Assembly: GCA_021108335.1 (NCBI GenBank)
Contig: JAIORC010000015.1
Location: 1-40,973 of the forward strand
DNA length: 40,973 bases
Reading direction: 5' to 3'
Origin: Phycisphaerae bacterium
GTDB taxonomy: Bacteria > Planctomycetota > Phycisphaerae > SM23-33
The stretch's first letter is position 1. Each line of letters opens with the position of its first letter. Below are positions 1 to 40,973 of this stretch, in pieces. Under the pieces are notes generated by a model. It was not told the origin of the DNA and searched no databases. It saw only the letters and a list, made by a program, of their open reading frames with translations. A program made the translations under genes and the position numbers.

Positions 1-392
1 ACGTCTTCGCTTTCGGCGGGGCCGGCTTGTTGTTCCTTTTCGCGAAGCTCTTCCATGACTTCAGAAATCAGGCTTAGCGTTTCCATTGTCTTTTTGAATT
101 TCTCGTCTATCTCAAATATCAGCCGGGGCGTATGCCGCAGTGATATCTGCCGCATCATCCGCTCCTGCAAAAAACCGGCGGCATGACGAAGGGCTGCGAT
201 AGTGCGGTTCTGATCCTTTTCCTCGCCGGAGACGGAAATAAATACCTTGGCCGACATGAGATCTTCCGGCACTTCCACCCGCGTAATGGATGTGCGAGCC
301 GGATCAAAACGCGGGTCGGACATCTTCGCAAGAAAAATGCCACCCAGCGTATTGCGGATCAGGTTGCCTACTCTTTCGGTTCTACGCGTCAT
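1..392 (-). CDS. rbfA: Ribosome-binding factor A (3' part cut by window edge)
   Basis: Small KH-fold protein that binds the 30S subunit during late maturation of 16S rRNA. The ATG lies at 392-390 and the frame stays open to base 1, giving at least 130 residues. Family features are the basic start MTRRTERVGNLIR, a segment like SDPRFDPARTSITRVEVPEDL, and a central stretch ending in the RISLRHTPRLIFEIDEKF-like signature (here MRQISLRHTPRLIFEID). The last visible residues are acidic and charged (KEQQAGPAESED), so the stop codon should be close outside the window. It is last in the nusA-infB-DUF503-rbfA operon, 19 bp after the DUF503 gene; that order is conserved in many bacteria. Confidence 0.93.
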   Translation of the reverse strand, partial: MTRRTERVGNLIRNTLGGIFLAKMSDPRFDPARTSITRVEVPEDLMSAKVFISVSGEEKDQNRTIAALRHAAGFLQERMMRQISLRHTPRLIFEIDEKFKKTMETLSLISEVMEELREKEQQAGPAESED

Positions 393-411
393 ATTTTTTA
401 TCACAGGCCCA

Positions 412-699
412 TTAGAGCCATTCTATATCCTGTTCAACAAGGATCATATCCCTGTGTGTCGCAGCCATGTTCTGTATCTTTTGCAAAGCGCCTTCCACGT
501 AGCGACGATCGTTTCCGACCATGGCCACCGCCAGCGTCGCCCGCCGATGCGTGTCCAACCCGCCGACTTCGGCAACGGACACATTGTATCGACACCCCAG
601 GCGATCTTTGAATCCTTTTATGATTCGCCGTTTATCTTTCAGGCTGTTTGCCTGGGGCACGTGCAATTCCAGATGCATAAGTCCCAGCATTGTGCCCAT
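412..699 (-). CDS. DUF503 family protein (YlxP-like)
   Basis: 95-residue protein of the DUF503/YlxP family, a small alpha/beta protein often encoded between infB and rbfA. Family features include the N-terminal strand MLGLMHLELHVPQANSLKDKR, the KDRRIIKGFKDRL-like helix, and VAEVGGLDTHRRATLAVAMV in the middle. Two in-frame ATGs lie close together (codons 1 and 4), so the start is uncertain by three residues. The gene begins 16 bp after the infB stop codon and is clearly co-transcribed. Its molecular role is not settled; conserved location suggests a link with ribosome maturation. Confidence 0.9.
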   Translation of the reverse strand: MGTMLGLMHLELHVPQANSLKDKRRIIKGFKDRLGCRYNVSVAEVGGLDTHRRATLAVAMVGNDRRYVEGALQKIQNMAATHRDMILVEQDIEWL

Positions 700-715
700 A
701 ATTTCCGTTTAATCC

Positions 716-3451
716 CTAGAGCGTTCGTGCGATTTCGACCTTCTTGTAGAATTCCAGAATATCGCCTTCTTTTATGTCGTCGTATCCGGCGACTTTCAGG
801 CCACACTCGAGGCCGGCCTTGACTTCGCGGGCGTCGTCCTTGATTCGCTTGAGGCTGTCGAGCGAACGTTCGTCTTCGAGAACCACATTGTTGCGGATGA
901 TTCGCACTTTGGCGTTTCGCTGCGCGACGCCTTCGACGACGTAACAGCCGGCGATAGTGCCCAACCGCGAGATCTTGAAGACTTGCCGCACCTCGGCCCG
1001 ACCAAGCGATTCTTCCTTGATTTCCGGGGTCAGGCCTTCTTCCAGCGCCTTCCGCATGTCCTCGATAATCTCGTAAATCACACGGTAGAGTCGTATCTCG
1101 ACGCCTTTTTCCTCAGCCAGCCTGCGGGCGTTCGCATCGGCAACAACATTGAAGCCGATAATCAGCGCGCCGCTGGCTTCGGCGAGTGTTACGTCGCCGG
1201 TGCTGATGCCACCGACGGCGGTGTGAATAATGTTGAGCTTCACTTCGTCGGTATTGATTTTGATCAGCGAGCCGGTAAGTGCTTCGATTGAACCCTGCAC
1301 GTCGGCCTTGATGAGAACCGGCAGTTCGTGAATTTCGCCGGCTTCGATCTTGCCGAACAATTCTTCCAGGCTTGTCGGTGCGTTTGACGCGGCTGCCAGT
1401 TCCCTGGCCCGGTCCATGCTGCGGCGTTCTTCGGCGACGCTGCGGGCCTTTTCGAGGTCCGGCAGTACGAAAAAGCGGTCGCCGGCTTCGGGCACTTCGT
1501 CCAGGCCCGTGATTGCAATGGGCGTTGACGGCGGGGCTATTTTTATCGGTTTGCCCTTATCATCGTAAATCTGCCGCACCTTGCCGAAACCGCGACCGGC
1601 CATGATGACATCGCCGATTCGCAACGTGCCGTCAAGGTTCAGCAGCGTTGTAAGTACGCCCTTGCCGGGGTCCATCTGGGCTTCGATTACGTAACCGCTT
1701 GCCGGGGCGTCGGCCTCGGCTTTGAGTTCGAGAATTTCCGCTTCGAGCGAGAGCAGTTCGACCAGTTCGTCGATGCCTTCGCCGGTTTCGGCGGAGGTGT
1801 GGATGACTTCCGTTTCGCCGCCCCACTCGCGTGGCTGCAGGCCATGCTCCGCGAGTTGCCCCAGTGCCCGCTGAATGTTGGCATTTGACACGTCAATCTT
1901 ATTCAGCGCGACGACAATTGGTACGCCGGCGGCCTTGGCGTGGCTGATTGCCTCGACGGTCTGAGGCATTACGCCATCATCGGCGGCGACGACAAGCACA
2001 ACCACGTCGGTCATACTCGCCCCGCGGCTGCGCATGGCGGTGAAAGCTTCGTGGCCTGGCGTGTCGAGGAACACTACGTGCTTGTCCTCGAAATCATGCC
2101 GGTACGAACCTATCGCCTGTGTAATGCCGCCCGCCTCGCCACTGGCGACGGTGCTCTTGCGGATGTAGTCCAACAGCGACGTTTTGCCGTGGTCTACGTG
2201 TCCGAGGAAGGTTACGACCGGGGCACGGGTTGCCATTTCGCCTTTTTCGCGGGCCTGGAGCTTCTCCATGAGTTCATCCTCGGCGGTTTTGGCCTTGGCG
2301 ACAACCAGTTCGATGTCGAATTCGAGCATAATCGTTTCGGCCAGCTCGGTTTCGATTGTCTGGTTGATTGTTGCCATTGTGCCCATACCCATGAGCTTTT
2401 TGATGATTTCCGTACTCTTGATACCGGTAACAGCCGAGAGGCCTTTGATCGTGATTGGCTCTTCGATTTCGACCTTGCCCGTTTTGGCACCGGCGCTGAC
2501 GACATGTCCGCCCCGGCTGACCGTCGCCCGGCGACGTCGCAGGCCATGGCCCGCCCCGGCGATGCGATCCGCCCGTTCCTGTAAGTCCTTGTTACGCCAT
2601 TCCTTGAGCTTCTCGCCGACAACCTTCGCGTCTCCGGTTCGCCCGGTTTTTCGTCGCGGGCTGCGCTTCGTACCCTTCTTTGCGTCGGGGCCTTGCTTGG
2701 CGCCGCCTCGGGCACCCGCTACTGGGGCCGCCGGGCCTGAACCGGTTCTGTTCCGCTCGTCCGCCAAGCTGCCACCGCGTCGGCCTCCACCCATCATGGG
2801 CGTCTCGCCGTAATAGCTCTGGCGGGGCTGGGGACGCGGGGAATAATCCGGCTTTTCAACCCGAACGACACGGGGGCCTTGCAACTGGGCCGGCTTGGGC
2901 ACCACCTGCGGACCTGCCGGGACAATCGGTTTTTCTTCAGGTTCTTCTTCAGGTTCCTCGACGGGTTCCTCGACGGGTTCTTCGGCGGGTTCTTCTTTTT
3001 CCGCAACAAGTTCGGCAACAGCGACTGGTTCTGCCGTAGTGGCGGGCTGTTCTGTAACTTCCTCCGCCACCGGAGTTTCCGCCTCGACGGCAGCGACTGC
3101 CGTGGCGGCCTCTTCAGCTTTCGCAACCTCCTCTTCCGCTTGCTTTTCCTGTTCCTTGGCCAGTGCTTCGGCAATGGCTTCGTCTTCCAGTTGCTTTTTG
3201 GTTTTGCGACGCCGGGTTTTCTTCGCCTTTTCGCGGGCTTTTTCCAGGTCTACGTGTTTGGTTGTTTCCACGGCGGTGTGTTCCGTGCCGGGAGCTTCCT
3301 CGCTGAACCAATCGCGGATGGTCTCTTCCAGTCCTGCCGAAAGAGAGGCCATGTGATTCTTCAGTTCAATGCCTTCTGCGCGGCATTTTTCGAGGACGTC
3401 CTTGCTGCGGACGCCCAATTCTCGGGCCAATTCAAATACGCGCGTTGCCAA
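716..3451 (-). CDS. infB: Translation initiation factor IF-2
   Basis: GTPase that delivers initiator tRNA to the 30S subunit and promotes subunit joining; 911 residues. Domains in order: an N-terminal IF2_N module (residues 1-50); a long low-complexity linker rich in Glu, Pro, Ala and then Arg/Gly (about 55-320); a second IF2_N-type module (about 330-390); the G domain with G1 GHVDHGKT at 417-424, GGIT at 441-444, DTPGH at 463-467 and NKID at 517-520; then the beta-barrel and C-terminal fMet-tRNA-binding domains. The start codon is TTG (3451-3449), preceded by a strong GGAGG with 7-nt spacing; no better ATG exists upstream. Infrequent start codon use is unusual for a highly expressed factor. 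Confidence 0.97.
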
Positions 3452-3603
3452 AAAGTACCTCCGGACCTGTTTTTACGTGCCGTGTTTGGGCATCCCGCCG
3501 GGGATGTTCCCGCACGTGTCCGTTACGTTATTTTCTATTTCCTGCGAAACTATACTTGCTTTATATCTGCCGGATGGAAATGCTGCAGCCATCCGTATAC
3601 TCG

Positions 3604-5013
3604 TTATTCCGCTGGCGTTTCTTCACCGTCGGTGGTTTCGGCCGCCTCAGACGATTCCGTCTTCACTGCCGCAACAGCGGCGTCGGGTTCCATCACGGCA
3701 GCGGTATCTTCCGTTGCTGCCGGAGTTTCCGTGGATTCTTCCTGGGTTTCCGTCGCAGAATCATCGGTCGCTGCAGCGGCTGGTTTTGTTTCCGTGGCGT
3801 CTTCCGTGGCGGAGGCGTTTTCCGCTTTCTTTGCAGCCTTCTCGGCTGCCTTTGCGGCTGCCTGTGCTTCGGCGACACGCTTGGCCTCTTCGGCGCAGCG
3901 GATGACTATTTTCTGGGCCAGTTCCGCATCCATGTTCAATTCGTTGACCAGCGGGTCGGGGCCTACTTCTTCCACGTCCAGCACGCTGACCATGCCCATA
4001 GCCGTAACCTGATCCACAATGGTCGAGTCCACGCCTTCGACTTCCCGCATAGCCTTCTCCAGGATATCCAGGCCGTTGTTGAACTCGTCGGGCGTGAGAA
4101 TGTCGATGTCCCAGTTGGTCAGGCGGGCAGCCAGGCGGACGTTCTGCCCTCGCTTGCCGATTGCCAGGGACAACTGGTCGTCGATAACCACAACAGTGGC
4201 CCGGCCTAACTCGAAGCAAAGGGCAACTTCGGCAATCTCAGCCGGCTTGAGGGCGTTTGCTATCAGGATTTTTGACGATTCGTTCCAGCGAACGATATCG
4301 ATTTTCTCGCCGCCGAGTTCGTCGACGATGTTCTTGATCCGGCTGCCGCGAATGCCAACGCAAGCGCCAACCGCGTCAACCTTCGGGTCTATGCTACTGA
4401 CTGCGACTTTCGTGCGATAGCCTGCCTCACGACTTAACGCGTTGATTTCGATGATTCTCTCGGAAACTTCCGGTACTTCCAGGTCGAACAACGCCCGGAT
4501 GAAATCCGGGTGCGTCCGGCTGAGGATAATTTTCACCGAGCCGGGATGCTCGCGGACCTCCAACACCATCGCCCGGATTCGCTCGTCGATCTGGTGGCTG
4601 TCACCGGGAATCTGCTCGCTCTTGGGCAACAGGGCTTCGCATCGGTCGACATCCACCACCAACGAGCCGCCTTCCCACCTGGCAACGCGTCCGGTAACGA
4701 TCTGTCCTTTCCGCTGGACATATTCATCGTAGATGCTGCCTCGCTCGGCTTCGCGGATTCGCTGAATCATTACCTGCTTGGCGGTCTGGGCGGCGATGCG
4801 CCCCAGATCGCGAATGGACATAGGCTCGCCGTTGACCGCCGCGGAAATTTCCCCGGTCTGGCGGTTGATGGAGACTTCGATCTCGTCCTCCAACGTATTG
4901 GCCTTGCGAATTGCCGAAAGCATCGCCATCTCCAGATCGTCCAGGACGACGTTGGGGTCGATGTTCTTCTCGCGGGCAATGCCTTCCACTATGCGTAACA
5001 GTTCCTGATTCAT
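3604..5013 (-). CDS. nusA: Transcription termination/antitermination factor NusA
   Basis: RNA polymerase-associated elongation factor, 469 residues. Visible parts: NusA N-terminal domain (residues 1-125), S1 domain beginning GQIVTGRVARWEGG, two KH domains (KH1 containing VGACVGIRGSRIKNIV; KH2 containing DDQLSLAIGKRGQNVRLAARL), a helical hairpin-like segment (NNGLDILEKAMREVEGVDS) and an Ala/Glu/Thr-rich acidic tail of about 80 residues. The frame extends upstream to 5124, but ATG 5013-5011 is chosen because AGGAAGC lies just before it and the family starts there. First gene of the operon. rimP, which usually precedes nusA, and ylxR/L7Ae-type genes, which often follow it, are absent; the 152-bp nusA-infB gap holds no ORF. 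Confidence 0.96.
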   Translation of the reverse strand: MNQELLRIVEGIAREKNIDPNVVLDDLEMAMLSAIRKANTLEDEIEVSINRQTGEISAAVNGEPMSIRDLGRIAAQTAKQVMIQRIREAERGSIYDEYVQRKGQIVTGRVARWEGGSLVVDVDRCEALLPKSEQIPGDSHQIDERIRAMVLEVREHPGSVKIILSRTHPDFIRALFDLEVPEVSERIIEINALSREAGYRTKVAVSSIDPKVDAVGACVGIRGSRIKNIVDELGGEKIDIVRWNESSKILIANALKPAEIAEVALCFELGRATVVVIDDQLSLAIGKRGQNVRLAARLTNWDIDILTPDEFNNGLDILEKAMREVEGVDSTIVDQVTAMGMVSVLDVEEVGPDPLVNELNMDAELAQKIVIRCAEEAKRVAEAQAAAKAAEKAAKKAENASATEDATETKPAAAATDDSATETQEESTETPAATEDTAAVMEPDAAVAAVKTESSEAAETTDGEETPAE

Positions 5014-5121
5014 TATGCTTCCTGTGTCTATATTCAGTTTATCTTCAGTTACCGGCGGCATTTTCGCCCGGGCCGTTCGGTTTCCGGCGGGCGAGAAACA
5101 AAATACTGCCAAAAAAAGCAA

Positions 5122-5149
5122 CAAAAAAAAGTGGGTTCAACGCCCACTT
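5122..5149 (-). terminator. Intrinsic terminator or attenuator ahead of nusA
   Basis: Read on the minus strand: AAGTGGG, a 7-nt loop, CCCACTT, then a run of T. This is a textbook rho-independent terminator, about 110 nt upstream of the nusA start codon and pointing into nusA. It could end transcripts from the histidine kinase gene 600 nt upstream, or attenuate a nusA leader transcript. Confidence 0.7.
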
Positions 5150-5327
5150 CATACAGACAACACGAAATTTCGCCCGGCTGGCCTCCCTCGCCACCGGCGC
5201 GCGGAAGTCAACCGTCCAAAACTGTGCCAGGGGGACCGTGTTTGCCAACAAAAACGATCCGCCCCAAGGGCGCAACCAATATGGTCTCATGCCGACTCAA
5301 CGGCCCAGACCCTTATACAGGCTTTTT

Positions 5328-5341
5328 GTCACGATCGTGAC
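5328..5341. promoter_or_regulatory. Perfect 14-nt palindrome in the nusA spacer
   Basis: GTCACGATCGTGAC is a perfect palindrome, flanked by AGGC on the left and GCCT on the right. It could be a dimeric regulator site for the nusA operon, but no promoter beside it is convincing. Confidence 0.3.
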
Positions 5342-5757
5342 TCCATGCCTAAAATCCTTCTATTACAGGTTATAATCCAATACAAACAGGCCTTCGCAGC
5401 AACTCGGCAGGCGTTTCCGCCGGGCCTGCTGCGCCTGCAAAACTCTATCTGTGGGCGGATAATGAAAAAGGCGATCAGGCTGCATCTATACAACAAATCC
5501 GCTCGCCTTGTGCCATTTCTTTAACCCAAGACCAAACCTCAACCATGCCGCAACGCAAACCCATAGGCTGCGACAAGTTGCGAATTGTACAAAAACACCA
5601 CCCGCCGGTCAATACAAAAGAAAAACCAACTTTCCCGAAAATTGCGAGCAATGGGGATAATAGGGACAGATACTGCTTTTGTTACATTGTCGCAACTGGC
5701 GGGCAGCAGAGATCGCCGCGAAAAGTCCGACAGGCTCTATAGCCCAGACGGAGCCTA

Positions 5758-8307
5758 CTAATCGAACAATGTTTTGAGTGTTTTGGTTTCGGTGGCGAGA
5801 ACCCGTGTAACGGTGCGACAAAGCTCTTCGGGGGTGAATGGTTTATGGAGGAAGTTCAGTTCAATTTCCGGCATGGTATTATGAAAAGCCTCATCTTCGG
5901 CATATCCGGAAACAAAGAGCACTTTCAGTTCCGGCTGGATTTCCAGCAGCAATTTCGCCAGCACTGGGCCTTTCATGCCGGGCATGACTACATCGGTAAT
6001 CAGCATGTCAAATTGTCGGGGTGTCTCCTGGAGCAGATTGACGGCTTCGGCTGGGTCGCCCGATGCCTGAACATGATATCCACGATCCCGCAAAATACGG
6101 ACTATCAGTTGTCGGACGGGGGCGCTGTCTTCGACAACCAGGATGGCTTCGGTACCTGTTTTCACCATGCCGGCGGGGATGGGAGGTTCCTCGTCGGGCA
6201 CATCGGCATGGATTCTCGGCAGGCATATCTGGACGGTCGTGCCGCAGTCGACCTGACTGTCTATGCTGATATGCCCGCCACTCTGCCGGACAAAACCATA
6301 CACCATCGCCATGCCCAGCCCCGTGCCCTTGCCCTTTTCTTTGGTAGTAAAAAAAGGCTCAAAAACCTGATCGACCGTTTCCCTGGTCATGCCCACACCG
6401 GTATCGTGAATCGAAATAACGACATACGGGCCAGGCGAAGCATCGACCAGAAGCCCCGCCTGGGCAGAGTCCACAACGGTATTGGCGGTCTCGATAAGCA
6501 ATTGTCCGCCGTCCGGCATAGCGTCACGGGCGTTGATGGCGAGATTCATGATGGCCTGTTCCAGGCGATTAGGATCCACGCGGACAACACCAATTCCCGG
6601 AACGGTACGGATTACCAGATCGACGTCCTCCCCGATTATCGCAAGGGATTTTTCCATCTCGCGTAGAGTTCGGCTGGGGTCGATCACCTTTGGCTTGAGG
6701 ATCTGCTTCCGGCTGAACGACAGCAACTCGCCGGTCAACGCGATGGCCTGGCGGGTCGCCCGGTCAATCTGCGTTATACACTCCCAGATTGGATTCTCTT
6801 CGTGCAAATCCCGCAGCAGCAGATCGCAGTAACCCTTTACGACGGTAAGCTGATTGTTAAAATCGTGGGCGACTCCTCCGGCCAATCGCCCGACCGCCTG
6901 CATCTTGGCCGCCTGACGGAGTTGCTCTTCCAACTGATTTTCCAGGGATATGTCCCTGAGAATAAACGCGAAATTGGTGATTACGCCTGCGGAATCCCGA
7001 AGCGGGGAGAGGGTGATTTCCGCATCCAGGGGCCTACCGTTTTTTTTGAGTACGATAATCCGCTCGGCCCAGAAGTTCCCCTCGGCGATAGCCCGGCTCA
7101 TGGCTACCATCGTCTCGGGATCATTTGTATCGGCGTATAAACTATCAAAAGGCCGGCCCATGACCTCCTCGGCTGTATAGCCGAGTATTTTTGTCAAACC
7201 ATGATTGACGTATTCAATTCGCCCGTCGGCGTCGGTGATAACAAAGGCTTCGGCAGCCTGTTCGACCGCCTGGGCCAAACGCTGCCGCTCCTGCTCCATC
7301 GTCAGACGAGAACAAAGATGCCCCAGGAACGAAGCAAAAAGGGAGAGGATTTTCTGCTGCGTTTCGGTAATTCCATTGCCGCTGAACAACGCATCCGCCG
7401 AGACAAACCCGATTGTTTTTTGACCGTCCCATAAAGATGCAACAGTCCGCGGGGCCTTCCCGACAACCCGGCCATGATGATTCCTGACTGCTCCGTCTTC
7501 ATGAAACATTGTGGGTCTATCGGCGGAAAGGGCCTCCATTGTCTGCCGATGCTTGGAGGTGTCGAGCTTGCAACGGCGCTCGTCCCGGATGTGCCCATCT
7601 TCGTCGATACCAAAAGATCCGATCAGCATAGTCGGCTCGGTGCCTGTAAACCATATTCCCATCCGCTCGAATCCCAGTTTTTCCTTGCCCAGCAAAACCG
7701 CCAGCCGGCAGAGATCGTCCCGGGTTTCCGCAGAGGCCAGTATGACATTGACCTCGTGCAAAGCGGTCAGCCGTTCGCGGAAATCCCGTTCCGTGTTCTC
7801 GGAATGACGTAACAGTTCCTCGATTTGGATTTGTTTGGAGCAATCCTGAACGTTTTCCGCAATATGCTCCGTCTGAAGTTCGTGCGCCTGTTTCAATTTT
7901 TCTTCGTTGATACGCACAAGATGTTTTACCCGCCGGCGAAAAACAACAAACCCCATCGATGCCGCAACAATTATTCCCACCCCTGCCCCAAGAGCAATCA
8001 TCGGCCAGGAAAAACCACCGGCGTATCCATCACCCGTGCCAGCCAACAGGCTGGAGGCGTTTGGACTTTTGTAGCGGCTGGGTTCATTGGAATCGACTTG
8101 GGAAACATACTTCACCGGCAGATCAGCCCGAACCGCCGAACCCCATATAGAAAACAATAAAAAAACCGGAATAATCCCGGCTAAAAATGTCTTTCGGCAA
8201 CGTGTAACGGCTGTCATTGGACGACGAGAACTGCAGCCTGGCAAACATCGAAAACCCTTGGCTGCAGATCGTTGATACAAAGGGAATTCTGAAACCAAAT
8301 CACACAT
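5758..8307 (-). CDS. Membrane hybrid histidine kinase (GAF-PAS-HisKA-HATPase-REC)
   Basis: Sensor kinase, 849 residues. Order: a hydrophobic segment at about 38-58 resembling a signal peptide or first membrane helix, a short periplasmic part, a membrane helix at about 99-122, a coiled coil, a GAF-like domain (about 180-335), a PAS domain (346-455), HisKA with H-box AGGVAHDFNNQ (phospho-acceptor His481), HATPase with N box around Asn592 and DTGVGM at 635-640, and a C-terminal receiver domain (720-845) with acidic pair Glu726/Asp727, phospho-acceptor Asp772 and Lys822. Start: ATG 8307 has GAGG ten bases upstream; an internal ATG at 8217 would begin directly before the hydrophobic segment but lacks such a site. 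No response regulator or target gene is adjacent, so it is an orphan; the ligand is unknown. Confidence 0.93.
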   Translation of the reverse strand: MCDLVSEFPLYQRSAAKGFRCLPGCSSRRPMTAVTRCRKTFLAGIIPVFLLFSIWGSAVRADLPVKYVSQVDSNEPSRYKSPNASSLLAGTGDGYAGGFSWPMIALGAGVGIIVAASMGFVVFRRRVKHLVRINEEKLKQAHELQTEHIAENVQDCSKQIQIEELLRHSENTERDFRERLTALHEVNVILASAETRDDLCRLAVLLGKEKLGFERMGIWFTGTEPTMLIGSFGIDEDGHIRDERRCKLDTSKHRQTMEALSADRPTMFHEDGAVRNHHGRVVGKAPRTVASLWDGQKTIGFVSADALFSGNGITETQQKILSLFASFLGHLCSRLTMEQERQRLAQAVEQAAEAFVITDADGRIEYVNHGLTKILGYTAEEVMGRPFDSLYADTNDPETMVAMSRAIAEGNFWAERIIVLKKNGRPLDAEITLSPLRDSAGVITNFAFILRDISLENQLEEQLRQAAKMQAVGRLAGGVAHDFNNQLTVVKGYCDLLLRDLHEENPIWECITQIDRATRQAIALTGELLSFSRKQILKPKVIDPSRTLREMEKSLAIIGEDVDLVIRTVPGIGVVRVDPNRLEQAIMNLAINARDAMPDGGQLLIETANTVVDSAQAGLLVDASPGPYVVISIHDTGVGMTRETVDQVFEPFFTTKEKGKGTGLGMAMVYGFVRQSGGHISIDSQVDCGTTVQICLPRIHADVPDEEPPIPAGMVKTGTEAILVVEDSAPVRQLIVRILRDRGYHVQASGDPAEAVNLLQETPRQFDMLITDVVMPGMKGPVLAKLLLEIQPELKVLFVSGYAEDEAFHNTMPEIELNFLHKPFTPEELCRTVTRVLATETKTLKTLFD

Positions 8308-8464
8308 AATTACGTATCCTCACAGTACTTCACTTCAGGAACGTCTCACTTTTACACCACAACAACACAAAAAACACACGTCGTGATATTACAATCCCAG
8401 AAACCTCACTTTGAAACTTAAAAAAACAATTTTATCTCAAAAAAATGAAGATTCTAACAATTAT

Positions 8465-9289
8465 TTAAATTTTTTGCGTAATTTTGAAAATTTCCAGGGT
8501 ATGGCTCAAAATGGATTCCATTTGATCCAGGGCGATTTGGCTGGCTGCGTCGGAAAGAGCGCTGTCCGGATCGGGGTGGGCTTCGATAAACAGCGCGTCG
8601 GCACCGGCAGCGATGGCGGCATAGCCCAGCAACGGAGCGTACTGCCTTTCGCCGCCGGAAGCGTTGCCCAGCCCGCCGGGCTGCTGCACCGAATGAGTCG
8701 CATCGAACACGACCGGGGCAAACTGCTGCATCTGCGGGATTGCCCGCATGTCGCTGACCAGGCGATTGTATCCGAAAAAGGTTCCCCGCTCGGTCAGCAG
8801 TACCTGCTCGTTGCCGCACGAGCGGATTTTGGCGGCGACGTTGGACATGTCCGCCGGGGCCATGAATTGGCCTTTCTTGATGTTGATGGTTTTGCCGGTT
8901 TCGCCCGCAGCCACCAGCAGATCGGTCTGCCGGCAGAGAAATGCGGGAATTTGCAGGCAGTCCACGACCGCCGCGACCGGGGCAATCTGGGCGACTTCGT
9001 GCACGTCGGTTACGAGCGGCACACCCACCTCCTTACCGACAGCCGCCAGCCATTCCAGCCCCTTCTCCATCCCCGGGCCGCGATAGCTTTCGACGCTGGA
9101 ACGATTGGCCTTGTCGAAGCTGGCCTTGAAGACGTATCCGATACCCAGGCGGCTGCATATATCCTTGAGCCGGCGGGCGATTGTAAGGCAGAGTTCGAGA
9201 CTCTCAGCCATGCAAGGCCCGGACATCAAAGCTAGTTGCCCGCCCCCGAATTCCACCGAACCGATTTTACAGGTCTGTGCGTTACTCAT
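8465..9289 (-). CDS. kdsA: 3-deoxy-8-phosphooctulonate synthase (KDO8P synthase)
   Basis: Condenses phosphoenolpyruvate with arabinose-5-phosphate to give KDO-8-phosphate, precursor of the LPS inner core; cytoplasmic. 274 residues, normal family length. Signatures: SGPCMAES (24-31), [44 protein letters not shown] and [12 protein letters not shown]. Cys26 in the GPC motif is the residue that marks the metal-dependent class; metal-independent enzymes have Asn there. AAGGAG lies ten bases before the ATG. It follows the lipid kinase gene by 25 bp, likely in one transcript, which groups envelope-lipid functions. Presence implies the cell makes KDO-containing LPS. Confidence 0.96.
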
Positions 9290-9314
9290 GAAATTGCGTC
9301 TCCTTGCCGGTGGC

Positions 9315-10229
9315 CTATGGCCCGGCGTGTTTTTTGGCGATGTGGGGCGGAACGATCAGCTTGTTCCTGTGCGGCGAGAGAGAAATCTCCAACGGAGTAA
9401 CCGGGCCTACGTCGCCATCCACCTCGCAGTTCTGCGGTGTCTCGATTTCGATTCGGATTGTTTTGGCCTGTCGATAGATTTGACTTTCGCGGTTCTGGCC
9501 CATCTGTAACATCGTACAGGCCGAATGCATCAGCAGTCCCACCTGGTGGCAGCAGCGGAAAATCACCAGGTCAAGCAGGCCGTCGTCGCTACGGGCTTTG
9601 TGACAGATTCTCAGGCCGGACGAATATCGGCTGATATTGCCCACAAACGCAAGCCCCCGCCCGTGGTAAACCTCCTGACCGTCCGCCCATGCCCGTATGA
9701 CGGGAAAATTATGCTCCCAGAACGTCCGCCAGATCGGCCAGAAGTAACTCAGGTGCGAAATGTGCCCCGTGCGGTCCGTCGTTACGCGATGGACAACCTC
9801 GGCATCGAAGCCGACCCCGAGAATCGAATGAAAATGCTTGCCGTTGACCACGCCGATATCGCATTCGATAATCTCGCCGGTTTCCAGCAGGTCTATCAGC
9901 TTCTCGGCGTTGCGGGGAATACGCAATTCCTTGGCCAGCAGATTCTCCGTGCCCGCCGCGGCGATAAGCAGCGGCACGTCACTGCCGGCAAGCCCTTCGG
10001 CAACCTCGTTGATCGTGCCGTCGCCGCCAAAGGCGATAACCGCCGAGGCATTGGGCGCAATCTCGTGCGCATAGCGGGTTGCGTCGGCGGCGGCCTGGGT
10101 AACGTATTCCACCAGCGGCCGACCGGTCTGGGCTAACAGGCTGCGGAGATCCGAAAGAATCCGCTTTTTGCCCCCGTACCCACTCTTGGGATTGATAATC
10201 AGATGAACTGGTTTTGATTTTTTTTTCAT
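9315..10229 (-). CDS. Diacylglycerol kinase-family lipid kinase
   Basis: 304-residue member of the DAGK catalytic (YegS/DgkB/LCB5) family, which phosphorylates diacylglycerol or related lipids with ATP at the membrane face. The N-terminal domain opens with [13 protein letters not shown], and the nucleotide motif [13 protein letters not shown] is at 68-80, followed by [13 protein letters not shown], matching the family's GTxNxxA element. The C-terminal part ([28 protein letters not shown]) fits the beta-sandwich domain. Whether the substrate is diacylglycerol, a sphingoid-like base or another lipid cannot be told. No strong ribosome-binding site precedes the ATG. Divergent from the next gene on the right. 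Confidence 0.88.
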
Positions 10230-10268
10230 GTAATTTCGTTTTCACTTTCCTTGACCGCATAACTTGGG

Positions 10269-10296
10269 TTGCAGCGGACGGCCGTATGGATATAAT
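10269..10296 (+). promoter_or_regulatory. Promoter of the TPR/alpha-CTD gene
   Basis: TTGCAG (10269-10274), 16-bp spacer, TATAAT (10291-10296) matches the sigma-70-type consensus well. The expected start near 10303 gives a leader of about 105 nt before the ATG at 10408. Confidence 0.6.
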
Positions 10297-10407
10297 ACTC
10301 AAAACCGTCGACAAGGCAATTCATCAGTTTTGCCGCGGGAAGGTTTTCTCAAATGGCTGGGGAAACCGCAAATAAAATCCTACAACAATAATTAGGAGTT
10401 AAAACAT

Positions 10408-11742
10408 ATGGAACAGGCTGTTGCTGACGCCCTGGCTTCGATTGCCATGAAGGAAACGTGGACAGTGGAAGATTATCGAGAACTCGTGGAACAACTTTCT
10501 GCCACCACGGATGCCACAAAAGCTCTTCGCGAAATACTTGCCGACCTTGAAGCGCAGAACCCCGCGTCAAAGGGCGGTAGTGCGTTGAAGATCGGTATAG
10601 GCCGGTTCATGCTTTGCCGCTTTAACGAAGCGTTGGAAGCTCTCGGCCTCGCCACGGACAACAAAGACCGTCGCTATTTCGCCGGGCAGTGCTACCGAAG
10701 CATGCGGAAGCACGGCAAGGCAATCGAGGAATTCCAGCGAGCCAAAGACAAGGGCTGGGACGGGCCAGAAGTGGACGTGCTGATCGTCGAGATGCTGGCC
10801 TTGGGTGACCAACTGGACGCGGCGAATAAGGCTTACGCAAAAATTTCCGCCAGCCTGGGCGAAAGTGCGGACTTTTACTACCTCAAGGGACTGCTCCTCG
10901 AAATGGCAGGCCGGGGCGAAGACGCCATCGAAGCCTATGACACCGCACGGGAACACCAGGAAGATCATCCCGAAGCAACATTCCGATTAGCCTACTACCT
11001 CGACCTCCACGGCGAGGAGGAAGAAGCCGTCGAACTCTACGAAGACTGCCTCAATCATCCGTCGGTTTACGTAAGCGCACTGCTGAACCTGGCTGTGCTG
11101 TATGAAGACTCCGGGCACTTTAACCTGGCGATCTCCACCCTGCAAAAGCTTCTGGATGTCTGCCCCGACCATCCGCGGGCAAGGCTGTTCCTCCGCGATG
11201 CCGAAGCCTCCACCCACATGCTCTACGACGAAGACCGGGCACGACGAATCGCCAAACACAGCGCCGTACTCGACATACCCGTAACAGATTTCGAACTGTC
11301 GGTACGGGCACGCAATTGCCTCAAGAAGATGAATATTATGACTTTGGGCGATCTGGTCAGCACGAGCGAGGCGGAGCTGCTTGGCTACAAGAACTTCGGA
11401 GAAACGTCCCTCAAGGAAATCAAGGACATGCTCACCGCCAAGAGATTACGTCTCGGCCAGGCTTTGGAAGAGCAGCAGGAAGCGCTCGCAAAGGGTATAT
11501 TCGGCGAAGCGGAGCAAGTTCCCGAAGAGGAACAAGGCGTCATGGGCATACTTATTTCGCAGGTCGAGTTTTCCGTTCGTGCCCGCCGGGTGCTGGAACA
11601 GCTTAACGTTCGATCCCTCGGCGACCTGGCTGCCAAAAGTGAAGCCGAACTGATGGGACAGAAAAACTTCGGCCAAACCAGTCTCAGTGAAATGCGACAG
11701 CGCCTGGCGGAAAACGGCCTGAGCTTCCGAAACTCGGAATAG
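10408..11742 (+). CDS. TPR protein with two RNA polymerase alpha-CTD-like domains
   Basis: 444 residues. The first 270 form TPR-like helical pairs (for example GKAIEEFQRAKDKG, GEDAIEAYDTAREHQ, EEEAVELYEDCLNH, FNLAISTLQKLLDVCP). Two modules resembling the C-terminal domain of RNA polymerase alpha follow, at about 290-350 and 384-442. Module 1 has FELSVRARNCLKKMNI and NFGETSLKEIKDML; module 2 has EFSVRARRVLEQLNV and NFGQTSLSEMRQRL. Set against E. coli alpha, the DNA-contacting Arg265 is kept in both (Arg300, Arg391), as are the Gly296, Ser299 and Glu302 equivalents; Asn268, Cys269 and Lys271 are kept only in module 1. AGGAG lies before the ATG. No alpha N-terminal assembly domain is present, so it is not a polymerase subunit. 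A DNA-binding or polymerase-contacting regulator is inferred. Confidence 0.88.
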   Translation: MEQAVADALASIAMKETWTVEDYRELVEQLSATTDATKALREILADLEAQNPASKGGSALKIGIGRFMLCRFNEALEALGLATDNKDRRYFAGQCYRSMRKHGKAIEEFQRAKDKGWDGPEVDVLIVEMLALGDQLDAANKAYAKISASLGESADFYYLKGLLLEMAGRGEDAIEAYDTAREHQEDHPEATFRLAYYLDLHGEEEEAVELYEDCLNHPSVYVSALLNLAVLYEDSGHFNLAISTLQKLLDVCPDHPRARLFLRDAEASTHMLYDEDRARRIAKHSAVLDIPVTDFELSVRARNCLKKMNIMTLGDLVSTSEAELLGYKNFGETSLKEIKDMLTAKRLRLGQALEEQQEALAKGIFGEAEQVPEEEQGVMGILISQVEFSVRARRVLEQLNVRSLGDLAAKSEAELMGQKNFGQTSLSEMRQRLAENGLSFRNSE

Positions 11743-11763
11743 GGAATACCCGCTTGTTTTTTT

Positions 11764-11812
11764 GAATTTCGAGTTTGTTCAGGATTTCGAATTCAGGGCT
11801 TCGAATTTCTAC
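11764..11812 (+). repeat. Degenerate heptamer tandem repeat after a stop codon
   Basis: From 11764 the sequence reads GAATTTC, GAGTTTG, TTCAGGA, TTTCGAA, TTCAGGG, CTTCGAA, TTTCTAC: seven consecutive 7-mers of one degenerate pattern. It begins about 20 bp after the stop of the preceding gene. See the finding on heptamer repeats. Confidence 0.7.
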
Positions 11813-11833
11813 GCAGCCACGGGGCAGGGACGA

Positions 11834-13117
11834 ATGACGAAGAAGATGCGAAATGCTATGGTGAAATGGTTGTCACCGTTGCTGCCGGTGGCGATGCTGG
11901 TTGTGGCGTGCGTAGCGGCTTCGCTTATCCTTTCGAGCTGCCAGCCGGACATCGCCGCCGTCCCCCAAAAACCTCTCCGCTTCAAAGACATTCCCACGGT
12001 GCGAGTGCGTCTTACGCCCCAGCGGCTGGTTTCGGCGCAAATTTTCACCTCCAGCGGATATCGAATCCTGGTCGACGGGCAGGAAGTCAGTAACTCGCCT
12101 GATCGCCTGAAGCAAACTAAAATCCGCCGCGAGCACGGCTGCTGGATCGTAGGCCGGATCAACCGACACGGAAAGCGGCTTGACCTCGTGCCGACAGCCG
12201 GCGGCCTTGCCGGAATAGGCAAAAAAGTCTACCGCGGCTGGCTGGTGTTTCATGCCGCCAAGGGCAACAAATTCTACGTCCACAACCACGTGAACATGGA
12301 AAGCTACCTCGCCAGCGTAGTCGCCAAGGAATTATACCCCAACTTCCACCCGGAGGCGTACCGCGCCCAGGCCATCGCCGCCCGGACGTATGCCCTTTAC
12401 GAAATCGCTACGCGAGGCCGAAAGTCCAGCTTCGACGTGTGGGACTCGCAGGCGTCGCAGGTTTACGGCGGCATGCGGGCCGAAACCGACAAAAGCTGGG
12501 CAGCCGTCCGCTCGACCCACGCATGGGTGCTGGCCCACGGCGAACGCGGCAACGAGCAAATCTTCCTGACGCAGTTCTCCGCCTGCAACGGCGGATACGT
12601 CAACGGCGCACATGTGCTCCGTACGCTCAAGCCGTCCGAGAAAATCCAACCCCTCGCCGGCGGACAGTTCGACGGCGACGGGCGTGGCTGCCCATATTAC
12701 GTTTGGCCGCCGGTGAAAATCTGGAAGCGGAACATCTACGAGGCGCTGGCGAAGACCTATCCCAAAATCCGCAAGCTGGGCAACCTCAAGACGTTGCGGG
12801 TCAAGAAAAGCACCGCTTACGGCAGGCACATCTGGCTGGAGGCGGTAAACCGCTCCGGCAAGGCTGTTCCCATCCGTGCCGACGACGTAAGGCTGTGTCT
12901 GCTGCGGTCGAAAATTCCCGCAGCCAAACGGCTCCGCTCCATGAACTGCAAAATCCGCGACATCGGCAGCGAGATCGAATTCTACGACGGCAAAGGCTTC
13001 GGCCACGGCGTGGGCCTAAGCCAATGGGGTACCGAAGAAAAAGCTCTTCGCGGCATAAAGGCCGAAGAAATCCTCGAATTCTACTACCCCGGCGCAACAA
13101 TCTTCCGGGCATATTAA
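11834..13117 (+). CDS. SpoIID/LytB domain lipoprotein
   Basis: 427 residues from ATG 11834. The open frame extends upstream to 11762, but that part is the heptamer repeat. An N-terminal hydrophobic stretch (PLLPVAMLVVACVAASLIL) ends in a lipobox LSSC, so it is probably a membrane-anchored lipoprotein. The body is a SpoIID-family domain: NMESYLASVVAKELYP, FHPEAYRAQAIAARTYALYE, DSQASQVYGG and, near the C-terminus, GFGHGVGLSQWGTEEKAL and YYPGATIF. SpoIID of endospore formers is a lytic transglycosylase acting on denuded glycan strands; outside Firmicutes the family is annotated as amidase enhancer or stage II sporulation-like, so only a cell-wall glycan role is inferred. It follows the TPR/alpha-CTD gene by 91 bp on the same strand. 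Confidence 0.9.
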   Translation: MTKKMRNAMVKWLSPLLPVAMLVVACVAASLILSSCQPDIAAVPQKPLRFKDIPTVRVRLTPQRLVSAQIFTSSGYRILVDGQEVSNSPDRLKQTKIRREHGCWIVGRINRHGKRLDLVPTAGGLAGIGKKVYRGWLVFHAAKGNKFYVHNHVNMESYLASVVAKELYPNFHPEAYRAQAIAARTYALYEIATRGRKSSFDVWDSQASQVYGGMRAETDKSWAAVRSTHAWVLAHGERGNEQIFLTQFSACNGGYVNGAHVLRTLKPSEKIQPLAGGQFDGDGRGCPYYVWPPVKIWKRNIYEALAKTYPKIRKLGNLKTLRVKKSTAYGRHIWLEAVNRSGKAVPIRADDVRLCLLRSKIPAAKRLRSMNCKIRDIGSEIEFYDGKGFGHGVGLSQWGTEEKALRGIKAEEILEFYYPGATIFRAY

Positions 13118-13119
13118 AA

Positions 13120-13162
13120 ACGGGAAAAACAGGGAACCAGGAACAGGGAACCGGGAAAAACA
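13120..13162 (+). repeat. Degenerate heptamer tandem repeat after a stop codon
   Basis: Starting three bases after the SpoIID-family stop: CGGGAAA, AACAGGG, AACCAGG, AACAGGG, AACCGGG, AAAAACA. Period is exactly 7. The same word type recurs after the stop at 25327. Confidence 0.75.
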
Positions 13163-13195
13163 TACAACACCCGAGGGACCCTGCCACCCGCGATT

Positions 13196-13412
13196 GTAGA
13201 GTGGGTGCTTGTATCCACGCGGGACGAAAAACATACCGGTCTCCAAGATCCCGTGTCCCCCAGCGCAGATATTTGGGTGGCATGGCGACACCGAAGGGGT
13301 CGCCATGAATCGCTGCGATTCCGCATGCTTCTGCTCGCAGAAGCATGGCATCCAGTGTAAAATCTCCCGAAAATGTCGGGCGCCGTGGCGGGAGCGAAGC
13401 GACAGCCACGAT
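13196..13412. repeat. Cluster of four intergenic hairpin modules
   Basis: Four recurring palindromic modules in a row: a GTGGGTGCTTG/CACCCAC-type hairpin (13196-13222, slightly degenerate); GGGTGGCATGGCGAC...GTCGCCATG (13275-13307); CATGCTTCTGC, 2-nt loop, GCAGAAGCATG (13324-13347); and CGTGGC...GCCACG enclosing GGGAGCGAAGCGACA (13383-13409). Each has relatives elsewhere in the window. No ORF with a start signal is present; apparent ORFs across it are repeat-derived. Confidence 0.8.
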
Positions 13413-13451
13413 GTCGAATATCCATATCATTGACACCACTCAAGGGAAATG

Positions 13452-13491
13452 TTGACGTGGTCGCGGCGTGCGATATACAATCCTGTATATC
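13452..13491 (+). promoter_or_regulatory. Promoter with overlapping dyad operator
   Basis: TTGACG (13452-13457) is followed by TATACA (13474-13479, 16-bp spacer) or TACAAT (13476-13481, 18-bp spacer). A perfect dyad GATATACA / ATCC / TGTATATC (13472-13491) covers the -10 region. This is the arrangement expected for an autorepressing DNA-binding protein such as the HigA-type product encoded 600 bp downstream. Confidence 0.6.
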
Positions 13492-13532
13492 CGGCTTGGG
13501 CGGAGACGAAACCCGTCGTGAAGGAGTTAACT

Positions 13533-14054
13533 ATGAGACCAGTACTTGTGGCAATTTTGCTTTCCGTGGCGGCATGCATGTCGTCCTGCGAACGGTCCTC
13601 GTCCGCAACCCCGGCTGGGAGTAGCTGGCACCGCATCAGCAACAACTGTTCTGCCTACTGCTTTACATGGAAAGGAAATGAGATTCCCTATGTTCTCTTT
13701 CTGCGCGAGACTCGTGTTACACCCGAGGGGCCGGTCCGTGGCGGACGAAGTAGCGTCAAGGGAGACACCGTATCGAATAGTGCGTGTTTGCGACTCGACG
13801 GCAAGGAGTTCTCTGTTGGCTTCACATCGGCCACACCCGATGTCATCCGAATTGATGGGAAAGAGTACAGGCTCTCCAATGGCCGGGTTTTTGTCTGTCG
13901 CATGAAGAACGAAACCCTCGTGGTCAAGCAGGTAGCCGTACCCATTCAGCCAAGTGCTGACTCTCGGCAGGAAATAATGCGCCTTGTACAAGAGAAGCCT
14001 GTTCAGCAGCTTCTCTCTGATGAGGCGGAAACGCCCATGCCGCCAAAATCCTAG
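13533..14054 (+). CDS. Hypothetical lipoprotein
   Basis: 173 residues, no family recognised. Start ATG 13533 has AAGGAG six bases upstream. The N-terminus is a lipoprotein signal peptide (VLVAILLSVAACMSSC, either Cys could be lipidated, the second more likely). The mature protein has paired segments such as GKEFSVGF and GKEYRLSNGRVFV that suggest beta strands, and a Gln/Glu/Pro-rich end. It lies first behind a dyad-controlled promoter and 25 bp before a HigA-type antitoxin gene, the place where a HigB toxin gene would normally be. It does not resemble HigB (too long, secreted, no RelE-like pattern). Confidence 0.75.
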   Translation: MRPVLVAILLSVAACMSSCERSSSATPAGSSWHRISNNCSAYCFTWKGNEIPYVLFLRETRVTPEGPVRGGRSSVKGDTVSNSACLRLDGKEFSVGFTSATPDVIRIDGKEYRLSNGRVFVCRMKNETLVVKQVAVPIQPSADSRQEIMRLVQEKPVQQLLSDEAETPMPPKS

Positions 14055-14079
14055 AAAGACAAAGGTGAATGTCGTGGCT

Positions 14080-14370
14080 ATGCGAATAAAACCCATGCAT
14101 CCAGGCGAGGTTCTGCTGGAGGAATTTCTCAAACCGATGGAGATCAGTCAGTATCGCCTGGCCAAGGATATCGGCGTTCAGCCCACGCGTATCAACCAGA
14201 TCGTCAAAGGCAAAGCGGGAATCTCCGCGGACACAGCCCTGCGTCTCGGACTGTATTTTAAAATGTCGGCACAGTTCTGGCTTAATTTGCAGGCACACTA
14301 CGAACTCGAGGTCGTCAGCGACAAACTCGGAAGCCGGCTGAAAAAAGAAATCGTCGCCCACGTAGCCTGA
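14080..14370 (+). CDS. HigA/VapI-type XRE-family antitoxin, without a toxin gene
   Basis: 96-residue helix-turn-helix protein. It opens with RIKPMHPGEVLLEEFLKPM, the hallmark of the HigA/VapI antitoxin family, then the HTH (SQYRLAKDIGVQPTRINQIVKGKAGISADTALRLGLYF) and the family's FWLNLQAHYELEV ending. GTG 14074 (two codons upstream) is an alternative start, because AAAGGTGA is better spaced for it. HigB is normally encoded immediately upstream; here a lipoprotein gene occupies that place and none is seen downstream. The protein may be a solitary transcriptional regulator that still represses the promoter at 13452-13491. Confidence 0.9.
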   Translation: MRIKPMHPGEVLLEEFLKPMEISQYRLAKDIGVQPTRINQIVKGKAGISADTALRLGLYFKMSAQFWLNLQAHYELEVVSDKLGSRLKKEIVAHVA

Positions 14371-14381
14371 GCGCCAATCCC

Positions 14382-14579
14382 GGCAATTTCCCACGATGTC
14401 GGGTGGTCCCCTGGGGAAAAGATCGATTTACAATTTCTGCGCCACCTCTTTCTCAAAACCACCCAACATACCATCCGCCGTTGTGTATCTATCTTTTCCC
14501 CAGGGGACCACCCGATATTTTTTTCTGGGCCACTCATGGCGACCCCTTCGGTGTCGCCATGCCACCCAACATCGCGGGA
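14382..14579 (-). repeat. Composite repeat element, copy 1
   Basis: About 200 bp that, reverse-complemented, matches 36514-36740 nearly throughout and 35331-35520 at its ends. The outer ends carry CCACGATGTCGGGTGG and CCACCCAACATCGCGGG. An inner perfect 22-nt inverted repeat lies at 14402-14423 and 14491-14512 (GGTCCCCTGGGGAAAAG type), enclosing a 67-bp core. A GGCGACC...GGTGTCGCC hairpin is at 14533-14566. Apparent ORFs through it look conserved only because the DNA is. Confidence 0.8.
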
Positions 14580-14619
14580 GAACACTCCGGTGCCGTATCG
14601 CCAAAGCGTACAGAAAAGC

Positions 14620-14648
14620 TTGTCTGGCGGGGGGAATTATCGTAAACT
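14620..14648 (+). promoter_or_regulatory. Promoter of the SRP RNA gene
   Basis: TTGTCT (14620-14625), 17-bp spacer, TAAACT (14643-14648). The same -10 hexamer appears in the tRNA-Thr promoter at 25757-25785. Transcription would begin about 30 nt before the mature SRP RNA. Confidence 0.45.
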
Positions 14649-14685
14649 GTATGTTCAGCGTTTGGTATCAGCGAAACTTTTATCA

Positions 14686-14807
14686 GGCGGTGGGAGGGGC
14701 TGGGTCCTCTGCAATGGGCGAACCGTGAAATTGGTCAGATCCTGACGGAAGCAGCCATAAGCGATGTTTGTCCGTGTGCCGGAGGGTGCCTGGCCCTTCC
14801 CGCCGCC
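14686..14807 (+). ncRNA. ffs: Signal recognition particle RNA (4.5S type)
   Basis: RNA component of the signal recognition particle, which with Ffh targets membrane and secreted proteins. The apical helix-8 region is clear: GGTCAG, ATCC, a UGAC tetraloop, GGA, AGCAGCC (14733-14757), and downstream GTGTGCCGG resembles the conserved GTGTGCCGGG of the E. coli RNA. The ends pair over about 20 bp: GGCGGTGGGAGGGGC at the 5' end with CCCTTCCCGCCGCC at the 3' end, allowing G-U pairs. Length about 122 nt, without an Alu domain. The T-rich stretch after the closing helix can serve as terminator. The tetraloop is of the URRC type rather than GGAA. Confidence 0.92.
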
Positions 14808-14831
14808 TTTTCTTTTATCCAAACACGAACA

Positions 14832-14972
14832 CGGCATGCCACCCAACGCGTTTTCTTACCGCATGCTTCTGCAAGCAGAAGCATGGCACCCAACATTGGG
14901 TATTGGGCTGTAGGGTGGGTGCTTGCACCCACGCGGAAACTACACGGCTTGCAAGCATGCCGTGCCACCCAA
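14832..14972. repeat. Hairpin repeat cluster after the SRP RNA gene
   Basis: Contains CATGCTTCTGC, 2-nt loop, GCAGAAGCATG (14862-14885), a TAGGGTGGGTGCTTGCACCCACG palindrome (14910-14936) and an ACGGC...GCCGT hairpin around TTGCAAGC (14943-14965). All are relatives of the dispersed intergenic family. With the composite element at 14382-14579 and the SRP RNA gene, this accounts for the 14371-14987 space. Confidence 0.75.
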
Positions 14973-14987
14973 ACCGAAATCAGAAAA

Positions 14988-15632
14988 TCACTTCGGCGGC
15001 AGTTTGATTTTGCAGAGTTTCTGGGCGGTGAAGGTTTTGCCGGTGAGGTAATCAGTGAATTCCACTCGCACGGTGATGTCGGCATGAGCGGGCGGTTTTT
15101 CCCAGCCGCATAAGAAACTGTAGTGGTAAGTCAACATTCCACCGTGCCAGTGCTTGGCGATATCCTTCACGGGATAGGTGTATTCGGCGAAAAGTTTGTT
15201 TTTGCCTTCGCCTTTCCCCTTCCCTTTACCTTCGGGTTGGGCGAGGTCGAAGAGTTGGATTTTAACGCTGCCGGCGGCTTTGAGGGTGCTGCCGTCGGCG
15301 TCTTCGGGCAGCAGGAATATTTTGATGGCGTCGTCGCCGGGTTTTTTGTCGGTGTCGATTCCGCCGGTGTATCGGCCCAGTTCGATTTTGTCGACGGTGA
15401 ACAGGGTAGCCATGCGTTTTTCGCCGCCGAGTGCCTGGAGGGTTTTAACGTGTTCGTCCTGGGTGGCAAGACGGGCAGAGAGGTTTTCGACTTCGCCGGT
15501 AAGCTCTTTGACCTGTTTGCGAGCGACATCCCGCTGTTTTTCCAACTCCAGCTCCCGCTCGTTCGACAATTCCTCACAGCCGACGCAAAAAAGCAACGCG
15601 ACTATCGTCATCAATAAAACAGACCGCATCAT
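14988..15632 (-). CDS. Hypothetical lipoprotein with N-terminal coiled coil
   Basis: 214 residues, family not recognised. A lipoprotein signal peptide (MMRSVLLMTIVALLFCVGC) is followed by a heptad-rich coiled coil (about 22-72: ELELEKQRDVARKQVKEL, NLSARLATQDEHVKTL), as in Lpp or OmpA-linker-type spacers. Then comes a probable beta domain (TLFTVDKIELGRYTGG, IKIFLLPEDADG, VKIQLFDLAQP) with a Gly/Lys-rich loop and ITVRVEFTDYLTGKTF near the end. AAAGGG lies 8 nt before the ATG. It sits 133 bp downstream of clpP2 with a hairpin repeat between, so co-transcription is doubtful. Confidence 0.78.
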   Translation of the reverse strand: MMRSVLLMTIVALLFCVGCEELSNERELELEKQRDVARKQVKELTGEVENLSARLATQDEHVKTLQALGGEKRMATLFTVDKIELGRYTGGIDTDKKPGDDAIKIFLLPEDADGSTLKAAGSVKIQLFDLAQPEGKGKGKGEGKNKLFAEYTYPVKDIAKHWHGGMLTYHYSFLCGWEKPPAHADITVRVEFTDYLTGKTFTAQKLCKIKLPPK

Positions 15633-15697
15633 GCCAAGGCCCTTTCGATATTCGAATTTTGCCGGGTGTCTCTGAAAAAAGTCTGCCTTCGTAACAT

Positions 15698-15765
15698 CGT
15701 GGCTGTCGCTGCGCTTCCCGCCACGGCACCCACTATTGTAGGGTGAATGCCCCGCCCGGCACCCA
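15698..15765. repeat. Hairpin repeats between clpP2 and the lipoprotein gene
   Basis: CGTGGC...GCCACG enclosing TGTCGCTGCGCTTCCC (15698-15725), followed by a degenerate TGTAGGGTGAATGCCCCG segment and CCGGCACCCACT. The same hairpin, in either orientation, is at 13383, 23381 and 36760. Confidence 0.65.
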
Positions 15766-16386
15766 CTATTTTTCGTCTTTTTTGTCTGGTTCGGGCATGT
15801 GTTCGAGTATCTGATCCACGCAGCCGTACTCGATGGCCTCGTCGGCGTCGAGCCATTTGTCGCGGTCGCAATCCCGCTCGACCGTTTCGATGTCCTTGCC
15901 GGTGTTGTCCGCGAGGATTTGATACAGGCGTTGCCGCAGCCGCAGAATTTCCTGGGCCTCGATATCCAGTTGCGTCGCTGGGCCGGTCATTACGCCGGAA
16001 ATCAACGGCTGATGGATCAGCACGCGGCTGTTAGCCAGGATATATCGCTTACCCTTCGTGCCGCCGCTGAGGAGCACCGCCCCCATGCTGGCAGCTATGC
16101 CCACGCAATACGTCGCCACGTTGCAGCGGATGAATTGCATCGTATCGTAAATCGCCAGGCCCGCCGAAACGCTGCCGCCGGGCGAGTTGACGTAGATGTG
16201 GATATCGGCTTCGGGGTCTTCGTTGGAGAGGAACAGTAACTGGGCGACCACGAGATTGGCCAGCGTGTCGTCAATCCCACCGCCGACGAAGACGATGCGA
16301 TCTCGCAGGAGACGGCTGTAGATGTCGTACTGCCGCTCGCCGCGGCCGGTTTGCTCGATAACGTAAGGTACAAGATGACTTGCCAT
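15766..16386 (-). CDS. clpP: ATP-dependent Clp protease proteolytic subunit (second copy)
   Basis: Serine peptidase that forms the tetradecameric chamber of Clp proteases, degrading unfolded or tagged proteins with ClpX or ClpA/C. 206 residues with the canonical triad: Ser100 in GIAASMGA, His125 in RVLIHQP, Asp176 in [15 protein letters not shown] (66-73) forms the oxyanion strand. The gene follows its paralogue by 15 bp in the order tig-clpP1-clpP2; clpX is not in the window. Two different ClpP subunits often make mixed or alternative rings in bacteria that carry them. Confidence 0.95.
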
Positions 16387-16401
16387 GATCGATTTAATCC
16401 T

Positions 16402-17028
16402 TTACTTGCCTGTATCGGCCTTCTTTTTCTTTTTTGTTTTCTGGACGATTTCGTCCACGACGCCGTATTCCTTCGCCTCGGTTGGGGTCATGTATCGGTC
16501 GCGTTCGGTTTCCTCGGCAATCTGCTCGGGCGTTCGGCCGGTGTGCTCGGCCAGTACTTTATTGAGCAGCTTCTTGGCTTTGAGGATTTCCTCCGCCTGG
16601 ATTTTGATATCCGACGCCTGCCCGGTTACGCCGCCCCACGGCTGATGGATCATTATCTTGCTGTGAGGCAGGGCGTAGCGTTTGCCCTTCGTGCCGGCAG
16701 CGAGAATAATCGCCGCACCGCTTGCAGCCTGCCCGACGCAATAAGTCGCCACCTCGCACGCGAGGAACTGCATCGTGTCGTAAATCGCCAGCGTATCGTC
16801 CACCGAGCCGCCGGGCGAGTTAATGTAGAGGTGAATCTCCCGGCCTGGGCTCTTGGACTGTAGCTCCAGGAGCCGCATAATCAGCGAACCGGCGGTGTTC
16901 GGGCCGATCTCGCCCCACAAGAAAAGGATTCGCTCCTCGGCCAGCCGCTCCTCCAGCGTCATTTCGCGACGCTGGGCGTAGTTCTGACTAGCCGCCAAAG
17001 ATATCTGCGAGTCCGACATATGATTCAT
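16402..17028 (-). CDS. clpP: ATP-dependent Clp protease proteolytic subunit (first copy)
   Basis: 208 residues from ATG 17028; in-frame ATGs at 17043 and 17019 are alternatives (GGAG and GGAAG sites favour 17028 or 17019). Triad: Ser103 in GQAASGAA, His128 in IMIHQPWGG, Asp177 in TERDRYMT. The residue after the catalytic Ser is Gly, where most ClpP proteins, including the second copy here, have Met. The C-terminus is a lysine-rich tail (QKTKKKKKADTGK). It shares about half its residues with the neighbouring copy. It lies downstream of tig, but a 145-bp space with two hairpin repeats separates them. Confidence 0.94.
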   Translation of the reverse strand: MNHMSDSQISLAASQNYAQRREMTLEERLAEERILFLWGEIGPNTAGSLIMRLLELQSKSPGREIHLYINSPGGSVDDTLAIYDTMQFLACEVATYCVGQAASGAAIILAAGTKGKRYALPHSKIMIHQPWGGVTGQASDIKIQAEEILKAKKLLNKVLAEHTGRTPEQIAEETERDRYMTPTEAKEYGVVDEIVQKTKKKKKADTGK

Positions 17029-17085
17029 CTTCCATATCTCCATGTTATAACTGCTGCCGCGTGGGCGGGAGCTTGCCCTGCGTTA

Positions 17086-17169
17086 CCTCATGGCGACCTC
17101 TTCGATGTCGCCATGCCACCCAACAACGCGATATATGTAATTCGCGTGGGTGCAAGCACCCACCCTACA
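17086..17169. repeat. Two hairpin repeats inside the tig-clpP operon
   Basis: CATGGCGAC...GTCGCCATGCCACCC (17089-17121) and CGTGGGTGCAAGCACCCAC (17143-17169). Both modules recur elsewhere. They would form stable structures in the tig-clpP transcript. Confidence 0.75.
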
Positions 17170-17171
17170 GA

Positions 17172-18743
17172 CTATTCTTCTTTGCCAGTCTTCTTCTCAG
17201 CCTTTTTGGCGGTTTTCTTGGCTGTCTTCTTCTTTGCCGTGGCCTTTGGCTTATCCGTATCTTTATCGTCGGATTTCTCAGCCGCTTTCTTTGGGGCGGT
17301 TTTCTTTTTTGCAGCCTTCTTTGCGGTGGCCTTGGGTTTTTCTTCCGGCGATACTTCGACTATCTTGGCGTCTTTCAGCAAAATGTCGATAGCTTTTTCT
17401 TCACGGATCGACTCGCCGACCTGCTCCAGTGCCCCTTCGGCAGCCAGCTCCTGGCGGAGCCGTTCGGGACGGCGGCGATACTGGGCAGCCATCTGGGCGA
17501 TACGGGCGTTGATTTCGTCTTCGCCGACGGAAATATCCGCTTCGTCGGCAAATTTGCCCAGAATGAACGACAGCTTGAGGTCTTTGGTGGCTGTCTCTTC
17601 GGCGGCAGCTTGCAGTTGGGTCTGATTTTCCTGTATCCGCTCGCGGGACACGCCCTTCTGCATCAAATCGAGCATCTGCCGCTGCAGCGTACGCTGGGTC
17701 TGGCGGGCGATGACGCCTTCGGGCAGCCCGATGTCGGTCTTTTCGATGAGATATTCGCAAATCTGACCACGCAGAGAGTTTTGGATTTCCATCTCGACAC
17801 GCTCTTTAAGCCGATCCGCGACGAACTGGCGATATCCATCCACGGAATCAAACCCAGCCGAGATGGCGAACTCTTCGTTGAGTTCCGGGATAATCCGCCG
17901 GGAAACCTCGTGAATGGTCAACTCGACGGTCAATTCCTTCTCCCGCCAGTCTTCGTTGGGGTGCGTCTCGGCAGCGGTGGTTTTCAGCGTAGCGACGTCG
18001 CCGACTTTCTTGCCGAGAAGCTCCTTGCCGAGATCGACAATGGGCAGTCCCTCGACCAGGCCGGGCGCTACACGCAGCGGCACGCGGGGGTTTTCGTGCT
18101 CCACGCCGTCACCAGTGATTTTGGCAGCAGCGAGAATGCCGTCGCCGTCGGCAGCGGCGTCTTCGGTCTTTTCGTATCGGGCCATGCCCTCGCGGATATT
18201 GCTGATGTATTCGTCGATTTTTTCGTTATCGACGTCGAAGATTTCCTTGTTGACGGTAATGCCTTTGGTTTCGGGCAGTGCGAATTCCGGCTCGATTTCC
18301 ACTTCGAAGCTGAATTCCATGTCTCCGGTGTCGGGCAGTTCGATGTCGTCGAGTTTGATATCCGGCTCGCCCATGGTTTTGAGGTCGGCGTCTTCGACGG
18401 CAGAGCCGATCGACTCGCCGATGAGAGCGTTGCGGACGTCTTCGCCGACTTCCTTGCCGAAGCGTTTTTCGATAAGCCGGCGCGGCGCCCTGCCGACGCG
18501 GAAACCGGGAACCTGGGCACTGGTATTCAATTCGCCGAACATTTCGTCCAGTTTGCCGTCTATCCGGGCGCGATGCACGGTAACGATAACCTTCTTCTTC
18601 AATGTGCCGGCATCTTCGACGGCGACGGTGTTCTTGGGCAGATTGTCTTCCTGCTGGTCATCCTGGGTTTCTTCGGCCTGGGTTTCTTCAACCGGGGCGT
18701 CCTGGACTTCATCCGCTTTGGGATTCGGGGTTTCTTCAGACAT
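17172..18743 (-). CDS. tig: Trigger factor (ribosome-associated chaperone)
   Basis: Chaperone at the ribosome exit tunnel with a peptidyl-prolyl isomerase domain. 523 residues, longer than the usual 430-450 because of two tails: an acidic Glu/Gln-rich N-terminal extension (1-40) and a Lys/Ala-rich C-terminal tail (468-523: repeated TAKKAAKKKTAPKKA-like units) resembling a histone H1 tail. Core: ribosome-binding domain with PGFRVGRAPRRLI (79-91), FKBP-type PPIase domain (about 195-280) and helical substrate-binding arms (285-465). GGGAG lies 7 nt before the ATG. Genomic order tig-clpP is conserved widely in bacteria. The basic tail could bind rRNA or DNA; this is inference. Confidence 0.94.
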   Translation of the reverse strand: MSEETPNPKADEVQDAPVEETQAEETQDDQQEDNLPKNTVAVEDAGTLKKKVIVTVHRARIDGKLDEMFGELNTSAQVPGFRVGRAPRRLIEKRFGKEVGEDVRNALIGESIGSAVEDADLKTMGEPDIKLDDIELPDTGDMEFSFEVEIEPEFALPETKGITVNKEIFDVDNEKIDEYISNIREGMARYEKTEDAAADGDGILAAAKITGDGVEHENPRVPLRVAPGLVEGLPIVDLGKELLGKKVGDVATLKTTAAETHPNEDWREKELTVELTIHEVSRRIIPELNEEFAISAGFDSVDGYRQFVADRLKERVEMEIQNSLRGQICEYLIEKTDIGLPEGVIARQTQRTLQRQMLDLMQKGVSRERIQENQTQLQAAAEETATKDLKLSFILGKFADEADISVGEDEINARIAQMAAQYRRRPERLRQELAAEGALEQVGESIREEKAIDILLKDAKIVEVSPEEKPKATAKKAAKKKTAPKKAAEKSDDKDTDKPKATAKKKTAKKTAKKAEKKTGKEE

Positions 18744-19222
18744 TGGGGTACTCCCTTTTTGCTATCCGCCGCGACCAGACGGACCAACGCGGCCGTCCCC
18801 AGCGACGAACCCACCGACGATATCGGCGGTACAATTATCGTAGGCCATAGAATTTACGACAAACCGCCCCCCACGTCAATAGGAGATTTCACGCTAGGTG
18901 GCACAGGTTTGTAACCTGTGCAAATTCCCACGATATCGTGGGAGACAGAAAAACACATGGTCCCCAGGGGACCATGCCACCCAACATCGTGGTAAATTTC
19001 GCGTGGTGGCCTTCCCAGGCCACCACGGCACAGGTTGCAAACCTGTGCCACCAGCCGCCCACTTGTCAATAGGAGATTTTTCCCCTGCCGCAACAAGGCG
19101 TTTGACGATACAATGGTATTGAGCTGGTCGGTTGACTTGCCGGCTGAATAGCTGCTCTACGGAATGGCTGCTTTGTCGCCGCACAACACAGGGGCGTTTG
19201 CTCCCCCTTGAAAGGATTTGTC
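18744..19222. repeat. Repeat-filled 479-bp intergenic block between tig and the permease
   Basis: Divergent spacer. It holds GGCACAGGTTTG-type hairpin (18898-18921), CCCACGATATCGTGGG (18927-18942), CATGGTCCCC, A, GGGGACCATG (18956-18976), CATGCCACCCAACATCGTGG, GTGGTGGCC...GGCCACCAC (19003-19026) and GGCACAGGTT...AACCTGTGCC (19027-19049). The whole repeat group is bracketed by a perfect 15-bp direct repeat GTCAATAGGAGATTT at 18875-18889 and 19065-19079. The parts at 18744-18870 and 19080-19222 show no recognisable features. Confidence 0.8.
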
Positions 19223-21121
19223 GTGAAATTGTCGCGGAGCCTTGGCTTCTGGGATGTTTTTTGTATCGCCGCGGGCGCGATGATCAGCAGCGGTCTGTTC
19301 ATATTGCCGGGCCAGGCGTTTTTGTCGTCCGGGCCTGCGGTTGTGCTGGCCTATGCCCTGGCGGCGTTGATGATGATCCCAGCCATGCTCAGCCAGTGCG
19401 AACTAGCCACGGCTATGCCCAAAAGCGGCGGCACGTATTTTTTCATTGAGAGAAGCATGGGAGCTTTGCCCGGCATTCTGGCGGGTCTGGCAAACTGGTT
19501 GAGCCTGGCGATGAAGAGCGCATTCGCCATGGTCGGAATAGGGGCGTTCGCCCGGCTGATATGGGCCGACGCCAACCTGACCCCGGCACAATGGATATGG
19601 CTGATTAAAGGCGTCGCCGTCTGCTGCTGCGTGATTTTTGCCGCGCTGAACTGCCTGAGCGTCAAAATGACCGGGCGGGCACAAATCGTGATGGTGGTCA
19701 GCCTGCTGGCGGTGCTGGTGATTTTTGTGTTCGTGGGCGTTCCCAATGTTCAACAACATCCGAATTTCGACAATTTTCTGGGCAAGGGTTTCTGGAGCGT
19801 CTTCGCCACGGCGGGCTTGGTGTTCGTATCGTTCGGCGGGCTGACCAAGGCTGCCAGCGTCGCCGAGGAAGTCCGCAATCCGGGCCGAAACCTGCCGGCA
19901 GCGATGTTCCTGGCGTTTATCATAGTCTCGGCCCTGTACATCGCAGCCGTTTTCGTAATGGTGGGCGTGCTGCCAGGCGGCGAAATCGCCGGCGGCGACT
20001 TCGTAAACCTTACGCCGCTATCCAGCGCAGCCGGGGCCTTCATGGGCAAGGGCGGGCTTGTCCTGCTATCCGTCGCGGCGATACTGGCCTTCATCACGAC
20101 GGGCAACGGCGGCATACTGGCAGCCTCGCGAAGCCCGCTGGCAATGAGCCGCGATGGGCTGCTGCCCAGACCTTTCCAGATAGTCTCCCGCAAATTCGGC
20201 ACGCCGTACGTCAGCGTTCTCTGCACCAGCATATTCATGATCTCGATGATCCTGCTGCTGAGCATCGCCGACCTGGTAAAAGTCGCCAGCACGATGATGC
20301 TGATCCTGTTCCTGCTGGTCAACGTTTCCGTGCTGATTATGCGCGGCAGCAAAATCCAGAACTACCGTCCGAAATTCCGCAGCCCGCTGTTCCCGTGGAT
20401 ACAATTAGCCGGCATTGGCGTCTACGCGGTTCTGATCGTCGAATTGATCGCCATGCTCGGCCTCGTGCCGCTGATTACCACCGGCGGATTCGTACTGGCG
20501 AGCCTGCTGTGGTACTTCGTCTACGTCAGGCCGAAAATCACCCGCGAAAGCGCACTGCTCTACATGGTCAAAAAAGCCGTCTCCAGAGACATCTATCGCA
20601 CCGGCCTGGAAGAAGAACTCAAACACATCGCCGTGGAGCGGGACGAAATCACGCATGACCGATTCGACCATATCGTAAAGGATTGCGAAATATTGGACAT
20701 GCTCGGCCCAACCTCCGCCGAAAAGATGTTCGCCGCCGCCGCGGAACTGCTAGCCGGGCGTCTGAACATATCCGCCGAAACGCTACAGGAAAAATTCCGC
20801 GCCCGCGAAGCCGCCTCCAGCACGGTAATTCAGCCGGGCCTGGCAATTCCGCACATTATCATCGAAGGCCATCACCTCTTTGACCTGCTGCTGGTACGCT
20901 GCCGCGAGGGAATTATTTTCGACCCTGAGCAGCCATACGTCAAAACCGCCTTCATCCTCATCGGCTCATCGGATGAGCGGAACTATCACCTGCGGGCACT
21001 GATGGCCATCGCCAACATCGTCCAGGAACCGGGCTTCATCGAACAATGGCTGGACGCCCCCCGCCCAGAACACCTCCGCGACCTGATACTACTGTCCAGC
21101 CGCAAAAGAGATAAGGCCTGA
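19223..21121 (+). CDS. APC-family amino acid permease fused to a PTS EIIA-like domain
   Basis: 632 residues from GTG 19223, chosen because AAAGGA lies 6 nt upstream; an in-frame TTG at 19208 has no such site. The first 440 residues are a 12-helix amino acid-polyamine-organocation transporter: GFWDVFCIAAGAMISSGLF in helix 1, CELATAMPKSGGTYFFIE in helix 2, FGGLTKAASVAEEVRNPGR between helices 6 and 7, and AASRSPLAMSRDGLLP. After a linker, residues about 485-625 form a mannitol/fructose/nitrogen-type EIIA domain: SSTVIQPGLAIPHIIIEG has the phospho-acceptor-type His544, and DERNYHLRALMAIANIV has the second conserved His (about 589). Regulation of uptake by PTS-type phosphorylation is inferred; no EI, HPr or EIIBC gene is in the window. 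Confidence 0.9.
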   Translation: MKLSRSLGFWDVFCIAAGAMISSGLFILPGQAFLSSGPAVVLAYALAALMMIPAMLSQCELATAMPKSGGTYFFIERSMGALPGILAGLANWLSLAMKSAFAMVGIGAFARLIWADANLTPAQWIWLIKGVAVCCCVIFAALNCLSVKMTGRAQIVMVVSLLAVLVIFVFVGVPNVQQHPNFDNFLGKGFWSVFATAGLVFVSFGGLTKAASVAEEVRNPGRNLPAAMFLAFIIVSALYIAAVFVMVGVLPGGEIAGGDFVNLTPLSSAAGAFMGKGGLVLLSVAAILAFITTGNGGILAASRSPLAMSRDGLLPRPFQIVSRKFGTPYVSVLCTSIFMISMILLLSIADLVKVASTMMLILFLLVNVSVLIMRGSKIQNYRPKFRSPLFPWIQLAGIGVYAVLIVELIAMLGLVPLITTGGFVLASLLWYFVYVRPKITRESALLYMVKKAVSRDIYRTGLEEELKHIAVERDEITHDRFDHIVKDCEILDMLGPTSAEKMFAAAAELLAGRLNISAETLQEKFRAREAASSTVIQPGLAIPHIIIEGHHLFDLLLVRCREGIIFDPEQPYVKTAFILIGSSDERNYHLRALMAIANIVQEPGFIEQWLDAPRPEHLRDLILLSSRKRDKA

Positions 21122-21124
21122 GGC

Positions 21125-21150
21125 ATAAATGTCTAATGACCAATGCCGGG
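21125..21150 (+). repeat. Degenerate heptamer tandem repeat after a stop codon
   Basis: AAATGTC, TAATGAC, CAATGCC follow the permease stop codon with a 7-bp period. The same word series recurs after the aminotransferase gene (23339-23367). Confidence 0.6.
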
Positions 21151-21175
21151 TGTAGGGTGGGTGCTTGCACCCACG
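21151..21175. repeat. GTGGGTGCTTGCACCCAC hairpin
   Basis: TGTAGGGTGGGTGCTTGCAC continuing to CCACG: a near-perfect palindrome, identical in its core to 14910-14936 and 17143-17169. Confidence 0.75.
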
Positions 21176-21230
21176 TTTTCCCAGTACTCGATTCCCCGTT
21201 CCTGTCTTCGCTTGTTTTTACCCGTTTCTG

Positions 21231-21395
21231 GTAGGCCGGGTCTTGACCCGGCGATAAGAAGGCGATAGCCTTCTTACTTGGAAATGCCCTCCGATAACAC
21301 GTCTATGGAAAAACGTGTTTTTCGGCGAAGCCAATCCGAATTGGACGAACTTTATTGCATGTGCCATGCAATTGCCGGGTCAAGACCCGGCCTAC
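21231..21395. mobile_element. 165-bp element with perfect 22-nt terminal inverted repeats
   Basis: The ends (21231-21252 and 21374-21395) are exact reverse complements over 22 nt, and each is itself mostly palindromic (GCCGGGTCTTGACCCGGC). Inside lie further hairpins in a chain: GAAGGC/GCCTTC (21258-21273), AACACGT/ACGTGTT (21296-21320 region), CGGCGAAGCC, and ATTGCAT/ATGCAAT (21354-21372). No ORF. No clear target-site duplication is visible. It has the form of a miniature inverted-repeat element, mobiliser unknown. Confidence 0.65.
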
Positions 21396-21397
21396 TG

Positions 21398-21437
21398 TTG
21401 ATTGGGATGAGTCCATAGATTATGCAGCTTGCTGCAT
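21398..21437 (+). promoter_or_regulatory. Promoter with dyad at the -10 for the 21462 gene
   Basis: TTGATT (21398-21403), 17-bp spacer, TATGCA (21421-21426). A perfect dyad ATGCAGC TT GCTGCAT (21422-21437) overlaps the -10 and start region. It lies 3 bp right of the 165-bp element. Confidence 0.4.
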
Positions 21438-21461
21438 GACGGAAATTACAGGAGACAAACT

Positions 21462-21914
21462 ATGAAATTAATAACGAAATATTCCTTCATTCTGTTCTTA
21501 GTATTAGCCATAAGCGGTTGCGACACTCCGCCGTGGTGCCCTGTTGGAGTCTATCCAACCTTTCAACCTTCTGAATCGTCGTACCCTCCGCAATATTCGT
21601 ACAATGTGCACACAGATTATCTGTCTATAAAGATGGTTCCGGTAAACAACGGGTGCTTACCACGCGATGTGGACATCCAACTCAGACGCGTACCCGAAGG
21701 TTGTCGCGTCCATGCAGGGGCACCTGGATGGGTTAAGGGGCGGGTACTGATGCCTGTTTCCATCTATGGAGTCAAAAAAATTTCACCCGACGACCAATTC
21801 ATAATATTCGACATATATCAAGGGTCGCAGAAACAGCAGACCGTAAAAATATCCGTAACTCACACTCCCGATATAATTGTAACCGTCGACGGAAAGCGAT
21901 TGTTACAAGAGTAA
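21462..21914 (+). CDS. Hypothetical lipoprotein
   Basis: 150 residues; family not recognised. A strong AGGAG lies 7 nt before ATG 21462. Signal peptide MKLITKYSFILFLVLAISGC has a clear lipobox (ISGC). The mature part is Pro/Tyr-rich at first (PPWCPVGVYPTFQPSESSYPP), then probably all-beta, ending QTVKISVTHTPDIIVTVDG. Base composition is more AT-rich than neighbours such as the aminotransferase, which may mark recent acquisition. Confidence 0.75.
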   Translation: MKLITKYSFILFLVLAISGCDTPPWCPVGVYPTFQPSESSYPPQYSYNVHTDYLSIKMVPVNNGCLPRDVDIQLRRVPEGCRVHAGAPGWVKGRVLMPVSIYGVKKISPDDQFIIFDIYQGSQKQQTVKISVTHTPDIIVTVDGKRLLQE

Positions 21915-21983
21915 CTGTAGTCTGTGCTGTCCCCGCCGGAAACGCCATCCGCGGAGTAACAGCCGCGATGTGTGCATATTCTG

Positions 21984-22124
21984 CGCGGTGGCCTTCCCAG
22001 GCCACCGCGTTCACGCCGAACTTCGGAACCGCTTTGTACGTCTTGCCTTGACTTCCCCCGGTCAGATTCGTAAAACGCCCTATGTAGCAACCGTCTACGG
22101 CACAGGTTACAAACCTGTGCCACC
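21984..22124. repeat. Hairpin repeats before the aminotransferase gene
   Basis: GCGGTGGCC...GGCCACCGC (21985-22008) and GGCACAGGTTACAAACCTGTGCC-type hairpin (22099-22122). The two modules, adjacent in other copies (35194-35240, 19003-19049), are here separated by about 90 bp. The second one ends 18 bp before the aminotransferase start. Confidence 0.75.
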
Positions 22125-22140
22125 TACAATGGAGAACGAA

Positions 22141-23328
22141 ATGGCTGGTAACGAAGAAATTTGCCGTGCGAGCGGCGAAGTGTTGATAGAAAACTATGGC
22201 CGCCTGCCGTATGCGATGGTGCGCGGCGAGGGCGCGAAAATATGGGACGCCGACGGGAAGGAGTACATCGACTTCTTCCCCGGCTTTGGTGCCTGTGGCG
22301 TCGCCGGGCACTGCCACCCGAAAATCGTCGAAGCCGTCAAAGCCCAGGCCGACCGACTGCTCAGCCACGGCAACCTCTTCACCAGCGAGCCGCAAGTCAA
22401 GCTGGCTGAGGCGATTACCCGCAAAGCCTTCGGCGGCAAAGTCTTCTACTGCCACTCCGGCGCCGAAGCCAACGAAGCCGCCATAAAACTCGTCCGACTC
22501 GCCGCCGGGCCGGGCAAGTACAAAATTATCTCATTCAACAATTGCTTCCACGGGCGAACGATGGGCGGGCTTAGCCTGACGCCCGAATCGTTCCAGAAAG
22601 GCTTTGAGCCGATGCTGCCGGGCAACGTGAAGGTTGACTACGGAGACATCGAAGCCGTCCGAAAGGCTGTGGATGCCGAGACGGCGGGCATTTTCGTCGA
22701 GCCGATCCAGGCAGAGGGCGGCATGAACTTTCCGACCGTCGAGTTTATGCAGGCATTGCGGGCATTGTGCGACGAGAAAAACATTTTGCTGGTTTGCGAC
22801 GAGGTGTGGACCGCCCCGGCCCGGACCGGCAAGTGGTTTGCGTATCAGCATTTCGGCATTGAGCCGGACGTGATGACTCTCGCCAAAGCCGTCGGCGGCG
22901 GGCTGCCCGTGGGCGTCTGCGTCGCTTCGGAGAAATACGCCAACGTGCTAGGCCCAGGCACGCACGGCTGCACGATGGGCGGCAACCCGCTGTGCGCCGC
23001 TGCCGGCGTAGCCACGATGGAACTCATCGAAGCCGAGGGACTTTGCGTCCGGGCCGAGGCGAATGGCGTGGGCATCCTGGCCCGGCTGGCTGCGGAGGAT
23101 ATCCCCTGCATAGCCGACGTGCGCGGAGTCGGAATGATGGTAGGCCTCGTTCTCGATAAGGCAACGTCCGCAAAAGACGTGATGATGAAATGTCTCGATC
23201 GCGGCCTGATCGTATGCGTCGCCAAAAACAACGTACTCCGCCTGGTCCCGCCGCTGACCATCGAAAACGACCTGCTAGCCAGGGGCATGGACATCCTCGT
23301 CGAAGTCTTGAAAAACCCCGACGCCTGA
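22141..23328 (+). CDS. Class III aminotransferase, acetylornithine aminotransferase type
   Basis: PLP enzyme of the ArgD/ornithine aminotransferase family, 395 residues. Start ATG 22141 has GGAG 6 nt upstream; an in-frame ATG 12 nt earlier lies inside that site. Features: HSGAEANEAAIKLVR (phosphate-binding loop), NCFHGRTMGG, FVEPIQAEGG, DEVW at 220-223 with Asp220 for the PLP ring nitrogen, and the Schiff-base Lys249 in TLAKAVGGGLPVG. Family members normally have DEVQTGxxRTG; here it is DEVWTAPARTG, so the substrate is not certain. Likely roles are arginine biosynthesis (N-acetylornithine) or a related omega-transamination. No other arg genes are nearby. Confidence 0.87.
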   Translation: MAGNEEICRASGEVLIENYGRLPYAMVRGEGAKIWDADGKEYIDFFPGFGACGVAGHCHPKIVEAVKAQADRLLSHGNLFTSEPQVKLAEAITRKAFGGKVFYCHSGAEANEAAIKLVRLAAGPGKYKIISFNNCFHGRTMGGLSLTPESFQKGFEPMLPGNVKVDYGDIEAVRKAVDAETAGIFVEPIQAEGGMNFPTVEFMQALRALCDEKNILLVCDEVWTAPARTGKWFAYQHFGIEPDVMTLAKAVGGGLPVGVCVASEKYANVLGPGTHGCTMGGNPLCAAAGVATMELIEAEGLCVRAEANGVGILARLAAEDIPCIADVRGVGMMVGLVLDKATSAKDVMMKCLDRGLIVCVAKNNVLRLVPPLTIENDLLARGMDILVEVLKNPDA

Positions 23329-23338
23329 TGGCCGACAC

Positions 23339-23367
23339 TTAATGCCTAATGTCTAATGACTAAAAAA
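23339..23367 (+). repeat. Degenerate heptamer tandem repeat after a stop codon
   Basis: TTAATGC, CTAATGT, CTAATGA, CTAAAAA: exact 7-bp period beginning 11 bp after the aminotransferase stop. Confidence 0.75.
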
Positions 23368-23377
23368 ACGCGCCGGG

Positions 23378-23472
23378 TGCCGTGGCGGGAGCGAAGCGAC
23401 AGCCACGAAAGATAGATACACAATGGCGAATGGATGTTTGGGTGGCATGGCGACACCACAGGGGTCGCCATG
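23378..23472. repeat. Hairpin repeat pair
   Basis: CGTGGC...GCCACG (23381-23407), then GAAAGATAGATACACAATGG, then GGGTGGCATGGCGAC...GTCGCCATG (23440-23472). The GAAAGATAGATACAC word also marks the core edge of the composite elements at 35.4 and 36.6 kb, so this may be a deleted copy. Confidence 0.7.
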
Positions 23473-23498
23473 AAGTTAGCTGTGCAAGGAGCTGTCAA

Positions 23499-24047
23499 GT
23501 GGAACCGGTCTATCTCAGAACGCAACTCCCAATCAGCGAATGCCAGAGGCGTCTGGAAGATCGCGTCGGAAAACCGCGTTGGCGGTTGTTCGTCGACGTA
23601 ACTTCTCTCGGCTTCGGGCGATATTGCCAGAAGCCACTTCAGGGCACCGTCAAGCCGGATGGGTTCGACGTCGCCGAGACGCGGGATGGGGGAGCCGAAA
23701 ACCCCCTGGTCCGCGGCCGATGGGCAACGTTGGAGGGAGCAACAATCATACGCCTTCAACCGTACGGGACGTGGGGCTTCTGGGCTGGGCATATTTTCGC
23801 TGGGATCGTCTGCGGAGGCGTGCTGACGGTTATCGCCGTGGCCATCGCCGGATCCATGAGTGGCTTAGCGGCTGGCGCTTACTTGCTGGGGTTTTCCGCC
23901 ATGTGCATTGCAGTTATGCTGTGGCACCATTCGCGCCGTTTGTCTTCGCTCGGTAGAGAATTGACGCAGCGGTTCGCGGTTTTCTTCGAGGCCGAGACCA
24001 TCGAAGATTCCGAGGGCCGACTACTCGATATGCACTTCGGCGTTTAG
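23499..24047 (+). CDS. Hypothetical membrane protein, two transmembrane helices
   Basis: 182 residues from GTG 23499, chosen because AAGGAG lies 7 nt upstream; the open frame further left runs through repeats. The N-terminal half opens EPVYLRTQLPISECQRRLED, a pattern (Y-L-x-T-x-L-S-x-x-E-x-x-x-R-L) that I associate with small uncharacterised bacterial proteins, and continues with probable beta strands (LQGTVKPDGFDV, GATIIRLQPYG). Two adjacent hydrophobic helices follow (about 106-128 and 132-152), then a cytosolic-looking tail (RRLSSLGRELTQRFAVFF). Function unknown. Confidence 0.72.
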   Translation: MEPVYLRTQLPISECQRRLEDRVGKPRWRLFVDVTSLGFGRYCQKPLQGTVKPDGFDVAETRDGGAENPLVRGRWATLEGATIIRLQPYGTWGFWAGHIFAGIVCGGVLTVIAVAIAGSMSGLAAGAYLLGFSAMCIAVMLWHHSRRLSSLGRELTQRFAVFFEAETIEDSEGRLLDMHFGV

Positions 24048-24061
24048 CTTCGGCACATCGC

Positions 24062-24101
24062 ACGGTGGCCTTTCCAGGCCACCGCGACACAGGTTACAAA
24101 T
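24062..24101. repeat. Hairpin repeat, two fused modules
   Basis: CGGTGGCCTTTCCAGGCCACCG followed directly by a damaged ACACAGGTTACAAATCCC half of the second module. Lies between a membrane-protein gene and the desulfurase-family gene. Confidence 0.65.
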
Positions 24102-24121
24102 CCCAGCCGCCTACCGAATAG

Positions 24122-24149
24122 TTGAATCGTCGGCGAAAATCTCTACTAT
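24122..24149 (+). promoter_or_regulatory. Possible promoter giving a near-leaderless transcript
   Basis: TTGAAT (24122-24127), 16-bp spacer, TACTAT (24144-24149). The predicted start falls at or just before the ATG at 24158, and no Shine-Dalgarno sequence is present. Confidence 0.35.
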
Positions 24150-24157
24150 GGTGCCTT

Positions 24158-25327
24158 ATGCAACGGATTTACATGGACAATTCGGCTACGAGCTTTCCCA
24201 AGCCGCCGGCGGTAACCGAGGCTATGGTCGCCTTCGCCAACGACTGCGGAGCCTCAGCCGGCCGCGGCGCGTACCGCGAAGCCAAGGCCTGCGAGGAAAT
24301 TCTCGCTCTCTGCCGCCAACGCGTCGCCGAACTGATAAACGCCGAATCGCCCGAACGAATCGTCTTCGCGATGAATTGCAGCGAGGGGCTGAACACCGCC
24401 ATCCGAGGCCTGCTGAACACCGCCGGGCCGCGCAGCCACGCTATCGCCACGGCGATGGAGCACAATTCCGTGCTCCGTCCGCTCAACGCCCTTGCCGAAC
24501 AGACCGGCCTCCAGCCGGAGTTCATCGCCTGCGATTCCCAGACCGGCTTGGTAGACCCGGAAGCGATCCGCCAAGCCGTCCGCCCGGAGACGAAACTCAT
24601 CGCCTGCGTGCACGTTTCCAACGTTACCGGCACACTGCAGCCGATAGATCAGGTCGCCGCTGTCGCCCGCCAGGCGGGTGTGCCCTGCCTCATCGACGCC
24701 GCCCAATCCGTCGGCCATGTGCCGATAGACGTGCAGTCGCTCGGAGCCGATTTCGTAGCCTTCCCCGGCCACAAGGGGTTGCTCGGGCCGCTGGGCACGG
24801 GCGTACTGTACGTCAAACCCGGAGCCGAAAGCTTCTGCCCCACGATGAAGGAAGGCGGCACGGGCACCATCTCCGAAGTGCCTACCCAGCCGACCACCAT
24901 GCCCGACAAATACGAAATCGGCTCGCACAACGCGATCGGCCTGGCCGGCCTGAACGAAGGGCTGGCATGGCTGGCGGAACGCGGCGTGGAGTCGCTGCGG
25001 CAACACGATATGAAACTCTGCGAGGCGTTCCTCGCCGGGACTGACGGAGTGGAGAATTTGACCGTCTACGGGCCGAGAGATTTGCGACACCGCACGGGCG
25101 TATTCAGCGTAAACGTCCACGGCCTGACCCCGCACGAATTGGCCGAGCGGCTGGAACAACAGTTCGGCATACTAAGCCGCCCGGGAATACACTGCGCCCC
25201 CCTGGCCCACAAAACCATCGGCACGCATCCGGTCGGCACATGCCGCCTGAGCTTCGGAGCGTTCACCACATTGGAAGAAATCCGCACAGCCACCGACGCA
25301 CTGCGACAAATTGCCCGCGGCGTTTGA
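24158..25327 (+). CDS. Cysteine desulfurase-family PLP enzyme
   Basis: Class V aminotransferase-fold protein, 389 residues, of the group related to IscS/SufS. Features: start QRIYMDNSATSFPKP, as in the family's YLDNAATS; MEHNSVLRPL (His102 over the PLP ring); Asp180 in CLIDAAQSVGH; Schiff-base Lys206 in FPGHKGLLGPLGTG; and a cysteine near the C-terminus in RPGIHCAPLAHK, where SufS-type enzymes carry the sulfur-accepting Cys. It would take sulfur from cysteine to a persulfide. No SufE, IscU or selenium-related partner is adjacent, so its acceptor is unknown. There is no ribosome-binding site before the ATG. Confidence 0.88.
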   Translation: MQRIYMDNSATSFPKPPAVTEAMVAFANDCGASAGRGAYREAKACEEILALCRQRVAELINAESPERIVFAMNCSEGLNTAIRGLLNTAGPRSHAIATAMEHNSVLRPLNALAEQTGLQPEFIACDSQTGLVDPEAIRQAVRPETKLIACVHVSNVTGTLQPIDQVAAVARQAGVPCLIDAAQSVGHVPIDVQSLGADFVAFPGHKGLLGPLGTGVLYVKPGAESFCPTMKEGGTGTISEVPTQPTTMPDKYEIGSHNAIGLAGLNEGLAWLAERGVESLRQHDMKLCEAFLAGTDGVENLTVYGPRDLRHRTGVFSVNVHGLTPHELAERLEQQFGILSRPGIHCAPLAHKTIGTHPVGTCRLSFGAFTTLEEIRTATDALRQIARGV

Positions 25328-25550
25328 AAAACGGGAACCAGGAACAACAGGAAAAACAGAAACCAGGAACCGGTAAAACGGCTCCCCCCAGGGGCAAGCC
25401 GGGAACTGGGCAAAACAGAAACGGGAAAAACATTGGGACGGGAAATTGTAGGATGAGTGCTCCCGCCCACGCGGTGGGCGGAGACGGGGAACGGGATGGT
25501 TTGTGAAGATTGGTAGATGGAAACTACACGGCCCCCAAGGGGCCATCCGC
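25328..25550. repeat. Heptamer repeat tract and hairpins after the desulfurase gene
   Basis: 25330-25385 and 25408-25440 consist of AACGGG, AACCAGG, AACAACAGG, AAAAACAG-like units, mostly 7-8 bp, like the tract at 13120-13162. Then a degenerate TGTAGGATGAGTGCTCCCGCC module (25448-25474) and GGCCCCCAAGGGGCC (25531-25545). Confidence 0.65.
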
Positions 25551-25552
25551 CA

Positions 25553-25654
25553 TTACCGGGCCATAATCGTCAGTACAGCGACGACCAACCACATCGCCAC
25601 AAGGGCGAGTTCCCACATCACAATATGCCTATGAATCCTGGCCGCATCTTTCAT
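25553..25654 (-). CDS. Small predicted membrane protein, 33 residues
   Basis: Short ORF that reads MKDAARIHRHIVMWELALVA and then MWLVVAVLTIMAR, stop TAA. AAAGGA lies 6 nt before the ATG (25654-25652). A basic, His/Arg-containing start is followed by one hydrophobic helix (about residues 12-32). This is the layout of known small bacterial membrane proteins, but length alone makes chance possible. Divergent from the tRNA gene. No homologue can be named. Confidence 0.45.
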   Translation of the reverse strand: MKDAARIHRHIVMWELALVAMWLVVAVLTIMAR

Positions 25655-25756
25655 GGTAAATCCTTTCGTCCCTGAAAGTTATCGACCAATTATCCCGAAA
25701 ATCATTAGCCGTCAGCCAGCCGAATCGTCGATTTCCTCGCATAAAGAAGGCCGCTC

Positions 25757-25785
25757 TTGACGGCGGCGACGTCTCTCGATAAACT
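25757..25785 (+). promoter_or_regulatory. Promoter of tRNA-Thr
   Basis: TTGACG (25757-25762), 17-bp spacer, TAAACT (25780-25785). The expected start is about 30 nt before the tRNA. Its -10 equals that of the SRP RNA promoter. Confidence 0.55.
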
Positions 25786-25822
25786 TGGCCGGCGTGGTTA
25801 CCTTTGTAAATAAGCAGTTTCC

Positions 25823-25894
25823 GCCAGCGTAGCTCAACGGTAGAGCACAGCTTTTGTAAAGCTGGGGTTGTGAGTTCGATTCTCACCGCTGGCC
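25823..25894 (+). tRNA. tRNA-Thr (anticodon UGU)
   Basis: Complete cloverleaf: acceptor GCCAGCG/CGCTGGC; D arm GCTC-AACGGTA-GAGC; anticodon arm CAGCT-TTTGTAA-AGCTG with TGT at 25855-25857; T arm GTGAG-TTCGATT-CTCAC. 72 nt with the discriminator base; CCA is not encoded. Confidence 0.97.
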
Positions 25895-25907
25895 TTCCGG
25901 CAGTTTT

Positions 25908-25936
25908 GCCTCCGGCTTCAAGTCTCCAGCCTGTTA
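25908..25936 (-). repeat. Heptamer repeat overlapping a stop codon
   Basis: GCCTCCG, GCTTCAA, GTCTCCA, GCCTGTT with 7-bp period. Its right end is the TAA of the gene ending at 25934. A near copy lies at 26914-26942, at the stop of prfA. Confidence 0.7.
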
Positions 25937-26773
25937 CCGAGGCAACTTGCATTTCATTTTGATTTTTCCTGCACCGCCTTTGCCGGTGGCGACTTCCGAG
26001 ATTTTTTTCCGCAACTTGCGGATGTCGGCCTGGATTTTTTCCGGGTCGTCGCTGGGTGTCATCCAATAGAGACCTAAAAAACTTTTGCCGTGTTTGTATA
26101 ATTGGTTGGCAAAAGTCTTCAGCGTCGGGGCGTATTTTTGTTGGAGGGTTTTACTTTTTTTCGTCTTGGCGTGGATTTTTCGCAATGTGGCGAACATCCG
26201 GTTGTATTCGCCCAACAATAGATTTTTCGTTGTCAACTTCCACTCTGCCCCGCCACCATCGGCAGAATGTTTTTGTTTCAGGTCGTTGGCCTGGACTATG
26301 CAGTCGGCCAGTACCCGGGCATAACCATCGAGTTTTTTTATCGTCGCGGCATTAGGTTTGCCGTCGGCATTTTGATTTTTCTTCCCCGCAGCTTCCGGTT
26401 CACCGGCGGTGGACACAACAATCGGATTTTTCAGTACATTGATTGCGTTGTCGATTTTGATGGCTTCCGGCAAGTCGCCAGCCTTCATTACCGCACGTTT
26501 TTCCGCCTCTAACAGCTTTACGAATTTTTCGCGTGTGGCCTTGAGAGCTTCGGCTTGTTGCTTTTGCAATTTCTCCATTTCGCGGCGATATTTTTTCTCG
26601 GTCAACTTGATCTGCGATGTGTACTCAACTCGACCAAGCCGGATTTTGCGGGATTTGAATTTCGCGTTCACAGGGTTTTTGCCGTCCGGGGCTTTTGTTG
26701 TATTTGCCGGCTCCGCGGCAAACAATCCGGCAGTCAATACACACAACAGACAGGTAATAATGATTTGTTTCAT
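25934..26773 (-). CDS. Secreted coiled-coil protein, unknown function
   Basis: 279 residues from ATG 26773, with AAAGGAG upstream (the open frame to 26827 is discarded). Signal peptide MKQIIITCLLCVLTAGLFAA, probably cut after AFAA-like FAA. Residues about 60-120 form a charged coiled coil (KLTEKKYRREMEKLQKQQ and following AEALKATREKFVKLLEAEK). A central Lys/Asn-rich linker and a C-terminal helical/strand part ending GGAGKIKMKCKLPR follow. Lysine content is high. Family not recognised; similar lysine-rich secreted proteins with a GDLPEAIKIDNAINVLK-like segment look planctomycete-typical, but this is an impression. Confidence 0.78.
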   Translation of the reverse strand: MKQIIITCLLCVLTAGLFAAEPANTTKAPDGKNPVNAKFKSRKIRLGRVEYTSQIKLTEKKYRREMEKLQKQQAEALKATREKFVKLLEAEKRAVMKAGDLPEAIKIDNAINVLKNPIVVSTAGEPEAAGKKNQNADGKPNAATIKKLDGYARVLADCIVQANDLKQKHSADGGGAEWKLTTKNLLLGEYNRMFATLRKIHAKTKKSKTLQQKYAPTLKTFANQLYKHGKSFLGLYWMTPSDDPEKIQADIRKLRKKISEVATGKGGAGKIKMKCKLPR

Positions 26774-26801
26774 GATCCGCTCCTTTCGTTTTTCTGTCCC
26801 G

Positions 26802-26833
26802 ACATCTGCGTATATTATATACCACATCTGCGT
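26802..26833 (-). promoter_or_regulatory. Promoter with flanking direct repeats
   Basis: On the minus strand a TATAAT box (26819-26814) lies between two copies of ACGCAGATGT (26833-26824 and 26811-26802), 22 bp apart, about two helical turns. The -35 is weak. The direct repeats could bind an activator or repressor. Confidence 0.4.
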
Positions 26834-26913
26834 AAGGAAAAAAGGGGCAATGCCTAAAGCCTCAAGTCGTTGCCCCGGCTACTTCATAGCGACCCGTCGC
26901 CTACAACCCTACA

Positions 26914-26942
26914 GCCTCCGGCCTCAAGTCTCAAGCCTGTTG
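26914..26942 (-). repeat. Heptamer repeat at the prfA stop codon
   Basis: GCCTCCG, GCCTCAA, GTCTCAA, GCCTGTT, exact 7-bp period; 26 of 29 bases match 25908-25936. A weaker series (AATGCCT, AAAGCCT, CAAGTCG) lies at 26850-26871. Confidence 0.7.
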
Positions 26943-26945
26943 TTG

Positions 26946-28052
26946 TTACAGATTCGCCAGTCGTTGGGCTTTGTCGTTGGCTACGAGTGCGTTGATCAGG
27001 CCGTTGAGTTCACCGCCCATGATTCTGTCGAGGTTGAAGTTTGCGCCTTCCTGGCCTTCGCCTTTGAGGCGGTGGTCGGTGCAGCGATTCTGCGGGAAGT
27101 TGTATGTCCGAATGCGCTGCGAGCGGTCGCCGGAGCCGATCATCTCTTTGCGTGCGGAGGCTTCGGCGTTCATCTGTCTGGTGCGGTAATAATCGTGCAG
27201 GCGGGCAGCCATGATCTGCCGGCCCTTGGCGCGGTTCTTGTGCTGCGACTTCTCGTCTCGCATCGAAACGGTAATGCCCGTTTCGAGATGCTCGAGCTTT
27301 ATCGCCGACTCGACCTTGTTGACGTTCTGCCCGCCGGGGCCGCCGGCACGCATGGTGTGTTCGACGACGTCTTTGTCCCAGTCGATGTCGATGTCGATGG
27401 TTTCCGGTTCCGCCAGAACGGCTACCGTCGCGGCGGAGGTGTGGATACGGCCTTGACTTTCGGTCTTGGGCACGCGCTGGACGCGATGCCCGCCGCCCTC
27501 GTAGCCGAGCCTGGCCCAGACGCCCTCGCCCTTGACGTTGATCACGACTTCCTTGAAGCCGCCCATCTCCGTGGGGTTGGCTGAGAGAACCTCCATCTTC
27601 CACTTGTGCTGCTCGATGTAATAGCGATACATGTTCAGCAGGTCGCCGCAGAACAGGGCGGCTTCGTCCCCGCCCGTGCCCGCGCGAATTTCCAGGATAA
27701 TCGAGCCGATTTCCAGGTCGTCGCTCATCACCAGCAGACCCTTGACGGCGTCCATGGCGTCCTCGGTCTGGTGGCGGAGGTCGTCGATTTCCGCTGAGGC
27801 CAGCTCTTTGAGGTCGGCGTCAGCGTCGGGGTCGTCGAGAATGCCCTGGGCTTCGTCGCGGTCGTCGGCGATTTTGCGGTATTCCCGGTAGGGATTGACG
27901 ATCTTGGCCAGTTGAGAATGCTCCTTGGCCAGCGCGACGATTTTATGGCCGTTGGAGGCGACGGCGGGGTCGTTCATCTGCTCGGTAACCTCGGCGAAGC
28001 GGTGATCGAGTTCTTCGAGTTTGGCGATCAGGCTTTCCGGGTGTTTGCTCAT
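26946..28052 (-). CDS. prfA: Peptide chain release factor 1
   Basis: Recognises UAA and UAG in the ribosomal A site and triggers peptide release. 368 residues from ATG 28052 (AGGA upstream; the longer frame to 28088 is discarded). The codon-recognition PxT motif is P195-K196-T197 in RVPKTESQGRIHTSA, which marks RF1 rather than RF2; the catalytic GGQ is at 240-242 in RAGGPGGQNVNKVESA. N-terminal helical domain with EIRAGTGGDEAALF. It follows rpmE, a common arrangement; the usual partner prmC is not adjacent. Confidence 0.97.
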   Translation of the reverse strand: MSKHPESLIAKLEELDHRFAEVTEQMNDPAVASNGHKIVALAKEHSQLAKIVNPYREYRKIADDRDEAQGILDDPDADADLKELASAEIDDLRHQTEDAMDAVKGLLVMSDDLEIGSIILEIRAGTGGDEAALFCGDLLNMYRYYIEQHKWKMEVLSANPTEMGGFKEVVINVKGEGVWARLGYEGGGHRVQRVPKTESQGRIHTSAATVAVLAEPETIDIDIDWDKDVVEHTMRAGGPGGQNVNKVESAIKLEHLETGITVSMRDEKSQHKNRAKGRQIMAARLHDYYRTRQMNAEASARKEMIGSGDRSQRIRTYNFPQNRCTDHRLKGEGQEGANFNLDRIMGGELNGLINALVANDKAQRLANL

Positions 28053-28084
28053 GATATTCCTGGGTAATAGTCGGCAAGTTCTCG

Positions 28085-28109
28085 CCACAGGTTACAAACC
28101 TGTGCCACC
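28085..28109. repeat. CACAGGTTACAAACCTGTG hairpin
   Basis: Single copy of the CACAGGTT/AACCTGTG module, in the space between rpmE and prfA. Confidence 0.7.
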
Positions 28110-28120
28110 GGGCAGCATAC

Positions 28121-28166
28121 AAAAACGCCGGCGCTTCCGTGGAACGGGTGCGCCGGCGTTAAAAAA
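28121..28166 (-). terminator. Terminator after rpmE
   Basis: An 11-bp GC-rich stem, AACGCCGGCGC with GCGCCGGCGTT, encloses a 15-nt loop. Read on the minus strand it is followed by TTTTTG. It lies 11 bp beyond the rpmE stop codon and would separate rpmE from prfA. Confidence 0.8.
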
Positions 28167-28176
28167 TGCTGAATAG

Positions 28177-28401
28177 CTACTTGTTCTTTTTGAAGTACTC
28201 GCCGCCGAATTTCTTGGTGAACTTTTCGACCCGCCCGGCGGTGTCCACGAACTTCTGCTTGCCGGTATAGAACGGGTGACAGCTCGAGCAGATGTCCACG
28301 CGCATCGTGTCGTCCTTGACGGTCGAACGCGTCTTGAACGAATGGCCGCAGGCGCAGGTTATCTCGACATCTGTGTAATCAGGATGTATTTTAACTTTCA
28401 T
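28177..28401 (-). CDS. rpmE: 50S ribosomal protein L31
   Basis: 74 residues from ATG 28401. Zinc-binding (C+) form of L31: ITCACGHSF supplies two cysteines and [21 protein letters not shown] supplies CxxC. It starts [13 protein letters not shown] and ends with a Lys-rich [18 protein letters not shown] tail. The frame is open to 28554, but only this start matches family length. Some bacteria replace C+ L31 with a zinc-free paralogue under zinc limitation; none is seen here. Confidence 0.96.
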
Positions 28402-28452
28402 GGCTCTATTAACCTCATAGCGTATTGTTTTTCTGGGAACACGAAGGGCGGC

Positions 28453-28480
28453 AGTATACCACAGAAATCCGCGATTGCAA
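28453..28480 (-). promoter_or_regulatory. Promoter of rpmE
   Basis: Minus strand TTGCAA (28480-28475), 16-bp spacer, TATACT (28458-28453). It gives a leader of about 45 nt before the rpmE ATG. Confidence 0.6.
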
Positions 28481-28505
28481 GCGGTTTTTATCGCGTGAGC
28501 GAACC

Positions 28506-28539
28506 GGATGGCACGGCTTGCAAGCAAGCCATGCCATCC
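28506..28539. repeat. GGATGGCA...TGCCATCC hairpin
   Basis: GGATGGCA, GGCTTG, CAA, GCAAGCC, TGCCATCC: a long near-perfect palindrome between the 3' end of the 28568 gene and the rpmE promoter. Its GGCTTGCAAGC core recurs at 14945-14956. Confidence 0.7.
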
Positions 28540-28567
28540 GCCGCTTTTTTTCATATATCCCGCGTGC

Positions 28568-29311
28568 TTACAGCCCCAAGCCGACCTTTACGTCCACGGG
28601 TATTTCGACCGGCGTAACCTTGGCGAAGTAGGCGATTTTGACAGTAACCGTGTCCACCTTTTTGCCGAGCGCATATGTAATGCCATAGCTTTTGTGTGTA
28701 CGCGAAGAGCCGCTCTTCTTGCTCTCGATTTCCTTGCCGGCGGCATCCAGGAAAGTTACGCTCTTTATGGCGTCGAACGATTTTGTGCCGTGGATGGTGA
28801 TGGTGAAGGGCAGCTTCTTGTTCCAACCCTTGCCAAGTTTGCTGATTTCGAGGGGATGCGGGCCGGCTGTGATTTTCGATCCGATTTTTACGGGAACGTC
28901 TTTCTGCTCGCCGGTTTTAACATCGGAGCCGACTATCGCGACCATTTTGGCTTTGACGAGAATCTTCGTAGCGCCCTTGGCTGGGCGTGACGGGCCTTTG
29001 ATTGCAAAACTCAGGGAATGTTTGTCATCGGAAATTTTCGAGGACGACCCCAGCCATTTCGGCCTGCCCCAGCGTCGTGTTTTTGTTTTGGACTGGGTCA
29101 GGTCTGTGCCCTTGTCGTCCGTCAGAGATACGAGTTTGGAGGCTTTTTCGTCAAGCTTGATAAAGGTAGCCTTTTTATCAGTAACAAGAAAGTAGATGGA
29201 AGTACCGGTATCCACTCCGCTGACCATCGACCGATTGTACTTGCTCTCTGGATTCGGCTGGGCGATTGTCAGGCCTACGACCATCAGGACTAATGATGCG
29301 ACACTACTCAT
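28568..29311 (-). CDS. Secreted protein of unknown function
   Basis: 247 residues, AAAGGAG upstream of the ATG. A short signal peptide ([18 protein letters not shown]). The mature part is rich in Lys, Thr and Ser and is probably all-beta: alternating strands such as [73 protein letters not shown]. Basic composition suggests interaction with the envelope or with anionic polymers. Family not recognised. Confidence 0.75.
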
Positions 29312-29435
29312 GATAAACTCCTTTCAAACTAAGGACTTACGCACAGCCGCACACGGGCCGTGCAATATTCGGATTCAGCTATTCGTGCAGCGTAGTTGTC
29401 TATCGGTGCCGGCCTTTGTCGGCTTTGGCGGTTTT

Positions 29436-30428
29436 TCACTTTTCGCCTGCCCAGGAGGCTGGGTCGCGGAAATAATCCTTAAGCCCCATCGCCGCGACAA
29501 TACCGTCGCTGCACGCGGTGGCCAATTGCATCGCGGCGGACTGGCGGCAGTCGCCGGCGACGAACGCGCCGGGCGTGGCGGTCTTCATCGTCGTCGGGGC
29601 AGCTGGGAGATAGCCGGATCCGTCTATCTCGACAAATCCCTCCAGCCATTTCGTATTCGGCACCATGCCCGCGAAAATAAACACCCCATCCACCTTCAAT
29701 TGCTCAATCTCGTCGGTCTCGACGTTCTTGATCTTCACGTGGTCGATTTCGGTATTATCGGCATTGCCGACGATTTCGACGGGAATATACGGTAGTTTCA
29801 CGTCAATATTGTGTTCGACAGCCTTGGCGTAAAGTTCTTCGACGAGCACCTGCTGGGCGCGAAACTCCCGGCGGCGGTGGATCAGCGTGGTTTTGGCGGT
29901 GAATCGCGTCGCGAGATAGACGGTATCTTCCACGGCGGTGTTGCCTCCGCCGATGGCCAGGACTTCTTTGTCCTTGTAGAATGCTCCGTCGCAGGTTGCG
30001 CAGTAGCTGACCTTGCCGGCTTGGCGAAGTGCGCTCTCGCCGGGCAGGCCGAGCTGGCGATAGTCGCTGCCGGGCGTGAGGATGACCGCCCTGGCTTGGT
30101 AGGACTTCTCGCCGGAGTTGGTTTCGATGTTTATTATGCCGTCGTCGCGGCGGGCAAGTTTCATAACTGCCTGATTGGCAATGATTTCCGCCCCGAAGTT
30201 CAACACCTGGGCCTTCATATGCTCGACAAGCTCGAAGCCGCCGATTTTCTCGTAGCCGGGGTAATTCTCGATATGCTCGGTGAGCATAATCTGCCCGCCG
30301 GGCAGACCATTCTTTTCCAGCAGGAGCGTGCTGTAGCGGTCGCGGGCAGCATAAAGCCCCGCAGCCAGCCCCGCCGGGCCTGCCCCGATAATAATTACGT
30401 CGTATATGTTGTTATCTGACATTGACAT
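29436..30428 (-). CDS. trxB: Thioredoxin reductase
   Basis: FAD/NADPH-dependent disulfide reductase that reduces thioredoxin, 330 residues from ATG 30428 (AAAAGG upstream; the longer frame to 30524 is discarded). FAD-binding IIIGAGPAGLAAGLYAARDR near the start, the redox-active CATC in SYCATCDGAFY, the NADPH-binding AIGGGNTAVEDTVYL followed by HRRREFRA, and the C-terminal FAD motif GAFVAGDCRQSAAMQLATACSDG. All functional residues of low-Mr bacterial TrxB are present. No thioredoxin gene adjoins it. Confidence 0.96.
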   Translation of the reverse strand: MSMSDNNIYDVIIIGAGPAGLAAGLYAARDRYSTLLLEKNGLPGGQIMLTEHIENYPGYEKIGGFELVEHMKAQVLNFGAEIIANQAVMKLARRDDGIINIETNSGEKSYQARAVILTPGSDYRQLGLPGESALRQAGKVSYCATCDGAFYKDKEVLAIGGGNTAVEDTVYLATRFTAKTTLIHRRREFRAQQVLVEELYAKAVEHNIDVKLPYIPVEIVGNADNTEIDHVKIKNVETDEIEQLKVDGVFIFAGMVPNTKWLEGFVEIDGSGYLPAAPTTMKTATPGAFVAGDCRQSAAMQLATACSDGIVAAMGLKDYFRDPASWAGEK

Positions 30429-30499
30429 TAAAATACCTTTTTGATCAAGCAAACATTGTAGCAGAAAGCTTCGCTCCCACCATGACACCCGGCCTCTGA

Positions 30500-31981
30500 T
30501 TAACGCGAACGTATTGGTCGGCAATCATCTTTAAGTATGTGTTTACAGGCTTTTGCTTCGGCCTGGTTCATTTTTCTGATAATTATTTCCGCTTTGGGAA
30601 ATTGTTGCAGTATTTTTTTCCGGCTGGTCGCCTCGGTAATCGTTCCGTCCGGCGATTTTGCCCATAGCGGATTGCCGTCTGCATCCAACCAGAGAGTGGT
30701 CGTTTCGGCACCGACGAACGGTTGGTCGGTGGCTTTGGTGGCTTTGACTATCAGGTCGTTGTGCTGGATATTCTCCGGGCCGAGAATTTTAACCGTTCGC
30801 ATGTTGAAGTCGTTGATTGCCCCGGAATATGCCGCAAATATGTAAGCGGCTTTTTTGCTCCGGTCGATCAGACGAGGCAGAAGCATTCCCGCCAATTTGG
30901 GCAGATAGATATTTTTAACATTTTTGGGCATTCGTTTGCTTGAGGTTTTCTGTTGTGCCTGATGCTTGGAAAAAGAGGTGAAAATCACGCCGCGCTGGCG
31001 AAGCCCGTCTTCGACTATCATCTCCGCGGTCGGGCCAAAGCCGATCTGTACGTGAACCCGCCAGGATTCCATCTTCATTTCTTTATCGATAAACAGGATT
31101 CGCCGGACCAACTGCGCCTTGGATTTTGGCGGCTGAAGCATCGACCAACTGCGAATTCGATATCCTGGGAGTCCTTCTCGCCTGAAAGCCCCTGCCTTGA
31201 AACAGTACCATCCCACAGGCTGTTTGTTTTGCAGAATGAGGAACCATAGGGCTTTAGCGGGAAGGGCAGCATGGAGTTTTTCCGGTGTAAGGTCTTCCAG
31301 CAGAAACTTTTGGCTTCGTTGTATCGTGGTTTTCTGTTTCGCAAGTGCCTCGGCGGGATCTGATAGTTGCAGCGACTCGGCAAATTGCTTCCAAGTCGCC
31401 TGGAATTTCTTTTTGCCTTTGTCGCCGGCGAGGGCTTCGAGTTTGAGAATCAGGAATTGCCCCGGCTTGACCTCCAGCCATGCCTGCCGGAAAAGCCATT
31501 TTGTTTCATATATTCTCCCGCCGGGGAGTTTTCGGATCTCGCCGGTAATGGTGCCTGCAATTTCAATCGTGCGGCATCCGGCCAGGGAGATGATTTGGGG
31601 CGGATCGACTTTGGCGGAAGGTTCCTTTCTGCAGATTTCGGCTTTCAGCGATTTGGCGCATTGCTCCAGAGAAGCCAGTTTGCGCCGCGACCCGGATTTG
31701 AAAACCGTCATCTTCCAGCACGCGTTTATAGTTTGGGGGTCTTCCTTGGCAAGGGGATTTTTCCCGGGATCGACATCTTCCCTGATCCAACGAGCCAAGA
31801 AAGAAGTCCTGGGCTTGGAAATACGTGCCCAGCCTACCGGCGGACGGATGGAAAAACCGTTCAGCTCGTCGGTGTAACGTTTGCGACGGGGGGTATCCTT
31901 CGCCGCATCCTGGGCAAGTGTTTCGATTACCGGGCCGAAACAAATCGCCACCCACAATAAAATCACAATCCATTTTTTCAT
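30500..31981 (-). CDS. Secreted protein of unknown function, 493 residues
   Basis: Start ATG 31981 with AAGGAG 7 nt upstream; the open frame runs to 32524 but without signals. Signal peptide MKKWIVILLWVAICFGPVIE, cut near TLAQ. The first mature segment (YTDELNGFSIRPPVGWARIS) resembles the opening of PsbP/DUF1795-type domains, which begin with a similar F-S-I-x-x-P-x-G-W strand. A second half has YCFKAGAFRRE, MIVEDGLRQRGVIFTSF and ETTTLWLDADGNPLWAKSP. Rich in Lys and Arg. No assigned function. Confidence 0.8.
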   Translation of the reverse strand: MKKWIVILLWVAICFGPVIETLAQDAAKDTPRRKRYTDELNGFSIRPPVGWARISKPRTSFLARWIREDVDPGKNPLAKEDPQTINACWKMTVFKSGSRRKLASLEQCAKSLKAEICRKEPSAKVDPPQIISLAGCRTIEIAGTITGEIRKLPGGRIYETKWLFRQAWLEVKPGQFLILKLEALAGDKGKKKFQATWKQFAESLQLSDPAEALAKQKTTIQRSQKFLLEDLTPEKLHAALPAKALWFLILQNKQPVGWYCFKAGAFRREGLPGYRIRSWSMLQPPKSKAQLVRRILFIDKEMKMESWRVHVQIGFGPTAEMIVEDGLRQRGVIFTSFSKHQAQQKTSSKRMPKNVKNIYLPKLAGMLLPRLIDRSKKAAYIFAAYSGAINDFNMRTVKILGPENIQHNDLIVKATKATDQPFVGAETTTLWLDADGNPLWAKSPDGTITEATSRKKILQQFPKAEIIIRKMNQAEAKACKHILKDDCRPIRSR

Positions 31982-32018
31982 GCCGGCTCTCCTTATCAAT
32001 AGCCTGTTGCGTTGGCTT

Positions 32019-32048
32019 ATTATAGTGTCCCGGGTGGAAAAGTGGAAA
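32019..32048 (-). promoter_or_regulatory. Promoter of the 31981 gene
   Basis: Minus strand TTTCCA, 18-bp spacer, TATAAT (32024-32019). The start would lie about 30 nt upstream of the ATG. Confidence 0.45.
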
Positions 32049-32152
32049 GAGACTTCTAAAAAACCGTCCCCATTGCAAAACTGCGAGATTTCACTTGAGG
32101 TTCCCATTAGTTCTATCGTAATTGCCGCGGCGTTGTGTAGAATATAGCGACG

Positions 32153-33940
32153 ATGACTGCGACACGACGAGATGGTGAAGGCCTGGCGGGTTATTCCCCG
32201 CCGCTGCTTCGGCCCAGGAGACGGCTGCGGTGGACGGGGTTCGTTGCGTTCAACCTGATAGCCTTCGCGGCGGCCAATGTATTCTGGCAATATTTGCGGA
32301 CGGGGCAGTGGTGCGCAATCACCACAAAGTCCCTTCACACCAGCCTTGTCTCTTCGCTTGGGCAGATTCTGCTCGAACCGCTGGGGATTTTCACGCATCC
32401 GTGGATGATAATAGTATTGGGGCTGCTGCTGGCGGTGCTTATTGTCGTGCCGCTTGCTATGGCGGTGATGTATCCGCTGCTGCTGTCGATGGTCTTCGTG
32501 GTAACGGTCGCGGTGGTGGGGCATTCGCCGATGCTGGCGTTGGCGCTGGCGGCGGGGTGTTTGTTGTCCGCGCGTACCCGCCTGCGGAGGAGCTACCCCT
32601 TCTACGCGATCCTGCTGGGGATGCTACCGGTGGGGGTGTACCTGTACCTGCTGACCTATGCGGGCATCGACGCGTCGCTGCTGCTGCCCATCCAGCGATG
32701 GGTTCTGGCGATACCGTTCCTGATAGCCATGCTCGCGGTGATACCCGCCGCCGGCGTGGTGGTACTGCTGGCACGATGGACGAAATTCCAGCCGGGCGTA
32801 GTCTGGCCGGCATTGCTGATCCTGCTTTTCTCGGCGGGGGCGGTTTTCTGGACAAAGGCAGGCCCGGACGAGCTGCAATACGCCCTGCTGGCCCGGCTGC
32901 CCGGCGGTTCCGAGGCTATCTTCTGCTCGACCCCGCGAGACAAGTGGCAAAGTCTCCACGCTCCGGGGCTGGCTGAGCAAATGTTACCGCAACGTATCGG
33001 CAGCGATCTCGAACAGCGCAAAGACAAACTCTGCCGGCGGTGTAACACCTTCCTGGAAAATTACCCCACAAGCCCCCGTGCCGCCTCGGTGGCGTGGATA
33101 GTTGCCCAGTGTCAAAGCCTGCAACCGAATGTCCACGCCCTGCGGAATAACCTGGTAAGCTACTCCGCCGCGTTCCCGGCGGCGGCGTCTGCCGGGGCGT
33201 GGAACCGGATTATCAAAGACTATCCCGACAGCGACCAGGCTGCCTTGGCGCTGTGGCGGCTGGGCGAGCTGGAGTTGCGGAAAATCGCCGGTATGAAGCC
33301 CGCGGAGATTCCAGCCCAGGCGGACAAGGCAGACTTGATGCTGCGACGGGCTGCGGTGAAACTGGACGAGGTCGTCCTCGCATTGGGCCGCCGGTTCAAC
33401 GAATCGACCCGCGGCGAAATCTTCGAGCCCCTGGCCCCACTGCCGGCGAAATTCGATTACGTCGCCGCACAATCGCAGGTTCGCAATCTCCTCTGGCAGA
33501 TCGAGCAGAATAACGTGCTGAAAGACTCCCGCTGTGCCGTCGCGATGGCCCGTCTGCTGGACAACAACCCCTACGCCCCCGGCTATGCCTATACGCTCAA
33601 AGCCCTCGCCGCCGACCAAGCCTACCGGAACACGAAGATGGCCGGCAACCTGCGACTGGCGGTGGCGAAATTGAAAACCGACCTGCACGACCGGGCCAAC
33701 GCGATGAAGGCTATCGCCGACGACGAGCGAACCGACCCCGACGCCGCCGTCGAGGCCTACTACGAACTTGGGCGGATATCCATGCAGACCGCCAGCGCTC
33801 CGACCATCCGGTTTCAACTCAAAGAGCCGGAATATTACTTCAAAATCGTTATCGCCGCGCCGCCGAACCCATGGCAAAGCCGGGCGGCCAAATGGCTCAC
33901 CAGAAACCCACCGGGTAATTCTTCTTCCAGACCAAACTGA
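32153..33940 (+). CDS. Membrane protein with helical-repeat C-terminal half
   Basis: 595 residues. The first 240 hold about seven or eight hydrophobic helices (WMIIVLGLLLAVLIVVPLAM, LLLSMVFVVTVAVV, LALALAAGCLLS, YAILLGMLPVGVYLYLL, VLAIPFLIAMLAVIPAAGVV, PALLILLFSAGAVF). The rest is soluble and alpha-helical with TPR-like spacing (CRRCNTFLENYPTSPRAASVAW, WNRIIKDYPDSDQAALALWRLGELEL, DPDAAVEAYYELGRI), as in outer-membrane or periplasmic helical scaffolds. A Cys-x-x-Cys (LCRRCN) sits near 296. No clear ribosome-binding site; a TAGAAT box lies 10-15 nt before the ATG, so the mRNA may be almost leaderless. Family not recognised. Confidence 0.8.
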   Translation: MTATRRDGEGLAGYSPPLLRPRRRLRWTGFVAFNLIAFAAANVFWQYLRTGQWCAITTKSLHTSLVSSLGQILLEPLGIFTHPWMIIVLGLLLAVLIVVPLAMAVMYPLLLSMVFVVTVAVVGHSPMLALALAAGCLLSARTRLRRSYPFYAILLGMLPVGVYLYLLTYAGIDASLLLPIQRWVLAIPFLIAMLAVIPAAGVVVLLARWTKFQPGVVWPALLILLFSAGAVFWTKAGPDELQYALLARLPGGSEAIFCSTPRDKWQSLHAPGLAEQMLPQRIGSDLEQRKDKLCRRCNTFLENYPTSPRAASVAWIVAQCQSLQPNVHALRNNLVSYSAAFPAAASAGAWNRIIKDYPDSDQAALALWRLGELELRKIAGMKPAEIPAQADKADLMLRRAAVKLDEVVLALGRRFNESTRGEIFEPLAPLPAKFDYVAAQSQVRNLLWQIEQNNVLKDSRCAVAMARLLDNNPYAPGYAYTLKALAADQAYRNTKMAGNLRLAVAKLKTDLHDRANAMKAIADDERTDPDAAVEAYYELGRISMQTASAPTIRFQLKEPEYYFKIVIAAPPNPWQSRAAKWLTRNPPGNSSSRPN

Positions 33941-33945
33941 TCCCA

Positions 33946-35115
33946 ATGAATACAAACGACCCATCCGAAAATCCGCGGAGCCAGACTCCGCCGAGAAAAA
34001 TTCTCATCGTTACCGCCTCTGTCGGGGCCGGCCATAATCAAGCCGCCCGCGCGCTTGCCGAGGGCATCGGCAATTTCGCCCCGCATATCGAGCTTGCTTA
34101 CGTAGACGTGCTGGATTTCACCCCGAAGCTATTCCGGGCGTGGTACGCCGGAGGCTATTCCATCGCGGTAACGAAACTCCCCAGGCTTTACGGCCTCGGT
34201 TATGCTATTACGGACAGGCCCACCGGGCCGGGCCGAACGCTGAGCGAACGCCACAAACTCTGGAAGGAGCGGCTGGCCTTAAAGGCCTTCGGGCGATACG
34301 TCGCCGAACTGCAACCGGACCTCATCCTGCACACGCATTTCCTCGCCCCGCCGTACCTGGCGAGGCAAATCGCCGGCGGACAATTGGCTGCGCGGCAGCA
34401 GGTCGTGATTACCGACATCGAAGTGCATCGCTGGTGGTACAGCCGGCAGGTCGAGCATTGGTACGTCGGGCACGATATCGCGACGGAGCAACTGGGCCGA
34501 TACGACATCGACCCTGGGCGGGTTACCGTCAGCGGCATGCCGGTGCATCCCAAGTGGATCAAACCCCTGCCGCCGCGAGCGGAGATACTCGCCGAATGGT
34601 CGCTGCCGGACAACCGGCAGATTGTCCTGCTCAGCGGTGGGACGGAATTCACTTGCGGGCCTATCGTGAAAATCGCCCGGCAACTGGTAGCCGCCTGTCC
34701 GAACGCATGCGTGGTGGTGCTGGGCGGCAGAAACAAAAAACTGCTCGGCACGCTGGCGAAACTGCCCGAAGCCCAGGCTGGCAAAATCGTGCCGACGGGA
34801 TTCACCGACCGCCTGCACGAACTGGTGGAGGTAGCCGACCTGATGATTACCAAGCCCGGCGGCATGACGACGGCGGAGTGCATCGCCAAGGCTACGCCGA
34901 TGGTCTTTTTGCGTCCCGTGCCCGGCCAGGAGCAGAAAAACGCCGAATTCGTCAGCCAGCGCGGCGGCGGGGTAATCACGCGTAACCCGCGGCAGGTAAT
35001 CGCAGCGGCGACAGAACTGCTGGTCGCCCCGGACAAGCTTGCCGAAATGTCCGCCTGCATGAAAAAACTCTACCGCCCCGGCACGCAAACCATAGTCGAA
35101 GCAGTCTGCCGATAA
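33946..35115 (+). CDS. MGDG synthase/processive glycosyltransferase-like protein
   Basis: 389 residues, GT-B fold of the monogalactosyldiacylglycerol-synthase family (GT28), related to MurG and to Gram-positive UgtP. N-terminal acceptor domain: ILIVTASVGAGHNQAARAL, VDVLDFTPKLFRAWYAGGY, LQPDLILHTHFLAP. C-terminal donor domain: QIVLLSGGTEFTCGPIVKIA, GFTDRLHELVEVADLMITKPGGMTTAEC, the family's sugar-nucleotide signature, and PVPGQEQKNAEF. It would transfer a sugar from UDP-sugar to a lipid at the membrane. Only 5 bp follow the preceding stop codon and no Shine-Dalgarno is present, so translation may be coupled. Acceptor lipid and sugar are unknown. Confidence 0.88.
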   Translation: MNTNDPSENPRSQTPPRKILIVTASVGAGHNQAARALAEGIGNFAPHIELAYVDVLDFTPKLFRAWYAGGYSIAVTKLPRLYGLGYAITDRPTGPGRTLSERHKLWKERLALKAFGRYVAELQPDLILHTHFLAPPYLARQIAGGQLAARQQVVITDIEVHRWWYSRQVEHWYVGHDIATEQLGRYDIDPGRVTVSGMPVHPKWIKPLPPRAEILAEWSLPDNRQIVLLSGGTEFTCGPIVKIARQLVAACPNACVVVLGGRNKKLLGTLAKLPEAQAGKIVPTGFTDRLHELVEVADLMITKPGGMTTAECIAKATPMVFLRPVPGQEQKNAEFVSQRGGGVITRNPRQVIAAATELLVAPDKLAEMSACMKKLYRPGTQTIVEAVCR

Positions 35116-35330
35116 AACACACCGCACACGCCGGGTGGCATGGTTTTTTGTAGGGTGGGTGCTCCCGCTCCCGCAGCCTACTATAACCCTAGCGTGGTGG
35201 CCTTCCCAGGCCACCACGGCACAGGTTACAAACCTGTGCCACCGCAATATTCCATTTGCTTGGGTGGCATAGTCCCCCCCTTGGGGCAGGCCTGGGGACC
35301 ATGTGTTTTTCGCCGCGAACATCACACGAT
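35116..35330. repeat. Hairpin repeat cluster before folP, left half
   Basis: Modules in order: TGTAGGGTGGGTGCTCCCGC, degenerate (35150-35173); GTGGTGGCC...GGCCACCAC (35194-35217) joined to GGCACAGGTT...AACCTGTGCC (35218-35240); GGGTGGCATAGTCCCC...GGGGACCATG (35263-35302). No ORF. With the next entry this covers the space to folP. Confidence 0.75.
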
Positions 35331-35520
35331 TTCCCACGATATCGGGTGGCATGGTCAGCGGCGAAGCCGATGGCCATGAAAGATAGATACACGATGGCTT
35401 ACGCAACCAGCCTATGCAATCCAACTGACCATGAAAAACGACGTGGAAATTGTGTACGGAATCGTTCATGGCTACCCCGCAAAAAACGCGGGGTTTCCAT
35501 GCCACCCTGCGTCGTGGGAA
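35331..35520 (+). repeat. Composite repeat element, copy 2
   Basis: Begins TTCCCACGATATCGGGTGG and ends CCACCCTGCGTCGTGGGAA, an imperfect outer inverted repeat. Left arm ATGGTCAGCGGCGAAGCCGATGGCCAT, given in two parts as GGTCAGCGGC and GATGGCCATGAAAG; right arm TTCATGGCTACCCCGC, A6, CGCGGGG. Both arms are shared with the 36.6-kb copy. The core begins ATAGATACACGATGGC and ends GTGGAAATTGTGTACGGAATC like that copy but differs in between. Confidence 0.75.
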
Positions 35521-35584
35521 ATTGTCGGATGCCACCCTGGACAAACTACTACAATCCGGGTGGGGGTTTCCTTACAATTGCGAC

Positions 35585-36424
35585 ATGCCAATGAGTCTTG
35601 AAGACATTCTGAATTCCCCTCGCCACGGCGGGGCTGTGGTTATGGGCATTTTGAACGTTACGCCGGACAGCTTTTCCGATGGCGGGGATTTTCTGTCGCC
35701 CGCCGACGCCATCGCCCAAGCCAGCCAAATGATTGCCGACGGCGCGGACATCATCGACATCGGCGCTGAAAGCACCAGGCCGGGTTCGCAGCGAATATCT
35801 GCCGACGAGCAAATCCGGCGGCTGCGGGAAGTTCTGCCGGCGGTCTGCAAAGCCGGCGCAATTGTGAGTATCGACACCACCCTGGCTGCCGTCGCTGAAT
35901 TCGCCCTGGATTCCGGGGCGAAAATCATCAACGACATCTCAGCCGGACGGGAGGACGCCGCCATGCTGCCGCTTGCGGCAAAGCGTGGCACGCCCATCTG
36001 CCTGATGCACATGCTAGGCCAACCGGCGACCATGCAGGCCGCCCCGCAATACCGCGACGTCGTCGCCGAAGTTTGCGACTTCCTCGCCGGGCGAATCGCC
36101 GCTGCCGAGGCAGCGGGCGTGCCGCGCGAGCGATGCATCGTCGATCCGGGCATCGGGTTCGGCAAGACGACGGAGCACAACCTCGCCTTGCTGGCGGGGG
36201 TCTCAGTCCTCGCCGAACTGGGTTGCCCTGTTCTCGTCGGCCCCAGCCGCAAGCGGTTCATTGGCGACTTGACCAATCAGCCGGATCCGGCCAGCCGGCT
36301 CGGCGGCACCATCGCCGCCTGTCTTGGGGCTTACGAAGCCGGGGCGAGCATCTTCCGCGTCCACGACACAGCCCCCATCGCCCAGGCGATGACAATAGCC
36401 GCCGCCATCCGCCGCAGAGTGTAG
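35585..36424 (+). CDS. folP: Dihydropteroate synthase
   Basis: Joins 6-hydroxymethyl-dihydropterin pyrophosphate to p-aminobenzoate in folate synthesis; cytoplasmic TIM barrel. 279 residues from ATG 35585 (ATG 35591 is an alternative). Signatures: MGILNVTPDSFSDGG (20-34), DIGAESTRPGS, SIDTT, IINDISAGRED, ICLMHMLGQPATMQ, IVDPGIGFGKTTEHN, LVGPSRKRFIG, and GASIFRVHD at the end. Family length is normal. The next genes are cdaA and cdaR; folP next to the diadenylate cyclase gene is a recurrent arrangement outside Firmicutes. Confidence 0.96.
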   Translation: MPMSLEDILNSPRHGGAVVMGILNVTPDSFSDGGDFLSPADAIAQASQMIADGADIIDIGAESTRPGSQRISADEQIRRLREVLPAVCKAGAIVSIDTTLAAVAEFALDSGAKIINDISAGREDAAMLPLAAKRGTPICLMHMLGQPATMQAAPQYRDVVAEVCDFLAGRIAAAEAAGVPRERCIVDPGIGFGKTTEHNLALLAGVSVLAELGCPVLVGPSRKRFIGDLTNQPDPASRLGGTIAACLGAYEAGASIFRVHDTAPIAQAMTIAAAIRRRV

Positions 36425-36513
36425 TTCCCGCGTGGGTGCAAGCACTTACCCTACGCGCGGCGGCCTTCCCAGGCTGCCGCGAATCCGGGTACAAAATACG
36501 AGCAAAACGCGGT
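36425..36513. repeat. Hairpin repeats after folP
   Basis: CGTGGGTGCAAGCACTTACC-type hairpin (36429-36455) and GCGGCGGCC...GGCTGCCGC (36456-36480). Slightly degenerate copies of modules seen elsewhere. Confidence 0.65.
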
Positions 36514-36740
36514 GGGTGGCATGGCGACACCGAAGGGGTCGCCATGATTGGCCCAGAAAAGAATATCGGGTGGCATGGTCAGCAGCGAAGCCGATGGCCA
36601 TGAAAGATAGATATACGACGGCGGATGGTATGTTGGGTGGTTTTGAGAAAGGGATGACGTAGAAATTGCGAATCGATCTTTCATGGCTACCCCGCAAAAA
36701 ACGCGGGGTTTCCATGCTACCCGACATCGTGGGAATTTGC
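36514..36740 (+). repeat. Composite repeat element, copy 3
   Basis: Order: GGGTGGCATGGCGAC...GTCGCCATG hairpin; TTGGCCCAGAAAAGAATATC; left arm with GGTCAGCAGC and GATGGCCATGAAAG; a core beginning ATAGATATACGACGGCGGAT and ending AGAAATTGCGAATCGATC; right arm TTTCATGGCTACCCCGC, A6, CGCGGGG; end GACATCGTGGGAATTTGC. The core and the left part match the reverse complement of 14382-14579 closely, while the arms match copy 2. Confidence 0.8.
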
Positions 36741-36759
36741 ATAACCTACACTCTACAAT

Positions 36760-36787
36760 CGTGGCTGTCGCTTCGCTTCCCGCCACG
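36760..36787. repeat. CGTGGC...GCCACG hairpin
   Basis: CGTGGC, TGTCGCTTCGCTTCCC, GCCACG. Same module as at 13383, 15698 and 23381. The remaining space to the cdaA start (36788-36910) shows nothing recognisable. Confidence 0.7.
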
Positions 36788-36910
36788 GCACCCGGCCACG
36801 CCTTTTTCAAGTTCTCGAACGGATATAGACGATAAAAGTAAATACGGCTGAAGCTGCGTATTCAGGGATGGTGCGCATATAAAGGATTGAATCAGTTAGA
36901 AGGCGAATGG

Positions 36911-37753
36911 ATGCAGGACTTAACCGAAGCCATCACAACTTATTTGCAACGGGTTTCAACGTATAACCCGCTGGTGGTGGGCGTGCAGTTGCTGCTTATC
37001 GCCATTGTCGTCTGGCTGGCGATGCGGTTCTTGCGCGGCACGCGCGGGGCGAGGCTGATGAAGGGGGCGGTGCTGCTTCTGGCTATCGTGTTTATCGTTA
37101 TTCGCCTGCTGCCCAAGAACGACGAATGGAAACGCATCGAATTCCTTTACGGCAACTTCCTGTTGTTTGCGTTGGTCGCCTTCGTGGTCGCGTTTCAGCC
37201 GGAACTGCGGCGGGCGCTGATTTCCATCGGGCAGGCCAAACTGTTTCGCAGCCGCTATTCCGAAATCGAAAACATGGTCGATGAACTGATCCGCAGCGCG
37301 GCCTTCCTCTCCCGCAACAAGATCGGCGCGATTCTCGCGATGGAGCGGTCGGTGGGGCTGGGCGCGTTGATCGAAACCGGCACTCAACTCGACGCGCTCA
37401 TATCGGCGGAGTTGCTCAATACGATTTTTTATCCCGGGTCGGCTTTGCACGATATGGGCGTAATTATCCGCGACCATCGCATCGCCGCGGCAGGTTGCCA
37501 GTTCCCGATAGCCGAGAGCGAAGAAGTTGACCCCTCGCTGGGCAGCCGGCACAGGGCGGCTTTGGGGCTGGCCCACGATTCCGACGCGGTCGTGCTCGTC
37601 GTCAGCGAAGAAACCGGGCGTATATCGCTGGCCTACGAAAGGCAACTCTTTATCGGTCTGTCGCAGGAAAACGTCCGCGAAATACTACTGGACCTGCTGG
37701 AACACAAGCGTAAACAAGGCAAATCCTCCGGCAATAAGGGAGACAAGCAATGA
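36911..37753 (+). CDS. cdaA: Diadenylate cyclase, CdaA type
   Basis: Makes cyclic di-AMP from two ATP; membrane-anchored. 280 residues from ATG 36911 (GAAGG 8 nt upstream; a TTG eight codons earlier is less likely). Three membrane helices (about 21-41, 50-67, 78-95), a coiled segment, and the DAC domain (about 110-265). The RHR motif is R213-H214-R215 in GSRHRAALGL, followed by VVSEETGRISL. The ATP-binding DGA motif is altered: HDMGVII, D181-M182-G183, where family members read HDGAVII. Flanking residues fit, so activity is plausible but not certain. It overlaps cdaR by 4 bp and follows folP. Confidence 0.92.
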   Translation: MQDLTEAITTYLQRVSTYNPLVVGVQLLLIAIVVWLAMRFLRGTRGARLMKGAVLLLAIVFIVIRLLPKNDEWKRIEFLYGNFLLFALVAFVVAFQPELRRALISIGQAKLFRSRYSEIENMVDELIRSAAFLSRNKIGAILAMERSVGLGALIETGTQLDALISAELLNTIFYPGSALHDMGVIIRDHRIAAAGCQFPIAESEEVDPSLGSRHRAALGLAHDSDAVVLVVSEETGRISLAYERQLFIGLSQENVREILLDLLEHKRKQGKSSGNKGDKQ

Positions 37754-38841
37754 CGCCGCGGCGACATCATCTTCCCCCGCACCAGGCCCCGCAGCGGTTT
37801 TCGCGGAGTTGGTGGCTGGGCAAAATGCAGAACATCCTTTGGGTGCTGCTGGCGACGCTGCTGATCTGGGTTTACGCCGACGTGGAATTCACCGACGACG
37901 CGAAGTTCTCGGCCACGCTGGTGCTGAAAACCGGCGAGTCGCAAAAGGTGATGCTCCTGAGTCCCGCTGAGCATCAGTTGCAATTCGAGTTATCCGGCAG
38001 CCAGACCTCGCTGGAACAGTTCCGCCGGAAGCTCATCGCCGACGGGGCGATTCTTACATATGATGTCTCCGGCGAATATCAGCCGGGCGAAGGCGGCGCA
38101 AAAAGCGTCCCCGCCGCCGACTTGCTGAACCGCGCAGCCAAACTCATGGGGCTTGGCATTACCGTTAAAAACGTTACGCCGGAAGTTATCACCATGCATC
38201 TGGAAGGGCTGCGGAAAATTTCCGACGTGCCGGTGGAGCTGGTCGCTACGGGCGCGGAACTGGTTTCCCCACCACCACCGCAAAAGGTGGATATCCTCGT
38301 GCCTGCATCGGAATATGAAAAAATCCTCGCCCTGCCGCCGAAACTCAAAACCCAGAGCATCGACCTGAGCGAATACGTCCCGGGCAAAAAAGAACTCGTA
38401 AAGGCCGACATCATCCGCACCATCGAGATAGGTGGGGAAAAATTCTCCATCGAACCGGTCCCCGCAAGCGTAACGTTTACCGTGCAAATCAAAAGCCGCA
38501 CCACCGTCGAGGAAATTTCCGTAACGGTCAAAATCCTCACGCCGGCAGCATGGGCACAAGCCGGCGACACCACCTGGACACAGTATGAACTTCTCCGCCA
38601 GGCACCAGCGGACTGGAGGCCGAAGCTTCAGATTGTCGGCGCGAAAAAAGACCTGCAACCCGAAAACATCCGAGCATACATCACCCTCAGCGACGACGAC
38701 AAACAGCCGGTGGAAAGCTGGCTGGAACGCGAAGTGGTGGTCAGCTTCCCGCCGGAAATGAATCTCAAACTCCAGGGCTCCGCACCCAAAGTAAAATTCA
38801 AGCTCCAAAAAAGAAACCCCGCCGCGCCAACAACACCATAA
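37750..38841 (+). CDS. cdaR: YbbR/CdaR-like regulator of the cyclase
   Basis: 363 residues, start ATGA overlapping the cdaA stop. A short basic N-terminus, one membrane helix (about 25-44, NILWVLLATLLIWVYAD), then YbbR-type repeats outside the membrane: repeated beta units such as VPVELVATGAELVSPPPPQKVDILVP, given in parts as VPVELVATGAELV and KVDILVPASEYEK, and ITVKNVTPEVITMHLEG. CdaR proteins bind and tune CdaA; the overlap supports that pairing. Third member glmM of the usual Firmicutes cluster is absent. Exact number of YbbR units is uncertain. Confidence 0.87.
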   Translation: MTPRRHHLPPHQAPQRFSRSWWLGKMQNILWVLLATLLIWVYADVEFTDDAKFSATLVLKTGESQKVMLLSPAEHQLQFELSGSQTSLEQFRRKLIADGAILTYDVSGEYQPGEGGAKSVPAADLLNRAAKLMGLGITVKNVTPEVITMHLEGLRKISDVPVELVATGAELVSPPPPQKVDILVPASEYEKILALPPKLKTQSIDLSEYVPGKKELVKADIIRTIEIGGEKFSIEPVPASVTFTVQIKSRTTVEEISVTVKILTPAAWAQAGDTTWTQYELLRQAPADWRPKLQIVGAKKDLQPENIRAYITLSDDDKQPVESWLEREVVVSFPPEMNLKLQGSAPKVKFKLQKRNPAAPTTP

Positions 38842-38875
38842 CGCCAACCACTCTGCCCAGACTGAATTGTCAGTG

Positions 38876-38904
38876 TTGACATTAGCATCGCGGCAACATA
38901 AAAT
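38876..38904 (+). promoter_or_regulatory. Strong promoter of the PAS gene
   Basis: TTGACA (38876-38881), 17-bp spacer, TAAAAT (38899-38904): near-consensus sigma-70 promoter, 55 nt before the gene start allowing for the leader. Confidence 0.7.
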
Positions 38905-38966
38905 TGGTTAAAACCGTGTCGCATATTGTTATGTGAGACCGTTAAAAAAGGGCGGGAGAGATTCTA

Positions 38967-39479
38967 ATGTCGGAAGAAAGCAAATATCTTCGTGCCCTGA
39001 TAGAAACAAGTCTCGATCCTTTCGTAACAATTAGTCCAAAGGGGAAGATTACTGATCTTAATGAAGCTACTATCAAGGCAACGGGTGTTTCTCGTGATGA
39101 ATTGATAGGAACAGATTTCTCAGACTACTTTACCGATCCCCCAAAAGCACGGCAGGGATATAAAATTGCTTTCGCAAAAGGTTTAATTAAGGATTACGAG
39201 CTGACTATTAAGCATATTGACGGCTCATTAATGCATGTCATATATAACGCTACTGTATATCATAACCAAAATGGAAAAATAATTGGTGTGTTTGCGGCAG
39301 CAAGAGACATTACACATATATTAAAGGGGATTTTGCCAATTTGCGCGAATTGTAAAAAAATTCGAACTGACATTGGCTATTGGGAACAGGTTGAAGTTTT
39401 TATAAGAGACCATTCAAACGTTGAATTCAGTCATAGCCTCTGTCCGGAATGCAAAACAAAGTTGTATCCAGAATTTTAA
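38967..39479 (+). CDS. PAS-domain protein with C-terminal CxxC pair
   Basis: 170 residues; GGGAG 8 nt before the ATG. One PAS domain (about 5-118; LIETSLDPFVTISPKGKITD, then GVFAAARDITHI at its end) and a short C-terminal module GILPICANCKKIRTDIGYWE...SHSLCPECKTKLYPEF with Cys126, Cys129, Cys159 and Cys162. This module ends many bacterial PAS sensor proteins; the four cysteines suggest a bound metal or redox switch, unproven. No output domain is present. The gene is clearly more AT-rich than neighbours (AAT, TTA and ATT codons frequent), which points to recent transfer. Convergent with the peptidase gene, 13 bp apart. Confidence 0.88.
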   Translation: MSEESKYLRALIETSLDPFVTISPKGKITDLNEATIKATGVSRDELIGTDFSDYFTDPPKARQGYKIAFAKGLIKDYELTIKHIDGSLMHVIYNATVYHNQNGKIIGVFAAARDITHILKGILPICANCKKIRTDIGYWEQVEVFIRDHSNVEFSHSLCPECKTKLYPEF

Positions 39480-39492
39480 ATAGCCGCGTAGG

Positions 39493-40973
39493 TTATGGTG
39501 CAAAATATTGATCCGCGACTCGGATTGTGTCGAATACCAGCCGGGCGACTTTCGCCATTCCCGGAATGTTGACGTGCTCGATGGTGTCGGTCTTGCGGTG
39601 GTAATACTCGTCGTAGCCGGTGAAGAAAAACAGCGTCTCGATTCCCATGGCAACGAACGGGGCGTTGTCTGACCAGAATGCCCAGTTTTTGATGGGCACG
39701 CGTACGATTTTCAGCCGGGCTGTAAGATTGTTGGCGTCGGTGAGAATTCGGGAAAACGGCTCGGCTGCGCCGCTGCCGATGACCAATACACGACGCTTCC
39801 GCAGATGGCCGACCTGGTCGAGATTGATCATCACGGCGGTGCGCTTCAGCGGCATGGCGGGATGCTTGACGTAATATTTCGATCCGAGGAATCCGATCTC
39901 TTCGCCGGAAAAGGCGATCAGGACATAATCGCAATTCCGCCGGGGCATTTTGCCCAGCGCCTTTGCCAATTGGATAAGCACAGCCGTGCCGCTGGCGTTG
40001 TCGTCCGCGCCCGGCCTTACGCCGAAACCCTTGTCCCTGGCCTTGCGGTAGCCCATGACGGGCAGGTGGTCGTAGTGTGCGCCGATCACGATAACAGGCC
40101 GGTTCCGCTCCGGCTTGCCCGCCCGCAGAATGCCCACCACGTTTCTGCCGGAACCGGGCCGGGTTTCGACCAGCCCGGAAATCGTCAGACCCATCGGAAA
40201 CGAGTGCGGCCGCTTGCTCGCGTGGATGCCATTGACAAGCCGTGCGATTGTTTTCCGCGATTTGCCTTCCGCCAGCAGTGCGTCGGCGGTTTGTCTGCTG
40301 ATACGCATCGTCGGCAGAAAACCCTCGCCTTTGCCCGGCAGCACGTTGTACAGCGGGTCAATGTCCGGCGAGATATCCGGCGGCGTAACGATCAGCACTC
40401 CGACTGCCCCAGCCCGCCGGGCCTGGCGGAGCTTGTATTTCAGGCCGGCCAGGCGGGTCCACTGGCCTTTCAATGCCCAGCGGCTTTGCCCTTTTGCATC
40501 GTGCGGTTCGCCCTGGAGAATCATAACCACCGCGCCGGCGACGCTCAGCCCGGCATAGTCGTTGTAGCGGCGGACTTTGTTATCCAGTCCGTATCCGGCG
40601 AAAACCAGCGGGCCGTTGAATGCACCCTTGGCCCCGGCGGCAATGGGATAAAAATCTTCGCCGAGCCGCCATTTTGTTTTGCCCGTCCGCAGGAAGCAAC
40701 GCGGCGCGGGCACACGGATTTTCTTAACGGGAAAGGCCTGGAAATATCCGCCGTCGCCTCCGGGTTCCAGCCCGGCGGCTTTGAACTGACTGGCGATATA
40801 TTCGCCGGCGACGAGGTTGCCCTTCGTGCCTGTCATTCGCCCGCCCAGCCGTACATCCGCCAGCGTGCGGAGCGGACCGGCCAACTCGCCAGCCGCGAGC
40901 GAAGCGTCGGAAACACCGCCGGCGGGGGTTGGTTGCAGTGGCTTGCCGCAGCCGGCTGTTGCCAGGATGACGG
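39493..40973 (-). CDS. M28-family metallopeptidase lipoprotein (5' end cut by window edge)
   Basis: Zinc aminopeptidase-type exopeptidase. The frame is open to the right edge, so the start lies outside; the first visible residues VILATAGCGKP look like a lipoprotein signal-peptide end, putting the enzyme outside the cytoplasmic membrane. A PA-type insert (about GLDNKVRRYNDYAGLSVAGAVVM) precedes the catalytic core. Metal ligands: His in GAHYDHL, bridging Asp in GADDNASG, Glu pair in FSGEEIGFLGS, Asp in INLDQVGHL and His in YYHRKTDTIEHVN. All five M28 ligand positions are recognisable. Possible roles are peptide nutrient use or processing. Visible length 493 codons. Confidence 0.9.
   Translation of the reverse strand, partial: VILATAGCGKPLQPTPAGGVSDASLAAGELAGPLRTLADVRLGGRMTGTKGNLVAGEYIASQFKAAGLEPGGDGGYFQAFPVKKIRVPAPRCFLRTGKTKWRLGEDFYPIAAGAKGAFNGPLVFAGYGLDNKVRRYNDYAGLSVAGAVVMILQGEPHDAKGQSRWALKGQWTRLAGLKYKLRQARRAGAVGVLIVTPPDISPDIDPLYNVLPGKGEGFLPTMRISRQTADALLAEGKSRKTIARLVNGIHASKRPHSFPMGLTISGLVETRPGSGRNVVGILRAGKPERNRPVIVIGAHYDHLPVMGYRKARDKGFGVRPGADDNASGTAVLIQLAKALGKMPRRNCDYVLIAFSGEEIGFLGSKYYVKHPAMPLKRTAVMINLDQVGHLRKRRVLVIGSGAAEPFSRILTDANNLTARLKIVRVPIKNWAFWSDNAPFVAMGIETLFFFTGYDEYYHRKTDTIEHVNIPGMAKVARLVFDTIRVADQYFAP

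Follow-up and report, generated by a model that had tools for sequence, protein, structure and literature searches.

The window analysed here, a stretch of 40,973 nucleotides from a Phycisphaerae genome, carries on its plus strand a 444-codon open reading frame (10408..11742) that starts with ATG and is preceded, 9 nt upstream, by AGGAG (10394..10398, +), read from the sequence as the ribosome binding site. Its assignment as the coding sequence of a 444-residue TPR protein with tandem RNA polymerase alpha-CTDs is based on the open frame and ribosome binding site, on Pfam matches (RNA_pol_A_CTD twice, together with TPRs) and on orthologues across the phylum Planctomycetota. A diacylglycerol kinase-type gene (9315..10229, −; Pfam DAGK_cat and YegS_C) lies divergently upstream, as it does for the orthologues at three other loci (L005, L028 and L034), and a spoIID-like gene (11762..13117, +), identified by Pfam SpoIID and by synteny in orthologous loci, follows directly downstream. 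A perfect TATAAT at 10291..10296 (+) is a candidate −10 hexamer; its best −35 match, TTGCAG (10269-10274), agrees at only three of six positions, and the candidate is absent from the output of a consensus scan, which found no plus-strand promoter above threshold. The strong promoter of its own that an earlier, sequence-only reading had given the gene is thus a weak claim.

The N-terminal part of the protein (residues 2-271; 10411..11220, +) is a TPR-type helical solenoid. TPR_1, TPR_2 and TPR_8 all score above their cut-offs, with TPR family matches covering residues ~150-260, and the solenoid fold is seen both in the AlphaFold2 model (pLDDT mostly >90) and with Foldseek, whose best matches for this part are TPR solenoids; the ~270 TPR residues placed ahead of the CTDs by the sequence-only reading are therefore well founded. 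A predicted helix (residues 275-288; 11230..11271, +) connects the last TPR to the first CTD, and just before it lies an M..YDE motif in which M271, D274 and E275 are nearly invariant in the orthologue alignment.

The two C-terminal stretches had been taken for alpha-CTDs, to be checked by profile search and structure prediction, and both analyses bear this out. The protein matches Pfam RNA_pol_A_CTD with 127.1 bits (E 2e-37, hmmscan) as two domains, of which module 1 (residues 283-343; 11254..11436, +) scores 80.8 bits and module 2 (residues ~374-435; 11527..11712, +) 54 bits, each above the curated PF03118 cut-off of 23.8 bits. The equivalents of the DNA-contacting Arg265 are Arg300 in module 1 (codon 11305-11307) and Arg391 in module 2 (codon 11578-11580). 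The modules are joined by a flexible linker (residues 351-383; 11458..11556, +; pLDDT <50 at 365-371), and the CTD1–CTD2 linker ranges from 25 to 53 residues (median 29) in 45 orthologues. No match to the alpha N-terminal domain families RNA_pol_L and RNA_pol_A_bac was found in the protein by hmmscan, so that the description of an alpha-CTD pair without this domain holds. Consistent with this, NCBIfam RpoA models reach the protein through the CTD part only and far under their cut-offs (for the TIGR02027 RpoA equivalog, 119.5 bits against a cut-off of 227.8), whilst a phmmer comparison of the C-terminal part with PDB chains returned RNA polymerase alpha chains only.

The full-length AlphaFold2 model, built with 41 orthologues (mean pLDDT 91), shows in succession the solenoid (2-271), the connecting helix (275-288), CTD1, the flexible linker and CTD2. 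When the tandem CTD1–CTD2 region was modelled alone (pLDDT 89), the pTM was 0.51, a low value, and the relative orientation and placement of the two modules are therefore not predicted. The tandem model superimposes on solved alpha-CTDs with deviations of 0.6-1.0 Å over ~65 columns, including the Caulobacter alpha-CTD on AT-rich DNA (9zum; 0.6 Å, 49% identity) and the alpha-CTD in complex with sigma region 4 and UP/−35 DNA (3n97; 0.9 Å, 51% identity), and its best 50 PDB matches are all either alpha chains of RNA polymerase or complexes that include such a chain. The predicted fold is that of an alpha-CTD and not a plain SAM or HhH domain with a different surface; SAM and generic HhH domains are ruled out by the PF03118 profile together with the fold match.

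The genome (3.78 Mb, 91% complete) contains three PF03118 domains, one in rpoA and two in the TPR-alphaCTD gene; together with the profile scores, this census disposes of a chance likeness. The rpoA gene is normal and complete (348 aa, with its own CTD) and lies on another contig (contig 26), so the TPR-alphaCTD protein is an extra protein, and a split or replaced alpha subunit is ruled out. The alpha-CTD itself is well known, and the protein belongs to the alpha-CTD domain family, although not to RpoA: it shares with RpoA the fold of the CTD (PF03118; 0.6-1.0 Å and ~50% identity to the Caulobacter and E. coli domains) and, in module 1, the DNA-contact residues, but it lacks the alpha N-terminal domain and carries two tandem CTDs in a single chain, preceded by TPRs, and the modules fall into two clades, each separate from that of planctomycete rpoA. 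Alpha-CTD-like stretches outside RpoA are also found in the BREX kinase PglW (NF033442), to which the protein scores 30.5 bits, solely over its alpha-CTD part, against a cut-off of 990, but neither a kinase nor a BREX context is present here, and in the 95-residue hypothetical protein NF005841/PRK07758, likewise devoid of an alpha N-terminal domain, which is matched by two stretches (42.7 bits) but is small, lacks TPRs and has a cut-off of 115 that is not reached. AfsR-type SARPs are TPR-containing transcription regulators that contact the alpha-CTD (PMC10936776); in AfsR, however, a BTA domain binds the polymerase's alpha-CTD, whereas the TPR-alphaCTD protein carries alpha-CTDs itself. In the open full-text literature, to which the search was confined, no description of a TPR/alpha-CTD protein came up.

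The 265 determinant, which we take from the E. coli alpha-CTD to comprise R265, N268, C269, G296, residue 298, S299 and E302, is preserved to different extents in the two modules. In module 1 the counts among 45 orthologues are R265 45, N268 44, C269 44, G296 45, T298 43, S299 43 (Thr in the remaining two) and E302 45, the same set, T298 included, as in planctomycete rpoA. In module 2 they are R265 45, G296 41, T298 40, S299 41 and E302 44, with N268 replaced by Lys/Arg in 37 of 45 and C269 mostly Ala/Cys. The earlier observation that both Arg265 equivalents are kept thus extends to every one of the 45 orthologues. At 90% conservation, module 1 retains all seven positions and module 2 only four; the corresponding enrichment among conserved polar positions (7/7, P 4e-4, and 4/7, P 0.008) is descriptive only, because some determinant residues also hold the fold. 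The acidic pair of the 261 determinant is present in module 1 (D259 in 44/45, E261 in 42/45), and the RpoD of the host has an HPVR (HPxR) arginine aligned with E. coli R603, the sigma residue that alpha residue 261 is reported to meet (PMC7419079). Module 1 differs from rpoA by Glu297, Arg267, Phe260 and Lys272, of which Glu297 (43/45; Lys297 in rpoA) is a specific departure that counts against the reading preferred below. The mean net charge is +0.95 for module 1 and +1.66 for module 2, compared with −0.15 for the rpoA alpha-CTD.

The TPR-alphaCTD gene is a core gene of Planctomycetota, and is mostly single-copy. A phylum-wide sample of 294 genomes gave some match in 293 and, in about 277 (counted from the table), a strong orthologue, defined as E <1e-30 because the rpoA CTD alone falls short of such a score; only two of the 17 genomes without a strong match are at least 90% complete. 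The relatives that the sequence-only reading had placed in planctomycetes are therefore found throughout the phylum, and among closer relatives the tandem region was matched in 295 of 298; L034, from a Phycisphaerae MAG, is a 64%-identical locus. Exactly three alpha-CTDs (rpoA and two modules) occur in 100 of 118 better-quality genomes, four to seven in 14, and two in the remaining four; these are from genera g92 and g202 (family f49), whose TPR protein has a single alpha-CTD match left, CTD2 being gone or degraded beyond recognition by the profile. At four f49 loci (L046, L047, L048 and L054) the Gly296 and Ser299 positions of CTD2 are changed, with Arg265 and the whole of CTD1 kept; four genomes (G303, G019, G121 and G274) have five to seven alpha-CTD matches each, presumably because of extra paralogues or contamination. 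The listed plasmid matches span the alpha-CTD part only, and the two inspected are complete rpoA genes, which rejects a plasmid element; a phage element is rejected as well, as viral contigs gave no match.

A tree built from 114 CTD sequences (63 columns) places CTD1, CTD2 and rpoA each on one side of a branch (one change each), with modest ultrafast bootstrap support (77, 78 and 82%, respectively). The sampled phylum has therefore most likely inherited the TPR plus tandem alpha-CTD architecture from its ancestor, and a recent or local fusion is ruled out by the phylum-wide clade that each module forms. CTD1 has short branches, and CTD2 evolves faster. Arg267 is common to both modules (40/45 and 39/45), but is mostly Ser/Thr in rpoA, which hints that the modules may have arisen by internal duplication.

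With domain content, fold, conserved DNA- and sigma-contact residues, core status and synteny as observed, the reading we prefer, although tentatively and at somewhat less than even chances, is that of a soluble, vertically inherited Planctomycetota transcription factor whose tandem alpha-CTDs bind AT-rich minor grooves and whose TPRs dock a partner. The two linked modules would act like the polymerase's own pair, with Arg265-type side chains entering AT-rich (UP-like) DNA by its narrow minor groove; module 1 would be the canonical reader, and the more basic module 2 would play an auxiliary part. UP elements comprise proximal and distal alpha-CTD subsites (PMC4496709); a flexible linker of ~29 residues could allow the modules to sit on adjacent subsites and so to grip adjacent AT-rich minor grooves, as the polymerase's alpha-CTDs do. 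Since module 1 keeps the 259/261 pair that contacts sigma region 4 in the polymerase, stabilisation of the holoenzyme is possible: when bound near −42, module 1 may touch sigma region 4 through this acidic pair, and would either stabilise the holoenzyme at the promoter or take the place of the polymerase's alpha-CTD. A regulator, a sigma factor or the polymerase would presumably dock on the TPR solenoid, and this would set where or when the protein acts; we infer activation rather than repression. Against this reading, conserved alpha-CTD residues also serve the HhH fold, and module 2, besides missing Asn268/Cys269, has decayed or disappeared in family f49. The sequence-only reading had likewise proposed a protein that reads UP elements or contacts sigma region 4 outside the polymerase; profile, structure and phylum-wide conservation agree with it, whilst sequence cannot pick between a UP binder, a sigma region 4 contact and a decoy.

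A wider form of the preferred reading, in which the protein is a general initiation factor of the whole phylum, its polymerase-free tandem alpha-CTD reading UP-like DNA and contacting sigma region 4 as the TPR arm recruits phylum-specific regulators, is doubtful; if true, upstream promoter recognition would be split between the polymerase and a detachable 'alpha-CTD pair'. Outside the polymerase, the alpha-CTD has seldom been treated as a module in its own right, and the transcription machinery of Planctomycetota is little studied; here the pair is a nearly universal, ancestral feature of a phylum, with its DNA-contact surface under strong constraint. If UP-like DNA is bound, planctomycete promoters would have a second upstream reader, and alpha-CTD models based on E. 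coli would have to be extended by a further component for planctomycetes.

The same surfaces would suit a decoy or competitor that, without the polymerase, ties up UP elements, sigma region 4 or alpha-CTD-directed activators and so dampens alpha-CTD-dependent promoters: those of module 1 are the same as in the rpoA alpha-CTD, and a protein without the alpha N-terminal domain is unable to assemble as alpha. We consider this unlikely, as a core gene that is nearly universal and mostly single-copy is more readily explained by a constitutive partner than by an antagonist, and as a decoy would have no need of the large conserved TPR array; the conserved DNA-contact surface, moreover, speaks for DNA binding rather than for a decoy without DNA contact. 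It is quite unlikely that the modules are plain HhH protein–protein modules, i.e. alpha-CTD-derived domains reused as interaction surfaces only. In module 2 the determinant is indeed no longer complete, and f49 has this module in degraded form or not at all; the alpha-CTD fold binds proteins too (the fold matches include the Spx complex 1z3e), but module 1 keeps all seven DNA-contact positions over the phylum and Arg265 is invariant even in the faster-evolving module 2.

The window also contains nusA (506 aa) followed by infB (719-5124, −), a transcription/translation gene pair that is conserved and lies ~5 kb from the TPR-alphaCTD gene. Because of this shared window, and because E. coli NusA-AR2 binds the alpha-CTD (PMC6614801), we considered an elongation or termination scaffold, in which NusA or other polymerase-associated factors are bound by the alpha-CTD modules and a further machine is brought in by the TPRs. 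The alignment of the window's NusA to a 407-residue NusA chain (4mtn) runs past the KH domains; however, the genome has no match to the NusA C-terminal AR repeat (TIGR01954), nusA is near the gene in none of 50 orthologue stretches, and such a scaffold would need no conservation of the DNA-contact surface, which makes it improbable.

The neighbourhood was scored as the next same-strand gene at 45 non-redundant loci: ruvA in 20, spoIID in 14 (the window included), tgt in two, queH in one and none of these in eight. The TPR-alphaCTD gene is usually the first of a conserved block, in the order tpr-alphaCTD, ruvA, ruvB, queH, spoIID, tgt, yajC, secDF, which is whole at L046, L047, L048 and L054 and partial at other loci; ruvA, queH and spoIID were named by Pfam, and the others are what we take, by sequence recognition, to be ruvB, tgt, yajC and secDF. 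The spoIID of the window is what remains here of this block. A chromosome or recombination factor, binding AT-rich DNA and acting together with RuvAB where DNA is branched or transcribed, would account for the 20 loci with ruvA next on the same strand but is very improbable, since spoIID, tgt or queH is next in most other loci, which makes the association one with a mixed block rather than with ruvA in particular, and since the ruvA of the window's genome sits elsewhere, away from the TPR-alphaCTD gene; given the mixed functions of the block, a link to RuvAB or queuosine carries little weight.

Elsewhere in the window lie a gene for a hybrid sensor kinase (5761-8307, −) with PAS, HisKA, HATPase and C-terminal receiver domains, a homologue of which is also found upstream of the L034 orthologue, and one for a HigA/VapI-like HTH_3 antitoxin-type protein (13984-14370, +) with its core from about residue 32. 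Further along are a trigger factor gene with a 523-residue reading frame (17172-18743, −) and a gene that joins an amino acid permease to a PTS EIIA-2 domain (19208-21121, +), an unusual regulatory fusion.

Follow-up and report, generated by a model that had tools for sequence, protein, structure and literature searches.

The fusion gene and its surroundings

The stretch of DNA analysed here (the window) comprises 40,973 nucleotides of a contig from a Phycisphaerae bacterium. A single open frame of 632 codons on the plus strand (19223-21121) encodes an APC permease followed by a PTS EIIA domain, and an in-frame TTG is present at 19208, upstream of the GTG at 19223. The sequence-only reading had called an APC permease fused to EIIA at this place, and this was borne out as the frame is open there and both Pfam domains were found in it. 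The features of the locus were as follows:

19223..21121, plus strand: APC permease-EIIA fusion gene, 632 aa, GTG start
19211..19216, plus strand: AAAGGA, probable ribosome-binding site 6 nt upstream of the GTG, read from the sequence
19241..20521, plus strand: APC carrier domain, residues 7-433 (Pfam AA_permease_2)
19514..19516, plus strand: Lys98 codon, in the predicted third transmembrane helix; Lys in 31/31 independent homologues
20531..20710, plus strand: helical linker, residues 437-496, which also precedes EIIA in a CLC-channel fusion
20711..21088, plus strand: PTS EIIA type-2 domain, residues 497-622 (Pfam PTS_EIIA_2)
20804..20806, plus strand: codon of Arg528, which pairs with E. coli PtsN Arg57 in the alignment
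20852..20854, plus strand: codon of His544, the putative phosphate acceptor, which pairs with E. coli PtsN His73
20987..20989, plus strand: codon of His589, the second His of the active site, which pairs with E. coli PtsN His120
18900-18922, 19027-19049, 22099-22121, 28084-28106 and 35218-35240: copies of the palindrome GGCACAGGTTNNNAACCTGTGCC

The neighbouring genes in the window, which include two ClpP, trigger factor and class III and class V aminotransferases, gave no clue to the substrate, and a comparison of 22 loci showed no conserved gene neighbour, leaving aside loci that share a genome and weak groups of 2-5 loci. The 23-bp palindrome GGCACAGGTTNNNAACCTGTGCC occurs in five copies in the window (at most 3 mismatches) where shuffling predicts none, and the copies at 18900-18922 and 19027-19049 closely precede the fusion gene. 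Besides, the window encodes at 10408-11742 (plus strand) a 444-aa protein in which, unusually, TPR repeats occur together with two matches to the RNA polymerase alpha-CTD.

The carrier domain

The carrier matched AA_permease_2 at E 1.1e-54 and 186.5 bits (cut-off 27) over profile positions 1-421 of 427, a full-length match that places it in the APC superfamily. With a complete APC profile, 12 helices are plausible; hydropathy gave 11 peaks in the carrier and one spurious peak within EIIA. As every listed match to NCBIfam/TIGR subfamily models (25 of 36) was below its cut-off, no substrate could be named from that source. The carrier is homologous to the solved APC amino acid transporters GkApcT (5oqt, E 1.1e-30) and MjApcT (3gi9), whose matched chains of 444-471 aa, unlike the window protein, have no space for an EIIA domain. 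Lys98 was kept in all 31 independent fused homologues and also in variants of the architecture APC-Usp-EIIA. In GkApcT, a lysine of TM5 (Lys191 in 5oqt) has a role in coupling, and this position corresponds to Leu161 in the window carrier (codon 19703-19705). Coupling may thus differ in the Lys98 subfamily, where the TM3 lysine is conserved instead.

The EIIA domain and its active site

The profile search suggested by the earlier reading returned PTS_EIIA_2 over residues 497-622 at E 7.6e-18, with 65.3 bits against a cut-off of 27. We compared a profile built from 25 carrier-type EIIA domains with solved structures, and it matched E. coli PtsN (1a6j) at E 1.1e-14, three further PtsN entries at about 1e-12 and the mannitol IIA (1a3a) at 2e-6. 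The histidine of the AIPH motif, as read before, is His544 and aligns with His73 of PtsN, and the second histidine, in YHLRAL, is His589 and aligns with His120. Together with Arg57, these are the active-site residues of PtsN; their numbering was counted along the printed alignment to 1a6j. The alignment therefore provides the phospho-His, the neighbouring His and the Arg of a type 2 EIIA active site, and, judged by sequence, the domain is a genuine EIIA-2 domain with a predicted phospho-His site. AlphaFold2 models of the C-terminal 196 aa and of the full-length protein had pLDDT of 43.8 and 46.8, being built on alignments of only 3 sequences (the window, L010 and L011), and were too weak for a helix count. 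As their pLDDT was low, the active-site assignment rests on the profile alignment to solved EIIAs.

Conservation and distribution of the fusion

His544 was retained in 63/63 fused homologues from two phyla. In the first set (the window and 31 homologues) His544 was present in 32/32 and His589 in 31/32, and in the second, taken from the phylum to which the Pontiella record L011 belongs, in 31/31 and 29/31, respectively; His589 was thus replaced in 3 of the 63, once by F and twice by Y. The first set leaves out L012 (frame-shifted), L014 (the window itself) and L013 (residues 1-436 only, with no EIIA match) and includes one Usp variant, L042. The second, drawn after the first, consists of L066-L096 and omits L097-L113, a mixture of additional copies, variants with Usp, carriers of other kinds and broken frames such as L100, L101, L112 and L113. 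The only invariant EIIA columns of the first set were His544, Leu593 and Phe605, at a median pairwise identity of 30%. Across EIIA domains of all architectures (n=102), the phospho-His was found in 102/102 and the second His in 91/102. Soluble PtsN keeps His544 just as strictly, and its conservation is therefore no proof in itself of a role in transport.

In the window's phylum, 29 of 294 genomes carry a collinear APC-EIIA frame by counted rows, including G084, whose row ends at residue 564 yet whose frame matches 2-627, and G191, whose row begins at residue 56. Matches at E <= 1e-20 occurred in 119/294 genomes, many of them permeases without EIIA coverage. Seven more genomes encode APC-Usp-EIIA proteins, confirmed by Pfam in L042 and L102-L107. 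In the phylum of L011, 29/194 genomes had a match at E <= 1e-40, of which 27 were full-length by counted rows, with a TGA flagged in one of these, G434. The nearest named relatives were Planctomycetota and Phycisphaerales MAGs. By these sequence comparisons, the APC-EIIA fusion is a conserved family in planctomycetes and relatives.

Phosphate donors and the type of PTS

The window's genome (G000, 91% complete) encodes three EIIA-2 domains, in a soluble PtsN, in a protein of HTH_17-EIIA architecture and in the APC-EIIA fusion, together with one HPr and one EI. The EI (L007:7801-9609) is the sole PF05524 match of the genome, the other PEP-utilizers_C match being a 902-aa frame elsewhere. In L007 the genes for PtsN, HPr and EI follow one another and adjoin an hpf-like ORF, named from its translation. 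The earlier reading had named a genome without EI and HPr as the outcome that would count against it, and had proposed HPr or a nitrogen-PTS equivalent as donor. A donor pair is indeed there; the nitrogen part did not hold up, as the sole EI has the three domains of the EI core but lacks GAF. An N-terminal GAF domain is the hallmark of EI-Ntr, and its absence from this EI leaves nitrogen sensing unsupported; an input of PEP/pyruvate to the EIIA is likelier than one of nitrogen. The HTH_17-EIIA protein of the same genome (239 aa, L008:1871-2590, minus strand) is a possible PTS-controlled DNA-binding regulator.

A search of 30 genomes with the fusion detected EI in 29 of them and HPr in 28. As both are near-universal in the phylum (EI in 276/294 and HPr in 281/294 genomes), their co-occurrence with the fusion shows that a donor exists, not that the two are linked. 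Neither EI nor HPr was detectable in G041, which carries the closest homologue found in the phylum scan (genome incomplete, 83%), or in G065 (incomplete, 84%), and HPr was not detected in the incomplete G093. G065 was considered as a case of an unfused homologue in a PTS-less genome and rejected, since its copy is broken by an assembly gap, a run of N that interrupts the frame, with the EIIA coming after it.

As for sugar import, the search for EIIB and EIIC covered two families, PF02302 and PF02378. PTS_EIIC (PF02378) was found in 0/30 fusion genomes, G000 included, with 7/14 controls positive, and PTS_IIB (PF02302) likewise in 0/30, with 6/14 controls positive. With no detectable PTS_EIIC or PTS_IIB, regulation and not sugar import is the plausible role, and the PTS of the fusion-bearing genomes looks like a signalling PTS. 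HPr kinase gave no match above cut-off in the 30 genomes, only 2 sub-threshold fragments; with a modest control sensitivity (2/14 above the cut-off), this negative is weak. A same-class genome also encodes an 831-aa HPr-EI-EIIA polyprotein (L046:474-2966, plus strand) with no EIIB/EIIC domain inside.

The EIIA cassette on other proteins

EIIA-2 domains were found in many long frames across the 30 genomes. By Pfam, they are borne by Na+/H+ exchangers (L048, L050 (twice), L054, L056, L057 and L111), by HCO3- transporters, where EIIA is N-terminal (L047 and L052), by a sulfate permease with a STAS-like stretch (L053) and by a CLC channel (L110), while two of the APC-EIIA proteins additionally carry TrkA_C (L031 and L034). 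EIIA-2 is thus fused to five carrier families: APC, Na_H_Exchanger, CLC, sulfate permease and HCO3 transporter. These other fusions of the same phylum likewise hold an EIIA-2 with its phospho-His and differ from the window protein in their transport domain and in the frequent addition of TrkA_N, Usp or STAS.

The window EIIA shared 40-44% identity with the EIIAs of four exchangers and 39% with that of the CLC protein, against 31% with the PtsN of its own genome, and its linker (residues 437-496) was recognisable in the CLC fusion at 35% identity (E 5e-6). In a tree of 102 EIIA domains, a branch with support 100/94 sets PtsN and several fusions apart from a group of APC-EIIA, APC-EIIA-TrkA_C, five exchangers and the CLC protein; the tree leaves out L041 (short domain match), duplicates, L049, L051, L055, L060, L061, the second EIIA gene of L059 and the Usp variants L104-L106. 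Four of the eight exchanger EIIAs and the CLC EIIA nest among the APC-EIIA rows, and this nesting indicates, at the level of sequence, that the EIIA cassette has moved among unrelated carriers. The APC-Usp-EIIA rows fall on the PtsN side, and a constraint placing all 65 APC rows in one clade was rejected (p-AU 0.0005). This test was chosen after the tree had been viewed, and the finer details of the tree are rough, with long branches and an unsettled bootstrap. As Lys98 is common to both kinds of carrier, the same carrier subfamily would have been paired with EIIA at least 2 times, and apparently Lys98-type carriers were joined to EIIA of two origins.

Apart from these carriers, EIIA-2 precedes DacZ_P and a DAC diadenylate cyclase domain in two proteins (L058:1565-3178 and L059:1598-3145, both on the minus strand), and a third frame, in L060, reads like the same architecture; these proteins may give the PTS a direct input into c-di-AMP synthesis. 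The N-terminal EIIA-2 of the HCO3- transporters (L047:886-3018 and L052:867-2954, both on the minus strand) retains the phospho-His and overlaps the Band_3_cyto profile, a possible bridge from PTS EIIA to the eukaryotic Band 3 domain.

Comparison with known systems

Like LacS and RafP, the window protein joins a PTS IIA domain to the C-terminus of a secondary carrier. The parts differ, however, as LacS and RafP combine a GPH sugar carrier with IIA-Glc (PF00358), whereas an APC carrier is combined here with EIIA-2 (PF00359); Pfam found no GPH and PF00358 pair in the window protein. The IIA domain of LacS is phosphorylated by HPr(His~P), which regulates transport, according to two sources (PMC10703360, PMC2848229). 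As to direction, a table in one review has the phosphorylation of the LacS domain inhibit transport (PMC10710835), whereas a title cited elsewhere has phosphorylated IIA increase LacS activity (PMC10703360). As these sources disagree, the sign of the LacS effect is not transferable to the window protein.

E. coli PtsN is alike in EIIA class and in its three active-site residues, and transporters are among its targets. PtsN is a free protein acting in trans, whereas the window EIIA is covalently part of its carrier, and the donor EI of the window's genome, in contrast to the E. coli system, has no GAF domain. Two papers state that unphosphorylated PtsN inhibits the antiporter YcgO (PMC11808508) and that PtsN interacts with TrkA and KdpD (PMC13104625).

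Proposed mechanism and alternatives

The reading that we favour, and regard as reasonably probable, is built-in PTS control of an APC-type carrier for amino acids or a related solute through its tethered EIIA. The EIIA would sit on the cytosolic C-terminus of the carrier; EI would pass phosphate from PEP to HPr, and HPr would pass it on to His544. Depending on its phosphorylation state, the EIIA would then alter carrier activity via the conserved helical linker, and transport would track the PEP/pyruvate state, hence energy and carbon, with no need of a separate regulator. On the model of E. coli PtsN, which acts in trans on K+ transporters, inhibits YcgO when unphosphorylated and interacts with TrkA and KdpD, the dephosphorylated EIIA is more likely to be the brake on the carrier. 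For the window protein, we infer the phosphotransfer, the effect on transport, its sign and the substrate. The earlier interpretation was right in outline, given the EIIA-2 site and the donors present, and its reference to nitrogen is to be dropped, as the EI has no GAF domain.

Other explanations were weighed against this control of the carrier by its own EIIA. EIIA usually feeds EIIB/EIIC, and if this one did so in a group translocation its phosphate would end up on the transported substrate; but neither PTS_IIB nor PTS_EIIC had any match in the 30 fusion genomes and the transport domain is of the APC and not of the EIIC type, which makes such a route very improbable. Hardly any credence can be given to an artefact of assembly or gene calling that united two genes. 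The coding region is broken or frame-shifted in G209, L012 and G130, but collinear single-frame fusions were counted in 29/294 and 27/194 genomes, and those of the window's own phylum exclude an assembly join as the source of the fusion.

In eukaryotic Band 3, the cytoplasmic domain resembles EIIA and is regarded as a structural or oligomerisation module, and we consider it quite improbable that the tethered EIIA is likewise passive, with no part in a phosphorelay. Papers on slc4 genes use the term PTS_EIIA_2, in keeping with EIIA-like domains on eukaryotic SLC4 proteins (PMC7692064, PMC9746111), and Band_3_cyto overlaps EIIA in the planctomycete bicarbonate transporters. A passive module, however, would have no need for the phospho-His, Arg528 and His589 jointly; His544 is kept in all 63 fused homologues while most of the EIIA drifts, and EI and HPr exist in the genome. 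Unlikely too, though deserving some weight, is an EIIA that is phosphorylated and acts elsewhere, e.g. by relaying to or sequestering a different protein at the membrane, much as soluble PtsN works on partners in trans (PMC13104625, PMC11808508). With EIIA-2 fused to five carrier families, local control of each carrier is the simplest reading and argues against such action at a distance.

Significance

A full-text search of mainly open-access literature found no paper describing APC-EIIA fusions, and domain databases may already list the architecture. LacS and RafP are known cases of transporters that have an IIA domain built in. The window protein follows that logic with a different carrier family and a different class of EIIA, conserved in two phyla and in genomes with no detectable PTS_EIIC or PTS_IIB, and an EIIA cassette is seen moving between unrelated carriers. 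This gives the 'orphan' PTS of planctomycetes and relatives a concrete, testable job.

More tentatively, and perhaps somewhat against the odds, the PTS of these genomes could be a carrier-control bus: sugar import would have been lost, and one EI-HPr pair would phosphorylate a fleet of amino-acid, Na+/H+, chloride, sulfate-type and bicarbonate-type carriers, through an interchangeable, covalently attached EIIA cassette, along with a diadenylate cyclase. If so, the energy state of the cell would jointly govern c-di-AMP, the transport of solutes and the balance of ions and pH, and TrkA_C would provide some of the APC-EIIA carriers with a second input.
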